Assembly: GCA_001803235.1 (NCBI GenBank) | Contig: MHBL01000195.1 | Span: forward strand, 1-64,000 | From: Lentisphaerae bacterium RIFOXYA12_64_32 | Lineage (GTDB): Bacteria > Verrucomicrobiota > Lentisphaeria > Oligosphaerales > YB12-FULL-65-16 | DNA length: 64,000 nt | Direction of reading: 5' to 3' | Shown: piece after piece, positions 1 to 64,000 of the stretch | Layout: each line of letters begins with the position of its first letter | Numbering within the stretch: position 1 is the stretch's first letter | The notes under the pieces: model-generated | The model's input: only the letters and a program-made list of their open reading frames with translations | Database searches by the model: none | What the model was told of the DNA's origin: nothing | Program-made: the position numbers and the translations under genes

Positions 1-57
1 TTGGTGTGCGCGGAGGCGTGGCCTTCCGAGACGCGGTGCCAGATCTTGAAACAGCCC
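1..57. mobile_element. partial MITE-like element cut by the window edge
   Basis: GTGTGCGCGGAGGCGTGGCCTTCCGAGACGCGGTGCCAGATCTTGAAACAGCCCTGG is the reverse complement of the left half of the 57364 copy. Confidence 0.65.
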
Positions 58-158
58 TGGTCCCGTTGGTTCTTGCCTTGCTCTTCGAGACCGCAGGCGC
101 TATCTTCCCGGCCGTGCCCGAGAAGCCTTCTCTCGCCGCACGAACTCGAGGAGTCATC

Positions 159-680
159 GTGAAACACACCATCGGCCGGTTGCTGCTGTTCGTCGCTTCG
201 GCTCTCTTCCTCGCCGGTGCCTTTCTGCACGCTGAGGAACTGACGTGGGACAACGACTTCTCGCGCGGACTTCGCGGCTGGATGCTGGGCGGGAACGCGA
301 AGTTGAAACGGGAAGGCGCGGTGATGTACATCCGGCTCGAGGGTCCGGCCGACAACGGCATCGCGGACTGCAGATCGCCGGAGTTGACGCTGGACGGCGC
401 CGAGCACGAGTACGAATTGAGCTGCACCTACCGAACCGATGTGGAGCAGTCCCAACTCCACAGCGGTGCGTGGTCTATTTTCTCCAAGCTGGACGGCGAC
501 AAGAAGCTGGTGGGAGACTGGACCGGTCTGACGCTTGGGCAGTCCGCCGGCTGGACCACCGCCAAGACCACGGTGAAGATCCCCGCCGGAACAAAGACGT
601 TCCAGGCAGGCATCCGGGTCCAGGGGCGCCCGGGCAAGACCCTGGACGTCCGGACGGTGTTCCTGCGGAGTATTCGGTAG
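159..680 (+). CDS. secreted protein of unknown function (signal peptide; carbohydrate-binding-like beta-sandwich possible)
   Basis: ORF from GTG 159, N-terminal signal peptide VKHTIGRLLLFVASALFLAGAFLHA; no strong family recognised. Confidence 0.6.
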   Translation: MKHTIGRLLLFVASALFLAGAFLHAEELTWDNDFSRGLRGWMLGGNAKLKREGAVMYIRLEGPADNGIADCRSPELTLDGAEHEYELSCTYRTDVEQSQLHSGAWSIFSKLDGDKKLVGDWTGLTLGQSAGWTTAKTTVKIPAGTKTFQAGIRVQGRPGKTLDVRTVFLRSIR

Positions 681-775
681 CTGGACGGCAGAGCCGACCA
701 CTATCGACTGCAGTCGAACGCAATCGACGGCAATCGATCTCACAGCCAGTATCCCGACACCGGGAAAGGACCATC

Positions 776-3493
776 ATGAGAAAATCGACAGTTTGCGTCT
801 GCCTCCTTTTCACCTGCCTGCTCGTGTCTGCCGTCCGGGCGGACCACGCGCTCTACGTCGCACCGAACGGCAATGACGCCTGGACCGGCAGCCTGCCGGC
901 CGCCAACGCCCAGCAGACGGACGGTCCGTTCAAGTCAGTGGCCCGCGCGCGTGACGCGCTCCGCGCACTGAAAGCCAAAGGGCCGGTCGGAGCCGTGACC
1001 GTGTCCCTGCGGGGCGGCCGGTACGAGCTGGCGGAAACGCTCGAGTTCACGCCTGCCGACTCGGGTACCGCAGACGCACCCATTGTCTACCGTGCCTACG
1101 AGGGAGAAACGCCGATTCTCAGTGCGGGAATGAAACTCACGGATATCCGCCAGGCAGGGACACATTGGGAAGTCAGCCTGCCGGACGTGAAGCAGGGCGA
1201 CTGGGAGTTCTCGCAGCTCTTCGTGAACGGGGGCCGGCGGATGCGCTCCCGGCTTCCGGCGGAAGGTTACTACTACATCGCAGGCTCGGCCCCCCGGGCG
1301 CCGTACCTGGCCGAGAAGCAGTCCGACGCGTTTCGCTACGATCCCCGGGACCTGAGCCTGTCAGAGGACGAGAACCTGCTCGACATCGAGATCGAGATCT
1401 TCCACCACTGGTCCACGTCCAAGCTCCGGATCGCCGAGATCGACCGGGGCGCGCGATGGGTCTCCTTCACCGGTTCCACCTACCGTGATCTGACCGCCGG
1501 CAGCCGCTATCTGGTCGAGAACTCACAGACGGGGATGAAAGAGCCGGGACAATGGTGCCTGGTCAGTTCCACGGGCACGCTTAAGTACATCCCGCTCCCG
1601 GGCGAAGACATCGCCTCGGTCGAGATCGTCGCGCCCCGTCACGATTGCCTCATGCGTATCGCCGGCGACCTTGAGCAGAAGCAGTGGGTCGAGCACCTCG
1701 TCTTCAAAGGTATCACGTTTGCCCACGCCAACTGGTCCACCCCGCTCCAGGGCAATGTCATCGGCCAGGCCGAGTGCTCGCTGCCCTGCGGCATACAGGC
1801 CGAAGGCATGCGGGACTGCGCGTTCGAGAGCTGTCGGTTCACGCAGATCAGTGCTCATGCGTTCGAACTGGGCCTGGCCTGCAAGCGCAACCGGGTTGAG
1901 GGATGCGAGTTCACCGACAACGGCGGTGGCGGGATCAAGATCGGTCCGGCACGCGGGAAGGACGAGGACCTTATCACCAGTCACAATGCGATCCGGGACT
2001 GCCTGATTGCCCACAACGGACGCTTTCTTCCGGCGTCGGTCGGGATCCTGCTGCAGTTCGCGCACAGCAATACGATCGAGCACAATGATGTCTACGACCT
2101 GTACTACACGGGTATCTCCGCCGGCTGGACCTGGGGCCTGGGCGAAACGCCCACCCGCGACAACACGATCGCGTACAATCACATCTACGATTGCATGCAG
2201 GATGTCCTGACTGACGGGGCCGCGATCTACACGCTGGGCCGGTCCCCCGGGACCGTCATCCGCGGCAACCTCATCCACGACTGTACCGGCATCCCCTGGG
2301 CCGTCGGCATCTACCTCGACCAGGGCTCGAGCTTCACGCTCACCGAGAACAACCTGGTCTACAACATCACCACCCACGTGTACAACCTCAACAGCGACGG
2401 CGGCATGCAGAACATTGCGCGGAACAACATCTTCGGCCCGATCCTCGACCCTGAAGCACCCATGTTCCGCAAGCCGCTGTTCTCCCGCGGCAAACGCGAG
2501 ACCGAACTGGGCTTCGACGTGCAGCACAATATCATCTACTGGGACAAGGGTGCCCTGACCCACGAGGCCTGGGAACGGTCCGACTGCATCTTCGACTACA
2601 ACCTCTACTGGAACTTCGGCGGCAACCCGGTCAAGTTCCATGAACGGTCCTTCGAAGAATGGCAGGCGACGGGGCAGGACAGCCATTCCCTCATCGCCGA
2701 TCCTCTGTTCGTAAACCCCACGGCCGGCGACTACCATCTCAAGGAGGGCTCGCCCGCGGCGAAGATCGGTTTCGAACCCTTTGACTACAACCAGGCCGGC
2801 CGCATCACCAGAACCGTTCCCAAGACGGTCCCCCGCGCCTACCCCGCGGGGCTTCGCAATCCTCCCCAACGAAAGCTTGAGATAGAGCTCGATTTCGAGG
2901 ACTCGGCTGTCGGCAGCGCGCCGCCCGTTGATATCTTTGAAGAGGGCAAGGCAACCATCCGCGTGACGGACGCCGCGGCGGCAACCGGGACGCGGTCGCT
3001 GAGGTTCACTGACGCCGTGGGGATCAAGTTCTACAACCCGCACCTGGTGCTGTTCAGCGGCAGGAAGTACACCGCGGGGTCTTTCCGGTTCTCCGCGGAC
3101 ATGATGAACGACAAGGCGAAGCCGGCCGACGTCTACGTCGAGTTCCGGGACTGGTCCGGCAACGCGATTCTGATGGGCCCGCAGCTCACGATCAAGCCGG
3201 ACGGGAAGCTGTACCTCAACTGCACCGGCGACGGCGAGGCCTCAACCGGCGAGGCGTTTTGCGAGATTCCCAACGGCGAATGGTTCCATGTCGAGATCCA
3301 GTTCGCACTCGACCCCAACGCCGACAAACAAGTGTACGACATCACCATTACCCAGGCCGGAGAGGTGAAGGCCCAGAGGAAGGGCATGCCGGTCAAAACC
3401 CCCGAATTCAAAGTCCTGAGCTGGGGCGGGATCGTATGCGCCGGCAAGAGCGAAGCGGTCTTCTGCGTCGACAATCTGGTGTTCAAGGAATAG
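776..3493 (+). CDS. secreted right-handed parallel beta-helix repeat protein (pectate-lyase-like)
   Basis: ATG 776, signal peptide MRKSTVCVCLLFTCLLVSAVRA; YVAPNGNDAWTGSLPAAN start and N-x-I-x-x-N-x-I style repeats (NAIRDCLIAHNG, NTIAYNHIYDC). Confidence 0.88.
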   Translation: MRKSTVCVCLLFTCLLVSAVRADHALYVAPNGNDAWTGSLPAANAQQTDGPFKSVARARDALRALKAKGPVGAVTVSLRGGRYELAETLEFTPADSGTADAPIVYRAYEGETPILSAGMKLTDIRQAGTHWEVSLPDVKQGDWEFSQLFVNGGRRMRSRLPAEGYYYIAGSAPRAPYLAEKQSDAFRYDPRDLSLSEDENLLDIEIEIFHHWSTSKLRIAEIDRGARWVSFTGSTYRDLTAGSRYLVENSQTGMKEPGQWCLVSSTGTLKYIPLPGEDIASVEIVAPRHDCLMRIAGDLEQKQWVEHLVFKGITFAHANWSTPLQGNVIGQAECSLPCGIQAEGMRDCAFESCRFTQISAHAFELGLACKRNRVEGCEFTDNGGGGIKIGPARGKDEDLITSHNAIRDCLIAHNGRFLPASVGILLQFAHSNTIEHNDVYDLYYTGISAGWTWGLGETPTRDNTIAYNHIYDCMQDVLTDGAAIYTLGRSPGTVIRGNLIHDCTGIPWAVGIYLDQGSSFTLTENNLVYNITTHVYNLNSDGGMQNIARNNIFGPILDPEAPMFRKPLFSRGKRETELGFDVQHNIIYWDKGALTHEAWERSDCIFDYNLYWNFGGNPVKFHERSFEEWQATGQDSHSLIADPLFVNPTAGDYHLKEGSPAAKIGFEPFDYNQAGRITRTVPKTVPRAYPAGLRNPPQRKLEIELDFEDSAVGSAPPVDIFEEGKATIRVTDAAAATGTRSLRFTDAVGIKFYNPHLVLFSGRKYTAGSFRFSADMMNDKAKPADVYVEFRDWSGNAILMGPQLTIKPDGKLYLNCTGDGEASTGEAFCEIPNGEWFHVEIQFALDPNADKQVYDITITQAGEVKAQRKGMPVKTPEFKVLSWGGIVCAGKSEAVFCVDNLVFKE

Positions 3494-3789
3494 GTGGGCC
3501 TCGGCTACGGACTTGGCCGGCTGATCGGGAGCTGGTACCCGGCATCGATGCGGTCCGGGACGTCACCCGGTGTGTCCGGTTCTGCGAGAAAGCCCTGGCC
3601 TGAGGGGCTGGCGACGCGACTCAGAACTCCAGACGCAGCCTGGCCTCACCGGAGAAGTGGTCGACGCGGACGCACTCCTGACGGGCGTCATAGACGCCGC
3701 CCTCCACCCTGACGGGCCTGCGGGCGTCGGAGCGCGGGGGGACTCCGGAGCGGCGGACAAGGGCCGGAGGCAGGCACTCCGACTCCGAC

Positions 3790-6700
3790 TCAGGTGCGCG
3801 GCGCTTGCCGCAACTCCACGTCTCTGATCGCGACCTTCCCCGACAGCGGCTTCTTCCGGAACAGACCGCCGTTGTCGACGACCAGGTTCAGGCGGATCAG
3901 GTCGGGTTTCTGGCCCTTCCGCAGGAAGAACGGTGTCTCGCACGCGATCCAGTCCGTGGTCCCGGTCAGGGTCTGACGGAGGGCGCGGGAGAAGCACTCG
4001 CCGCGGCCCGGGAACCGGCACCACATTTCGAGGTAGGCGCGGCCGGTCAGCCCCTCCGCCTTCACCTTGGCGCGGTACAGGACCTTGCAGTCCTCCACGT
4101 CGGGGTTGAAGACTTCGAAGAGCCGGAAGGTCCGCGCCTGGGTGCACGCTGCGGCCCAGGCGTCCCTATCCACCGTCAGGTCCGTGTCGATGACGGGTTC
4201 GGCCACGGTGAACACCCGCGGCAGTATCGTGACGATGCTGGAGGCATCGAAATCCGGTCCGAGCCGGGCGCGCCGGTCCGCCTCCAGTGCCGCGGCGTCT
4301 TCGGCCTGGATCTGGCGCTGGCGGCGGTTGGTCTTGATGATGAAGACGAACAGCACCACGACGTAGACGAGAATCAGCGCCGTCACCGCTGCCGCGTATT
4401 GGCCGGGGTGTGTCCGTCCCCAGGACCGGCCCAGGTATGTCATGGCCAGCACCGCGACGCAGAACACGGCCACACCCGCCATGCACCACCACGTCGCGCG
4501 CACCATCAACTGCCGCTCGCGCTGCGACTTGGTGTTCTCGATGCTCGCCTTGGCACCGTAGTAGGCGCCGATCGCGCCGCCCGCGACACCGCCCGCCGCA
4601 CCGAGCAGCGCGCCCGCCGCCGGGGCCGCCGCGGCGGCCGCGACCGACGAGACAGCGGCCGGCGCCTGGGCCCCGACGCCAGCCGCGCCCGCCACGGCGG
4701 AGACCGCCCCGGACGACAGAGACGTCTGGCGCGACATCCGGAACCATACAAGGCCGGCAATGGCCCCCAGGAACACCGGCGGCAGGTAACTCATCCCCAT
4801 CTGACCGTCGGGGAAGATGGCGCTGAGCAGAATCGGTACCGTCAGGAAGGGCAGGAAAGCCAGGATCCGCAGCCCGCCATGCCGGTGCAAGCCGATCACC
4901 GCGAACCAGCCGCCGCTGAGCACCCCCGCGCCCAGCGCCACCGGCCAGGACGGGCACAGGCGCGGCGGGAAGAACGGCAGTGCCAGGGCCAGCACCAGGC
5001 CGCCCCCCAGGCCCAGCAGAAGGAAGCGCTTGCGGCAGAGCGGCGGCGGCCGTGTCGGGTCGGCTGTGAACCGCCAGGGCTGTTCATCGTACTGCCTGCC
5101 GGCGAACAACTCGATCTGCACCCGAGCCTCGCGCGGGCTGACGCTGGCGAACTCGCGATACAGCTCGACGGCCGCCATCTTGCGCCCGGCGTACAACGCT
5201 CTGCAGATGGCATCGAACTGGTCCGGCGGCAGTTGTGCCGGCCCGGTCGTCGGCGACAGGCCAAAGGTCGCCGCGGCCTGCTCGCGGACGACGATCAACA
5301 CGAGCGCGAACCCGAAGCAGAACAGCATATACACGCCACTCAGCCACACCGGCCACCAGAAGCTGCCCTCCCAGACGAACGCCTCGACGGACTTGGCCGC
5401 CAGCCACAGCGCCCACCCGATGCCGACCCAACCCGCGGCAAAGAAGGCGACCGCGGCGGCAGGTGCGATCGGTCGCGGCGGCACCTGCATATGGGATGGG
5501 TCGAACAGGTCGCGCCACTCCAGGTCCCGCGAGAGCTTGCGGTAGTACGCAAAGAGGAAGCCCAGGGCCACGAACCCGTTGACAGCCCAATCCTTGAGCC
5601 CTCTCAGCGCGGTCGTCCGCGGTCCCGTAACCTTGGTCGTGTCCGGGTGGAGGTTGAGCCAGGTCAGGTACTGTGTCTGTTGCCACAGCCCGTAGGCCAG
5701 GCCTGCCAACCCGAGGATCACGGCCGACACCAGCGCAGTCATCAGCGTGCGGTGCCGGCGCGACCAGCTCACCGCCTTGCGCAGTGCGCTGGCGGGCCGC
5801 GCCAGAACCGGTTCGTTCTTCAAGAACCGGTCGAGTTCCTCGGCGAGCGCACGCGCCGACGCGTACCGCTGTTCCGGGCTCTTCTCGAGGCACTTCAGGC
5901 AGACGGTCTCGAGGTCCACCGGGATCACGCTGTTGAGGCTGCGTGGCGGAACCGGGTCTTGCGTGGCAGCCTGCATCAGGGTCGCCATGGGCGTGGTGCT
6001 CATGAACGGCGGGCGGCCGGTCAGCAGTTCATACAGGATCGCGCCGATCGCGTACACGTCACTGTGCGGGCCGACCAGGTCCTGGCGGCCCTTCGCCTGC
6101 TCGGGCGGCATGTAGCTGGGGCTGCCCATGATGGCGCCGGTGCGCGTCAGGCTGCTGTCGCCCTGGACCTGCCGGGCCAAGCCGAAATCGGTGATCCGCA
6201 CGTGATCGAGCGTGTCGATCATGATGTTCTGCGGCTTCAGGTCGCGATGCAGCGTGCCGCGCTGGTGCGCGAAGTGGATCGCTTCAGCAATGGTCTTCAC
6301 GTAACCCGCCGCGCGCTGCGCCGGCATGGGCTTGCCGCCGAGGATCTGGGCCAGGTTCTTGCCCTCGACGTAATCCATGGTGAAGTAGTGCCGGCCATCG
6401 TGCTCGCCGACCTCATGAATGGCGACGATGTTCGGGTGCTGCAGGTTCGCCGCCGCCTCGGCCTCAACGTGGAAACGCTTCACTTCGACGTCGCTGGCCA
6501 ACTGCCCGCTGAGGATCATCTTGAGCGCGACCGTGCGGTTGAGACTGGCCTGGCGCGCCTTGTAGATCATGCCCATTCCGCCGCGCGCGATTTCCTCGAG
6601 CAGTTCGTACTCGCCGAAGTAGCGGACCTTGGCGCCGACTTCCGGGTTGATCGTCTGCGTCTGGGCCGGTTCGACGGCGACCGTCGGCGACGGGACAGCC

Positions 6701-6801
6701 GTCGCCATGGCCTGCTTCACCAGGCACGCCGGGCAGAGTCCCTCAGGTGCGTCCGGGGTGAGCGCCGCACCGCACGTCGGGCATTTCGGGTGAGTTGTCA
6801 T
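3790..6801 (-). CDS. serine/threonine protein kinase with N-terminal zinc ribbon and C-terminal membrane domains
   Basis: CPTCGAALTPDAPEGLCPACL zinc ribbon; kinase motifs GGMGMIYKARQ, HRDLKPQNIMI, DFGLARQ, several hydrophobic segments after kinase. Confidence 0.92.
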   Translation of the reverse strand: MTTHPKCPTCGAALTPDAPEGLCPACLVKQAMATAVPSPTVAVEPAQTQTINPEVGAKVRYFGEYELLEEIARGGMGMIYKARQASLNRTVALKMILSGQLASDVEVKRFHVEAEAAANLQHPNIVAIHEVGEHDGRHYFTMDYVEGKNLAQILGGKPMPAQRAAGYVKTIAEAIHFAHQRGTLHRDLKPQNIMIDTLDHVRITDFGLARQVQGDSSLTRTGAIMGSPSYMPPEQAKGRQDLVGPHSDVYAIGAILYELLTGRPPFMSTTPMATLMQAATQDPVPPRSLNSVIPVDLETVCLKCLEKSPEQRYASARALAEELDRFLKNEPVLARPASALRKAVSWSRRHRTLMTALVSAVILGLAGLAYGLWQQTQYLTWLNLHPDTTKVTGPRTTALRGLKDWAVNGFVALGFLFAYYRKLSRDLEWRDLFDPSHMQVPPRPIAPAAAVAFFAAGWVGIGWALWLAAKSVEAFVWEGSFWWPVWLSGVYMLFCFGFALVLIVVREQAAATFGLSPTTGPAQLPPDQFDAICRALYAGRKMAAVELYREFASVSPREARVQIELFAGRQYDEQPWRFTADPTRPPPLCRKRFLLLGLGGGLVLALALPFFPPRLCPSWPVALGAGVLSGGWFAVIGLHRHGGLRILAFLPFLTVPILLSAIFPDGQMGMSYLPPVFLGAIAGLVWFRMSRQTSLSSGAVSAVAGAAGVGAQAPAAVSSVAAAAAAPAAGALLGAAGGVAGGAIGAYYGAKASIENTKSQRERQLMVRATWWCMAGVAVFCVAVLAMTYLGRSWGRTHPGQYAAAVTALILVYVVVLFVFIIKTNRRQRQIQAEDAAALEADRRARLGPDFDASSIVTILPRVFTVAEPVIDTDLTVDRDAWAAACTQARTFRLFEVFNPDVEDCKVLYRAKVKAEGLTGRAYLEMWCRFPGRGECFSRALRQTLTGTTDWIACETPFFLRKGQKPDLIRLNLVVDNGGLFRKKPLSGKVAIRDVELRQAPRT

Positions 6802-7092
6802 CGTCGGACTCCTTTCACCCAAAGAGAAAAGCACCTGTCCGCAAAGGTTACAGCACGTTGGCTCTTTTTTCCTGCGAAGTTGCCCTCTCGACGATCGTAT
6901 GGTGGCTCCGCCCCCATGCCCCTGCCAAAGGAACTCGTCCCTTTGGAATCCCGCTGGACTTTGCCCGGCCGCGCCGCGATGAAGTCGCGGTGCGGCCGGG
7001 CAAAGTCCCATGGGGTGTCCAGAGGGGACTGGTCCCCTTTGGCGGGGCCTGGGGTGGAACCCCAGACCGATCATCGTGAGCGCATCTCGATA

Positions 7093-7851
7093 TCACCCGC
7101 TCAGGGCCGCAAACAGATGTCGTAACTCCTCGTCCACGTCCGACGTGCTGGCGACCGTGTTGGCGACCTCGGCGCGCAGCAGGTCACGGTAGCGCTGGCG
7201 CAGCCGGTGCACGGCCACCTTTACCGCGCCCTCGGTCATGCCGAGGGTCGCTGCGATCTCGGCGTAGCGGGCCGTGGTCTTCTCGCCCGTCAGCGTGTCC
7301 TTTAGCGCGTCGAACAGCGGCGCCTTGCCGCTGGCTGCGAACTCCGCACGCAGTCGTGTGAAGACCGTGTCGAGCAGGGTCAGAGCCCAGCGGCGGTCGA
7401 AAATGCGTTCCGCGGTCATGTTGTCTGTCGGCTCCAACGCGTACCGGTCTTCGGCGGTGTGAGCGTCAAGCTCTATGAACACCTGGTCCCCGCCACGCTT
7501 CTTCGCGCTGGCCTTGTCCCATTCGTTGGCCAGAAAATGACTGAGCGACGCCAGCAGGAAGGACCGGAACTTGCCCTTCGACCGGTCGACCGCGTCAAGG
7601 CAGTGCTTGGCGATGAACCGCGCGAAGAACGCCTGCGTCAGGTCCTGTGCGTCCGCGGCGCTGTGGCCCTGGCGACGCACAAAAGCGTAGAGCGGATACC
7701 AGTAGGTCCGGCAGAGCTGCTCGAGCGCCTCGTGCGCTCGAGTGGCGTCGGCGTCGTCGCGCCCGGCCGTGAGCACGACCGTCCAGTGCGTCGTGGCGAA
7801 CTGCCGCGGCATGGCCGAAACCGGGCCGCCATTGTCGTCTGGGCTGGGCAT
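7093..7851 (-). CDS. RNA polymerase sigma factor, ECF-like
   Basis: FATTHWTVVLTAG..., QDLTQAFFARF region 2, C-terminal HTH MTEGAVKVAVHRLRQRYRDLLRAEVA; immediately upstream of the kinase on the same strand. Confidence 0.85.
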   Translation of the reverse strand: MPSPDDNGGPVSAMPRQFATTHWTVVLTAGRDDADATRAHEALEQLCRTYWYPLYAFVRRQGHSAADAQDLTQAFFARFIAKHCLDAVDRSKGKFRSFLLASLSHFLANEWDKASAKKRGGDQVFIELDAHTAEDRYALEPTDNMTAERIFDRRWALTLLDTVFTRLRAEFAASGKAPLFDALKDTLTGEKTTARYAEIAATLGMTEGAVKVAVHRLRQRYRDLLRAEVANTVASTSDVDEELRHLFAALSG

Positions 7852-7975
7852 GCACCTTTCCCTTGTGACGAGCCGATGCCGGGAGACCGGCGAACCCCTG
7901 ACAAGAGCCAGGTATCGACACGTGCGTCTGCCGTAGCATAGCACGCCCGCGCTGGCCCGGCCAGGAGGGGCTGCA

Positions 7976-8141
7976 CCAGGGCTGTTTCAAGATCCTGCAC
8001 CGCCTCATCGGAGGCCACGTTTCTGCGCACACCAAAGTGGGTGCGGCCTGTCCTCAGGCCGCACCTCCCTCGGCGTGGGGACACGCCGAGGGTACTCACC
8101 GCCGCGCCACACTCGAAAATTCCAGATCTTGAAACAGCCCT
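7976..8141. mobile_element. MITE-like element, complete copy
   Basis: 19 bp perfect TIR CCAGGGCTGTTTCAAGATC (7976-7994 / 8125-8143) and 9 bp direct repeat GGGGCTGCA at 7967-7975 and 8142-8150; two internal 11 bp hairpins. Confidence 0.8.
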
Positions 8142-8152
8142 GGGGCTGCACA

Positions 8153-8298
8153 GTGGCTCGGCGCGTTTCGCGTCGAAGCGGGACGCTCGGGGCGGCCTGT
8201 CCGGCGACGTTGCCTGGGCGAAGTCGGATCCCCGGACGAGGATCTCGGGCCGAGACGGCCCCGAGCACCCTGCTGCGGTCTCGGAGGTCCCGCGCCAC
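8153..8298 (+). repeat. dispersed intergenic repeat A, copy 1
   Basis: begins GTGGCTCGGCGCG, ends GGTCCCGCGCCAC; shares CCCGAGCACCCTGCTGCGGTC with other copies. Confidence 0.8.
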
Positions 8299-8412
8299 TG
8301 TGCGCGCTGTGCAGCGCAAACTGCGCAGCGTTTACTGGCGGTGTCACGAAACAACATCTACTTTGTCAGGGAACGTACGTGGCGGGAATTGGGGACAGAA
8401 GGAGCAAACCTA

Positions 8413-11400
8413 ATGCGTACTGCGAAACGTGTCCTCGCATCATGTTTGTCCGCTGCCGTCGGACTCGCCTTCGCGTCGGCACCCGGTCGCGCCGCGGACT
8501 GGCCGGCGTACGCGCACGACTTCGCTCGCAGTTGTGTGACCGCCGAGGCGCTGCCCACTCCCCTGACGCCGCAGTGGACCTGGAAAGCGCTGCACAAGCC
8601 CCGGCCCGCCTGGCCGGAGCCGGGCCGTGAGGCGAACCGGCTCGCGTTCGACTACGCGTTAGAGGTCGTGGCGGCTGGAGGAACGGTGTTCCTCGGGTCC
8701 TCGGCGGACCACAAGGTCTACGCCCTCGACTTGGCAACCGGCGCGGAGAAGTGGTCGTTCTTCACCGGCGGCCCGGTCCGGTTTTCCCCGACCGTCGAGA
8801 ACGGTCGCGTAATGGTGGCGTCCGATGACGGCTGCGTCTACTGCCTGTCCGCCACGGACGGCACGCTGGTCTGGCAGTTCGCCGCCGGACCGCGCCGCGA
8901 CATGATCTTCGGCAACGAACAGATGATCTCGCACTGGCCGCTGCGCAGTGGTGTCGCCGTCGAGAACGGCGTGGTGTACTTCTCGGCGGGCGTGTGGCCG
9001 ACCGATGGGGTACACCTGTACGCCCTGAACGCAGAGACCGGTGCGGTGCTGTGGAAGAATACCGAGTACGCGACTCGTTACCAGAAGCTGCCGCACCCGC
9101 CGTCGACTGCGTTCCTCAGTGTGGCGCCGCAAGGTTCGATCGTCGGGCACAAGGGGCAGTTCTTTCTGCCCACCGGGCGCAACGTCCCGGCCGCGTTCGA
9201 TCGCGACACCGGCAAGATGCAGTACTACCACAGCCAGCCCGACAACTGGGGCAACCGCTGGGGCGGCACCTGGTTCTTCCTGCACGACGGACTGCTGATC
9301 GGCTGGCGCAACCATTTCACCCCGGATACCGATGTGGTGATCGGCGAAGGCGACCCGACGCCGGAAGACGGCCTGGTCGCGTTCGACACGGCGACCGGCA
9401 AGCGCCGCCAGGAACTGCCCGGGAAATTCCGTGCGGTGATCGACCAGCACGTCCTCTACGCCTCCGGCCTGGGCAAGATCGGCGCCTATGACTTCGACGC
9501 CTGGCTGGCAACCGGCGCGCTGACGAAGAAGTGGGAAGTCGACGAGGGCCGAACGTACGCGATGGTCAAGGCCGGTCCGAGCCTGGTCACCGGCGGGCGC
9601 GGCACGATCACCGCCCTGAATGCGGCGGATGGAAAGACGCTGTGGGACGCGAAGACCGAGGGCCAGGTGCGCAGCCTCGCGGTCGCCGATGGCCGGCTCC
9701 TGGCCAGCACTACCGACGGCGAGATCCTGTGCTACGGCGCCACCGCGGTCGCCACGCCGCCGGTGCACGCACTGCAGCCGGACACGACGGCACTCGATGC
9801 GGCACCCGGTGCGCCCGAGGCCAAGCCCCGGGCAAAGAGCATCATGGCAGACACCGGCAAGACCGCCGGCTACTGCCTGCTCCTGGGTGCTGGCGATGGC
9901 CAGTTTCTGTACCAACTCGTCCGCGAGTCCAACCTGATCGTGTTCTGCGTCGAGCCGGACGCGGCGAAGGCCGCGGCGGCCCGCAAGGCGCTGGACGCGG
10001 CCGGGTTATACGGCCCGCGCGTGGTCGTGCACACCGGCGAGATCGCCGCGGTCGGGTACCCGGAGTACTTCGCTGACCTCATCGTTGTGGGGAGTGAGAG
10101 TGTTGGGAAGGCCCCGGCAGAAGTCCTCTACCGGTTGCTGCGCCCCTGCGGCGGATGTCTGTACGCGGCCTTGCCGCCAGCCGCGAAGCAGGGCGGCCCC
10201 GAGGCCGGCGCCGTGTCGGCCTGGCTCGGGCAGGGCAAGGTGCCGGCGGCGGAAATCCGCCAGGGCGAGCGGGCTGTGCAGGTCGTGCGCGGCAAGCTCG
10301 AGGGCAGCGACGACTGGAGCCACCAGTTCGGCAGCGCGGCGCGGACCGGCTCGTCCAACGACCAACTCGTGAAGTGGCCGCTGCGCGTGCTGTGGTTTGG
10401 TGAGCCCGGTCCGGCCACGCTGGTCAGTCGCCACTGGCAGGGTCCGGCGCCGTTGTGCGTGAACGGGCACATGGTGGTCGCGGGACAAAAGCATGTCTCG
10501 GCGGTCGACGCGTACAACGGCCGCATGCTGTGGCAGCGCGAATTCCCTAGCGCCGGCCGGTGGACCATTTCCGGCAAGGGCAGCAATGTCGCGGCCGATG
10601 CCGACAGTGCGTACCTTGCGATCGGGAAACAGTGTCTGCGCCTGGACGTGGTCACCGGCGGGACGACCACAACCTACAGCCTGCCTGCCGTCGCCGAAGT
10701 CCCGGCTGACCTCGCCGCGAAGCTCAACACCTGGGCGTTCCTGGCGGTCGGGTCGAGCCAGGTCTTCGGCAGTGCCGGCACCTCGGAGTCTGCCGGCGTG
10801 TGCCTGTTCGCCCTGCGCAAGGATACCGGCGAGAAGCAGTGGTCGTACGTCACCGCCGGCGACATCCCGAACAACGGCGTCTCGGTTGGTCCCGACGCAC
10901 TCTACCTGATCGAACGCATCAATGCGGGTGATGTTGCGGCCGCAAAAGCGAGTGGAACTGAAGTGGTTGCAGGCAAGACTCTTATAGCTCTTGAGCTGAA
11001 GACCGGCAAGGTCCTCTGGAGGACCACCGAAAGCCTCGGCGACCGCACCACGCTGTGGCTGTCGCAGGGCGTCCTGGTCGCGCAGGGCGGCGAGGGTCTG
11101 ACCGGGTACGACGCGGCCACCGGCAAAGTGCTCTACAGCCGCAGTGCCAAGGTCTCGGGTACGCCGGTGATCGCCGGGGACACGATCTACGTCCGGCCGC
11201 TGGCGTTCGACCTGCGCTCCGGCGAACCGCGACTCCGCGACAACCCGCTCGCCGAGGGCCAGTCGCCCTGGAATTTCACCCGCTCGTACGGCTGCGGGAC
11301 CATGGGCGGGGGGCCGAACCTGCTCGCGTTCAGGTCCGGCGCCCTGGGCATCTACGGCCTGGACGGCGACACGGGTGTGCACAACTTCGCCGGGATTCGG

Positions 11401-13410
11401 GCCGGGTGCTACATCAATGCGATTCCCGCCAATGGGCTGCTGCTGGTCTCACCGGGCGATGCCGGTTGCTCGTGCAGCTACAGTTTCCAGGCCACGCTCG
11501 CCCTGGCGCCGACCAACTCCCAGGAGAACTGGGGCTTGTTCTACGAGAGCCTGCCGACCTCGCGCGTTGACCACGTGTCCCTGAACGTGGGCGCACCGGG
11601 CGACCGCCGTGACAGCACCGACACCCTGTGGCTGGCCGCGCCGCGGCCGGAGACGTCGTCGAAACGTCCGCTGTTCGCCACCCCGTTCCGCTTCCTTTGC
11701 AGCGACGGGCTGGGGCCGTACTGCCAGAGCACTGACCTGGTGAACATCGAAGGAACCGACAAGCCGTGGGTCTACGCCAGCGGCCTGCGCGGAGTTCGCA
11801 ATGTGGAACTCGATCTGGAGATCCTGAACCGTGGCTTCGTCGCCTGGCCCGCCGCGCAACCGCCGGCGGTGGACGGCGCATTCACCGAGCCGTACTGGGA
11901 CGGCTACAGGGCCATGATCCTGCCGGCGGAAGACGCCGGACTCACGCTCCGCTACGACGACACGAACCTGTACCTGGCCTACGAGCGGCACCCGGCCAAG
12001 GACGCGGCCGGCAACGTGCGGCCCTGGCGGCAGAGCGTCAAGGATGCGGACGGCGCCATCTGGGGTGATGATTCGTTTGAGCTCTTCTTCAGCGAACCGC
12101 CGCCGGGCAAGGACCTGCCCGTGACCAAGTGCCTGCACCTTGGCGTGTCCGCGTCGGGCGCACGGTACGACGCGCTGTGGAACTACGTCTCACCCTACAT
12201 CGCCCGGGACATTCCCGAACTGGCCGTCACCATCGATGGCAAGGCTGACGACTGGGCGGACAAGGGCCTGCGGGTGATATCGCTGCCCGGCGCCAAAGGC
12301 GTGATGCGCGCGCCCGAGGACCTGGACCCGTGCTTCCGCATCGGCTGGTGCAAGGACGGTCTGCTGCTGCTGGCCGAAGTCAGGGACAGCGTGACTTACG
12401 AGAGTGCCGACGCTGCCAAGCTCTTCGAGGGTGATTCGGTCGAGTTCTTCATGACGCCGCAGGTCGGCTCGTCGGAGAGCTTTCAGGTGGTCATCGCCCC
12501 CGGGGCCACGGACACCCAGACTAAGCCCAGGTATCGGTTCTACGACCGGCGCAAGGCGACGCGCGGCGAAAACCTGACGGTTCAAGTCGCCAGCACCAAG
12601 ACTACGGACGGCTACCTGGTCGAGGCGCTGCTGCCCTGGAAGAACCTGAAGATCCAGCCGGCGCCCGGACTGGAGTTCGGATTGCAGGTGTTCGTGAACG
12701 ACAACGACAAGGACAAACGCAAGCAGTTCCTCGCGCTCTGGCACCCGGGCGGGCACACTGAGAAGAACCCGTTCGCCTACCAGCCGTTCCGGCTCGCCGC
12801 TGAAGCCGGCGCGCCAGTGGAGTTCAAGCGCAGCGCGAAGCCGGGGCCGGACGGCCAGTACACGGCCGTGGCGCCGCACCCGTTCCCGCTCGTGGTTCAG
12901 CCGTTGGGTGCGGAACCGGAGAAGAAGACGTATGACGGCGCGTGGCAGAGCGCTGTGCAGGCGAGCGACAAGGCGTTCTGCGCGGAGTTGGCCATTCCCT
13001 GGCAGACGCTGACCGACGCCGGTCTCGACAAGAAGACGGTCATGCTGAACGTCACGAACCGCGGCATGCTGGCCGCCGCGCCGGTGTACGGCAATGGCTA
13101 CGAAAGCCTGATCCTCGTGCCCAAGAGCTACGAGGAGCCGCGCCACGTCACGGTGCGGCTGCACTTCGCCGAACTCGACGACGTGAAGCCCGGCCAGCGC
13201 GTGTTCGACGTCCTGCTGCAGGGCAAGCTGGTCCTCGAGAACTTCGACGTGGTCGCCGCCGCTCAGGGCTGCCGCCGTGCGGTCGTGAAAGAGTTCGCGG
13301 ATGTGACCGTTTCGCGTGCCGTGTCCCTCGAGTTCGTCCCCAAGGCCCCTGCGCCGACCGCGGACACCGCTCCGATCCTGAGCGGCGTCGAAATCCTGCC
13401 GGTAAAGTGA
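8413..13410 (+). CDS. very large secreted PQQ-like beta-propeller protein with embedded Rossmann/SAM-MTase-like segment and C-terminal CBM9-like repeats
   Basis: ATG 8413 with signal peptide; repeated YALDLATGAEKW / LNAADGKTLWDAKTEG blades; LLLGAGDGQFLYQLVRESNLIVFCVEPD segment; DLYLAYE/DSFELFFSEP and DSVEFFMTPQ CBM9-like motifs. Confidence 0.85.
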   Translation: MRTAKRVLASCLSAAVGLAFASAPGRAADWPAYAHDFARSCVTAEALPTPLTPQWTWKALHKPRPAWPEPGREANRLAFDYALEVVAAGGTVFLGSSADHKVYALDLATGAEKWSFFTGGPVRFSPTVENGRVMVASDDGCVYCLSATDGTLVWQFAAGPRRDMIFGNEQMISHWPLRSGVAVENGVVYFSAGVWPTDGVHLYALNAETGAVLWKNTEYATRYQKLPHPPSTAFLSVAPQGSIVGHKGQFFLPTGRNVPAAFDRDTGKMQYYHSQPDNWGNRWGGTWFFLHDGLLIGWRNHFTPDTDVVIGEGDPTPEDGLVAFDTATGKRRQELPGKFRAVIDQHVLYASGLGKIGAYDFDAWLATGALTKKWEVDEGRTYAMVKAGPSLVTGGRGTITALNAADGKTLWDAKTEGQVRSLAVADGRLLASTTDGEILCYGATAVATPPVHALQPDTTALDAAPGAPEAKPRAKSIMADTGKTAGYCLLLGAGDGQFLYQLVRESNLIVFCVEPDAAKAAAARKALDAAGLYGPRVVVHTGEIAAVGYPEYFADLIVVGSESVGKAPAEVLYRLLRPCGGCLYAALPPAAKQGGPEAGAVSAWLGQGKVPAAEIRQGERAVQVVRGKLEGSDDWSHQFGSAARTGSSNDQLVKWPLRVLWFGEPGPATLVSRHWQGPAPLCVNGHMVVAGQKHVSAVDAYNGRMLWQREFPSAGRWTISGKGSNVAADADSAYLAIGKQCLRLDVVTGGTTTTYSLPAVAEVPADLAAKLNTWAFLAVGSSQVFGSAGTSESAGVCLFALRKDTGEKQWSYVTAGDIPNNGVSVGPDALYLIERINAGDVAAAKASGTEVVAGKTLIALELKTGKVLWRTTESLGDRTTLWLSQGVLVAQGGEGLTGYDAATGKVLYSRSAKVSGTPVIAGDTIYVRPLAFDLRSGEPRLRDNPLAEGQSPWNFTRSYGCGTMGGGPNLLAFRSGALGIYGLDGDTGVHNFAGIRAGCYINAIPANGLLLVSPGDAGCSCSYSFQATLALAPTNSQENWGLFYESLPTSRVDHVSLNVGAPGDRRDSTDTLWLAAPRPETSSKRPLFATPFRFLCSDGLGPYCQSTDLVNIEGTDKPWVYASGLRGVRNVELDLEILNRGFVAWPAAQPPAVDGAFTEPYWDGYRAMILPAEDAGLTLRYDDTNLYLAYERHPAKDAAGNVRPWRQSVKDADGAIWGDDSFELFFSEPPPGKDLPVTKCLHLGVSASGARYDALWNYVSPYIARDIPELAVTIDGKADDWADKGLRVISLPGAKGVMRAPEDLDPCFRIGWCKDGLLLLAEVRDSVTYESADAAKLFEGDSVEFFMTPQVGSSESFQVVIAPGATDTQTKPRYRFYDRRKATRGENLTVQVASTKTTDGYLVEALLPWKNLKIQPAPGLEFGLQVFVNDNDKDKRKQFLALWHPGGHTEKNPFAYQPFRLAAEAGAPVEFKRSAKPGPDGQYTAVAPHPFPLVVQPLGAEPEKKTYDGAWQSAVQASDKAFCAELAIPWQTLTDAGLDKKTVMLNVTNRGMLAAAPVYGNGYESLILVPKSYEEPRHVTVRLHFAELDDVKPGQRVFDVLLQGKLVLENFDVVAAAQGCRRAVVKEFADVTVSRAVSLEFVPKAPAPTADTAPILSGVEILPVK

Positions 13411-13449
13411 CGGGACGCAGGCGGGGACGTGGACGCGATCGAGCGCACG

Positions 13450-13622
13450 GTGGCTCGGCGCGTCCCGCGCCGAAGCGGCGCGCGCCGGACCTGTCCGCCG
13501 ACATGTCCGCCACAGCCAGAGCGACGGCGGAAGTCAAACGGGCGAAGGCGGATCCCCGGGCGAGGGCCTCGGTCCGGGACGGACCCGAGCACCCTGCTGC
13601 GGTCCCGGAGGTCCCGCGCCAC
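13450..13622 (+). repeat. dispersed intergenic repeat A, copy 2
   Basis: GTGGCTCGGCGCGTCCCGCGCCGAAGCGG...CCCGAGCACCCTGCTGCGGTCCCGGAGGTCCCGCGCCAC. Confidence 0.8.
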
Positions 13623-13755
13623 GTCCCGCCGTCGCAGAGGCGGAAGATGTCGTTCACCTGTCGGACGATGACACGACCGGCGCGAGGCCGGTGAGGTCGA
13701 GTGATTGCGCAGTCCGCGGGGAAGGAGATGATGAGAACAGCAGGAGGTCAGTGGT

Positions 13756-14211
13756 GTGTTAGATATCTACGTTGACGCCGATGCGTGTCCTGTGAAGCAG
13801 GAAGTCTGCCGAGTGGCCGAGCGGTACGGACTCAAGGTCACGTTCGTGTCGAACTCGCGGATGCGGATTCCTGAGCAGGACGCAGTGGAGCTGGTGGTCG
13901 TGACAGGTAAGTTTGATGCCGCCGATGACTGGATTGCCGAACACGTCACCGAGAATGACATTGTGGTCACGGCAGACATCCCGTTGGCGTCCAGGTGCAT
14001 CAAGAACCGGGCGCGGGTTCTTGGTCCTGCAGGTCAACGGTTCACCGCCGCCAACATCGGGTCGACGTTGGCGACGCGCGATCTCATGTCCGAACTGCGC
14101 GGCGCGGGCGCCATCACGGGCGGTCCGCCGCCGTTCCAGAAACAGGACCGTTCCCGTTTCCTACAGGGCCTGGACCAAGTCGTGCAAGACGTGAAGAAGT
14201 GCGGCGCATAG
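13756..14211 (+). CDS. YaiI/YqxD family protein (DUF188)
   Basis: GTG start with AGGAGG upstream; LDIYVDADACPVKQEVCRVAERYGLKVTFVSNS, IPLASRCI, GGPPPFQKQDRSRFLQGLD. Confidence 0.93.
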   Translation: MLDIYVDADACPVKQEVCRVAERYGLKVTFVSNSRMRIPEQDAVELVVVTGKFDAADDWIAEHVTENDIVVTADIPLASRCIKNRARVLGPAGQRFTAANIGSTLATRDLMSELRGAGAITGGPPPFQKQDRSRFLQGLDQVVQDVKKCGA

Positions 14212-14365
14212 GGTTGCGCTGCAGGTTACCTGATTGACGTCACGCCGAATGCCTGGAGTCAACGTCCCGCGTCGTCGTGCGGGCGCATCCGGGCACACCG
14301 TCTGTCCCGAACCCCCGAACCCCCGAACCCCCGAACCCCTGAACCCTGAACACCCGGAGCCCCCC

Positions 14366-16612
14366 ATGCCAAAGAATAGCAGGCCAACGTCGTGCCCGAT
14401 CTTCCCGATTCCGCGCGAGATGAAGCCGACCAGCGGCGGACCGGTGCGGTTGGACGAGCGGGCGGTGATCGCCGTGCCGGAGCATCCGTCGGCGCACGAC
14501 TTGGCGCTGGCGCGGTTCCTGGTTGCGGAGGCGAGCGACCAGTTCGGGCTGGCCCTGCGCATCGAACGTTGCGCGGCGTTGCCGCCCGACGCTGCAGCCA
14601 TCGTCATGGGCGCGATCAGCAACCCGCTGGTCCGGGCCTGCTGCGAGAAGCAGGGCGTTGACATCACCGCCGCCAGCCCGGGGCCGGAAGGCTACGTACT
14701 TCACGCCCGAAAACGCCTCGTGCTGATTGCCGGCAGCGACGAGGCCGGCGCGTTCTACGGGCTGCAGTCGTTGCGGCAACTGCTGGCACGCGAGGGCACG
14801 GGGCCGGGCGTGACGGTGCCCGGGCTCAGCGTCCGCGACTGGCCACACAAGCCGTTCCGCGGCGTCCGGCTCTACGTGCCGGGGAATGAGAACCTGGCGT
14901 TCTTCCGGCGCTTCCTGCGCGACTTCATGGCCCTGTACAAGTTCAACAAGCTCATCCTCGAAGTGAACGCCTGCATGCGGCTGGACCGGCACCCCGAGAT
15001 GAACGCGGCCTCGGTCGAGTTCGCCAAGGACCTGACCTACCGGCGCTGCAACTACCCGGAGCCGCGCAACAACACCTCGCAGAACTCGACGCACTACGAC
15101 GCGGCCGACGGCGAGACTATCGAGAAGGCGCACGTGGCGGAGATCCTGGCGCTGGCCAACAGTCTGCACATGGAAGTCATCCCCGAGATCCCCTCGATGA
15201 CGCACAGCTACTACCTGCTGGCGCGGCACCGCGAGGTCGCCGAGGAGCCGACGCACCGCTGGCCGGACACGTACTGCCCGTGCAACCCGAAGAGCTACGA
15301 ACTGGCGTTCGACGTCATGGACGAGTACATCGAGGTGCTCAAGCCCGCGACGATCCACATCGGGCACGACGAGTGGTTCCTGCTTGACAAGTTCATCTGC
15401 CCCGTGTGCAAGAAGCGGAAACGCCCCGAACTGTTTGCCGAGGACGTGGTGCGCGTTCACAACCATCTGGCCGCGCACGGCATCCGCGTCGCCATGTGGG
15501 GCGATCAGCTCATGACCGAAGTCCGGCCCGACACCGCCCTGTCGGCTGAGCAGGTGCGCCGCGTCATTCCGAAGGACATTCTCGTGTTCAACTGGTTCTG
15601 GCACGACAAGAAGACGGAGCAGAACGAGGGCGGTGCTGAACCCGGCGAGAACAAGGATCTGAAGGTGCAGGCGCTCGGGTTCAAGCAGATCTACGGCAAC
15701 ATGACGCCCGAGATCACGAACTGGGCGCGGCGCAGCGAGTTCGAGAGCGTGCTCGGCGGTTCACCGTCCTCGTGGGCGGCCACGAATGAGTTCAATTTCG
15801 GCAAGGACCTGCTGCACGATTTCCTCAAGTGCGGCAACCTGCTGTGGTCGACGCAGTGGCCGGAGAAGAGCGAACTGGAACTGATTCTCGCCGGGTTGAC
15901 GCCAGGTCTGCGCCGGCGCATGCGCGGCGCCACGGAACCGAGCGAGGACGGCGACGCGGTGACCCCGCTCAATATCGCGCCGGCTATGAACGCGGCGCCT
16001 GGGGACGGTGCGGAGTCCGCAGGCGCACTGCCGTCGGCACTGGCCAAGGGCGAGGTGGGTGCGGGCCGGAAACGGTTCCGGCTCACGGATACGCGGCAGG
16101 CGGGCGGGAAGCGCGCCGTTGTTGTCGGTGTCGAGGCGAAGCCGGGCAGCCCGTTCCCCGGCGAAGTGCTCGGCATTCCGGTCGGGCGCGACGTGACCAG
16201 TCTGGTCTTCCTGCACGCCTGCGCCAAGCCGGCGCAATGGATGCGTTCGTACCACGAGATCTACAACATGCCCGACACCTCGCAGCTTCTCGGCTGGTAC
16301 GAAGTGGTCTACGAAGACGGGTTCATCGAGACCATCCCGCTACGCTGCGGCGTGAACATCCGCGAGTGCGGCGGGCAACTCCTGTACGGCGCGGACACGG
16401 TCGACTGCCGCGCGAGTGCGAAGCAGGCGCCGGCTAACTTCTTCGCGTTCGAGTGGCGCAACCCGCGCCTCGGCCGCGTCATCCGTTCCGTCAACCTGAA
16501 GGGCGCGTCCGGCCACCGCGTCTGCCGCATGTGGCACGGCGTGTGGAACGAGACCGCGCCGGAGAATGCCATCATCCTGCTCGGCCTGAGCGTCGTGGAA
16601 CGCCGGCCGTGA
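14366..16612 (+). CDS. glycoside hydrolase family 20-like (beta-N-acetylhexosaminidase-type) protein
   Basis: YVLHARKRLVLIAGSDEAGAFYGLQSLRQLL, RGVRLYVPGNENLAFFRRFLRDFMALYKFNKLILEVNACMRLD, HIGHDEWF. Confidence 0.85.
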   Translation: MPKNSRPTSCPIFPIPREMKPTSGGPVRLDERAVIAVPEHPSAHDLALARFLVAEASDQFGLALRIERCAALPPDAAAIVMGAISNPLVRACCEKQGVDITAASPGPEGYVLHARKRLVLIAGSDEAGAFYGLQSLRQLLAREGTGPGVTVPGLSVRDWPHKPFRGVRLYVPGNENLAFFRRFLRDFMALYKFNKLILEVNACMRLDRHPEMNAASVEFAKDLTYRRCNYPEPRNNTSQNSTHYDAADGETIEKAHVAEILALANSLHMEVIPEIPSMTHSYYLLARHREVAEEPTHRWPDTYCPCNPKSYELAFDVMDEYIEVLKPATIHIGHDEWFLLDKFICPVCKKRKRPELFAEDVVRVHNHLAAHGIRVAMWGDQLMTEVRPDTALSAEQVRRVIPKDILVFNWFWHDKKTEQNEGGAEPGENKDLKVQALGFKQIYGNMTPEITNWARRSEFESVLGGSPSSWAATNEFNFGKDLLHDFLKCGNLLWSTQWPEKSELELILAGLTPGLRRRMRGATEPSEDGDAVTPLNIAPAMNAAPGDGAESAGALPSALAKGEVGAGRKRFRLTDTRQAGGKRAVVVGVEAKPGSPFPGEVLGIPVGRDVTSLVFLHACAKPAQWMRSYHEIYNMPDTSQLLGWYEVVYEDGFIETIPLRCGVNIRECGGQLLYGADTVDCRASAKQAPANFFAFEWRNPRLGRVIRSVNLKGASGHRVCRMWHGVWNETAPENAIILLGLSVVERRP

Positions 16613-16826
16613 GGTGCGGCAGCATGCGTGATGGGCAGCGCACGACCCGGAACGGCGGAACTCAGACCCGAGCTCCGGAGTAACAGGCCGACATGACAGG
16701 GCGGTGCGCTGCCAGGGCGCCGCTGACGCAGCACTGCGGCCGCTCAACCCGCGCTTGCCTTGCACCGGGAACGGGACTAACTTCCAACCGGCATGACATT
16801 CGGACCAACCGGGGCGAGGAACCCAG

Positions 16827-17252
16827 ATGAACCGTGGCGAGATCATTCTCTACGAGGCCGCTGACGGCACGACCGCCGTCGAGGTCCGGCTTGATCACGA
16901 CACCGTTTGGTTGACGCAGAAGCAGATGGCGCAGCTCTTCCAGACGGAACGCAGTGTCATCACGAAGCATCTGCGGAACATCTTCCGCACGGGCGAACTG
17001 GACGAGAAAAGCAATGTGCAAAAAATGCACATTCCTCTTTCGGACAAGCCTGTCGCATGGTCGCGCAACTCCGCGCCTGTTCGTAGTGGGCTCGCAGTGC
17101 GCGGAACGAAGTGGAGCGCCAAGAGCCCATCCGGTGTGGTGTGGCGGTGCGGCGTGGAGATGGTGTCTTGCCTGGCGGACAACCGCCGGGACTGCGACAC
17201 CACTACGAACGGTGCCGTGGCCGAGTTTGCCCGCAAGGTCGAAAGAACTTGA
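16827..17252 (+). pseudogene. truncated RhuM-family protein interrupted by a small inverted-repeat insertion
   Basis: MNRGEIILYEAADGTTAVEVRLDHDTVWLTQKQMAQLFQTERSVITKHLRNIFRTGELDEKSNVQKMHIPLSDKPV matches RhuM N-terminus, then unrelated sequence starting near the IR at 17079. Confidence 0.7.
17079..17210. mobile_element. small inverted-repeat insertion inside RhuM remnant
   Basis: perfect 11 bp inverted ends GTTCGTAGTGG / CCACTACGAAC, 132 bp. Confidence 0.5.
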
Positions 17253-17337
17253 CCTTCGCAGTCCGCGGTGTGCGCAAAGGGTCTTGAATGACATCTGTTG
17301 TGTGACATTTAGCAGGGAATAGGAAAGGAATCAGACC

Positions 17338-18795
17338 ATGAGTTACGGACGGTTCGGGATGTCGACTATGCTGAGTTGCGCGTTGCTGCTGTCGGGGGTT
17401 GCCGCGGCGGAGGACTTTGTGCCGCCGGACGCACCGGCGAACGTCGCGGAACTCGGGGCGGGCATCCAGCGCACCATGACGCTGCTGGCCACCAGCACGC
17501 CGGAGAAGCGGAACCACGTCCGCATCCTGTTTTACGGGCAGTCGGTGACCGCCGGGCCGTGGTCCTACGCGGTGGCCGAGGACCTGCGGAAGGCTTATCC
17601 CAATGCTGACATCGAGGTCGAGAACCGCGCCATTGGCGGCTACGAGGCGGGGGCCCTGATCAACACGGCCGAGGCGGACCTGTACCCGTTCTACCCCGAC
17701 CTGATGATCTTCCACGTCTACGGCGGCATGGACGGCAAGCTTGAGCAGATCATGGAACGGACACGGCAGCGGACCGCGGCCGAGATCCTGATCCGCACGC
17801 CGCACTTCCGCTGGCCGCCCGACCTGGCGCGCGACGTGTCGCAGGACGACCCGAAGGCGCAGGGGGTCTACCAGGCGGACGAGAAGCAGTCCGTGCTGAT
17901 CCGCGACGTGGCCAAGAAATACGGCTTGGAGTTGTGCGAAGTCCGCGAGCAGCTCCGCAAGTATCTGAAGGACCACAACCAGTTCCCGAAGGACACGCTC
18001 GGCGACAGCGTGCACCCGAACAAGTTCGGCAATTTCCTGCTCGAGAAGCTGGTCATGTTCAGCCTGCGCTACGACGAGAAGTTTCCGAAGACGCCGTGGG
18101 AGAACCTGGTCCGGGACATTCCGGCCGGCGACGCAGCGGTCAAGCGCGGCGCGGACGGGTCGCTCGAAGTCGCGTTCGAGGGGAATCGCGTTGACGTGAT
18201 CGCAGCGTCCTCCAACGACGCGAAGCTCGGCACCGCCAAGGTGCTGATCGACGACAAGCCGCCGTCGGCGTTCCCGGAGCTGTACTACCACACGCGCACC
18301 TCGAAGGCGCCGCAGGTCTGGTGGCCGTCGATCAACCGCGTCGGCTCGGAGAAGCCGCCGGTGGTCGAGAAGTGGACCGCGCGCGTTATCGAGTGCGACA
18401 TCGAGAAGAACATTCTCAAGTACGAAGTCGAGGGCTCCGTGACCGGGTTGGACGGGCAGGGCGATCAGAGCAAGAAGTTCGTCTCCAACTCCGGCCGTGT
18501 CGTGATCGACCCCGGCATGTGGATGGTCGTCCACACCCTGAAGTACAAGAAGATCCCGCTGCCCACCGACTTTGTCGTGACCTGGGAAGTGAAGCCGCTG
18601 TTCGTCGACACGTACCAGGCGCCCAAGACGGAGAACGCGGCGAAGGAGTACTACACCACGCTGGCGCAAGGGCTGAGCAACGGCAAGCACACGCTGAAGC
18701 TGGTCCCGAACGGCGACGGCGCGTTGCCCATCGCAACGTTCCGCGCCTACCGCCCGCCGCTCGCCGTCGAGCCGCCCCCGGCCGCTGCGAAGTAG
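17338..18795 (+). CDS. secreted SGNH/GDSL-hydrolase-like protein
   Basis: signal peptide; ILFYGQSVTAGPWS block I, GDSVHPNKFGNFLLEKL block V. Confidence 0.75.
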   Translation: MSYGRFGMSTMLSCALLLSGVAAAEDFVPPDAPANVAELGAGIQRTMTLLATSTPEKRNHVRILFYGQSVTAGPWSYAVAEDLRKAYPNADIEVENRAIGGYEAGALINTAEADLYPFYPDLMIFHVYGGMDGKLEQIMERTRQRTAAEILIRTPHFRWPPDLARDVSQDDPKAQGVYQADEKQSVLIRDVAKKYGLELCEVREQLRKYLKDHNQFPKDTLGDSVHPNKFGNFLLEKLVMFSLRYDEKFPKTPWENLVRDIPAGDAAVKRGADGSLEVAFEGNRVDVIAASSNDAKLGTAKVLIDDKPPSAFPELYYHTRTSKAPQVWWPSINRVGSEKPPVVEKWTARVIECDIEKNILKYEVEGSVTGLDGQGDQSKKFVSNSGRVVIDPGMWMVVHTLKYKKIPLPTDFVVTWEVKPLFVDTYQAPKTENAAKEYYTTLAQGLSNGKHTLKLVPNGDGALPIATFRAYRPPLAVEPPPAAAK

Positions 18796-18907
18796 TGGCG
18801 CGGGACCTCCGGGACCGCAGCAGAGTACTCGGGGCCGTCCCGGCCCGAGATCCTCGGCCGGGGACCGGCCGGCGCACCCCGCTTCGGCGCGAGACGCGCC
18901 GAGCCAC
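18795..18907 (-). repeat. dispersed intergenic repeat A, copy 3 (inverted)
   Basis: reverse complement of the 8153/13450 repeats. Confidence 0.8.
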
Positions 18908-18963
18908 TGCGCGTTCGGTTGCGCCCCAGCCCTCTAATCCGTCTCTATGTGAGGAGTGATGAC

Positions 18964-21771
18964 ATGATCGCCCGAGAGTGTCTGCTCGTGTTGCTCGGTG
19001 CCTGCCTGTGTGTCGCGGGCCTCGCCGACGACGGTGGGCTGGCGGCGCGTTGTGACCTGGCGCAGTGCGTGCTGGTGACGCCCGGGCAGGCCGAGGTGAC
19101 GGCGGACGGCGACGCGGTGTGTTTCGCGGTGCGGCCGGCGCAGGCGGAGGTCACGGTACGCCTGGTCCTGCGCGAGCCACTGGCGCTGACCGGCAAGGAG
19201 CGGCTGGTCCTCGAAGCGCGTGGCGAGGAGTGGTCGAAGCAGTCGCTGTGCATGTCGCGGGTGCGCCTGCTCGCGGCGGACATGACCGAGGCGTTGTACG
19301 AGCCGGACCTCGGGATCACGCCGGAGTGGAACCGGCGCACCGTCATGTTGCACGATTTTTCCGGACCACTGCCCGCCGAGACGCGGACGATCGAGTTCGG
19401 GCTCTGGAACCCGGGAGACGTGGGGCGTGAATTCCGGCTGTACCTGCGCCGGATCGCATTCCTCACGCCGGAGGAGGTCTTTGCCGAACTGCAGGTTCCA
19501 CAGCGGCCGCCGCGGCCGCGCCTGACGGTGCGCAAGAGCGAGTTGACGGCGGCGGACCGGCGCTGGGTCAGTTTCGACCCGGGCGGCGGCGGCTGGTATC
19601 GCACGGTGGCGTTCTCGCCGCACGACGGCTCCTGCTGGCTGGGCGGCGACGTCGGTGGCGTGTACCGGACCCGCGACAACGGCCAGACTTGGGAAGTGCT
19701 GAACCAGGGCCTGCGCAACCTGTACTGCAACACGATCGCCTTCCACCCGCGCGACCCGCTGGTCGTGTTCGCCGGCACGAATGGCGGCGTGGCCAAGTCC
19801 ACCGATGGTGGTCTGACGTGGGCGTTGCGGCGCGTGGGATTCCCGCCGCGCCTGAGCTTCGGCCAGAGCGCGCCGGTGTCCGCGATCGCCGTGCATCCGG
19901 CGCGGCCGGAGATCGTGTTGGCCGGGATCGGGCACGAACGCGAGTTCGGGCGTCTGAGCGGCGCGACGGTCGGCGGCCGTGTGTACCGCAGCACGGACGG
20001 TGGCGAGACGTGGCGGCTGATCGAACTGCCTGGCGACGCGGACGTGCGGAAGCTTTCGGTGTTCTGTTTCCGATTCGATCCTGCCGACCCGAACCGCGTC
20101 TTCCTGAGCACGCAGGCCGGGTTGTTCACGAGCGCGGATGCCGGTGAGACCTGGGCGTCGCTGGGTCAGCCGGGCCTGGTTGGGTATCTGACGACGTTTC
20201 TGACCGTCAAAGCGGACGCGCCCAGCGTCATGCTGCTTGCCTACACCGACGGGCCGGCGAAGCGCGGCGGCGTGCTGAAGAGCACGGACGCCGGCGTGAC
20301 CTGGGCCCCGGTCAACGAGGGCCTGCCCGCCCGGACGGGCGTGTGGCGGCTGGTCGCGCACCCGCGCGATCCGAACGTGTACTTCCTGGGCTACCACAGC
20401 GGCGGCGGCGGACTGTACGTCACGCGCGATGCCGGCGCGACCTGGCAACCGCTGAACCGCAGCGCGAATCTGCGCACCGCCTGGTTCTTCTATGGCGAGA
20501 ACGTCACTGGCCTGGACATCGACCCGCGGAATCCCGACCGGCTCGTGTACTGCAACGACATGGACATCTACCAGACGCTGGATGCCGGGAAGATGTGGGA
20601 CCAGATCGCGACGACGCTGGTCAGCCCCGCCACCCCGGACCGCCCGGCCGTCTGGCGCGGCAGGAACTGTCCGATTCTCTGCGCGGGCGGTCCGCAGGCG
20701 CTCGCGGTCGACCCGACCAACCCCGCCACGCTCTACTTCGGCTACTGGGACACGCACGCGTGGAAGAGCGACGACGGCGGCGCGTCCTGCTGGCGCCTGA
20801 CCAATGGTATCGACAATGCCTACGGCCGCATGGGCAGCGTGGTCCTCGATCCCGACGACCCGGACATCGTCTACCTGAGCAAGGGCGAGAACTACGACCG
20901 GCAGCGCCTGTTCATGAGCGTTGACGCCGGGCGGCAGTTTCACCTGATCGGTCACGCGGGTAACGGCCTGCCCGAGGGCGGCATATTCACTCTGCTCATC
21001 GACCCGCGGAGTCCGCGTGAGCGCCGGACGCTCTACGCCGGGGAGATCACCGGTGGTGTCTACAAGAGCGACGACGGCGGGCGGTCCTGGCACGCGCAGA
21101 GCGAGGGGCTGCCGGAGAACAGCCGCGCCGTCAAGCAGATCGTGATGGACCCTGCCGACCCGAAGTGTCTGTTCCTCGCCGCCGGCGCGCACTACCGCGC
21201 GGACACGAAGAAGCGCGAGAAGGGCTATCTCGCCCGGACCCTGGACGGCGGCGCGCACTGGGAAGTGGTGAAAACGAACTGCGAAGCGCAGTGCATCCTG
21301 CTCGACCCGTTCGACTCGCAGACCGTCTACGCGGGCAACCGCAACTACTCGGGCATCGACTACCCGCAGGCGTTCTACAAGTCGACCGACGGCGGTGCGA
21401 CCTGGAAGAGCCTTGCGCAGGACGCGTTTCTCGCCGGGCCAGGCACGGGCAGCGACCTGGATAACGGCCCGCGCGTTTACGTGACCTGCCTCGCCGCCGA
21501 TCCGACCGAGCGCGGACTGATCTACGCCGCGTGCGCAGAGGAGTGCTATGACGGCAGCAACGGCCGCGGTGTGTTTGTGTCGCGCGACAGCGGCGAGACG
21601 TGGACCCCGATGCCGGCGGCCGGCCTCTACAACTTCAACGTTGGCGCGCTCGTCGTCGACCCGGTCGACCCGGCGCGACTTTACGTTGGCACGGGCGGCA
21701 ACGGCTTTTTCCGTTTCGGCCCGGCGCCCCAACCCGCGTCCGGCGAAGGGGCAGTTCGCCCCGGTCAATGA
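18964..21771 (+). CDS. secreted BNR/VPS10-like multi-repeat beta-propeller protein (GH74-like fold)
   Basis: signal peptide; repeated STDGGLTWA, STDGGETWRLI, SADAGETWASL, STDAGVTWAPV, SDDGGRSWH, SRDSGETWTPM Asp-box motifs. Confidence 0.88.
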   Translation: MIARECLLVLLGACLCVAGLADDGGLAARCDLAQCVLVTPGQAEVTADGDAVCFAVRPAQAEVTVRLVLREPLALTGKERLVLEARGEEWSKQSLCMSRVRLLAADMTEALYEPDLGITPEWNRRTVMLHDFSGPLPAETRTIEFGLWNPGDVGREFRLYLRRIAFLTPEEVFAELQVPQRPPRPRLTVRKSELTAADRRWVSFDPGGGGWYRTVAFSPHDGSCWLGGDVGGVYRTRDNGQTWEVLNQGLRNLYCNTIAFHPRDPLVVFAGTNGGVAKSTDGGLTWALRRVGFPPRLSFGQSAPVSAIAVHPARPEIVLAGIGHEREFGRLSGATVGGRVYRSTDGGETWRLIELPGDADVRKLSVFCFRFDPADPNRVFLSTQAGLFTSADAGETWASLGQPGLVGYLTTFLTVKADAPSVMLLAYTDGPAKRGGVLKSTDAGVTWAPVNEGLPARTGVWRLVAHPRDPNVYFLGYHSGGGGLYVTRDAGATWQPLNRSANLRTAWFFYGENVTGLDIDPRNPDRLVYCNDMDIYQTLDAGKMWDQIATTLVSPATPDRPAVWRGRNCPILCAGGPQALAVDPTNPATLYFGYWDTHAWKSDDGGASCWRLTNGIDNAYGRMGSVVLDPDDPDIVYLSKGENYDRQRLFMSVDAGRQFHLIGHAGNGLPEGGIFTLLIDPRSPRERRTLYAGEITGGVYKSDDGGRSWHAQSEGLPENSRAVKQIVMDPADPKCLFLAAGAHYRADTKKREKGYLARTLDGGAHWEVVKTNCEAQCILLDPFDSQTVYAGNRNYSGIDYPQAFYKSTDGGATWKSLAQDAFLAGPGTGSDLDNGPRVYVTCLAADPTERGLIYAACAEECYDGSNGRGVFVSRDSGETWTPMPAAGLYNFNVGALVVDPVDPARLYVGTGGNGFFRFGPAPQPASGEGAVRPGQ

Positions 21772-21896
21772 CCACTTCCCGGCGCCGAAGTGGGCGTGCA
21801 ACGTGGCCGGAGCGTTTCGCTCCCGCCACGTATAGCGTCAGCGCCCCCGGGCGGCGGACCGCCCGGTCATATCAAGCTGTTACTCCGGCGTTCCCG

Positions 21897-21985
21897 TCTG
21901 AGTACCGCCTTTCAGGCGGAAGTGGCAGCGACGCTTCAGCGAGCGGGCGCAAGGCGTTGCCATCCGCACACGTGTCGACACGCGG
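21897..21985 (+). repeat. dispersed intergenic repeat B, copy 1
   Basis: CTGAGTACCGCCTTTCAGGCGGAAGTGGCAGCGACGCTTCAGCGAGCGG...GCATCCGCACACGTG shared with 51781-51860. Confidence 0.8.
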
Positions 21986-22211
21986 AGAAAGACGCCACAA
22001 CGCGAACATCTCCTCCGTGAGTAACATGGGAGTCCGAGGTGAACGGCTCGGGAGCCCCTCGTCCTCCAGCCAGACCCTCGGAGCGAAACGGTGGAGGGCG
22101 AGGGGCCTCGCGAGCCGTCTGGATGGACGCCTGGCACCCACGACTGACGCAACACTCCGTCACTTTGCTCGAACACTGCCAAAGACGGCATGGCCGTGTA
22201 TGTTTCTCGCG

Positions 22212-23327
22212 ATGGACACGCAGGACAAAATCGAACTGCTCTCCGAGGCGTCGCAGTACGACCTGGCCTGCGCCTGCGGCACCGGTGGCAAGGACCGCCG
22301 GCACCGTGGCGTGGACGGGCGCTGGCTCTACCCGGTGCCGGTCGCGCGTGGCGGTCAGGGCATCATGCTGAAGAGTCTGCTCGGCAACGAGTGCGTCAAC
22401 GACTGCCGTTACTGCCCGTTCCGTGCCGGCTCGGACGTGCGGCGCGTGGTGATTCAGCCGGAGGAGATGGCCCACGCGTTCATGGAGTACGACCGGCGCG
22501 AGGACCTGATCGGGCTGTTCCTCAGCAGCGGCGTCATGCGTGATCCGGACTACACCATGGCGCGGCTCAACGAAACGGCGCGCATTCTCCGCCAGCGCTA
22601 CCGCTACCGCGGCTACATCCACCTGAAGGTCATTCCGGGCGCGTCGGATGCCGCCATCGAGGACGCGCTGAGCCTGGCCAGCGCGGTGTCGGTGAACATC
22701 GAAGTCCCGGGCGAGGCGCACTGCCGCCGGCTTTCGACGCGCAAGGATTACCTCAACGACATCATCCGCCCCATGAAACTGATCAGCCGCCTGACTGCGC
22801 GCGGTGCCAAGTATGCCGGGGTTTGCCAGACCACGCAGTTCGTCGTTGGCGCCGCCAGCGAGACGGACGCCGAGATCGTGCGCTACACCGGCGGACTCTA
22901 CAAGCGGCTCGGGCTGGACCGCGCCTACTTCTCCGCCTACCAGCGCGGCCTCGGCGAGGCGGAACTGGCCAGCGCCAACCTGCCGCCTGGGAAGGACCCT
23001 TTGTTGCGCGAGCACAGGCTGTACCAGGTCGATTTCCTCCTGCGCCGGTACGGGTTCGACGACCAGGAGATCCCGTTCGAACCGGACGGCAGCCTGGCGC
23101 TCGACCGCGACCCCAAGCAGGCGTGGGCGGAGCGGCACCCGGAGTTCTTCCCCGTACGGCTTAGCACCGCGCCGCGCGAGGGTCTGCTGCGCGTCCCCGG
23201 CCTGGGCCCGACGTCCGTCACGCGCATCCTGGCCTCGCGCAAAGAGGGACGCGTTCGCGACCTGCGCGAGGTCGGCGTCCGCGGCAAGCGTCTGCTGAAA
23301 GCCAGCGCCTACGTGGCGGCGGAATAG
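22212..23327 (+). CDS. radical SAM protein, putative DNA modification/repair type (UDG-linked radical SAM family) with C-terminal HhH
   Basis: LLGNECVNDCRYCPFR radical SAM cysteines; C-terminal LRVPGLGPTSVTRILASRKEGRVRDLREVGVRGKRLLKASAYV helix-hairpin-helix. Confidence 0.85.
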   Translation: MDTQDKIELLSEASQYDLACACGTGGKDRRHRGVDGRWLYPVPVARGGQGIMLKSLLGNECVNDCRYCPFRAGSDVRRVVIQPEEMAHAFMEYDRREDLIGLFLSSGVMRDPDYTMARLNETARILRQRYRYRGYIHLKVIPGASDAAIEDALSLASAVSVNIEVPGEAHCRRLSTRKDYLNDIIRPMKLISRLTARGAKYAGVCQTTQFVVGAASETDAEIVRYTGGLYKRLGLDRAYFSAYQRGLGEAELASANLPPGKDPLLREHRLYQVDFLLRRYGFDDQEIPFEPDGSLALDRDPKQAWAERHPEFFPVRLSTAPREGLLRVPGLGPTSVTRILASRKEGRVRDLREVGVRGKRLLKASAYVAAE

Positions 23328-23569
23328 CGTCGAGCGTGGAGCGCGGAGGAGAAGGGGCGCAGGACATTGACCCGATCATCACAGACATGCAGGATAACGG
23401 AGGTTCATCCATGATTGCCCAGGTCATCCGAGCGGGAAAACGCGGGGCTGTTGTGGTCTCTGCCGCAATGCGTTTGGGTGGCGGGGTGTGGTTTTCGGTC
23501 GCGGTTATCCTCTGGTTTTGCGGTTGCTAGCGTCAGGTCGGGGAGTCGGTAGTTCCAGCGGTCCCGACC

Positions 23570-23954
23570 GCGGCGACGCCCGCGGTTCAGCGCTCCGAAG
23601 TCGACCCGCGGTTTGCGGAGTTCGCAAGTCTGGACTTGAGCAAGTTGCCGACCGGTGACGTCCTCGCCCGGCATGACGTCAATGCGATGGTGTGGCAGAC
23701 CGTGCAGGGCCCGGCCGTGCGGAAGGTCTGGAGAGATCAGGCGAAGGTCGAACTGCGCGATCCGCAACGAGCCGGCCCGGTTCACCGATGCCGGCGCGCG
23801 GGACCTGCGGCTGGAACCGGGCTCACCCGCCGCCGGCTTCGGCGCGTCCACGTTCCTGGACCCTGCGGATGCCGCGTTGCGCGTGGACCGCGATTTCAAC
23901 GGCGGGCCGCGCCCGGCGCGCCCCGCCGCCGGCGCCTTCGAGCCCGGCACGTGA
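23570..23954 (+). pseudogene. frameshifted C-terminal remnant of a beta-helix/PKD-type secreted protein
   Basis: VQRSEVDPRFAEFASLDLSKLPTGDVLARHD... continues in another frame as ARFTDAGARDLRLEPGSPAAGFG...DFNGGPRPARPAAGAFEPGT, the usual C-terminus of such proteins. Confidence 0.55.
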
Positions 23955-24025
23955 GACGCCCCCCCCTCACATGTTGAGGGACGGGACGCACAGGCCCCAC
24001 CGCCCGCCGATCGAGGAGACGCACG

Positions 24026-24304
24026 ATGAGCAACTTCATTCTGACGGTTCTCAACGTCCCCGACGTGGGGCACGGGGTCGGCCTCGCTGTCGTCCTGCAG
24101 ACCCCGACGGGGAAGACGATCCTGTATGACACCGGATGCGGCTACCACAGAACGGACCTCGGGGGCAGGCGCATAGCGGCGGCTCTGGACGGCATCCACC
24201 ATGGCGTGAGCGGGAGGGGAGGAACGCGGGAGATCGGCGGCGCAAACCGACATCCGTGTTTCATGGGGAAGGGCCGAAGCATCAGGTCAGGTTCCGATTC
24301 CTGA
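24026..24304 (+). pseudogene. 5' fragment of an MBL-fold metallohydrolase
   Basis: FILTVLNVPDVGHGVGLAVVLQTPTGKTILYDTGCGYH then unrelated sequence and stop. Confidence 0.5.
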
Positions 24305-25103
24305 ACTTCAGGGGCGAGTAGCCGGTTTCGCGGGAGAAGATGCGCGAGAAGTGGAACTGGTCGGGCCAACCGACAGCCCGGCCGATCTCGGCAACACTCT
24401 TGTCCGTGAAGCGCAGCAGGGCCTTGGCGTGGTCCAGCCGCAGGCGGCACAGGTACTGCTGCGCCGTGAACCCCGTTTCCTCCCTGAAGAGACGGAAGAA
24501 GTGCGGACGCGAAATGCTGCAGAGCTGTGCAAGCCGGTCGATGTCCAGTCTCTCGGTGTAGTTCTGGCGCAGACGCGCCACGGCGTTCCGGCAGCGTCCG
24601 GGCAGGCGGTGCAGTTCCGCTCCCGGCCGGGTCTCCGCCAGGTCCCAGACGATCCCGAGAAACGCGCCGAGCCGTCGCCGGATTTCGGCCTGCGCGGGGA
24701 GCGTGCCTCTCTCGAACTCGGCCAGCATGCCCCGCATCAGCTCCGCCAGCTTTGCCTGCCGTTCCGGAGTGAAGCGTTCGGGGAGGCGGTAGTCGGTGAG
24801 GGGGTCACTGCCAGACTCGTCGGCCATGCTCAGGCGCAGAGTGACAAGGTGCAGCGGGTTCGCGTCGCACACGTCCACGAATCGCCAGGAGCCTGGCGCG
24901 AGGTAGTGGAGTGCTTCTCCGTCAGGGTCGACCGGCCGTGGATTCCTGCTGCCGTCCTGGCGCCGGTAGTACAGACCCTTGCCGGCCGTAGCCAGCATCC
25001 AGACGTGCTGCTGCGAGGTGACCCACTCACAGGGCCGGTGGAAGATGTCGAACTGGTGGCAGTAGATGCTCTGGATCGAGACGTTCCAAGCCTGCGTTCG
25101 CAT
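24282..25103 (-). CDS. AraC family transcriptional regulator
   Basis: C-terminal double HTH: IDRLAQLCSISRPHFFRLFREETGFTAQQYLCRLRLDHAKALLRFTDKSVAEIGRAVGWPDQFHFSRIFSRETGYSPLKFR. Confidence 0.92.
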   Translation of the reverse strand: MRTQAWNVSIQSIYCHQFDIFHRPCEWVTSQQHVWMLATAGKGLYYRRQDGSRNPRPVDPDGEALHYLAPGSWRFVDVCDANPLHLVTLRLSMADESGSDPLTDYRLPERFTPERQAKLAELMRGMLAEFERGTLPAQAEIRRRLGAFLGIVWDLAETRPGAELHRLPGRCRNAVARLRQNYTERLDIDRLAQLCSISRPHFFRLFREETGFTAQQYLCRLRLDHAKALLRFTDKSVAEIGRAVGWPDQFHFSRIFSRETGYSPLKFRNRNLT

Positions 25104-25450
25104 GGTGCGCGCTCCTGACCGGCACGGATGATATAATACAACATAAAGTTCATACTCCAAACTATTCCGCTATCGACAGTTAGGAGTTATCGTGGGATTG
25201 TGTCAATCGGACAGTGTATTGGCCGTTATAGAATACGACATAGAAAGTACCCCTTCGTAAGCAATGCGTCAGCACGTCCCGGCCGGCGGACCGGCCGATC
25301 ATAGGTTGATGTTACTCGCCCGGTTCGCGCCGCCGCGGGTCTTGCGCCCCGCCCGGACCCGCCGGACGGCGGCGCAGAATGGCGCAGGCACGGCAGGGGG
25401 CGAAGCGCTGAGATTCGGCGGGCTGGCAGAGCTGCAGGTCGTGGAGAGTC

Positions 25451-27631
25451 ATGATGCAGAGCGGTCTGTGGAACACCTTCGATACGGTCAGGGCGCGACT
25501 CGTCCACCAGTACCAGCGGATGGAGTTGGCGGAGGACACGGGGCTGGCGGTCCCGGAACTGGAGGCGAGGGTTCGCAGTTACCTCGACGCGCACCGGGAC
25601 GAGCCGCGGATCCGGACCAAGGCGGCCGTGCTCGCCTTCCTGCTCGAGAACGCCCGGATCGGCGTCGATGACTACGACTGGTTCGCCGACCACATCGGCA
25701 CCGGCGGCATCATCTGGAAACTCCAGAACGAATGGCGCCGAGAGGCCGGCAAGGACTTGCCTCGGCGAACGGCCCTCGGGCATCCCGCCGGTGTTGCCAA
25801 TCTCGATCTCAGTCATACGTCGCCCGACTGGCGGAACGTCCTCAGGTACGGGCCGGCCGGCATCCGCGACCGGGCGGTGTCCGCACTGAAGGCGGCCGCG
25901 GACGACGAGGCGCGCGAGTTCTACGCCGCGGTCGCCACCGTCTACAGCGCGTTCTGCAAGTACATCCTGCGCCTGGCAGCGGAAGCGGAGCGGAACGGCG
26001 CCGTTCGGGTCATCGAAGCCATGAAGGCGCTGGCGGTCCGCCCGGCCCGGACTTTCCAGGAAGCGCTGCAGATCTCCTACCTCTACAATCAGGTCCAGGA
26101 GCTCGACGGCGTCTACGTCCGCTCCCAAGGCCACTTCGACCAGTTGTACCTGGACTACTACCGGCGTGACGTGGCCGAGGGACGGCTTACGCGCGAGCAG
26201 GCCAAGGAACTGATAGCGTTCTACTTCGAGAAGTACCTGGCCCAGCATTTCGGGGCCGGCAACAACATCTGTTTCGGCGGCTGGAAACCGGACGGCAGCG
26301 ACGTCTGCAACGAGCTGACCGAACTCGCCTTCGAGGTCTTCGCCGAGAGGAAGGCGGTCGATCCGAAACTGTCGCTCCGGCTGAACCCGCACACGCCGGA
26401 CAAGCACCTGCTGGCTGCCGCCGAGTGCGTCCGGAACGGCCAGACCGGGATTGTCTTCGCGAACGACGAAGTGGCCTACCGGATGTTCCGGCGCGCCGGC
26501 AAGGCCGAGGATGAGCTGATCGATTTCCTGCCGATCGGCTGCTACGAGCCCGCCATCATGGGCCGGGAACTGTCCTGCACCATGAGCGCGCTGATCAACA
26601 TGCCGCGTATCCTGGAATACGTGTTCACCGGTCTCGACAGTCCCGCGAGCATCAGCGAAGTCGAGACCCGCTACCGGAAGATCTTGACCGGCGTGGTCGA
26701 CGAGACCCTGGCAGAAACGCGCCGGTGGGAGGAACGCTGGAAACAGGTCAATCCCTCTCCCGTGATTTCCGGGACCATGGACTCCTGCTTCGCGAAGGGC
26801 CGGGACGTCTCGAATGCCGGCGCCAAGTACAGCACCTCCGGGGTGATGTGCGCCGGACTGGGCACGGTTGCCGACTCGCTCGCAGCCATCAACCACCTGG
26901 TCTTCGAGAGCGGGATCTGCACCTGGGACGAACTCCGTCGCTGTCTGGCGAACAACTGGGATGGTGCCGAGAACCTGCGCCTCCTCGCGCAGCGGCGAGC
27001 ACCCAAGTGGGGCAACGACAACAGGGTCGCTGACGATTTCGCCGTCGGCCTGGCGAACTACACCGCAGAGCTCATCAACCGCACGCCGAACCAGCGTGGC
27101 GGGCGCTTCCAGATGGGGTGCTGGTCCATTGACTACAGCGTGACGTTCGGCAGAGAGACCAAGGCCACCCCGGACGGCCGGCGGAACGGCGACCCCATCT
27201 CCAAGAACCTGGGCGCCGCCATCGGCCGTGACACCTGTGGCGTGACTTCGCTGATCAACAGCGCGGCCAAGCTCGACCACGCTGCGTTCGCCGACGGCTC
27301 GGTCCTGGACCTCATGCTGCACCCCTCGGTGGTGCGCGGCGCCGAGGGCCCGAGGGTGATCGCGGACCTCATCAAGACCTACTTCAAGAGCGGCGGCATG
27401 TTCATTCAGTTCAACGTCTTCGATGCCGAGGCGCTCAAGGACGCCCGCCGGCAGCCGGAGAAGTACGCCAGCCTCCAGGTGCGGGTCTGCGGCTGGAACG
27501 CCCGGTTCGTCGACCTGTCGCCAGAGATGCAGGAGTGCTTCATCGCGGAGGCGGAGGGGAAGACAGACGGCACCGTCCATTCGACACGTTGCGCAGCTTC
27601 TGGTAGGCTTGTGACGCCAGCCACGTCGTGA
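25451..27631 (+). CDS. glycyl radical enzyme (PFL-like family)
   Basis: Cys-site motif IGCYEPAI and glycyl radical motif QVRVCGWNARFVDL; last ~22 codons appear to be read-through into adjoining island DNA. Confidence 0.9.
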   Translation: MMQSGLWNTFDTVRARLVHQYQRMELAEDTGLAVPELEARVRSYLDAHRDEPRIRTKAAVLAFLLENARIGVDDYDWFADHIGTGGIIWKLQNEWRREAGKDLPRRTALGHPAGVANLDLSHTSPDWRNVLRYGPAGIRDRAVSALKAAADDEAREFYAAVATVYSAFCKYILRLAAEAERNGAVRVIEAMKALAVRPARTFQEALQISYLYNQVQELDGVYVRSQGHFDQLYLDYYRRDVAEGRLTREQAKELIAFYFEKYLAQHFGAGNNICFGGWKPDGSDVCNELTELAFEVFAERKAVDPKLSLRLNPHTPDKHLLAAAECVRNGQTGIVFANDEVAYRMFRRAGKAEDELIDFLPIGCYEPAIMGRELSCTMSALINMPRILEYVFTGLDSPASISEVETRYRKILTGVVDETLAETRRWEERWKQVNPSPVISGTMDSCFAKGRDVSNAGAKYSTSGVMCAGLGTVADSLAAINHLVFESGICTWDELRRCLANNWDGAENLRLLAQRRAPKWGNDNRVADDFAVGLANYTAELINRTPNQRGGRFQMGCWSIDYSVTFGRETKATPDGRRNGDPISKNLGAAIGRDTCGVTSLINSAAKLDHAAFADGSVLDLMLHPSVVRGAEGPRVIADLIKTYFKSGGMFIQFNVFDAEALKDARRQPEKYASLQVRVCGWNARFVDLSPEMQECFIAEAEGKTDGTVHSTRCAASGRLVTPATS

Positions 27632-30602
27632 CGAGCTTCTGGAATGGTATGTCGTTCATGTACCGGACGAAGATCTCCTCGTTCTGGTCCATGCGCTCCA
27701 TGAACAGCGTCTCCAAGAGGTTCTTGAACACCAGTTCGAACTTGTCGCCCGGGTTCACCGCGGCGGCCTGCTTGAGTGCGTCGTCCGCAATGGCGGCTTC
27801 GACGATCTGATCGAAGAAGAGCTGGTCCGCCTGGTTGAAGTCCGTGCCGAACCGGGCGTTCACCAGGTCGATCAGACGCGACAAGGGGACTGGATCCTCA
27901 TGCACCGCGCCGGTCCCCACCTCGGACGGCCCATCGAGCGGGCGCCCGTAACCCTCGTCCAGGGTGATTGAGCCTTCGCTGATCTTCTGCAGGCGGTAGT
28001 ACTCCAGCCGCACCTCATCGTCGAACTGGTACGCCGGCCCGCCCCGGCGTTTCGGCAGTTTCGGCGCGAGGTGACGCAGAAAGACGTATAGTTTCTCCAG
28101 ATCGCTATCCTGGTAGGGAATGACCTGGCTGAGGAAACCGTAGAGATTGCGGAACGCCTGGAGTTTGCCTCGCCACAGTTCGGCTTTGTCCTCTTCTTCT
28201 TTCTGGAGCGCACTGAAACGCGACACAGCCGGATCCAGGGCGGCATTCATCGCCTGGTGATCTGCGGCACTCTGCTTCTGCCGGGACTTGAAGTAGATCG
28301 CACAGAAGCGCTCCAACTCCTCCGGCAAGTATGTGCCCGATGCGTCCAGTTCTCCCTTGATCTCGTACAGGCGCGCCGGGTCGACTTCCTGCCCCATCTC
28401 CGCGCCTTCGTAGTAGGTCTTGAAGGCATCGTGGATCTCGTCGCGGTCGTTGACGAAGTCCAGGACAAACGTGTCCTCTTTGAACGGGTGCGTGCGGTTC
28501 AGCCGCGACAGTGTCTGCACGGCCTGGATGCCTGCAAGGCGCTTGTCCACGTACATGGTGTGCAGCAGCGGCTGGTCGAATCCGGTCTGATACTTCTCGG
28601 CAACCAGCAGGACATGGTACTCCTGCGAGGCGAACCGCTCCGGCAATTCCTTCTCGCGGATGCCCTGGTTCATGCCCTCCTCGGTGTAGGTCACGTCTTT
28701 GAGTTTGTCGTCCTGCACGGTTCCGGAGAAGGCCACCAGCGTCTTGATCGGATAGCCCTTCTTCTTGATGTAACCGTCGAAGCCTTGCTTGTAACGCACG
28801 GCCTCAAGCCGCGAACCAGTCACCACCATGGCTTTGGCCCGGCCACCAATCTTGTGCCGGGTGCTGGCGTTGAAGTGCTCGACCATTATCTCGGTCTTCT
28901 GAGCGATGTTGTGCGGGTGCAGCTTGAGGAAGCGCGCCAGTGCCCTGGCCGCCTTCTTACGCTCCACGTTCGGGTCGTCCTCGCAGGCCTTCAGGAGTTT
29001 GAAGTAAGTGGCGTAGGTGGTGTAGTGCTTCAGCACGTCGAGGATGAAGCCTTCGTCGATGGCCTGGCGCATGGTGTAGCGATGGAATGGCTCGCCACTC
29101 CGTCCGAACACGGCAAGGGTCTTGTGCTTCGGCGTGGCCGTGAACGCGAAAAAGCTGAGGTTCGCCTGCCGGCCGCGCTTGGCCATGCTGCGGAAGAGTT
29201 CCTCCATGTCGCTCATTCCCTCTTCCTCGGCGCGCTTCTTAGCCGCAGTCCTTAACGCCTCGCCGCCGAGTACCCCCTTTAGGTCGGTCGCCGTTTCGCC
29301 GCCCTGCGAACTGTGCGCTTCGTCGATGATAACGGCACAGCGTCGTGTCGGCAGTGTGCCTGAACCTTCGGCCCCCCGCTCTTTCGCCATCTTGAGCAGA
29401 TGCCGCGAGACGAACGGGAATTTCTGGAGGGTAGTGATGATCACCGGTACGGCGTTCTCCAAAGCCTCCGCCAATTGCCGGGACTTCTCGTCGATCCTCT
29501 GCACCACGCCACGCTTGTGCTCAAACTGGTAGATCGTGTCCTGCAACTGCTGGTCCAGCACGACCCGGTCGGTCACCACGATGACGCTGTCGAAGACTCG
29601 CTGGTTCTTCGTATCGTGCAACGAGGCCAGTCGATGGGCCAGCCAGCCAATGGTGTTGCTCTTGCCGCTGCCGGCCGAGTGCTCGACCAAGTAGTTGTGT
29701 CCCACGCCCTCGCTGCGCGCCGCTTCGACCAGAGTGCGCACGGCCTGAAGCTGGTGGTAGCGCGGGAAGATCATTGCCTCCCGCTTCACCTTGTGGCCCT
29801 GTTCGTCGCGCTTCTCCTCGATCTGGAGGTGGATGAAGCGCGCCAACAGGTCCAGGAAGCTGTCACGTTGCAGGACTTCTTCCCACAGGTAGGCGGTGCG
29901 ATAGGTACGGCCGGCCGGATCGGGCGGATTCCCGGCGCCGCCGTTGCAGCCCTTGTTGAACGGCAGGAAGTGCGTAGCCGAACCGGCCAGCCGCGTGGTC
30001 ATGAAGACCGCTTCAGTGTCCACGGCGAAGTGCACCAACGTGCGGCGCTTGAACTCGAAAATGGTCTCGCGCGGGTCGCGATCCTGTCTGTACTGCCGGC
30101 ACGCGTCCTCCACCGTCTGGACCGTCAGCGGGTTCTTGAGCTCCAACGTGGCAACAGGGATACCGTTCAGAGTGAAGGTCACGTCGAGCGACTGCTCCGT
30201 CCGCGGCGAAAAGTGAAGCTGCCGGGTGAGACCGACCCGGTTGGCCACGTAGCGCGCCTCGAGTTCCGGATTGAGTTCGTGGGCCGCCTTGAAGAACGCG
30301 ACCCGCAGCGTCCGCCCGTAGCATTTGAACCCGTGGCGCAGCGTGGCCAGGGAGCCGTTGCTGTCCATCCACTTGCACAAGTCAACGATGACCTGCTCAC
30401 CGGTCTTGGCCCCGTGCAACGCCTCCAACTTAGCCCATTCCTTCGGCTGCGTGTCGCGGATAAAGTCCAGCACGACGCCAGGAAAGATCGCCCGCTCCCG
30501 GTCGAACCCGCCAGGTGCGACCTGGACATACCCTCGCTCCAATAGATATCTCTCGAGCACAGTCTCGAATGCTCGTTCCGTGTGAACTGCCCCGTTCGTC
30601 AT
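27540..30602 (-). CDS. hsdR: Type I restriction endonuclease R subunit
   Basis: VEHSAGSGKSNTIGWLA Walker A, IIDEAHSSQ DEAH, FTATP, ATLELKNPLTVQTVEDACRQYR nuclease region. Confidence 0.96.
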   Translation of the reverse strand: MTNGAVHTERAFETVLERYLLERGYVQVAPGGFDRERAIFPGVVLDFIRDTQPKEWAKLEALHGAKTGEQVIVDLCKWMDSNGSLATLRHGFKCYGRTLRVAFFKAAHELNPELEARYVANRVGLTRQLHFSPRTEQSLDVTFTLNGIPVATLELKNPLTVQTVEDACRQYRQDRDPRETIFEFKRRTLVHFAVDTEAVFMTTRLAGSATHFLPFNKGCNGGAGNPPDPAGRTYRTAYLWEEVLQRDSFLDLLARFIHLQIEEKRDEQGHKVKREAMIFPRYHQLQAVRTLVEAARSEGVGHNYLVEHSAGSGKSNTIGWLAHRLASLHDTKNQRVFDSVIVVTDRVVLDQQLQDTIYQFEHKRGVVQRIDEKSRQLAEALENAVPVIITTLQKFPFVSRHLLKMAKERGAEGSGTLPTRRCAVIIDEAHSSQGGETATDLKGVLGGEALRTAAKKRAEEEGMSDMEELFRSMAKRGRQANLSFFAFTATPKHKTLAVFGRSGEPFHRYTMRQAIDEGFILDVLKHYTTYATYFKLLKACEDDPNVERKKAARALARFLKLHPHNIAQKTEIMVEHFNASTRHKIGGRAKAMVVTGSRLEAVRYKQGFDGYIKKKGYPIKTLVAFSGTVQDDKLKDVTYTEEGMNQGIREKELPERFASQEYHVLLVAEKYQTGFDQPLLHTMYVDKRLAGIQAVQTLSRLNRTHPFKEDTFVLDFVNDRDEIHDAFKTYYEGAEMGQEVDPARLYEIKGELDASGTYLPEELERFCAIYFKSRQKQSAADHQAMNAALDPAVSRFSALQKEEEDKAELWRGKLQAFRNLYGFLSQVIPYQDSDLEKLYVFLRHLAPKLPKRRGGPAYQFDDEVRLEYYRLQKISEGSITLDEGYGRPLDGPSEVGTGAVHEDPVPLSRLIDLVNARFGTDFNQADQLFFDQIVEAAIADDALKQAAAVNPGDKFELVFKNLLETLFMERMDQNEEIFVRYMNDIPFQKLVTTWLASQAYQKLRNVSNGRCRLSSPPPPR

Positions 30603-31108
30603 GGTCGTCCCTTCGCCTCCCAACGCCGCAAACGCTCGTTGCATTCCCCAGCCGGAAGAAAACTGCCGCCGTCCATGAGCGTCCGCAGGTGAGTCGCGGC
30701 CGCGCCGGGAACCAAGAGCCGACGTTCCACGAGTCTGTCCAACACCCACAATACGCCCCGGACCTCGATTTTCTCCGCCGCGGCCGCCTTGCGTAACGCC
30801 TGGTCTCCTGAGAGCAGGGCCGCGCCAAGTCGCTTGGCCAACGCAAGTGCAGACGCGTCCGCCAGGCTGACCCTCAACCGGACCGAAACACCCTGGACAG
30901 ACGACAACTCCTCGGGGGACAGTTCCACCACGCGCAACAGGCCGGCGTTCACGAAGTTGTCGAGGATCCGGCGCTGCGTCGGCTCCTGCACTTCATACCG
31001 CACCAGATCCGTTGTGTGTGTCTCAATACCAAGACGGAACCACAGCGGCAGCAGGTCCGCCTCAATGAGGTCGATCAGGATGTTGGCGTCTTTGACTGCG
31101 ACTCTCAT
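30599..31108 (-). CDS. PIN-domain (DUF3368-like) putative toxin
   Basis: VAVKDANILIDLIEADLL, ADASALALAKRLGAALLSGDQALRKAA; stop overlaps hsdR start. Confidence 0.75.
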   Translation of the reverse strand: MRVAVKDANILIDLIEADLLPLWFRLGIETHTTDLVRYEVQEPTQRRILDNFVNAGLLRVVELSPEELSSVQGVSVRLRVSLADASALALAKRLGAALLSGDQALRKAAAAEKIEVRGVLWVLDRLVERRLLVPGAAATHLRTLMDGGSFLPAGECNERLRRWEAKGRP

Positions 31109-31114
31109 GAGACC

Positions 31115-32179
31115 TCACGCGATGACTTCCTTCAGGTCGCGGCGGAAGGAATTGAGGTCCTGCTTGAGAAGGGCCGCCCCCTTGGACAGGCTGATCTGTT
31201 GCTCGGCCACCGCACGCCAAACGAGTTGCCGGAAACGACTGGGCGTCTCGTCGCCGTTGTAGCAGTCGTCGCCTGGCTCGCCTTGGCCAGGCTTCCGCCA
31301 TCCCTGCTGACTGGCGTAGCGACAGAACCGTTCGAACATCGCTACCGACACCAACTCGAGCTGCTCGGCCCGTTTCATGATGGCCATGATGGACGCGCCA
31401 AAGGTCAGTTTCAACTCGATCAACTCGCGCAACCCGACGCCGTTACGGCACTTGCCAAACGCGTCCGTGAACGCCTCTCGCGGAAGCAGGAAGGCTCCGG
31501 CGAAACGTCTGACGATCGCCTCCTCCAGCTTCTCGTCGTCCGGCAGCGGCAGAACCACATGTGCCAACTCGTGGGTGCTGGTCATGCGTCTGCGCGGGAG
31601 GTTTGTGGTCGCCCCGAGAACCACCAGTGGCCCGGCGTCGGTGGCCGCGCAGAAGCCATCCAGGTCCGGGCCGACGTCCAACTCACAGACTTTGATGCTT
31701 TTGGACTCCAGGAGCCCCACGACACTTGGGATGGGGTCGTTCCCGAGGTCCCAGGCCTCGCGCAGTTCGCACGCCGCCGCTTCGGCCTGGTCCGGCAGGG
31801 AGAGAGTGGCACGGTCCGGCAACGGCGGCACAAAGGTGCGCACATCCCCGGCCAATTCCTCGGCTTCACAGAAGCGCTCGACGAAGTCGGCGGCTTGCTC
31901 GCGTGCGGCCTCAGCCTTGCCCCCGGTCAGTCGCGCCTTCTTGCGGAACCGGACTTCCCCCAGTTGTACCGTGAACGGACGGAAAAAGAAGTCGGTCGAC
32001 TGTCCAAGTGCCTCTGCCACGGCGAGCAGGATCGGGCTGCCCGGCGACATCTCGCCGCGCTCGTACCGGGCCAGCGCGTTGTGCGAGACCTTGCCGCCGG
32101 TCGCGTCAGCCAGCGCCCGCAGAGACAGACGGCGCATGATACGCGCCTGCCGCAAGCGTTGCCCGAAAACGGTGTCCAT
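31115..32179 (-). CDS. XRE-family HTH + ImmA/IrrE metallopeptidase-domain protein
   Basis: N-terminal HTH GQRLRQARIMRRLSLRALADATGGKVSHNALARYERG; zinc-peptidase motif STHELAHVVL. Confidence 0.9.
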   Translation of the reverse strand: MDTVFGQRLRQARIMRRLSLRALADATGGKVSHNALARYERGEMSPGSPILLAVAEALGQSTDFFFRPFTVQLGEVRFRKKARLTGGKAEAAREQAADFVERFCEAEELAGDVRTFVPPLPDRATLSLPDQAEAAACELREAWDLGNDPIPSVVGLLESKSIKVCELDVGPDLDGFCAATDAGPLVVLGATTNLPRRRMTSTHELAHVVLPLPDDEKLEEAIVRRFAGAFLLPREAFTDAFGKCRNGVGLRELIELKLTFGASIMAIMKRAEQLELVSVAMFERFCRYASQQGWRKPGQGEPGDDCYNGDETPSRFRQLVWRAVAEQQISLSKGAALLKQDLNSFRRDLKEVIA

Positions 32180-32194
32180 GGCGCCCTCCACCAT

Positions 32195-32231
32195 GTTTAC
32201 AGAAATGGGAAAGTAGTTGACTTCTGTAAAC
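32195..32231. promoter_or_regulatory. putative operator palindrome GTTTACAGAA-N17-TTCTGTAAAC in the xre/DUF2188 divergent intergenic region
   Basis: perfect 10 bp inverted repeat adjacent to the XRE start; TATAGT-like (-) and TTGACT (+) promoter hexamers nearby. Confidence 0.55.
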
Positions 32232-32441
32232 ACTATAGCATATTACTGGTAGAAAAGAAAGAGCCGGCGTGACGTTTGCACCGCCAAGCCGGCTCTGGCC
32301 TCCAGAAAATGCCCCTCTTGGAGGGACGATGGCCGGAGGCCGTGGTACGCGAAGACAAGACCGTAACATGGCCGTAGCCGGACCGGAGTCAAGCGCAACC
32401 TGCGCCGCGGGGCACGAACCCAACATGGAAGGAGTTTGATC

Positions 32442-32666
32442 ATGCGATCAAGCAACCTGCATGTGGTGCCGCACGGGTCCGACTGGGCCGTCCGCCGCGA
32501 AGGTGCATCCCGCGTTTCGTCCACGCACGGAACGCAGGGCGCTGCCGAATCGGCGGCCCGGCGCGTTGCCATCCGCGAAGGCGGGGAGACGTTCACCCAC
32601 CGCCCGACCGGCCCGATCCGTGACCGCAACAGCTACGGGAACGACCCGTTCCCGCCACGCGGCTGA
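32442..32666 (+). CDS. DUF2188 domain-containing small protein
   Basis: LHVVPHGSDWAVRREGASRVSSTHGTQGAAESAARRVAIREGGETFTHRPTGPIRDRNSYGNDPFPPRG. Confidence 0.85.
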   Translation: MRSSNLHVVPHGSDWAVRREGASRVSSTHGTQGAAESAARRVAIREGGETFTHRPTGPIRDRNSYGNDPFPPRG

Positions 32667-32709
32667 TGCTGGCACCCCACAGGCGGAGCCGTCGAAAGGC
32701 GGCTCCGCT
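32568..32709. repeat. ~142 bp direct repeat, copy 1 (3' half of DUF2188 gene plus terminator-like hairpin)
   Basis: near identical to 34870-35012. Confidence 0.9.
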
Positions 32710-32771
32710 CTTCTCCCGACTTCTCGCTGGGTTCGTTCCCTTGCCATGGTCCAAGGTCGGGCACGGCTGGA

Positions 32772-33020
32772 CTACTTGCGCCACTGGTTTGTGGCTCTTC
32801 GACGCCGTCCGGTTCTACGCATATCATTGCGATAGCGGATGGTTCCCTCCGCATCCGGCAACGGGATGGGGTAGTGCCTTTTCTCGTAGTCCTCGACCAG
32901 GTGCACCCAGAGCACCAGTCCGTCCCCTTCGGGCGTCCCCGGGCGCGCGGACATCAGTTTGTCTACCCGAGCCAGGGCCGCTTCGTAGTCCGCTTCCGTC
33001 TTGATGGGTCTCGGAGGCAT
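32772..33020 (-). CDS. HigA-like antitoxin N-terminal fragment (no HTH)
   Basis: IKTEADYEAALARVDKLMSARPGTPEGDGLVLWVHLVEDYEKRHYPIPLPDAEGTIRYRNDM. Confidence 0.5.
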   Translation of the reverse strand: MPPRPIKTEADYEAALARVDKLMSARPGTPEGDGLVLWVHLVEDYEKRHYPIPLPDAEGTIRYRNDMRRTGRRRRATNQWRK

Positions 33021-33024
33021 CAGA

Positions 33025-33190
33025 TCACCTGTACGTCGGGCTTGCCGTGCTCCCTATGGGTTCCCCTTTCGGTGAAATCTGTGCCGGACAAGCCAACCTG
33101 CCCGTCACCGCGGCGCGGAAAAGAGCGGCGCGGTGTTTCTTGTGCAGGGCGATGGGGCGCCCGGCCAACGCACGTCCCCGACGGACTTCC
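33025..33190 (-). pseudogene. remnant of an HsdS C-terminus
   Basis: minus-strand reading ALAGRPIALHKKHRAALFRAAVTGRLACPAQISPKGEP resembles RTIALLKERRAALIAAAVTGRMGLSP of the intact hsdS in this window. Confidence 0.65.
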
Positions 33191-33238
33191 CCGTCTCGGC
33201 TGTCGTCGCATGGCTCCTGGGGGCAGGCGGTAGCCCGC

Positions 33239-34384
33239 TCAAGCCGGCTCGTGCTCAGTCAGGTAGAGTGTACGGACCTCGCGGCCGCTCCCCTGGAGTT
33301 CCTCGATCTCCTCAATGCACGTGAACCGGTATGCGCCTTCGATTTTGAGGCCAGCCAGACCGGGACCTCCAGCTTTGATCGTCCCAGAGAACTCCCGCTC
33401 CTCTGATGCTATCCGCCATGCCCCGCTGTCAACATCCGCCTTCTTCAGAGCGCCGACTATCACGACGGTTTCGGCTCCGAGATTCGACACACTCGAAAGC
33501 AGGTCCACCAGCGGCCCCGCTTCCGCCTCGGACACCGCTCGCGCGCGTGATTCGGTGAAGGCCGGTTCCGCCCATGAGTAGCGCAGTCCGCTTCTCGTGT
33601 GCACCAGGAAGCGGAGCAGACGCAAATACGCCCCCGCCAAGTGGCCCCGATGAGACTTCGCCATCGCGAGCGTCTTCTGTGGGTCCCCGACGTGTTCGAA
33701 AAGCCCGTCGACGCGTTGCAACGCACGCGCCAACTCGCTTTGACCGAGCAGATCAGGCGAACGTGCAGCCTCCAAGACCACGCGGAAAGAGCCTGCCGCC
33801 GCCGGTACCACAACGTCCAGCAAGTGCGCGTCCGAGCGGTCAATGGAACGCCGTGTTCCCGGTGACAAGTCTCGCAAGGCCGCACCGTAGGCATGCTTGA
33901 CGATCGTCTGGACATGCCCAAGCAGACCAACGAGCGTATCGACCCGGATGCGATGCTCCTGCGCAGCCTCGGGCGGTTCTACGGCAACCTCCAAGACCAA
34001 GTTGTTTCGGGCTCGTGCTTCACGGACGGTTTCCTCGGCAGCGGGCCGGTCGTGGAGGACGAACCCGCCTTCGGGAAGATGCTGGCAGTCAGCCAGTGGC
34101 GTGCTCTGAGGTTGGAGAACCATCGGAGCATCAAGGCTATCCCCCGGCAGGCCGTAGAACCACTCTTCCTCTCCACGTTCCAGTAGCAGCGTGCGTAAGT
34201 CGAGTGCGCCCATCCGGAACTGTCTCAGCCGCTCCGGCTCCACGCCCGCTACGAGATAACGGTCCAGCCCGTCTACGGACTCCACCATCATGGCAATGTA
34301 ATAGCCGCCGATGGCGTCCCGGGCCTCGAAGACCTGGAGTCCGTCGTAGTAGAATAGCGTCCCCGTGTGGCGAATCTTCTTCAT
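33239..34384 (-). CDS. hypothetical protein, 381 aa, second gene of a two-gene unknown module
   Basis: long ORF with 4-nt ATGA overlap to upstream gene; no confident family. Confidence 0.75.
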   Translation of the reverse strand: MKKIRHTGTLFYYDGLQVFEARDAIGGYYIAMMVESVDGLDRYLVAGVEPERLRQFRMGALDLRTLLLERGEEEWFYGLPGDSLDAPMVLQPQSTPLADCQHLPEGGFVLHDRPAAEETVREARARNNLVLEVAVEPPEAAQEHRIRVDTLVGLLGHVQTIVKHAYGAALRDLSPGTRRSIDRSDAHLLDVVVPAAAGSFRVVLEAARSPDLLGQSELARALQRVDGLFEHVGDPQKTLAMAKSHRGHLAGAYLRLLRFLVHTRSGLRYSWAEPAFTESRARAVSEAEAGPLVDLLSSVSNLGAETVVIVGALKKADVDSGAWRIASEEREFSGTIKAGGPGLAGLKIEGAYRFTCIEEIEELQGSGREVRTLYLTEHEPA

Positions 34385-34755
34385 GATGCCTCAACGCTGC
34401 AGTTGGACAGGACGTCAAATCCTTGGTAAGGCCACCATGTATGGTGCGAAGGACGCCCGGTCTGTTGGATGCGTCCCGCCCCAATCGCCAGACGCACGCG
34501 ACAGATCAGGCGGTTCCGCAGCGTCGGAAGCTTCCGAGCCTTGTCGCAATCCTGCCGCGCGGAGAACACCGAAAGGCCGCGTGCCTGGCACTCGGATACA
34601 CGGAAAACAGTTTTCGGTTGTTCAGCCCGCTGCGACCGGAAATCCGCCTCTTGCGGCCGATTCGCGCGCACGAGGCGGAAAACGACACGCTCCGCGGAAA
34701 TCTCTTCCGCCTCGCTCGGAGGGCATCCATCCGGCAATGGTTCGCGATAGTCCAT
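34381..34755 (-). CDS. hypothetical protein, 124 aa, first gene of the module
   Basis: EPLPDGCPPSEAEEI...VFRLVRANRPQEADFRSQRAEQP...VSECQARGLSVF...PSHHTWWPYQGFDVL; 4-nt overlap with downstream gene. Confidence 0.75.
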   Translation of the reverse strand: MDYREPLPDGCPPSEAEEISAERVVFRLVRANRPQEADFRSQRAEQPKTVFRVSECQARGLSVFSARQDCDKARKLPTLRNRLICRVRLAIGAGRIQQTGRPSHHTWWPYQGFDVLSNCSVEAS

Positions 34756-34869
34756 GGTGATCGTAAGCTATCTGGTGCGGCACGGAATTGCCAACTGTCC
34801 CCTCGCCACGCCCCGGGCGGCGCGGCCTTCCTTGAACAACCCCATGGCCATTCCGCAGTACCCCTCACG

Positions 34870-35012
34870 GCCATGCGCGAAGGCGGGGAGACGTTCATCC
34901 ACCGCGCGACCGGCCCAATCCGTGACCGCAACAGCTACGCGAACGACCCGTTCCCGCCACGCGGCTGATGCTGGCACCCCCACAGGCGGAGCCGTCGAAA
35001 GGCGGCTCCGCT
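34870..35012. repeat. ~143 bp direct repeat, copy 2 (DUF2188 3' remnant plus hairpin)
   Basis: GGETFIHRATGPIRDRNSYANDPFPPRG and following hairpin duplicate 32568-32709. Confidence 0.9.
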
Positions 35013-35030
35013 TCTGTCTGCAAATGGCCC

Positions 35031-35966
35031 TTACGTGTCAAGACGGGGCAGAGCCGACGCGCTCTTCGCCGCGTTTGTCCAGTGGCTGATCTTGTCAACC
35101 AGATCCGGCGTGAGATTGTCGCAGAAGTCAACAAGCCGGCAGCGATCCAGCAATATGCCCGCTTCAGTGCATTTGCCCTTCCATCGAGCACGGTCCGCCG
35201 CTTCAGAGATGCAGAAGGCGCGAATCGGACTAACGACGATAGTCCCCTTCATCCACTTCTTGATGAATGCATCTGGCTGAAGTTGAGTGGTTAATCCACC
35301 CCAGTTTGACCCTGTCTTGCACTGTCCGAACACGATCAGTTGGCCGGGAAGGAGATCGGAGAAAGGCACCCATGCCACCGCGTCGAGTTTATCATCATTG
35401 GCATCCACGGGGGCATCGTCCAGACTCTCAAAACCGACGCCTTCGTGCAACTCGGCGCACAGTCGTTCAATTTTCGCTTGGAAGGTCCCGCCGACAGATG
35501 TGCCGAAAACAGAGGTGTGCGCGCGTGAGTAACCGAGATAGTTCCGCAACACGTTCGCGGCAACTTCCTCCAAGAGGTTAGCTCCATCAATCCCAGCATG
35601 AATACGATTGTCCTTCATGTTCAACCGCGTTCCCAACAGTAGGTACCGGTACAGTACCGATCGGATGCCAGCACTACCGGCCTCGTGGCGGAGTACTGTG
35701 CCCTGATGATCGAGGCGAAACGGATAGCCACCCCCGCAGGCAGATGCACGACGCTCGATCTCGTTCATGACCTCATCAAGGAACGCGGAGTTCTCATCAT
35801 CGTCATCGTCACATCCTGCGTTGTTGTCGTTGTCGTCAACGCGGCCAAGGCACGCCACGACTTCGCGTTTCGAAGCGGAACCGGCGTCCCAACTTAGCAG
35901 TTCGACAAAGTCGGCCAACTCATTGGAGTCTGCCTCGGGCGACGGAGGACTGGGTAACTTGAACAC
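35031..35966 (-). CDS. hypothetical protein, probable PD-(D/E)XK nuclease-like
   Basis: DDKLDAVAWVPFSDLLPGQLIVFGQCKTGSNW resembles a D...(D/E/Q)xK nuclease core; directly downstream of ParB-like gene. Confidence 0.6.
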   Translation of the reverse strand: MFKLPSPPSPEADSNELADFVELLSWDAGSASKREVVACLGRVDDNDNNAGCDDDDDENSAFLDEVMNEIERRASACGGGYPFRLDHQGTVLRHEAGSAGIRSVLYRYLLLGTRLNMKDNRIHAGIDGANLLEEVAANVLRNYLGYSRAHTSVFGTSVGGTFQAKIERLCAELHEGVGFESLDDAPVDANDDKLDAVAWVPFSDLLPGQLIVFGQCKTGSNWGGLTTQLQPDAFIKKWMKGTIVVSPIRAFCISEAADRARWKGKCTEAGILLDRCRLVDFCDNLTPDLVDKISHWTNAAKSASALPRLDT

Positions 35967-35967
35967 G

Positions 35968-37074
35968 CTACACCTCGGTGAGACGTGGCTGCTTCCTATC
36001 GGGGTTCAGTTTGCGGTCCATCTCGCGGTAGATATCGTCAGCCATGTTGGCGATGGTTCCGGCAATCCGGAGGAGTGCCTCCGACCTGTCATACCCCGCC
36101 GTGAGGTGGGCGCTTGCTGTAGTCAACTCGCGTTTGGCCGCCAGCAGCGCTTCCTCGAATACGGCGGTCGGTGGCCGGCTGATCTCGAAAGCCTTTGCGA
36201 GGTCCGGGCTAGCACGGAGGGCCGCGATGGCCTCACGGTTTGATAACACGGCATTCAACCGGCGAAGATCAGGATTCTGCGATTCGACGACCGGAGGTCG
36301 TTTCCCCTTCTTGCTTCCGTACAGCCATACGCACAGTTCCCCAAGTTCCTTGAGCTTCTCCTCGGGGACGGGGTTCTCCGCCTCTTCGTCTTCGGCCTTG
36401 AGGCTGATGAACGAACTGATGCCGTCGTAATCGAGGCCGGTGTACAGGTGGGAGAACGCGAGTCTTTGGCGGAACTTGTCATCGAGGTCGAACACTCCCG
36501 CTCGCTCGGCTTGCTCCAAAACCTTCAGTCCCCGGAACAAACGCTGCACGGTGCGATGGCGGTCGCCAATCTGGCTGGAGATGTCACTCAAAGAGGTCCC
36601 GTATGTGTGGTGAACGTCGGCGATGTACTTCGCCTTCGCGTAACTGCTCCACTTTGCTGGACCATTGACGTGTTTGAAACCAAGGTACCGCCAGGACTCC
36701 CCGCGAGTGGAAATGATGGCAGGCAGGACCCGCAATTGCTGGCGAGCGCCCGGCGTGATGATCGGGATGTCCCATCCGTTCCTCTTGGCAATCTGCTCAT
36801 CCAAGAGAACCTTGACTGCTGCGAGTCGGCGGTTTCCTTCGATGACGATGTTCTTCCCGTTTTCCTGCGCGACAATCACCGCTTCTTGCTGAAAGAAGCC
36901 GCTGGCCGCGATGGATTGGACCAGTTCCCTAATATCCATGACATCCCAAAGGAGAGCCAGAATGTCGTCATCGGTTGAACCCGCGGAAACACCATACTCG
37001 GCCAATCGCGGATTCTGGCGGTCGAAGCAAAGGTCCTTCACTGGGATCAACGTCGGTTCTGGCGTCGCTGTCAT
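35968..37074 (-). CDS. ParB N-terminal (ParB/Srx)-domain protein
   Basis: IPVKDLCFDRQNPRLAEYG, VQSIAASGFFQQEAVIVAQENGKNIVIEGNRRLAAVKVLL. Confidence 0.85.
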   Translation of the reverse strand: MTATPEPTLIPVKDLCFDRQNPRLAEYGVSAGSTDDDILALLWDVMDIRELVQSIAASGFFQQEAVIVAQENGKNIVIEGNRRLAAVKVLLDEQIAKRNGWDIPIITPGARQQLRVLPAIISTRGESWRYLGFKHVNGPAKWSSYAKAKYIADVHHTYGTSLSDISSQIGDRHRTVQRLFRGLKVLEQAERAGVFDLDDKFRQRLAFSHLYTGLDYDGISSFISLKAEDEEAENPVPEEKLKELGELCVWLYGSKKGKRPPVVESQNPDLRRLNAVLSNREAIAALRASPDLAKAFEISRPPTAVFEEALLAAKRELTTASAHLTAGYDRSEALLRIAGTIANMADDIYREMDRKLNPDRKQPRLTEV

Positions 37075-37982
37075 GTTGGAACCCTCGACTGCTTTGCGGT
37101 CAGCAAGAGACTTTCCTGTCCATGCACTCTGCATGCCTGCGGCAGGGCAACGTGGTCCGGGGCGATGATCAATTCCCTTGCGGCCCGTTTGTCTTGAAGA
37201 GTGTACCTGATCGGCAGGAAACGGACACTGAACCGGGCGTAAAGAGTCCGCACAAGGTCGCTGTCATCGTAGGACATGATCCACCGGAGTCCACGTAGCA
37301 ACTTAACATAGCGCGCCAATGCGATATGGTCTTCTTGTCTGTATGCATTCAGATACAGGCGTTGGCCGTTGTGGACATAGGGTGGATCGAGATAGACGAA
37401 CACCCGGGTTCGTCCCCTTCCACGCGGCAAACGGGCCTTCAGGAATTCTATCGCGTCCTCGTTCGATAGTTCGATCCGATCTCTCATCCGTGCTAGTGCA
37501 GCGATACGTTCACAGAGGGCATCGCGGTTAAAACGTACGTCCATCCGCCACTTGCCCTCTTGTGCGTGGCCACCAATAGGCCCCGATCCGGTCAGTACGC
37601 CCGAGCGATTGCAGCGGTTCATGAAAAACGCCGCAAACCCCACGTCAAACTGATCGTGCCCGCCTGTCGGGTTGGCGCAGATTGCATACTGCCGATGCCA
37701 TTCTTGGATCGTCAACGGCACCGAACGGATGTGTTCCATGAAACGCTCATGCGCATGCAGGACAGAGCACCAGAGAGCGTAGACCCGACGGTCTGCATCG
37801 TTCAGGTGGATCACAGATACGACATCACGTTTCAGGAGCCCCAGCGCGGCGCCAGCGCCACCGGCATAGGGCTCGAAATAGGCGCATCCCCTGAGGTCAT
37901 TCAAGTCAATAACGTCGGTCAGGAACCCGGTCAACCCGGCCTTGCCGCCTGGATACCGGAGTGGACTAGCGTACCTCATCAT
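37071..37982 (-). CDS. DNA adenine methylase, D12 class N6-adenine methyltransferase
   Basis: RYPGGKAGLTGFL, YFEPYAGGAGAALGLL, VYLDPPYV. Confidence 0.93.
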   Translation of the reverse strand: MMRYASPLRYPGGKAGLTGFLTDVIDLNDLRGCAYFEPYAGGAGAALGLLKRDVVSVIHLNDADRRVYALWCSVLHAHERFMEHIRSVPLTIQEWHRQYAICANPTGGHDQFDVGFAAFFMNRCNRSGVLTGSGPIGGHAQEGKWRMDVRFNRDALCERIAALARMRDRIELSNEDAIEFLKARLPRGRGRTRVFVYLDPPYVHNGQRLYLNAYRQEDHIALARYVKLLRGLRWIMSYDDSDLVRTLYARFSVRFLPIRYTLQDKRAARELIIAPDHVALPQACRVHGQESLLLTAKQSRVPT

Positions 37983-39288
37983 TGGCCTCCCCTGTCTCGG
38001 GAAGCATTTGGATTGGGGACAGTCCCATTCGTCCCGTCACCGCGGCGGCGATGAGAGCGGCGCGGCGTTCCTTGAGCAGGGCGATGGTTCGCTCGGCCGC
38101 GGCCCGCAGGGCGTCCAGTTTCGCGGTCTCGGTTGCGATGTGCGCCATGATGGCGCGTTGCTCCGCTAGGGGCGGGGCAGGGAACCACAACGCGAGGAAG
38201 TTCTCTGAGTAGAGCCGGAGGAAACCAGACGAACCCGTGCCCAAGCCGGTTGACTCGGATCGGAAGACGGCTTGTAGAAGCTCTGTCCTGAACAAGTGCG
38301 CACAGTAGTCCGGGGCGACCTCTGCCGAGACCTTGAAGACGGCGTAGTCCGGACTCACCAGACCCTCCCGGGGCGTGACGGCGATCAAACCACTCGACGC
38401 CCGCATCCGATTCACCACGATCTCGTTCGGAGACGTCTTCTTGTAGCCGACTAGTTCATCAGTTCGGGTTTCCTTCTCGGACACGTCGTTGTGTGGGACC
38501 AACCCGCGCTCCATTCGGAGGGACAGCAGGACTTCCTCCCCGGTTGTCGAGCGTTCGTCGCGCTCCGCGAACAGCCACTTCGCGCGCTTCAGGTCCCAAT
38601 GCTGCGGAATCGCCCCGAGCCAAGGTATTCCCGAGTCACGGGTCGGGGCGTTGGGGTTCAGGCCGCGGGTGACGGCGCGGGTGATGAGGGCGCGGCGCTT
38701 CTCGGCCAGCAGCCCGAGGAGCCGCTCCTTGGCTGCGACCAACCCGTCGATGCGCCCCGTCTCCCGGTCCAGGTAGGCGGCGATGGCGCGCTGGTCCGCG
38801 AGAGGAGGTATGGGTATCTCGGTGTCGCCGACCAACTCAGACTCCAGGCTCTCGACAGTGGTCCCCTCCTTGCTCCAGACACTCAAGAGCTCACGTTGGT
38901 GCCCCTCGATCAGTCGAGCTAGGTACCGCGGATCCAGGCCTGCCGTTGGTATCAGCGCTCGCATGTCCTGATTCAGGGTCACCGCCACACGGTTGATGGC
39001 CACAGGTATTGAGTGTTGCAGTATTCCCGAACGCATGACCATCAGGACTGCTCCGGGTTGTACCAAGTTGGTAGCGCTTTCCTCAAGCCCCTGTTCCGTG
39101 ACATGGTCTTCAGTGTCCAGAATCTCCGCCGTCTTCATGTCTTTTGGCGACACCCAGGGGATATCGCCATTCCAGTAGTCCCCATTCCCTTTGTCCGGTG
39201 TGCCTCCCCCTACGAAACGGCAGACGTGTTTCGTGCGGGCCCGCAACCAATGCTTGGGCGTCGTGACGTTCCAGCGGATGGTACTCAC
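37966..39288 (-). CDS. hsdS: Type I restriction-modification specificity subunit
   Basis: two TRD-like halves each followed by PPLADQRAIAAYLDRETGRID / PPLAEQRAIMAHIATETAKLD; GTG start overlaps hsdM stop. Confidence 0.94.
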   Translation of the reverse strand: MSTIRWNVTTPKHWLRARTKHVCRFVGGGTPDKGNGDYWNGDIPWVSPKDMKTAEILDTEDHVTEQGLEESATNLVQPGAVLMVMRSGILQHSIPVAINRVAVTLNQDMRALIPTAGLDPRYLARLIEGHQRELLSVWSKEGTTVESLESELVGDTEIPIPPLADQRAIAAYLDRETGRIDGLVAAKERLLGLLAEKRRALITRAVTRGLNPNAPTRDSGIPWLGAIPQHWDLKRAKWLFAERDERSTTGEEVLLSLRMERGLVPHNDVSEKETRTDELVGYKKTSPNEIVVNRMRASSGLIAVTPREGLVSPDYAVFKVSAEVAPDYCAHLFRTELLQAVFRSESTGLGTGSSGFLRLYSENFLALWFPAPPLAEQRAIMAHIATETAKLDALRAAAERTIALLKERRAALIAAAVTGRMGLSPIQMLPETGEANDEVR

Positions 39289-41324
39289 CGCGTCACCTCC
39301 CGCAGGAGTCGGAGGATGTCCTCCTCGGCCTGTTTGAGGTCGGCGTCGATGGCCTCCAGTGGGCGGGGCGGGGTGTATCGATAGAAGTGGCGATTGAAGT
39401 TGATCTCGTAACCGACCTTGTCCTTGGCGCGATCCATCCAGGCGTCGGGGACGTGCGGGCGGACTTCGCGTTCGAAGTAGGCGTCGACGTCGTCGCTGAG
39501 TGGCACGTTCTCGAAGTCGCGCAGGTCGGGGTCGGGCTCGAAAGTCACGGCTCGCGAGGCGCCCCCTCGACGGCGCTCGGGGCCTGCGGGTCGCCCTCCA
39601 GTGCTGGAGGCTTCGACCGGTGGGGCGCTTGGGTCTTTCTGGGTGAAGACGTTGCGGAAGAGTTTGTCTTCGGCCTTCTTCCATCCGGACCGGCGCTGGT
39701 GCAGCAGGTCCAGGATGCGCTCCCAGACGGCATTCCAGTCGCGTTGCGGTTCGCGGCCAAGGGTTTGGTCGATGGCCTGGATGTCGTCGAGCAGGTGCGG
39801 ACAGGCATCGAGGAAGCGTGCCTTGTCCTCGACCGTCATCCGGTAGCAGAGGCGCAGGGGTCGTTCGACCGTGACGCGGGCATAGCCAAAGTCAGTGTTG
39901 TCGAAGACCTTCGACGTGGCGGACTCCGCACACTTGCCGTACTCGCGGACGATCTCCGCAATCTGGTCGGGTTCGCCGTCCTGGCCTTCCCCGATCTTGC
40001 GGCGTTTGTCGCCCAGGCTGCGGCGCATGGGCACGTAGCGTTCCCGGGCGTCGACGAGCTGGATCTTGCCCTTCCGGTCCTTCGCTTTGCGATTGGTGAC
40101 GATCCAGACGTAGGTGCCGATGCCGGTGTTGTAGAACATCTGCTCGGGCAGCGCGATGATCGCCTCCAGCCAGTCGTTCTCAATGATCCACTTACGGATA
40201 TCGCTCTCGCCCGAACCGGCGCCACCAGTGAACAGCGGCGAGCCGCTGAACACGATGGCTAGGCGCGAACCGTGCTTGTGCTCAGCCGGCCGCACCGGCT
40301 CGAACTTGCTGATCATGTGCTGGAGAAACAGCAACGCGCCGTCGTTGACGCGTGGCAGGCCGGCGCCGAACCGGCCGGCGAAACCTGACTTGTCGTGCTC
40401 CTGCTCGATCTCCTTCTGCTGCTTCTTCCAGTCCACGCCGAAGGGCGGGTTCGCGAGCAGGTAGTCGTAGGTCTCGCCGGCGAACTGGTCCTCGGTGAAA
40501 CTGTCGCCGAAGCGGATGTTGTCGCCGCCGCCGTTGTGGTCCACCTGCTTCATGAGCATGTCGGCCGCGGCCGTGGCGAACGCGCGCTTGTTGTAGTCCT
40601 GGCCATAGACATAGAGCCGGGCCGCGGCATGGTGCTCGCGCAGGTAGTTCTGCGATTCGGCGAGCATGCCACCCGTGCCGCACGCGGGGTCGAGGAGTTT
40701 GCGGACCGTGCCCGGCGTCGCCAGGAGCTCATCGTCGTTGTTGAAGAGGATGCTGACCATGAGCCGGATGACCTCTCGCGGGGTGAAGTGGTCGCCAGCG
40801 GTCTCGTTGGCCAGTTCGTTGAAGCGGCGGATCAGATTCTCGAAGAGCAGTCCCATCTGCTCGTTCGGCACGGCATTCGGGTGCAGGTCCACGTCGCAGA
40901 ACTTCGAGACCACGAGGTAGAGGAGGTTCGCCTCGCGCATCTTCTCGACCTCGTTGGTGAACTCGAAGTACTCGAAGATGCGCCGGACATTGCCCGAGAA
41001 GCCATTGATGTAGCTGACCAAGTGTTTATCGATGTGGTCCGGGTCGCCCTTGAGCTTCTCGAACGTCAGCGGCGAGTGATTGTGGAAACGCTGCCCGGCC
41101 GCCCGGTTCAGGAGTTTGTCGAGTGCGTCGTCGTTGAGCTTCCCGCCCTGGCGTCGCGTGAGTTCAGCAAGGACCTTCTCCTTGGTTGGCGCGAGCACGC
41201 AGTCGAACCGGCGCAGCACGGTCATGGGCAGCATGACGCGTTCGTACTGCGGCGGGCGATACGGGCCGCGCAGCAAGTCGGCAATCTGCCAAATGAGGTT
41301 CGCGAGGTCGTGGTGGTCTGGCAT
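39285..41324 (-). CDS. hsdM: Type I restriction-modification DNA methyltransferase subunit
   Basis: DHFTPREVIRLMVSIL, LLDPACGTGGML, LLANPPFG. Confidence 0.96.
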   Translation of the reverse strand: MPDHHDLANLIWQIADLLRGPYRPPQYERVMLPMTVLRRFDCVLAPTKEKVLAELTRRQGGKLNDDALDKLLNRAAGQRFHNHSPLTFEKLKGDPDHIDKHLVSYINGFSGNVRRIFEYFEFTNEVEKMREANLLYLVVSKFCDVDLHPNAVPNEQMGLLFENLIRRFNELANETAGDHFTPREVIRLMVSILFNNDDELLATPGTVRKLLDPACGTGGMLAESQNYLREHHAAARLYVYGQDYNKRAFATAAADMLMKQVDHNGGGDNIRFGDSFTEDQFAGETYDYLLANPPFGVDWKKQQKEIEQEHDKSGFAGRFGAGLPRVNDGALLFLQHMISKFEPVRPAEHKHGSRLAIVFSGSPLFTGGAGSGESDIRKWIIENDWLEAIIALPEQMFYNTGIGTYVWIVTNRKAKDRKGKIQLVDARERYVPMRRSLGDKRRKIGEGQDGEPDQIAEIVREYGKCAESATSKVFDNTDFGYARVTVERPLRLCYRMTVEDKARFLDACPHLLDDIQAIDQTLGREPQRDWNAVWERILDLLHQRRSGWKKAEDKLFRNVFTQKDPSAPPVEASSTGGRPAGPERRRGGASRAVTFEPDPDLRDFENVPLSDDVDAYFEREVRPHVPDAWMDRAKDKVGYEINFNRHFYRYTPPRPLEAIDADLKQAEEDILRLLREVTR

Positions 41325-41580
41325 ACCTGTATCCTCTAGCCATCGTCTGTCGATGATGACTTCGGCGGTTTCCGAGTTGTCTCCGGGAGAGACGTCATGA
41401 TCGAGGCCACCAATGCATAATAGCACTACAGCAGGCAGACCCGATCCCGGAGGCCCTTCTCGTCCCGTTAGCACGTCCGTCCAACACCCACGGGGATCCC
41501 GGAGCGCCAGACTATTGCATACAATGGCCCCCAAATGCCGGATTCGCAATGGGGAACGGCCGTGCGGCGTTACGCGGCAC

Positions 41581-42246
41581 TCACACCGTGACACCGTCCC
41601 GTTCCATGAGGATTCTGGCCAACTGGCTGGTCGTCGTATGCGGCCACTTCAGTTTCCGCAGGCAGGCGTTGACCGTGTCGCGGTCGAAGGCGTCCGGGTC
41701 TAGCCTCCGGCCAAGCCACTCCATCATGGACTTGTGCTCTTTGTGTTTGGGGTTCCCGATGATCTTGACCAGATCCGTGTATCCCCACACACCGCCGCAA
41801 TCCTCCGGCGGGCAGGCGCGGGCGCCGGCGAGACACTGAGGGACAGCATCCGCCGCGGAGCCTGGGCCGAGGATCCTCTCCACCTTCACCAGATGGTCCC
41901 AGGAGTCGCCGAAATCGTACTGATAGGCGAACGTGCCGTTCTCCCGTGACGCAATGTCCATCAGCAGGGCCTTGTTCTCATCCAGGACCTGCGGGTCTCC
42001 CTCGAATTCATTGAGCTCGAAAGCCGGATCCGAGTAGGCCTGCTCTTCGACCATGAACTGGTGCAGGTGGCTGTTGCTCCAGCCCATGGCGACCTGAATG
42101 ACCGCGTGCAGCCAGCCGAGACTGCCGCTGCCCGGCACCTGCAGTCGTCGCCAGATGCGCGGTTCGGACCCGCGTAACGTGACCTCCAACTGGTAGATGG
42201 GCGTGCTGGCAGCGGCAGGGGATGAGGCCTTCTTGGCGGCGGTCAT
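41581..42246 (-). CDS. plasmid pRiA4b ORF-3 family protein
   Basis: IYQLEVTLRGSEPRIWRRLQVPGSGSLGWLHAVIQVAMGWSNSHLHQFMV, YDFGDSWDHLV, ARACPPEDCGGVWGY. Confidence 0.92.
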   Translation of the reverse strand: MTAAKKASSPAAASTPIYQLEVTLRGSEPRIWRRLQVPGSGSLGWLHAVIQVAMGWSNSHLHQFMVEEQAYSDPAFELNEFEGDPQVLDENKALLMDIASRENGTFAYQYDFGDSWDHLVKVERILGPGSAADAVPQCLAGARACPPEDCGGVWGYTDLVKIIGNPKHKEHKSMMEWLGRRLDPDAFDRDTVNACLRKLKWPHTTTSQLARILMERDGVTV

Positions 42247-42501
42247 GAGTTGTTCCTTTGCTTGTGGTAAACAGGTGCGCACGTTCGACACGGTTGACGC
42301 GTGCCTGGGTAGCTCTGCCATCCGCGGTTCGTCGTCTGACCGCACCCACGGCTACCGGCGTTCCGCTTGGCCTGCCGGGAGCCGCTGCAGTAACCTTGGC
42401 TCCTTTTCCGTCGGCTGACGGGCCTACCCGCCAGCCGACGGACGGCATCGCGTCAGGGATTGCGGGGAGCGGCTGCCGCGCACCGCAATCCCTGACGCAA
42501 C

Positions 42502-42568
42502 ATCGAGGGAGTCCAGAGGGAGTCAATGACGCCCTTTGGCCGGGGGCGCGGGGGCGGGAAGCCCCCGC
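42502..42568. terminator. repeat C: terminator-like hairpin, copy 1
   Basis: GGGAGTCAATGACGCCCTTTGGCCGGGGGC + 8 bp stem GCGGGGGC-GGGAA-GCCCCCGC, just downstream of the 42585 minus-strand gene. Confidence 0.6.
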
Positions 42569-42584
42569 CACAACCGCCGACACT

Positions 42585-45500
42585 TCACGGTGCCCCCGCG
42601 TGGCGCTGCACTGTACCGGTCTGCACGGCGAGGCGTGACCAGGCGGTGAGCGCGGGCTCGAGCGTGTCCCAGGATTCGGGGCGGCCGGTCTTGTCTGAGG
42701 CGCCGAAGATGAGCACGTCCGAAGTGGTTTCGGGCGTGTAGGTCTCGCCCGGTTGCAGGACGCGCGGCGGCTCGAGCTTGACGCACGCGTCCGGGTGCTG
42801 GCCGCCGCCGCCGTCGAGCCAGAACTGAATCTTGACGTCGCGGCTGGCCGAGACGCAACCGTAGCGCCCGCCCGCCTTGGCGTCGTGCCAGAAGCCGACC
42901 CGGCCGCTGCGGTAGTAGTTGGGCACGGGGGGGGCGTCCGTCTGATCGCCTTTCGCACTGCCCCCGATGCTGGAGGGCAGGTAGAAGTAGTAACCCTTGA
43001 GCGTCAGCGGTTGTGCGGTGTCCGCATTCCGGATCCACAACAGTCGCGCGGCGAAGCACGGACTGCGCGGCCAGAACGTGAGGCGGTGCGCGACCAGGAA
43101 CCGGGTCGCGCGTACGGCGGGTGCGGCCTGTTGGCCCTTGTCGTCAACGGCGGTGATGGTCTTGGCGTCCGGTCCGCCGCTGGTCACGATGTCGACCTGC
43201 AGGCACGACACGGCCATACTGAATTCCACACTCTCCAGCTTCGTCGCGCCTGTCCATTGGTCTTCGGCCGGTGCCTGCCAAAGCAGCGGGTTGTAGGAGC
43301 CGAGCAGCATGCCGCCTACGAAGATGCGGTCGGCGCAATTGCCGCTGCGGCCGTCGTGTTCGAGGCGCAGCAGGCCGTTGTCGATACGGAAGTCGGTCTC
43401 GTTCGGGCGCTCGAAGATCACACCGGGTCCGACCTTGGCTGCGGGCGGGAGATCCGCACTTGGCGGATAGAGGAAGCCGCGGATGTCCGCGCCGGCCGGG
43501 AGTTGCGGGAACAGCAGCACCAGCGGATCGCGTCCGCGCCAGGCCGCCATGGCGTCGATGGGGTCCGTGGTGGCGGCAAAGGCGGGGCCCTTCCGGAAGA
43601 GTTCACGCAGCTCTCCGGCCGGCACATCGAGCAGCACCGGGATGCCGGCGATGTCCGCGCTGCCGGGGTTGCGGACGCGGACCGGCCAGCGCGCGGCGAT
43701 GCCGGCGGCGTCCGGCCAGGGCGCGGTCTTGATCTCTTCGATGTCGTCAAGGTTGCCGGACGCGCCGGGCGCGGCGGGGAGCTGCAGGTCATATACGTCC
43801 AGCTCGCCGGCATGCACGCGGCAGGCGAGGGGGTTCAGCTTCGTGAACATCGACGTCAGCTCGACATACGCCTCGTCATTGACGTTGACCAGGCCGTAGT
43901 TGGAGTCTTCGGGGAACGTGTCCGAGATGCCTTGCGCCGGTTCGTCCGCCCACATGAAGTAGTCGCTGCCGACCATGAACGGGAGTCGGAACAAGAGGTG
44001 CTGCATCAGTTCGCAGCAGCGCGTTTTCTGCGTCTGCGTATCGACGCGCATGCCGGCGCCGCCCTTGCAGGGCAGTCCGGCGTCGAGCGCGGGGAACGAC
44101 CACTCGGTGATCATCATCGGTTTCCGGACCAGGTCGAAGTACTTCTCGAACGTCGTCTGCACCTCGACCATGTCCGCGCTTTCCAAATCGATCCATGGGT
44201 AGTTGTTGAACGTCACCACGTCGCAGTACTTGGCGCAGGCGGCCCAAGCCCACGTCGGCGCGTTGCCGGCGAACCGGCTGCCGATGATCAGGTGGTTCGG
44301 GTCCGTCTCGCGGATGGCCTGTGCGGTCGCTGCAAAATAGCGGTCCGCGACCAGGGCGAGGAAGGCCTCCTGCGCCTGCCTTGCCTCGTCGGTGACGGCC
44401 GGCAGTTCCTTCAGAAGCGGGACGTCTTCCCATGCGACCGCCTGCCGACCCCAGACGCGATTGAACTCCTCGATCGTGCCGTGGCGGTTGCGCAGAAACT
44501 CGACCAGGGCGAGCTTGCCGGTGTGGTCCGGCGCCAACTTCATGGTTTCGATGAAGATACCGGCGTCGCCGTCGCCCTTGCCGTACCACTCCAGTTCGTT
44601 GTCGAGGAAGTACCCGAACAGCCACGGGTCCTGGCGGTTCGGTTGGCAGGTCTTGCGCGCCAGGGAGCGGCAGTAGGCGTCCCATTTCGGGTCGAACACG
44701 TTCGGGAACCCGGTCCAGTGCACTTTGGCGACCAGCGCCGAATGGTTCGAGAAGTTCGCGCCGAACGAGAGGAACAGCGTGTGCGCCATACCCTTGTACC
44801 GGACCTCCGGCAGATTGTTCGCCCCCAGAAGGTTGAAGCCCCACGACTTCAAGCGCCCGGCCGCGACGTCGGCCCAGACCCCGACAGAACCGTACTTCGC
44901 TGCGGCGCTTCTGTTGTACGGCGCGTATCCGAGCTTCTGGCACCAGTGCACGTTGTAGTTGACGTGGTCTGTGCCGACGGCGTAGAAACGCTCGCCGCGC
45001 GGGTCGACGGCCCACCAGCGTTCGCCGTCCGCCTCGACACGGAAGAAGCCGGTGGCGGCGGTCGACGCCTTCACGCCGCTTCCCGCCACCGCGTACTCCG
45101 GGAATGCCGCCGCCGTAGCCTCCGGCAGCGGGACGCGCGTCGCCTCGTTGCCGTACGTGCGGACATCGTCGAACGTCGCGTCGATGCTCGAGACGCGCAG
45201 CGCCGGGCGTCCGGTCTTCACGGCCGCGTCGGAGAAGGAGTAGGCAATGCGTCGCACCGGCGTGCCGTCCAGTTCCGTGACCGTACCTTCGATGCCGTAC
45301 GGCGCCAGGGCCAGGCGCAGCCGGTACGGGTGGTTGCACTCCCATGTCCCGGCGGCGTTCTCTTCTGCCGTACTCTTTAACGTCATCTGCGACAACCACT
45401 TGCCATCGCGAGACTCGCACAGCTCGATGTAGTGGCCCTTGCCTTCGCCGTCCGGGCGCTCCACCAGCGCGAGGTGCCAGAAATTCTTCTCGTCCTGATG

Positions 45501-45803
45501 CAGCGCGACGGCCGCGACTTTCCAGCCGGTTCCCTGCGTTGCGAGGACGGTCAGCGTGGTTTCCACGGTGATTTCGCTGTAGAGAAACGGTCGCGTTGAG
45601 AAGGCAAAGCTGTTCTCGGGCCACTGGGCGTGCAACGCGCCGTTGTCGACCGCCCACACCAGCGGGTCGGCATCCCAGTTCGGCGCGCCAGCACTGCCTT
45701 GCGCATAGGCGGAGAAATCGTCCGTCCATTCGTCCATGTCCTGGGCGGCGATGCTCAGGACCGTGGCCGCCAGGAGGCCAGCGATCAGGCGGGGCATACG
45801 CAT
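42585..45803 (-). CDS. secreted agarase-like glycoside hydrolase
   Basis: signal peptide; GFFRVEADGERWWAVDPRGERFYAVGTDHV, GYFLDNELEW, PMMITEWSFP. Confidence 0.8.
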   Translation of the reverse strand: MRMPRLIAGLLAATVLSIAAQDMDEWTDDFSAYAQGSAGAPNWDADPLVWAVDNGALHAQWPENSFAFSTRPFLYSEITVETTLTVLATQGTGWKVAAVALHQDEKNFWHLALVERPDGEGKGHYIELCESRDGKWLSQMTLKSTAEENAAGTWECNHPYRLRLALAPYGIEGTVTELDGTPVRRIAYSFSDAAVKTGRPALRVSSIDATFDDVRTYGNEATRVPLPEATAAAFPEYAVAGSGVKASTAATGFFRVEADGERWWAVDPRGERFYAVGTDHVNYNVHWCQKLGYAPYNRSAAAKYGSVGVWADVAAGRLKSWGFNLLGANNLPEVRYKGMAHTLFLSFGANFSNHSALVAKVHWTGFPNVFDPKWDAYCRSLARKTCQPNRQDPWLFGYFLDNELEWYGKGDGDAGIFIETMKLAPDHTGKLALVEFLRNRHGTIEEFNRVWGRQAVAWEDVPLLKELPAVTDEARQAQEAFLALVADRYFAATAQAIRETDPNHLIIGSRFAGNAPTWAWAACAKYCDVVTFNNYPWIDLESADMVEVQTTFEKYFDLVRKPMMITEWSFPALDAGLPCKGGAGMRVDTQTQKTRCCELMQHLLFRLPFMVGSDYFMWADEPAQGISDTFPEDSNYGLVNVNDEAYVELTSMFTKLNPLACRVHAGELDVYDLQLPAAPGASGNLDDIEEIKTAPWPDAAGIAARWPVRVRNPGSADIAGIPVLLDVPAGELRELFRKGPAFAATTDPIDAMAAWRGRDPLVLLFPQLPAGADIRGFLYPPSADLPPAAKVGPGVIFERPNETDFRIDNGLLRLEHDGRSGNCADRIFVGGMLLGSYNPLLWQAPAEDQWTGATKLESVEFSMAVSCLQVDIVTSGGPDAKTITAVDDKGQQAAPAVRATRFLVAHRLTFWPRSPCFAARLLWIRNADTAQPLTLKGYYFYLPSSIGGSAKGDQTDAPPVPNYYRSGRVGFWHDAKAGGRYGCVSASRDVKIQFWLDGGGGQHPDACVKLEPPRVLQPGETYTPETTSDVLIFGASDKTGRPESWDTLEPALTAWSRLAVQTGTVQRHAGAP

Positions 45804-45857
45804 GGCGATCTGTCCTTTCTTCCTTCCCGGACGGAGTTCGGGGGGTGCCGCTGCGGG

Positions 45858-46793
45858 TCAGTTCGTTGCCCGCACGGCTGTTTCCGGTCGCCAGTCGGGG
45901 CCCACTTTCGAGACCGGATTGGGTGGCAAGATACCTCGCATTGTGGTGGCGCGCCAGACGCGGCGTTCATCCCGCCAGCGCAGGCCATCGGCGCGCGCGG
46001 GCGGGGTGCACCGGTCCAGGGCCGTGAAGATGTCGCCGCCCTCATAACCCAAGGCGGACTTGAACCCGCGGATCGTCGCCGGCTCGAATGGTCGCGAGAG
46101 CACCTCGTCTTCCCATTCGAACATCGGCATGAGGACCCACTCGCGTTGGGTCCGTTCAATGTCCGCGGGTGCCGCACAGGGGAGCTGCGCAGTCCGCACG
46201 CTCTCGAACAGACAGAGCATGGTCTGAGCGGAGTTTTCCACGCCGGCGAGTACGAGCGGTCTTACCTCGCGGCCGGCGAAGAAGGCGTCGAAGATATCGC
46301 GGCCGATCGCATAGGCGCGGCGCTGTGCGTCGGCGAAAATGTCGGGGAAAGGGCGTGGGTCGATCACCGGCTTGGGTTGCGCCTCGTGGATGTAGTCGAC
46401 CGCCGGGTACTCGACGGGGTCATGGAAGTGTTTGTGGATGACCTCGCCGCTCTCGAACATCGACTCGTCGGCAATGAAGTCGAGCCAGGTGTGGCTGACC
46501 GCGAGCGCGTCGGCGAGGTAGTGACCCGTGAACGCCAGTCGCGCCGCGGCGAGGCGTGTGCGTCCGACCGCAAAAGCTTCGTGTGCGGCCGCCAGTCCGA
46601 TGTCGATCACGCTGGTGACACGCGGCGGTTTCTGGTACAGCCAGTCGCGGATTTCGTCCGGGTAGGTGGTCAGACGGTTGAACGGGTCTTTACCGCCTGC
46701 CCGCCAGCCGCTGTATCCGAACTGCGCGCGCGTCCAGCTTGCGTGGTTCAACGCGAAGTCGAGAGTGTTCCAGTGTTCCGCATGACAGGCCAT
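45858..46793 (-). CDS. zinc-dependent phospholipase C / S1-P1-nuclease-like protein
   Basis: ACHAEHWNTLDFAL, LAFTGHYLADALAVSHTWLDFI. Confidence 0.5.
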   Translation of the reverse strand: MACHAEHWNTLDFALNHASWTRAQFGYSGWRAGGKDPFNRLTTYPDEIRDWLYQKPPRVTSVIDIGLAAAHEAFAVGRTRLAAARLAFTGHYLADALAVSHTWLDFIADESMFESGEVIHKHFHDPVEYPAVDYIHEAQPKPVIDPRPFPDIFADAQRRAYAIGRDIFDAFFAGREVRPLVLAGVENSAQTMLCLFESVRTAQLPCAAPADIERTQREWVLMPMFEWEDEVLSRPFEPATIRGFKSALGYEGGDIFTALDRCTPPARADGLRWRDERRVWRATTMRGILPPNPVSKVGPDWRPETAVRATN

Positions 46794-46866
46794 GGAGGGA
46801 CCTCCCAGGTTGGGACCCAACGCGATGACGGTAGTTCTTGGGGCTTGGGCGCCAGGGAGGGCAGCG

Positions 46867-47085
46867 TCAGCGGAACTCCTCAACATCCAAGCCGCTGCCC
46901 TCGATGATGCTCTTCAGTGTGCCGATGGGGATCGGCTTGCGGCCGTGCATGGCGACGATAACCTGTCGCCCGCTGGTGTGACGCCATTTCTGGTGGCTGC
47001 CGGACTGGCCGACGAGCGCAAACCCGTTTCGGCGCAGGACGCGGATGACCGTCTCGGCGGTGCAGACAGGGAAGTGCCGGCTCAA
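46867..47085 (-). CDS. hicA: HicA-type toxin
   Basis: ETVIRVLRRNGFALVGQSGSHQKWRHTSGRQVIVAMHGRKPIPIGTLKSIIEGSGLDVEEF. Confidence 0.92.
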   Translation of the reverse strand: MSRHFPVCTAETVIRVLRRNGFALVGQSGSHQKWRHTSGRQVIVAMHGRKPIPIGTLKSIIEGSGLDVEEFR

Positions 47086-47285
47086 GGCAACGCGACCTCC
47101 ATGACCCTGGCGTTCTTGCCCAGTGGCAGGTCACAGGGCTCAAACCAAAGCGCCAGTGCCTCCTTGGCGTTCTGGACGGCCTCCTCTTCGGTGTCGCCCG
47201 CCGTTGCGCAACCAGGCAGTTCGGGAAACACGGCCGACCATCGCTTCGCCCGGGGGTCGAATTGTACGACGAGTCTGAGTTTCAT
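47082..47285 (-). CDS. hicB: HicB-type antitoxin
   Basis: VVQFDPRAKRWSAVFPELPGCATAGDTEEEAVQNAKEALALW; overlaps hicA. Confidence 0.9.
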   Translation of the reverse strand: MKLRLVVQFDPRAKRWSAVFPELPGCATAGDTEEEAVQNAKEALALWFEPCDLPLGKNARVMEVALP

Positions 47286-47654
47286 ATTCCGAATATACCT
47301 CCGTTCCCCAGTTTGGTGCAAGCGGGGGCTCTGGAACACGTGTTGCGCGGCTGCTCGGTCGCCGGAAGTCTCCCCGCAATTCGTGTAACTTGTGGGGTGC
47401 TGCATGCCGAGCCACGGCGGTGAACTCAGGGACGCCGCGCTCGTCCCCTGCAGGGACGGATGGATGGGTTCCCGGGCGCAAGCCCCCAGGGTCGCTTGAC
47501 CCTGGGCTGGACATGCGCGTCGCCCTTGGCGACCGAAGACACACCCGGATGCCGCTCGGACGGTGGAATTGCCGGGTCATTAAGGCTGGGGGGCGGGCGG
47601 ATCACCGAGGGCACTCCAATCGCACACCCGCACACTCTTGACCCCACGCCGATC

Positions 47655-48473
47655 TCACACTCCGAACACTTGCCGGACCCACTCGCGCGAGCGGCGCTCG
47701 CGTTCGACGGGTGCCAGGTCGGTCGGGGTGCCTTTTTCGATCGCCTGCTCCATGATCATCGGTCCGGTAAAGCGCAGGTCGCGCAACGTTGCCACGAGCG
47801 GGCGGTAGTCGATGTCGCCGTCGCACAGCGTCTGGGCCCAGATGCCGTCGCGTGACTGCCGGATGTGAAGCGACGCGATACGCGCGCCGTAGAGCTTGAC
47901 GATGTCGTACAGCGCCACTTGGCTGTTGCCGGCGCCGCGGTAGATCCAGTGCGTGTCGAGGCAGAGCCCGACGTGCTTGGGATCGGTGCCGAGCATCATG
48001 TGGTGGAACTCGCGCGCGCTGGCTCGCATTTCCGGGGTGTGATTGTGGAACGCCAGCCGGATACCCATTGCCGCGAGTTCACGGCCGAGCGTGTTCATGG
48101 CCTCGGCCTGGCACCGCAACTCCGCATCGGTCTTGTCCTGCTGCAGCGGTTGCGGGTTGGTGACCAGGACGCTGGCGCCAAGCTGTTTGGCGAACAGCGC
48201 CTGCTTCAGCACGGTGGCGACACTCTGCTCCCAGCCGTCGTCGTGCAGGCGACTGCCGGCGTAGACGGACGGCATTTTCAGCCCGTGCTGGGCCAGGAGC
48301 GCGGCCATGCGGTCCGCCAGTTCCGGCGAGCCAATGGCGTCCGAGTTGTGTTCGATGGCCTGACATCCGGACTGCGCCACCAGCGGCAAGACATCCGCCC
48401 AGTGGTCATTGAGCTTCTTGCCCTGCTCGGCGCAGACTTGGTGCCAGGTGTAACTCTGGGTCCCGACGATCAT
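47655..48473 (-). CDS. sugar phosphate isomerase/epimerase-like TIM-barrel protein
   Basis: IRLAFHNHTPEM, HVGLCLDTHWIYRGAG, SLHIRQSRDG. Confidence 0.85.
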   Translation of the reverse strand: MIVGTQSYTWHQVCAEQGKKLNDHWADVLPLVAQSGCQAIEHNSDAIGSPELADRMAALLAQHGLKMPSVYAGSRLHDDGWEQSVATVLKQALFAKQLGASVLVTNPQPLQQDKTDAELRCQAEAMNTLGRELAAMGIRLAFHNHTPEMRASAREFHHMMLGTDPKHVGLCLDTHWIYRGAGNSQVALYDIVKLYGARIASLHIRQSRDGIWAQTLCDGDIDYRPLVATLRDLRFTGPMIMEQAIEKGTPTDLAPVERERRSREWVRQVFGV

Positions 48474-48865
48474 GATGTGATCCTCCTGGTTTCGGCGTTC
48501 AGGTGTCTGCGGGACGTGTTGCCGTGCGGAGGGCAGGGGCGCTGCCCCCGCACCCCCGCCGGGGACACAGCGTGTCCCCGGTCACCCGCGGCATTCGACT
48601 TGCGGACTGGGCTTGCGCGGAGCCGCAAGTCGGTGCACCATCTCCCGTCCTTCTCCCTGGGCACCCAGAGGGAAGGCCGGGAGATATAGGGCGGTACCGG
48701 TTCGGTGCCAGCCACTTAACGTGCCTCTGCCCGGTAGAGCCGGAACGGGTGCCCGCCTTCAGTCCGCCGACGGGAGCGGTAGAGCCGTTCCTGACGGCGG
48801 ACGGCTCCGCCTTGGGAAACGCATACGCATCCGCCCGCGGCGGATGCGTATGCGTTTCCCAAGGC

Positions 48866-48935
48866 AACTCCGAGGGGTTCCAAGGGGAGTCAATGACGCC
48901 CCTTGGCCGGGGGCGTGGGGGCGGAAAGCCCCCAC
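48866..48935. terminator. repeat C: terminator-like hairpin, copy 2
   Basis: GGGGAGTCAATGACGCCCCTTGGCCGGGGGC + 8 bp stem GTGGGGGC-GGAAA-GCCCCCAC abutting the stop codon of the 48935 minus-strand gene. Confidence 0.6.
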
Positions 48936-50191
48936 TACCGCCCGATCCCGTAGAACTCGACCCCGTTGTCGCGGAACATTTTGCGTGCCAGACAGAAGGC
49001 TTCCTCCTCACTGAGGAAGTCGAGCCGCACCTTTTCGGCCAGTACGTCGGCAACGCAGGCGCGCGCCATCTCGAGATGGCCGTAAATCATTTCCGGGAAA
49101 TTGACGTCTGAGCCGAACCCGAGGATGCGGTAACCGGGCACGAGGTCGAGCCACTCGGCCAGCACCTGGCGGCTCGCGGCGATGCTGATCACGTACATCC
49201 AGGCCATGTTCAGCCACACGTTCGGGTAGTGCTTCCCGAGCATGCCGAGCATGCGCGAGTAGGGGTAGCCAGCGTGGAACAGGTCGAAGCGCACATCCGG
49301 GAACGTCTTGAGCAGCGGGATCAGCAGCAGTGGGTCCGAGTCGGGAACGTTGCCCCAGTTGCCCTGCACGCCGGTGTGGATCTGGAAGATGAGCTTCTTC
49401 GTGCGGCACAGCTCGGCGAGGAAGAAGATGACGTGGTCCTGCAGGTCCTTGACCTCCGCCGGCGTCAGTGCCGCCCCGGTCAGAGCGCGTGCGAACACCG
49501 CAGCGGCGACGGCGTCGGGGACGGGCAGCGAGTGCAGCGTTCGGCCGTAGGCGTGAGCGAGTTTGATACCGATCGCGCCCTTGGCCACGTACTGGTCGGT
49601 CAACCGCGCCAGCGCCGCTTTGGCGTCTGCGAGATTCGCAATGCTCAGGTTCAGGTGCCGTTCCAGGTTCTGGCGCGTGGCCTTGTCGTGCAACTGCAGA
49701 GCGGACTCCATGCGCAGTACGGCGGTGAAATACTCCGGCTCCCAGTCCTCGAACCACGGGATGTTGCGCACCTGCGTCTCGAGGTTGCAGACATCGCGGG
49801 TGACGTGGTTGTACCAGCCGGGGTCGCGCGATCTCTCGCGGATGGCGTCGTTCACCTGCCGCCAGTTGCGGTCGTCGAGTTCGTCGTCCTTGAGCCCGAA
49901 CAGTTTCCGGTAGACGACCAGGTTGTGGCGCCAGTATGAGACGTTGCGCGCCTTGGCGAGCAACGGCTTGAGTCGCTGCCAGCGTTCTTCGTCCGTCTTG
50001 GCGTCGCCGTAGGGCGCGCCGCCGGCGGTGGCCGCCAGGTCGCGCTCGAAGTAGCTGGTCAGCGTGAACAGGTCAAAACCGCCCGCCTCGTCGTAAGTGC
50101 GCCGCAATCGCGTGTGTGAGTGGCAGTCGACGGTGCGCAGGCCGGCGAGTTCCGTGATGAGGCGTTCGCGCAGCGAGGATTTCCGTTCCAT
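48935..50191 (-). CDS. amidohydrolase family protein (uronate-isomerase-like)
   Basis: LRTVDCHSHTRL, KLIFQIHTGVQGNWGNVPDSDP, GFGSDVNFPEMIYG. Confidence 0.8.
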   Translation of the reverse strand: MERKSSLRERLITELAGLRTVDCHSHTRLRRTYDEAGGFDLFTLTSYFERDLAATAGGAPYGDAKTDEERWQRLKPLLAKARNVSYWRHNLVVYRKLFGLKDDELDDRNWRQVNDAIRERSRDPGWYNHVTRDVCNLETQVRNIPWFEDWEPEYFTAVLRMESALQLHDKATRQNLERHLNLSIANLADAKAALARLTDQYVAKGAIGIKLAHAYGRTLHSLPVPDAVAAAVFARALTGAALTPAEVKDLQDHVIFFLAELCRTKKLIFQIHTGVQGNWGNVPDSDPLLLIPLLKTFPDVRFDLFHAGYPYSRMLGMLGKHYPNVWLNMAWMYVISIAASRQVLAEWLDLVPGYRILGFGSDVNFPEMIYGHLEMARACVADVLAEKVRLDFLSEEEAFCLARKMFRDNGVEFYGIGR

Positions 50192-50529
50192 GAGAGTCCT
50201 CTTTCCCATGACGCCAATGCCGAGCGGACTCGGCGGTCGTGATGTGGGCAAGATAGACCGGCAATTCGCGGCGGCAAGGCGCATCCGGAGCGATAGGGCA
50301 TGGACCGTCGGACGCGATGCCGACACCGACGGCCGACCGGGACTTGCGCACAGAGTGGTCGGACCGTCTCCGCCTTCGTGCAACCACTTCGGCCGGACGT
50401 GTCGGTCCGCCACGCGCGGGACCGATACGGTCCCGCCAGTGTAGGCTCGGAGTGCCCGCTTCTGTGGGTGCTCCGAGCGAGTGGCGCGCACATTGGACAG
50501 ACGCGTTGCCCCTGCGCCGGGAAGGAAAC

Positions 50530-51594
50530 CTACCGGCCAGCGCTCTGCCGGAGCCACTCGACGGTGCGCGCCAGGCCGGTGGGGTTGTCCACCACCGGTT
50601 CGTAACCGAAGTCTGCTCGAGCTCGGGCGTGACTGAACCAGTGTGACTTGGCGAACTGCGCCGCCACGAACCGCGTCATGCGCGGTTCGCCCAGGAAGGG
50701 CAGCACGGTGTAGACCCCTTCCATTGCCGCCCCGAGCCGGTATGCGGTGGCGTAGGAAACGGAACGGGTCACGGGTTTCACACCCAAACGCTCGAGCAGC
50801 GCGTTGATCCAGTCCCAGAGCACGACCGGGTCGCCGTCGCCGATGAAGTAGGCCTTGCCGGCCGGCGCGCCGGTCGCCATGAGCGCAACCGCCGCCTGCA
50901 CGTGCGCCAAGGCCGCATTGTCGATGTAGGTGATGTCCACACGGTTGCGACCCTCACCCACGCGCCGGAGCCGACCGGACCTGGCGGCCGCCACCAGGCG
51001 CGGCAGCAGGTGCGGGTCGCGCGGCCCCCAGATCAGATGCGGCCGCAACGCGCAGGTGCGAAGCCGGCGCACATGCGAGTCCGGCGTGAACGTTCCGTCC
51101 GGGTTGGCGCGGCGCGTTTCCACGACCATTTCCCAGCCGTTCGCGTCCAAGACCATCTTCTCCGCCACGGCCTTGGAGGCCGGATAGTGTGCCAGATATC
51201 GGGCCGGGTACGGCAGCGCTTCGTCCGCACCCTCGATGTCCGTCTCGCCGAACACGACGCTCGGCGAACTGGTGTACACCAAGTGCGACACTTTGGCCCC
51301 GAGGCAGGCCTGGATGACGTTGGCCGTGCCCTTGACGTTGATCTCGTAGAAGTCCTTGCGTTGCCCCCAGATGCCGGCCAGCGCCGCCGTGTGAAAAACC
51401 GTATCGCAGCCCGCACAGGTACGGAGCACGTCCTCGAAGCAACGTACGTCACCGGTCACGCACTCCACACCCAGCTGCTCGATGTCTGTGTAGCGCCGGC
51501 GCCCAAGCACCCGGACGCCGTCGCCGCGTTCGAGCAGGATGTCAACGATGCGGCGGCCTAGGAATCCGCCGCCACCAGTAATCAGAGCGTTCAT
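50530..51594 (-). CDS. NAD-dependent epimerase/dehydratase (3-beta-HSD-like)
   Basis: NALITGGGGFLGRRIVDILLERG, VYTSSPSVVFG, YPASKAVAE. Confidence 0.92.
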   Translation of the reverse strand: MNALITGGGGFLGRRIVDILLERGDGVRVLGRRRYTDIEQLGVECVTGDVRCFEDVLRTCAGCDTVFHTAALAGIWGQRKDFYEINVKGTANVIQACLGAKVSHLVYTSSPSVVFGETDIEGADEALPYPARYLAHYPASKAVAEKMVLDANGWEMVVETRRANPDGTFTPDSHVRRLRTCALRPHLIWGPRDPHLLPRLVAAARSGRLRRVGEGRNRVDITYIDNAALAHVQAAVALMATGAPAGKAYFIGDGDPVVLWDWINALLERLGVKPVTRSVSYATAYRLGAAMEGVYTVLPFLGEPRMTRFVAAQFAKSHWFSHARARADFGYEPVVDNPTGLARTVEWLRQSAGR

Positions 51595-51780
51595 GCGTGC
51601 CTGTCCAGTCCCTCGATCGACCTCTCCCGTGCGCAACGAATGCCACGGACAATGGACCATGGCGCCCGGGCTTTGTCAACCCGACTGCGGCGAACGCCGC
51701 AATGCGCCAGCGGTTCCCAGGCGGCAACCCGTCCGCCGCGGCGGGTCATGGGGGGGGGGACCGTTCCTCGGGTATTTCCG

Positions 51781-51860
51781 CCTGAGTACCGCCTTTTAGG
51801 CGGAATGTGGCAGCGACGCTTCAGCGAGCGGACGCACGGCGTTGTCATCCGCACACGTGC
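51781..51860 (+). repeat. dispersed intergenic repeat B, copy 2
   Basis: CCTGAGTACCGCCTTTTAGGCGGAATGTGGCAGCGACGCTTCAGCGAGCGG...CATCCGCACACGTG. Confidence 0.8.
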
Positions 51861-52007
51861 TGGCGCGCCGGAACACGCGCGGTCACGCCCACTGACGCCC
51901 CCCAGCGCACGGAACCGGGCTGGTAAGGCTGGCACTGACAGGCTAAGTTTCCCTGCTCGGCCGGACTGTTCAGCCCGCGCCAACCGGAGGATGGATCCCT
52001 GCCCGTC

Positions 52008-52724
52008 ATGGTCCCAAAGCGCAAAAAGAAGAAGTTTCGGCCGTTCAAGAAATGGCGCCAGTTGCCCCCTGGCGTGCCGCAGGCCATCGTGTCCGCGATA
52101 CGACTGGTCCGCTGGACGACCCGGGTGCGCGCCGTGGACCCGACCGGATTCCTGGTCAGCGGCGAACCGCGCCCCCTGATCGTCGTGCTCTGGCACAACC
52201 GACTGCTGTTCACTCCGTCCTATATCCCGCGGCAGCACCTGCAGAAGGCATTTGCCCTGATCAGCCCGTCGCGCGACGGCGAGTATGCCACGGCCTTCGC
52301 CAGGCTGTTCGGACTCGGCACCGTCCGCGGTTCCACGCGCAAGGGCGGAACCGCGGGACTGTTCGGACTCCGCAGCCGACTCGATGAAGGCCACATCATT
52401 GTACTGACCGTGGACGGCCCGCGCGGCCCTCTGTACACGGTACATCCCGGCGCCGGCGCCCTGGCGCAACTCAGTGGCGCCCCGGTCCTGCCGGTCGGCA
52501 TCAACGCCCCGTCCCGCTGGGAATTCAAGAGCTGGGACCGCACCGTGGTCCCCAGGCCGTTCTCCACCGTCGAACTACGGGTGGGGCCGCTGCTGCACAT
52601 TCCTCGCGATTCGGAGGGCGTCGACCGCGGGCGGGCCTGCGGCATGATCCACGACGCCCTGATGCAGATCACCGACGATCGCCGTGCGGGCGAACGCGGT
52701 CCGGGGCCAGCCGTCGCGCACTGA
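52008..52724 (+). CDS. DUF374 / lysophospholipid acyltransferase-like protein
   Basis: IVVLWHNRLLFTPSY, SPSRDGEYATAFARLFGLGTVRGSTRKGG, LTVDGPRGPLY. Confidence 0.9.
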   Translation: MVPKRKKKKFRPFKKWRQLPPGVPQAIVSAIRLVRWTTRVRAVDPTGFLVSGEPRPLIVVLWHNRLLFTPSYIPRQHLQKAFALISPSRDGEYATAFARLFGLGTVRGSTRKGGTAGLFGLRSRLDEGHIIVLTVDGPRGPLYTVHPGAGALAQLSGAPVLPVGINAPSRWEFKSWDRTVVPRPFSTVELRVGPLLHIPRDSEGVDRGRACGMIHDALMQITDDRRAGERGPGPAVAH

Positions 52725-52742
52725 CGCTCTACGACCACGCGA

Positions 52743-52879
52743 CAGGGCTGTTTCTTTTTCGGTTTCCAGGAGTTCGGCCGGTGGCTCGGACGGTCCCCGG
52801 CCGAAGGGAACTGCGGTCCGGGACGTCCCGCGCCACAATGCGTTCGATGCCCCAAAAGGCGAAAAAGAAACAGCCCTGG
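52743..52879. mobile_element. related 19 bp-TIR element with different core
   Basis: perfect TIR CAGGGCTGTTTCTTTTTCG (52743-52761 / 52860-52878); 8 bp direct repeat CCACGCGA at 52735-52742 and 52880-52887. Confidence 0.75.
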
Positions 52880-52983
52880 CCACGCGATCACGGGACTTGC
52901 CTTTCGCTGTTCTTGCCCTTACTGTACTGATAGGGGTGCGGGGCAAGACCGACAGGCTTGTACGTTCTGGGAGTCACGGTTCC

Positions 52984-53700
52984 ATGGCAAACCAAATACC
53001 GTTCGACAAGTGCAGCAGTTATCTCCGCAGCCAGGGGCGGCGGGCCAAGACTTCGGAGAGCCGTGGTTTCGCGCTGCCGCGTGCGCCCGTGGTCACCCTT
53101 TCGCGGCAGGCGGGCGCCAACGGGGTGGAGGTGGCGGAGAGACTCGCCAAGTTTCTGCGCCGACACGACCCGCATGAACCCTGTCCATGGACGGTCTTCG
53201 ACAAGGGTCTGGTTCACCGCGTCTGCCAGGATCACAATCTCGAGAAGAAGATCGAGGCGTTCATGCCGGAGGACCGGATCTCGCAGATCGAGGATCTGGT
53301 CGGAGAGATGCTCGGACTGCATCCCGCGCAATGGACGTTGGTCGAGAAGACCTCGGAGACCATCCTGCAACTGGCCGAGATTGGCTACGCCATCGTGGTC
53401 GGGCGCGCCGCGAATGTCGTCATCGGCTTCGTCCCCAACGCGTTCCATGTCCGTCTGGTCGGTTCCGAGGACCGGCGCTGCAAGCGCATTCAGGAACTGC
53501 GCGGCTTGAGCGCCGCGAAAGCCCTGGCCCACCTCCGAAGCATTGACCGCGGCCGCCGCCGTTATGTCAAGTACCATTTCGACGCGCACGTCGACAACAA
53601 CCTGCTGTACCACCTGGTCATCAATACCGACCGGCTGACGGCGCAGGAAGCCGCCGAAACGATCGGCGGCGCAGTGCTGAAGACCGTCGAACACGAGTGA
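52984..53700 (+). CDS. cytidylate kinase-like family protein
   Basis: VVTLSRQAGANGVEVAERLAKFL, YAIVVGRAANVVIG, DRGRRRYVKYHFDAHVDNNLLYHLVINTDRL. Confidence 0.85.
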   Translation: MANQIPFDKCSSYLRSQGRRAKTSESRGFALPRAPVVTLSRQAGANGVEVAERLAKFLRRHDPHEPCPWTVFDKGLVHRVCQDHNLEKKIEAFMPEDRISQIEDLVGEMLGLHPAQWTLVEKTSETILQLAEIGYAIVVGRAANVVIGFVPNAFHVRLVGSEDRRCKRIQELRGLSAAKALAHLRSIDRGRRRYVKYHFDAHVDNNLLYHLVINTDRLTAQEAAETIGGAVLKTVEHE

Positions 53701-53880
53701 CGAGGGGGCGGGGAGCGGGAGGGATGGGGGTTGAGAGCAGAAGGCTGAAAGTTGAAAGCTGAGGTTCAGAGTCTGGAATACCCTGCGACTGCACTGCATC
53801 CACTTCAGGCTTCAGGTTTCAGGCTTCATCCCTCATCCCTTGCCTCTATCGTGGCGGTTCTCAGTCAGGTGGCACCGGCC

Positions 53881-54531
53881 TCACACCCCAAGATCGGCCA
53901 GGGCGATGTCCGCAATCCCATGGCGGATGACGTCCGGCCCGACGGTCCGGAGCTGATCGGCTGGAAAGCTCTGCTCGACCGCCACGCAGCGCATGCCGGC
54001 CGCCTTGGCCGCCTGGACACCGTTGAGCGCGTCCTCCACCACACAGCAGGCGCCGGGCGTTAACCCCATCTTCCTGGCCGCCGCCAGGTAGATGTCCGGC
54101 GCCGGCTTCTTGCGTGCCACATCCTCGCCCACGACCAGGACCGCGAACCGCTCGAGCCGGATGCCGATCGCCCGCAGATTGGCCTCCACCTTGATCCGGT
54201 CGGCGCTTGAGGCGACCGCCACCTTCAGCCCGGCTGCATCCAGCCGGTCCAAGAGCTCATGGACCCCGGGAAACGCCCGAATGCGATCGGGAAGCATCTC
54301 AAGGTAGATTTCGTAGACCCGCTTCTTCATTGCCGGCGTGTAGCGCACGCCGTACAACTCGGCAACGCCGCCAATGTAGCGGTCCTCGCCCGCGCCCACA
54401 AAGGGTAGGAAGTCCTCCGGTTGCGCCGCAACGCCGAACTCCTTCAACCCGGCGATGGCAGCAGCGTTGATGACCGGTTCCGAGTCGGTCAGGACTCCAT
54501 CCATATCGAAGATCACGGCGCGAGTCGTCAT
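53881..54531 (-). CDS. HAD superfamily hydrolase (beta-phosphoglucomutase-like)
   Basis: AVIFDMDGVLTDSEP, VAVASSADR, KPAPDIYLAAARKMGL, CVVEDALNGVQAAKAAGM. Confidence 0.95.
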   Translation of the reverse strand: MTTRAVIFDMDGVLTDSEPVINAAAIAGLKEFGVAAQPEDFLPFVGAGEDRYIGGVAELYGVRYTPAMKKRVYEIYLEMLPDRIRAFPGVHELLDRLDAAGLKVAVASSADRIKVEANLRAIGIRLERFAVLVVGEDVARKKPAPDIYLAAARKMGLTPGACCVVEDALNGVQAAKAAGMRCVAVEQSFPADQLRTVGPDVIRHGIADIALADLGV

Positions 54532-54814
54532 GGGGAGGTTCCGGGGTTCAGGGTTCAGTGTTCGGGTTTCAGGCGGGCACGTCAGAGTCGAGTCCTTGGC
54601 GTCTGGTACGGGAGCAAACATGCACTGACGTTAGCCCCGGTCGGGTGAGGTGTCAACTGCCGCGACTCAACCGCGAAGCGTTTTCGGCCGGTGCAATGAC
54701 CGCCCCCGCCGGCCTGGCGCCGGCGGTAGAGAAAATCGGACGGCTGAACGAACGGCCAAACCACGCCGTTCATTCGGAAGCCGGGTTCGACCCGCTATAT
54801 TGACCTCCGGTCTC

Positions 54815-56221
54815 ATGTCAACACCCGACGACAGTCCGACGCTGGAACAGTCCATGCGCATCATCACCGTGGCCGGTTGCCTGGCCATGGTGTACTACAC
54901 CTGCATCAGTTGCCCCGTAGTGACGGATTTCTGCCGCGAGTTGGGCGCCTCCGAGCTTCAGTTCGGACTGCTGGCCGGACTGCCCATGATCCTGCTGGTC
55001 ATGCAGTTTGTCGGTGCCTACCTCACAGACCGGGTGCCCCGCCGCAAGCCCTACTTCATGGTGCTGGAGATCAGCGCCCGGCTGGTCTGGATCCCGGCAG
55101 CGTTCCTGCCCTTGCTCTTCCCGCGCATCCCCGATTCGGTCCTGATCCTGGTCTTCCTCGGCGCCGTGGTGGTGAACGGGGCCCTGAGCAACGTGGATAC
55201 GCCGCTGTGGTTCTCCTGGATCAGCGACCTGGTACCGCGCCGGATCCTGAACCGCTACTGGGGCCAGCGTCAGCAGTACATGACGCTTGTCTGGACCCTG
55301 GCGTTCCTGGCCGTGGTCGCCATGACTTGGCTGGCCAAGTCCCTGTCGGCGCGGCAGATGCTCCCGATTCTGGTCTCGGTCGGGTGCGTGGCCGGGGTCG
55401 CGGACATCCTGCTGTTCACCTGGGTGCGGGAACCGCCGAACCTCATGAATCCGGACAGCCATCCGCTACAGGTCCTGCTGGCCCCCCTCCTGCATCGCGA
55501 GTACCGCACCTTGGTGCTGTTCAGTTGCGCATTCTCTGCCGCCGCCCTGCTGGGGGCGGGGTTCATGCAGATCTACGTTCTGGACGTGCTGAAGATTCCG
55601 GTCTGGAAAACCACTCTGATCTGGTGCACCGCTGGCCTCGGCGCCGCTACGACCGCTCCGGTGTTCGGACGGATCGCGGACCGACATGGGCATCGGCCGG
55701 TTTTGCTGCTGTGCATGCTGTTCAAGCCGATGATCGCCGCGGTGTTCCTCTTTGTCACTGCCGGAAACGCGTTCGTGGTCCTGAGCATCGCCTTCTTCCT
55801 CGACAGCATGCTGAACGGAGGCTACATGATCGCCGTAAACGGCTACATGCTGAAGATGGCGCCGCGCATGAGCCGCTCCATGTTCATCGCCGCCCTGACT
55901 GCCCTGTCCGGAATCGCCGGCGGGCTGGGTGCCATCCTGGGCGGCCTGATCCTCCGCGAATACCGGGACTTCTCGGCTTGTGTCTTCGGCATGAACTGGT
56001 GCAACTACCATGTCGTTTTTCTGCTGAGTTTCATCCTCCGCGCCCTCTGCATCCCTCTGGCTGCGGCAGTGCGGGAACCGACCAGTTCCGGCACACTGGT
56101 GGTCCTGAACGCGCTGGTGGGCCAGTGGCCCATGCGCCTCATCGTCTTCCCCGTCGGGCTCTATCGACGCTTCCTCTCAGCCGAAGAGCAGGAGGAAAAC
56201 GAACCGACCGGACGGGACTAG
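54815..56221 (+). CDS. MFS transporter
   Basis: ~12 hydrophobic segments; YLTDRVPRRKP and FGRIADRHGHRPV MFS loops. Confidence 0.88.
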   Translation: MSTPDDSPTLEQSMRIITVAGCLAMVYYTCISCPVVTDFCRELGASELQFGLLAGLPMILLVMQFVGAYLTDRVPRRKPYFMVLEISARLVWIPAAFLPLLFPRIPDSVLILVFLGAVVVNGALSNVDTPLWFSWISDLVPRRILNRYWGQRQQYMTLVWTLAFLAVVAMTWLAKSLSARQMLPILVSVGCVAGVADILLFTWVREPPNLMNPDSHPLQVLLAPLLHREYRTLVLFSCAFSAAALLGAGFMQIYVLDVLKIPVWKTTLIWCTAGLGAATTAPVFGRIADRHGHRPVLLLCMLFKPMIAAVFLFVTAGNAFVVLSIAFFLDSMLNGGYMIAVNGYMLKMAPRMSRSMFIAALTALSGIAGGLGAILGGLILREYRDFSACVFGMNWCNYHVVFLLSFILRALCIPLAAAVREPTSSGTLVVLNALVGQWPMRLIVFPVGLYRRFLSAEEQEENEPTGRD

Positions 56222-56430
56222 GCAACCTTGTCCTGCCCGGACGCGGGACTAGAGTACGCCGAGAATACGCAACTCGGGTTTCAGGTGTCAGGAATGTGCA
56301 ACATATTCACCCATAGAGTGTTACTTCCTGAAAGAGCCGTCGGCAAACTCAGGCCCTGCCCCTGAAACCTGACACCCGAAACCCAAAACCTCCCCGCCCC
56401 GGCCCCGAAGGCCTGCGGAGACCGCGAACC

Positions 56431-57246
56431 GTGCCAGCTTCTCCGACACAACCAGACGACCAGCCGGACTCGGGCGAAACCACGAACCGCGCCTGCCCCA
56501 GCGCACCCGAACCGCGGCACCTGATCCACGCCGCGCATTCGGTGGCACAGCCGGATGTCTATCTGGAACAGCGCAACGGCACGCGACTGCTGTGCAAGGA
56601 CTTTTCGGCGCGGCCGTGGTTGTGCCGGGTCCTGTTCTCGCGGCCGGTGGCGCACCGTGAATACCGGGTGCTGACGCGACTCCAGGGCTTGACCGGCGTG
56701 CCTCGCGTCGAGACCCCCGTGAACGACGAACGCTTGTACATGGAGTTCATTGACGGCCCCGGCGCCCTGGTCGATACCACCCATGCCCGCCCGGACCAGA
56801 TCCCGCCCGCGCAATTCTTCACCGACCTGAAGCGCGTTCTCCACGCCGTGCACGAGCGTGGCGTCACCCATGGGGATATCCGCCGCGGCAATGTGCTGCG
56901 GGATCAGCGCGGTCAGCCGTGCCTGATCGATTTCGCCACGGCGCTGGACTGGAACCGAGTCCCGCGCTTTTTGCGCCAACGCCTGGCGCCGGTCCTCGAA
57001 CACGTCGATATCCTGGCCGTGCTGAAGCTGCAACGCCACTACCATCCCGACTCTTTGACGCCGGAAGAGGCCCGACTCCTGGACCACCAGCCCTGGTACA
57101 TCCGGTTCCCGAAATTCCTGCGTAAGCGCGTCTACCGGGGCCTGATCAAGCAGAAGGACTGGCGCAAGCGCTGGGGTCGATTGCGTGCGGCCTGTTCCGG
57201 GGCGAAGCCGCCTGCCGCCAACGAGTCGGAAAGCACGGGCGGTTGA
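56431..57246 (+). CDS. RIO/LPS-kinase-like small kinase
   Basis: LLCKDFSARPW, GVTHGDIRRGNVLRDQRGQPCLIDFATA. Confidence 0.8.
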   Translation: MPASPTQPDDQPDSGETTNRACPSAPEPRHLIHAAHSVAQPDVYLEQRNGTRLLCKDFSARPWLCRVLFSRPVAHREYRVLTRLQGLTGVPRVETPVNDERLYMEFIDGPGALVDTTHARPDQIPPAQFFTDLKRVLHAVHERGVTHGDIRRGNVLRDQRGQPCLIDFATALDWNRVPRFLRQRLAPVLEHVDILAVLKLQRHYHPDSLTPEEARLLDHQPWYIRFPKFLRKRVYRGLIKQKDWRKRWGRLRAACSGAKPPAANESESTGG

Positions 57247-57363
57247 AGGTCCAGAACCGGCCCTGCAACCCGGTGCCGCTCGGTAAAGTGGCCGGACCGG
57301 CTCGGTCCCGCGACCGCCGGAGCGAGCCGCTCCGGCCACTTTGTGGCAACACGCCCCCTCCCG

Positions 57364-57517
57364 CAGGGCGGTTTCAAGATCCGGCGCCGCGTCTCGGAAG
57401 GCCACGCCTCCGCGCACACCTGGTGGGGGCGGCCTGTCCTCAGGCGGCCCCCCCCGGCGTGGGGACACGCCGGGGGTACTCGCCGCACGCTACGGTCACG
57501 AATCCTGAAACAGCCCG
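57364..57517. mobile_element. MITE-like element, second copy, imperfect TIRs
   Basis: same internal sequence and hairpins as 7976-8141; 9 bp direct repeat CCCCTCCCG at 57355-57363 and 57518-57526. Confidence 0.75.
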
Positions 57518-57596
57518 CCCCTCCCGAAGCGGAACTTGGTATTGCCGTGCCGTCGGTGTACATTCTCCATAACTGCCGCTGGCAGGGGAGTTGTGC

Positions 57597-59117
57597 ATGA
57601 ATCGTTGGTACAATGTGTGCAAGGTTGTGGCCGTCACGGTGACGGCGCTGGTTGCCGCACTGACCGTGGCGCGATGCCGCGCCGCCGACGCGCCCGCGCC
57701 GGCCGGACTCAACTCGGCAAAGAACGTGTTTGTCCTGCCGGTCGAGGGCCCCATCGACAAGTCGATGCTGTTCGTCTTCCGGCGTGCCTTCAAGCAGGCC
57801 AAGGCCACGCAGCCTGCCGCGGTGATTGTGATGCTGGACACGCCGGGTGGCACGCTTCGGGAGACCGAGGAGATCATCGCCTGGATGCGGTCGATCAAGG
57901 TGCCGACCTACGCCTTCGTCAACCCTCGTGCATTGAGCGCCGGCGCCATCATCAGCCTGGGGACGGACGCCATCTTCATGTCGCCCGGCAGCACGATCGG
58001 CAGCGCCATGCCGATCCTCATCAACCCGATCGGCGGCGGCGTGGAGCAGCTCCCGCCTGAAGTCATGGAGAAAATGCTTTCCGCGGTGCGTGCCATGGTC
58101 CGCGGCCTGGCCCAGGAAAACGGCTACTCGACGGACCTGGCCGTGGCCATGGTCGACCCGAAAGTCGGCTTCAAGGTCGGCGACCACGTCGTCTGCCCGC
58201 CGGGCCAGCTCCTGAACCTCACGGCGAAGGAAGCCATCGAAATCATCCCGCCGATGGACAAACCGCTCCTGGCCCGGGCCATGGTCAGCGACATCCCGTC
58301 GCTGCTCGAGCAGGTGGACCTGAAGGGCGCCAATATCGTGCGTTTTGAGGAGGAAGCCGCGGACCGACTGGCGCGCTACATCACCATGATCGGACCGCTG
58401 CTCCTGGCCTTGGGCGTCCTGTGCCTCTACATCGAGTTCAAGACGCCCGGATTCGGACTGCCCGGCATCGCCGGCATCTCACTGCTGCTTGTCTATTTCT
58501 TCGGACACTTCGTTGCCGGGCTGGCCGGAATCGAGGACATCTTCCTGGTGCTGGTCGGCTTCATCCTGCTGGCGGTCGAAGTCTTCCTGCTGCCGGGCTT
58601 CGGCGTCATCGGGATGCTGGGCATTCTGTGCATGCTGGGCGGCATCATCATGGGGCTGGTCCCGCACGTGCCCACCGACATGCCCGCATTGCCGGACGTC
58701 CCGCCGCTGAACCTGACCGAGTACGTCCGGACCGCGCTGGAGAAGTTTCTGGTCTCGGCCGCCCTGGGCGCCGTCGGCATCTGGGCCCTGAGCAAAGTCC
58801 TGCCCAAGACACCGATGTACCGCCAGCTCGTCCTGCAGAAAACCCTGACGCAGGAGGCCGGCTTCGTCTCCAGCGACTCGCCGAGATACAAGCTGTTCGT
58901 GGGACATGTCGGCGTCGCGGAAACACTGTTGCGCCCGGCCGGCACCGCCACCATCGAAGGCCAGCGGCTCGACGTGGTCAGCTCGGGCGACTACATCCCC
59001 AAGGGCGCCCGCGTCTGCGTCATCCAGACCGAGGGCGGCCGTGTCGTGGTCGAACGCGTCCCGGACACTCCTGCACCGCCCGGCGAAACGGCAGGCTCCA
59101 GCCTGGCAAAGGGCTGA
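57597..59117 (+). CDS. NfeD-family protein (ClpP-class serine protease + membrane + OB domain)
   Basis: VEGPIDKSMLFVFRRAFKQA, VIVMLDTPGGTLRETEEI, ALSAGAIISLGTDAIFMSPGSTIGSAMPI, multi-TM, C-terminal OB-like segment. Confidence 0.92.
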   Translation: MNRWYNVCKVVAVTVTALVAALTVARCRAADAPAPAGLNSAKNVFVLPVEGPIDKSMLFVFRRAFKQAKATQPAAVIVMLDTPGGTLRETEEIIAWMRSIKVPTYAFVNPRALSAGAIISLGTDAIFMSPGSTIGSAMPILINPIGGGVEQLPPEVMEKMLSAVRAMVRGLAQENGYSTDLAVAMVDPKVGFKVGDHVVCPPGQLLNLTAKEAIEIIPPMDKPLLARAMVSDIPSLLEQVDLKGANIVRFEEEAADRLARYITMIGPLLLALGVLCLYIEFKTPGFGLPGIAGISLLLVYFFGHFVAGLAGIEDIFLVLVGFILLAVEVFLLPGFGVIGMLGILCMLGGIIMGLVPHVPTDMPALPDVPPLNLTEYVRTALEKFLVSAALGAVGIWALSKVLPKTPMYRQLVLQKTLTQEAGFVSSDSPRYKLFVGHVGVAETLLRPAGTATIEGQRLDVVSSGDYIPKGARVCVIQTEGGRVVVERVPDTPAPPGETAGSSLAKG

Positions 59118-59350
59118 ACCCTGGACTCGACGTCTACAGCGACGACGGACACCCACTGCGACGCCCGGCCCAAACCGGTCACAGGCGCGACAAACACTAC
59201 ACCGCAGAAAGCGCCGTAGACGGAGCCGCCACTCGCGTGTATGTTGTCTTCACGGCGACGGTGCCGTCCTCTCTCTGCCGGTGCGGATTCCGCAGGCAAC
59301 GTCGCCGAAAAGCTCTTTCATAACTCCACCGGCCCGGCCACACCCACTTC

Positions 59351-60001
59351 CGGGACTTTGACCCACTCACCGCCAGATGGACCTCCGAAGACCCGGCCGG
59401 ATACGCGGATGGGATGAATCTCTACGCCGCGTACGCCGGGGTGAATGGGGTGGATCCATGGGGTTGCGACGACATAGACTTGCCGTCAAGCATGGCGGAC
59501 GAGCTGCGTTTCACGACAGGGCTTCCGCTCTTCGCTCCCAACGAACTTTCCACAGATCCCGGAACTCCCGATTTCGTCGAACGCTTCCTTGCACGGCGGG
59601 AAGGACGCATCGAGGCGCTTCTGCTGGCGCAGGAGCATGACGTTCGAATTCTGGGGATCATCCCGTTCGATGACGGTGTGCAGGATTGCGCTTTGGTGCT
59701 GCTAGCTCTCGGCGACATCTTGCCCAGTAACAGGTTTGCGGAGGGAGCGACGGGGGTAGCCTCGGGTTCCCTCGACCGCCTCGGCGGTTGGGAACGTGCG
59801 GGCAAGATAGCACTGGCAACCGGCGAAACGGCCGCCTGGGCAATCGTGCCCTTGGCTGAAGGACGGTATGCCTCCAACTCCTTCCGCATGGAGCTTGGCC
59901 CCTTAAGAGGCACGTCGTGTCAGGTGAACTTGAAGGCTCCTTGGGATGAGACGGGTAGTATTGCCTCATTTCGTGGAGGACCACCACATCGCTCTTCCTG
60001 A
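59351..60001 (+). pseudogene. orphan Rhs C-terminal tip with unknown payload
   Basis: RDFDPLTARWTSEDPAGYADGMNLYAAYAGVNGVDPWG (Rhs core end) followed by ~180 aa unrelated sequence; no full Rhs upstream. Confidence 0.7.
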
Positions 60002-60151
60002 TGCATTCGTGGCACATATCCGAAGCAGGCGATACGTTCCGCCCAAGCGTTTGAGAGTTGGCCCTTACGACGTTGAAATGCCTTTCTGGCCCAGAAGGAA
60101 AGGTTGACGTTATTGATCTGAACCTCAGGACAGACACCGCAGAAGCGGCAC

Positions 60152-60465
60152 ATTGACAAACCCCTGGCCCGGTTGTACCCGTATCTTGTGGTCCGAACGC
60201 GACAGAGGCGGCGATGAGCGAACTCCGCACAACCCCGACGACAGCGGCTGGCACCGACTCCCTCTACGATGCGCCCCAACCTGTTGGGACCTGTTGGGCA
60301 CCTTTAGGCCAGCTTTTGGGCACCTTTTGGGTGGTGGAAATTGGTTTAACTCGATAACGATCAGCGAGATGCAGAAAACCTTTCGGGTTTTGGCGGGAAA
60401 CTCATATAGTGGGAATTTGAACGGGATCAAAGCAGGATCGTAGTGTGAGTACGTAGTCGGTGTCG
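60152..60465. repeat. ~310 bp duplicated unit, copy 1 (after Rhs tip 1, before BrnTA)
   Basis: CATTGACAAACC...CCCGTATCTTG...AACTCGAT...GAAAACC-loop-GGGTT...TATA...GTAGTCGG shared with copy 2. Confidence 0.8.
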
Positions 60466-60720
60466 ATGACTCGGTCCTCGGCGGGAGGCGCCGGCCACGA
60501 AAGTCGGGGGAGGAGGGGCTAAAACCGCAGAGGGGGGGGCGCAACGGGAATCATCGCATCCCCTCGCGTGGGAAAATGAGGGATCGCAACCAAGGTGCCC
60601 TGCAAGAGACCCAGGCAGGGCAACCATGCTGAAACGTCCAATCCTTCATGCGGCGGGTATTCTGGGCTATATTCCAAAGAGAGAAGTCTTGTCTGGGTTC
60701 GGAGCAGACCATCGGTGGCT

Positions 60721-61008
60721 ATGAGCCTGACGCTTGAATGGGACGCGACCAAGGCAAGTGCCAACCTGCAAAAGCATCGTGTTTCCTTCGAGGATGCGAT
60801 TGCGGTATTTGCGGACCCGGTGGCGCGCGTCTTTTCAGATGAACTGCATTCGCAGGATGAGATTCGTGAGTTGATCATCGGTCACGGACGGAACGGTCAA
60901 CTCCTGGTTGTGAGTTTCACTGAGCGCCAGTCGGCGGTCCGGCTGATCAGTGCCCGACCGGCCACCCGCTTGGAGCGACGAGACTATGAAGAGAACTGTG
61001 AAAGCTGA
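60721..61008 (+). CDS. brnT: BrnT-family toxin
   Basis: LTLEWDATKASANLQKHRVSFEDAIAVFADP, RELIIGHGRNGQLLVVSFTER, RLISARPATRLERRDYEE. Confidence 0.92.
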   Translation: MSLTLEWDATKASANLQKHRVSFEDAIAVFADPVARVFSDELHSQDEIRELIIGHGRNGQLLVVSFTERQSAVRLISARPATRLERRDYEENCES

Positions 61009-61213
61009 GACGGTTGATAGCGCACGCGACGAGATGCAGGCGGAATACCGCTTTGACTATCGCAAGTCGCGCCCGAACCGCTTTGCGACTCGGGCGAGCG
61101 ACGCTCGCATAGCGGTAACTCTGGATGCTGATGTCGCAGTGGTGTTCACCAGCGCCAAGGCCGTCAACCGTGCCTTACGGGCCATGATCGAGGTCGTGCC
61201 GGCACACCGTTGA
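60986..61213 (+). CDS. BrnA-position antitoxin
   Basis: overlaps brnT 3' end; MKRTVKAETVDSARDEMQAEYRFDYRKSRPNRFATRASDARIAVTLDADVAVVF. Confidence 0.75.
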   Translation: MKRTVKAETVDSARDEMQAEYRFDYRKSRPNRFATRASDARIAVTLDADVAVVFTSAKAVNRALRAMIEVVPAHR

Positions 61214-61482
61214 TCCTGATAGGTCTCCGGGCCAGGCATTGAGATCTGCAGTTCGCCGGAGCGTAGCGCCGGACCGGTCAGCCATCGAGGTGTGAGCACG
61301 CAGCGGCAGCGCCGTGGAGGATGCGCCATTGCCCTGTACGGATCGCCTCTTGCCGAGCCGGCACCGGATTGCGGCAGATGATCTGCCACGTACCTTGTCT
61401 CTGGTTCGGTCCGACAGCTCTTTGTCAACGATGGGTACCGGTTGGCGGTTGTGTGACCCCAAAAAAACCGCATAGGGGCGAT

Positions 61483-61677
61483 TTTCGAACGGGTTTCAAG
61501 CGGGACTTTGACCCACTCACCGCCAGATGGACCTCGGAAGACCCCGCCGGGTATGTCGATTCGCTCAACCTGTATGCTTACTGCGGCGGGAATCCGGTCA
61601 ATTGGGTGGATGGTGTCATTGCCTTGGCCATCACTCTCATCGGCGTCGGCTATTTCCTGTCCCGCGGGAAACGGTAG
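61483..61677 (+). pseudogene. second orphan Rhs C-terminal tip ending in a single TM helix
   Basis: RDFDPLTARWTSEDPAGYVDSLNLYAYCGGNPVNWVDGVIALAITLIGVGYFLSRGKR*. Confidence 0.75.
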
Positions 61678-61786
61678 TCTACGCGTGTCGGTGGGGACCT
61701 GTCGCGGTGAGCACGTTTGCCCGGTCGAAACGCGGAACTGATCACCGGGAGGACTGTGAGACAACCACCTTCGCGGCCCCGTTGCT

Positions 61787-62134
61787 CATTGACAAACCTC
61801 TCGCCCGGCTGTACCCGTATCTTGGTGGTTCGACGTGCATGACCGCGGCTTTCACGCTGGCGGCCCGGACGTGCCGAGGTCTCGAATGAGCGAACGCACG
61901 CCAACTCCGACGGCAACAGATGGAGCGAAGGCACACTACGCTCCGCCCGCTGATGGCCCAGCCTTTAGGTACCTTTCGGGTAGCTTTCGGCCCGCTTTCG
62001 GGCACCTTTCGGGTGCCTTGAAATGGGCTTAACTCGATCGGAATGAGTCGGATACAGAAAACCTCTCGGGTTCTGTGGGGAAGCTTATATAGAGGGGGAA
62101 ACACGGGAGCGTAGTGGTGTGTCCGTAGTCGGAG
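61787..62134. repeat. ~345 bp duplicated unit, copy 2 (after Rhs tip 2, before VapC-like TA)
   Basis: homologous to 60152-60465; contains tandem ACCTTTCGGGT-like motifs. Confidence 0.8.
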
Positions 62135-62186
62135 TAGAGAACGGCCCCGCTGTGGCGGTGCCGAGGTGAGGCATAAGGTGGTCACG

Positions 62187-62420
62187 ATGAGTGCGTCGGT
62201 GATTGCTCAAGAACTGCTCAAGGACTTCGATGTGCTGCCGGTCGACCGGCAGCGGATGGTCCTGGAGTTCGTGCATTTCCTGGCCGGGGCGGGGACGCCG
62301 CCGGGGACGCCGGGCAAGAGCCTGTTGCGTTTCGCCGGAGTCCTTGACGAGCAGGACGCGCGGGCCATGAGCGAGGCCGTCGCGCGCGAGTGCGAGAGGG
62401 TGGACTCCAGTGAGTGGTAG
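62187..62420 (+). CDS. antitoxin of a VapBC-like module
   Basis: MSASVIAQELLKDFDVLPVDRQRMVLEFVHFLAG; overlaps downstream PIN toxin start. Confidence 0.7.
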   Translation: MSASVIAQELLKDFDVLPVDRQRMVLEFVHFLAGAGTPPGTPGKSLLRFAGVLDEQDARAMSEAVARECERVDSSEW

Positions 62421-62799
62421 ATACCTGCTCGACACCCATATCGCCATCGCCATGCTCGGCGGAGACAAAGCCGTTACCCGGCGGGTCCGCCAGAGCAAGG
62501 AAGTCTACCTGTGCTCAACCGTGCTCGGCGAGTTGTACTGGGGCGCCTTCAACTCGGGGAAACGCGACGAGAACGTGCGGAAGATAGATGACCTTGCCGC
62601 TCACAGCACGGTCCTGGCCTGCGATCCCAACACCGCGCGCGAGTACGGGCTGGTCAAGCAACGGCTGCGTCAGAAGGGCCGGCCGATACCGGAGAACGAC
62701 ATCTGGATTGGTGCTACGGCCCGACAGCACTCCCTGACGCTGGTCACCCGCGACGCGCATTTCAGTGAGATCGAGGGGCTCGCAACTGAGGCCTGGTGA
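62410..62799 (+). CDS. vapC: PIN-domain VapC-like toxin
   Basis: YLLDTHIAIAMLGGDKAV, SKEVYLCSTVLGELYWGA, PIPENDIWIGATARQHSLTLVTRDAHFSEIEGL. Confidence 0.93.
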   Translation: MSGRYLLDTHIAIAMLGGDKAVTRRVRQSKEVYLCSTVLGELYWGAFNSGKRDENVRKIDDLAAHSTVLACDPNTAREYGLVKQRLRQKGRPIPENDIWIGATARQHSLTLVTRDAHFSEIEGLATEAW

Positions 62800-62950
62800 C
62801 GGCGACAGCGGGAACCCCCGTGTTCTGACGGTTGAACTGGGTCTAGCTCTTTGACATGGTTTGACTGGTGTTCCGGTTCCGCGGGTGCGGTTCTCTCCTT
62901 TGAGCCCCAAAACCGCATAGGGGCGATTTTCGTACTGCTCCATAACGCGA

Positions 62951-63988
62951 CTATGACCCGCTTGCACCGACGCCCAGTTCCCGGCACAGGCCGAGGAGGA
63001 AGTCGCGGTTGTCTGCGGTCACGTAGCGCATGGTACCGCCCATGCGGCTGAACGTCTTGCAGTAGCGCAGGTAGTACTCCGGCCGGTCGGGCGGCGGCTC
63101 GCCTGCCGTCCAATCCCAGCGCGACTCGGCCAGGTCCACGACACAGATGAAATGCCGCTCGAGCTTCCGGCCCGACTGCAGCGCCAGGTTCTGCGCCATG
63201 GTCATGGATTTCTCGAAGATCATCGGCGACATAACCGCCGAACCGATGGACAGGTACACGCCGCCGTCCAGGTTCGAGACCTGGTGCGCAAACGCCAGGA
63301 AGTCGCGCTCGGCGCAGCGCCCCACGGCCGCGCCGCGGTTCAGCGGGTGCGTGTAGATGATGTCGTGCCCGAACATCGGGTGCCCCGTGAACGGCACCCC
63401 GAGTCGGTAGGCCGCCGCCTGCACGCTGTAGCCCTTCCACGGGTGCGGGACGGACACGTGACCTGCGCGCACGCCATGGCTGTCGAGTACGGCCAGCAGA
63501 TCGGCGGCGCCCGCCGCACGCGCTGCCGACTCCGCACTTTCCCCCGCCTGATGCACCGCCGCCAGCAACTCCGCGCGGTCCGGTACCTCATGCGCCTCCT
63601 GCGCGATCAACCGCCCCACGGCTTCGCCATAGCCGAGCCCGTCGAACGCGCCGAGGATCAGCGCCAGATTCAGGTGAAAACCCGTCTCCTCCCACAGGCC
63701 GAACTTGCCGGCGTCGACGTTGGCCCGCACATCCTCGCTGGTCTTGCCCTGAAACGCGAACTCCCAGTCGTGAATGATGCCGGCGCCGTTGGTCGCCAGG
63801 TGCTGCACCCAGCCGGCCTGGATCAGGCGGATCAGCACCGGCCCCAGCCCGTTCTTGATGCTGTGTGCGCCAAAGGTCAGCATCACCGGCCGCTCCGCTT
63901 CGCGGGCCTGGCGAATGCGCGACGCAGTCTCGCGCAGCGTGGCGCGGACGGCGTCCGAAAGCCGGGCCGGTTCCGCGTCCGGCGTCAC
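62951..63988 (-). CDS. deoxyhypusine synthase-like protein (may be 5'-truncated by window edge)
   Basis: MLTFGAHSIKNGLGPVLIRLIQAGWVQHLATNGAGIIHDWEFAFQGKTSEDV. Confidence 0.65.
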   Translation of the reverse strand: MTPDAEPARLSDAVRATLRETASRIRQAREAERPVMLTFGAHSIKNGLGPVLIRLIQAGWVQHLATNGAGIIHDWEFAFQGKTSEDVRANVDAGKFGLWEETGFHLNLALILGAFDGLGYGEAVGRLIAQEAHEVPDRAELLAAVHQAGESAESAARAAGAADLLAVLDSHGVRAGHVSVPHPWKGYSVQAAAYRLGVPFTGHPMFGHDIIYTHPLNRGAAVGRCAERDFLAFAHQVSNLDGGVYLSIGSAVMSPMIFEKSMTMAQNLALQSGRKLERHFICVVDLAESRWDWTAGEPPPDRPEYYLRYCKTFSRMGGTMRYVTADNRDFLLGLCRELGVGASGS

Positions 63989-64000
63989 TTGGTCCTGTTC

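Follow-up and report, generated by a model that had tools for sequence, protein, structure and literature searches.

A ParB-type protein and a predicted PD-(D/E)XK nuclease form a constant gene pair beside exchangeable DNA-modification genes in bacteria and phages

Associations of a ParB-superfamily protein with a nuclease are already known from modification-based defence, where they are represented by SspE, DndI and GmrSD. PD-lambda-5, which has a ParB-type A protein and a methylase mostly of the D12 class in the loci that we saw, is a proven anti-phage system (Vassallo et al. 2022, PMC9519451). In IscS-DndBCDE-DndI and in SspE, a ParB-superfamily NTPase and a nuclease are paired with DNA modification, and phosphorothioate stimulates the ATPase of DndI and its release from self DNA (PMC11662687; PMC8092258). 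A survey of ParB-CTPases states that the Box II arginine is required for NTP binding and that ParB-type proteins may use ATP, GTP or CTP, a choice that the sequence does not tell (PMC12704722).

We analyzed a stretch of 64,000 nt from Lentisphaerae bacterium RIFOXYA12_64_32 (contig MHBL01000195.1), hereafter the window. It contains an overlapping operon on the minus strand composed of hsdM, hsdS, a D12 methylase (M), a ParB-like protein (A) and a 311-aa protein (B) (Table 1). The overlaps are of 4 nt (hsdM/hsdS), 17 nt (hsdS/M) and 4 nt (M/A), and A and B are separated by a gap of 1 nt. The gene order, coordinates, overlaps and gap reported in a first-pass annotation were all recovered from the open reading frames, and its hsdM, hsdS, D12 and hsdR calls were confirmed by Pfam and NCBIfam. 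The restriction gene hsdR is not an immediate neighbour of the M-A-B trio: DUF6575-like, XRE/M78 and PIN genes stand in between. We placed the start of A at the ATG at 37074, a longer frame opening at 37134 being less likely. In M, the motifs FEPYAGG and DPPY are both intact.

Table 1. Features of the operon and of the hsdS-hsdR interval in the window.
Feature	Position	Strand	Evidence or remark
hsdM, Type I methyltransferase (host operon)	39285..41324	-	N6_Mtase/HsdM_N (Pfam, NCBIfam)
hsdS, Type I specificity subunit (host operon of the module)	37966..39288	-	Methylase_S; GTG start at 39288
M, D12-class N6-adenine DNA methyltransferase	37071..37982	-	MethyltransfD12; PADLOC PD-Lambda-5_B, E 2.8e-99
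A, ParB-type protein, 368 aa	35968..37074	-	N-terminal NTPase with E-G-N-R-R box, HTH, helical C-terminus
B, predicted PD-(D/E)XK nuclease, 311 aa	35031..35966	-	D191, D195, Q215, K217; winged-helix-like N-terminal part
DUF6575-like gene, hsdS-hsdR slot	33239-34384	-	Other cargo
XRE/M78 RmrA-like gene, hsdS-hsdR slot	31115-32233	-	PADLOC RmrA, E 8e-43
PIN gene, hsdS-hsdR slot	30599-31108	-	Other cargo
hsdR, Type I restriction subunit (host operon)	27540..~30605	-	Pfam/NCBIfam HsdR; start inferred

The assignment of A as a ParB-domain protein in the first-pass annotation was upheld by the predicted fold, its sequence score against ParB_N being below threshold (E = 0.073). The fold matches of the model (pLDDT 92.2) cover both the NTPase and the HTH, and the 23 PDB matches with E < 1e-3 are all ParB, Noc, KorB or Spo0J proteins. 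Judged from this modelled fold, which is the decisive evidence, A is a complete ParB-type protein (NTPase plus HTH). In its Box II (EGNRR), E99, G100, N101 and R103 are invariant and R102 is nearly invariant; the box reads GNRR instead of GERR and keeps the phosphate-binding G-x-R-R pattern. ParB homology by itself does not prove that A uses an NTP. As regards a ParABS partition system, no gene resembling parA was noticed in the neighbourhoods inspected. The HTH is strongly conserved inside the D12 branch, even next to a replaced methylase, which suggests that A may not be the subunit that gives sequence specificity. The comparison of close pairs revealed no clear hypervariable block that would form a target-recognition region in A; variability was found at residues ~111-135 of A and at residues 45-100 and 160-180 of B.

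B had no match among the models of Pfam, NCBIfam and PADLOC and was recognized only by PHROG 14650/3984, of unknown function. The fold check proposed with the original nuclease call returned a confident PD-(D/E)XK-type model (AlphaFold2 with 67 sequences; pLDDT 90.8; pTM 0.91) whose best PDB match is MspJI (PDB 4f0p; Foldseek E = 5.9e-4; probability 1.00). The next-best matches include NgoMIV and the CRISPR nucleases Can2/Cdn1, and several weak ones are winged-helix proteins. The overall TM-score against MspJI is low (0.32), indicating that the core matches but the whole chain does not, and the B profile found no match up to E = 10 when compared with the sequences of the PDB. Among 70 diverse relatives, D195 is conserved in 69 and Q215 in 67. 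The lysine is found at position 217 only in 13 of these sequences and at position 225 only in 56, with one sequence presenting both and none presenting neither; because the position of the lysine clusters on the tree, these 70 sequences do not amount to 70 independent observations. Such a distribution is what a migrated catalytic lysine would give in a member of the PD-(D/E)XK superfamily. The D...Q part of the D...QxK core noted in the first-pass annotation is therefore conserved, but the QxK lysine is specific to the branch of the window and lies eight residues downstream elsewhere. With a REase core fold and an acidic residue, an (E/Q) and a lysine in the active site, B is predicted to be a PD-(D/E)XK nuclease, from which we infer that it cuts DNA.

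We then searched 84,980 genomes and 2.9 million viral contigs with A and obtained 114 loci, which yielded 76 non-redundant A-B pairs after near-copies were removed and a few pairs from other searches were added. B was found immediately downstream of A in 76/76 pairs, mostly overlapping it or at a distance of at most 14 nt, an arrangement that is not due to chance; the two outliers in spacing are an ORF-start artefact (locus L035) and a decayed copy (L011). A search with B, independent of A, in 388 genomes belonging to the phylum of the window detected four carriers, all four with A directly upstream, and searches of the viral contigs with the B proteins of L022 and of the window gave nothing further. 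The A-B unit thus recurs across bacteria and phages, and the constancy of A at every locus suggests that A is required. The M, A and B families occur together widely outside Type I restriction-modification loci, the co-occurrence that the first-pass annotation had proposed to look for. Its view of a self-contained methylase/ParB/nuclease module is thus supported by both of the checks that could have refuted it, the fold prediction for B and the search for co-occurrence.

The modification partner of A-B is variable. A methylase is located within 4.5 kb of 67 of the 76 pairs: D12 in 28, C5 in 33 and N4/N6 SPPY-type in 6. A D12, C5 or N4/N6 methylase was detected within 1 kb of 64/76 pairs, as compared with 35/362 control segments located at a distance of over 4 kb in these loci. 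Besides these methylase-linked loci, four loci present DndC/D/E or DndB-E genes. The phosphorothioation genes DndC, DndD and DndE-HerA lie just upstream of A-B in L029 and L036, and this DndE-HerA gene recurs in L026, together with the terminal part of a DndD-like gene located at the edge of the contig (assigned by scan in L029 and by sequence similarity in L026 and L036). In L132, which was found with B in a genome (G279) of the same class as the window's, dndB-C-D-E-like genes are convergent with B-A; these genes were recognized in the sequence itself, dndB through the DGQHR motif of its product. No full modification set is in view for L031, for the second pair of L002 or for L032, where the scan identified a convergent dndC only, and two of the remaining pairs are located at contig edges. 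On the A+B tree, pairs with the same class of partner group strongly together, with six changes for four classes, suggesting that each A+B lineage is adapted to one class, although switches have occurred. Exchange is also seen in the other direction: the E. coli phages Wphi and vB_EcoM-12474III share a methylase that is 97.8% identical, but the identity is only 32% between their A proteins and 25% between their B proteins. In L009, the D12 methylase has been replaced (25-32% identity) beside an A protein 55-71% identical to its relatives. The coupling of a methylase to the ParB-type protein and the nuclease therefore stands as an association, but the methylase is an exchangeable part and not a fixed partner. 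Finally, a phage contig (L002:1191-9594) carries two A-B pairs and one C5 methylase, the second pair having no methylase of its own; a 691-aa protein, Z1-like by eye, is encoded between the C5 methylase and the first pair.

The hsdS-hsdR interval of this Type I family (positions 30599-37982 of the window) behaves as a variable cargo slot. Depending on the locus, it contains Septu, XRE/M78 and PIN genes, the A-B-M trio, or nothing (window, L147, L006, L008 and L148). Two relatives with hsdM genes 73-75% identical to that of the window illustrate this variation: L148 presents an empty slot and L147 presents, as read by eye, a Septu-like ATPase/HNH pair with XRE/M78-like and PIN-like genes. The order is Septu-M-A-B-hsdR in L006 and L133 (ptuA/ptuB identified with PADLOC) and hsdS-M-A-B-hsdR in L008; in L134, A-B and an N4-type methylase are found close to another hsdM-hsdS. 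When the surrounding stretches were compared, the Type I genes of the window had no match around the remaining relatives of the trio, the close L005 among them, indicating that the trio is self-contained. The other cargo of the window presents features of its own. Two direct repeats (32568-32709 and 34870-35012; 111 nt at 95% identity and 35 nt at 100%), located 2.3 kb apart, bracket the DUF6575-like gene, which might thus have been inserted separately. DUF6575 is also found in one validated E. coli defence system (PMC9519451). An XRE/M78 protein followed by a PIN-domain protein (30599-32233) stands immediately ahead of hsdR, as does a similar-looking pair in L147, and might be a toxin-antitoxin or defence pair.

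In 5,426 complete genomes of E. coli, we identified the D12 version of the module in 20 genomes, the version of phage Wphi (C5) in 103 and the version of phage 12474 in 36. A P2-like prophage carries the D12 version at a site flanked by its replication and portal genes, where it is annotated as 'ParB N-terminal domain-containing protein / hypothetical protein / DNA adenine methylase'. For the pairs with estimable dS, dN/dS is ~0.02-0.09 for A, B and M, and these substitution rates indicate that the three genes are under strong purifying selection in E. coli P2-like prophages, Wphi included. In L012, M and A are kept and B is absent. The C5-type member of phage Wphi, which is carried by the laboratory strain E. 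coli W, corresponds to gp98-gp96-mth (L137, NC_005056, 96-3266), in which gp98 (A) and gp96 (B) are annotated without function. In 1967, Glover and Kerszman reportedly studied phage Wphi and the way in which lambda is restricted by E. coli W; if so, the A-B-mth genes of Wphi are an obvious candidate for this restriction.

These results suggest that the trio is probably a modular anti-phage system of the restriction-modification type, in which A+B constitutes the restriction half. M would mark the DNA of the host, and A would act as a ParB-type, NTP-dependent DNA-binding switch that loads on DNA or scans it. Where the mark is missing, A would license B to cut; the mark of the host would block the loading of A or trigger its release. 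This mechanism has a precedent in DndI, a ParB-superfamily NTPase plus nuclease that is spared by phosphorothioate, and PD-lambda-5 shows anti-phage activity with a related A protein and the same family of M. The target of the module would be phage DNA. More tentatively, A+B might be a restriction module indifferent to the chemistry of the mark: an NTP-gated ParB-type clamp would scan DNA and license a PD-(D/E)XK nuclease except where it encounters the mark of the host, and the module could be plugged into m6A, m4C, m5C or phosphorothioate systems.

It is also conceivable, if unlikely, that A+B is a back-up suicide effector kept off as long as M or the Dnd enzymes work. A phage that disables modification would then cause the destruction of host DNA, in a form of abortive infection or prophage addiction, and incoming DNA would not be cut selectively. 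PD-lambda-5 has indeed been described as a compacted 'RM+Abi' system, and many of the methylases in phage genomes are convergent with A-B. In the decayed copy L011, moreover, only the ends of the methylase remain after an internal deletion and A contains two in-frame stops, while B is still open, so that the loss of the methylase was accompanied by that of A in this single case. However, a suicide effector has no need of a DNA-reading ParB/HTH partner, and four kinds of modification partner favour the reading of a mark. Both modes could coexist in one system.

That the locus is simply PD-lambda-5, its nearest described system, with a neighbouring gene appears improbable. The full length of M is covered by the PD-Lambda-5_B model of PADLOC (E = 2.8e-99), which is its best description, and residues 1-256 of A align with PD-Lambda-5_A (HMM-HMM probability 99.9%; PADLOC E = 1e-16 over the N-terminal part only). 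The two also share carriage by prophages, and the related portion is the ParB-type NTPase/HTH half of the PD-lambda-5 A protein. This protein (about 430-520 aa) possesses a different C-terminal half that is missing from A; its C-terminus has no similarity to B in HMM-HMM comparison, and we rejected the possibility that it is an A-B fusion. In addition, the gene order of PD-lambda-5 is A-M, its loci contain no B gene whereas all A+B loci have B linked to A, and the partners of A+B also include C5 and Dnd genes. Two loci (L014:5475-10115 and L016:7959-12394) combine a PD-lambda-5-type A, an A+B pair and a single D12 methylase, which suggests that one methylase can serve two restriction halves.

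Slightly more improbable still is a modification-dependent (Type IV) nuclease directed against foreign modified DNA, with an adjoining methylase that is unrelated or protective by competition. MspJI, the best fold match of B, has a core of the same D...QxK type and is modification-dependent, with its own modified-base reader and activity on 5mC DNA, and the ParB-superfamily nucleases GmrSD and BrxU are of Type IV. However, a modification enzyme of the host itself adjoins A+B in nearly every locus, and the class of modification tracks the A+B phylogeny. It is hardly credible that A and B only regulate the methylase, as a ParB-like autorepressor and a degenerate nuclease fold with no role in restriction: the ParB relative DndB is reported as a transcriptional regulator, but the catalytic positions of B are conserved, with a lysine in 70/70 sequences, and M is convergent in many loci and not in the A-B transcript.

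The restriction-modification-type system that we favour differs from the other described systems. Like DndI, some A+B pairs appear to work beside Dnd genes. However, DndI and SspE are single proteins that combine a DUF262 domain with an HNH nuclease, whereas A+B consists of two proteins with a full ParB carrying an HTH and a PD-(D/E)XK nuclease, and has base methylases as partners too; no PADLOC or Pfam model of the Dnd/Ssp restriction modules (DndFGH, SspE, DndI) matched A or B. As in Type II restriction-modification, the methylase and the PD-(D/E)XK nuclease are encoded by separate genes, but A+B adds a constant ParB-type third protein and one restriction module pairs with several methylase classes and with phosphorothioation. 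The PADLOC candidate PDC-M38 has a protein with a related ParB-type N-terminal part (A versus PDC-M38A, E = 4e-22), which is fused to an SMC/AbiEii-like ATPase (L047), without B. We also rejected PDC-M38A (715 aa) as an A-B fusion, since it corresponds to a ParB plus an SMC-like ATPase. The combination of an A-type ParB domain with this ATPase in L047:1661-3835 would represent the same sensor with a third kind of effector.

We found no description of the A-B pair in the literature covered by our search, supplements and subscription journals being outside this coverage, so that an earlier description is possible. The accessible text of the ParB-CTPase survey (PMC12704722), of a reappraisal of Dnd systems (PMC10853773) and of a study of P2/P4 hotspots (PMC9122126) does not mention the pair. 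Nor did the databases and papers covered by our search yield a precedent for a separate ParB-HTH protein and PD-(D/E)XK nuclease that pair with four chemistries of modification.

Models of the B family are absent from Pfam, NCBIfam and PADLOC, and these loci are consequently reported today as orphan methylases plus a 'hypothetical protein'. Our results suggest that A+B looks like a general-purpose module for cutting unmarked DNA that has so far been nameless. A restriction enzyme is normally tied to a single methylase and a single site; the one restriction unit described here is found beside three classes of base methylation and beside phosphorothioation of the DNA backbone, and it can be exchanged next to a nearly unchanged methylase. 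ParB-type switches are familiar from chromosome segregation and, if the proposed mechanism is true, this module would show how such a switch tells self from non-self in defence.
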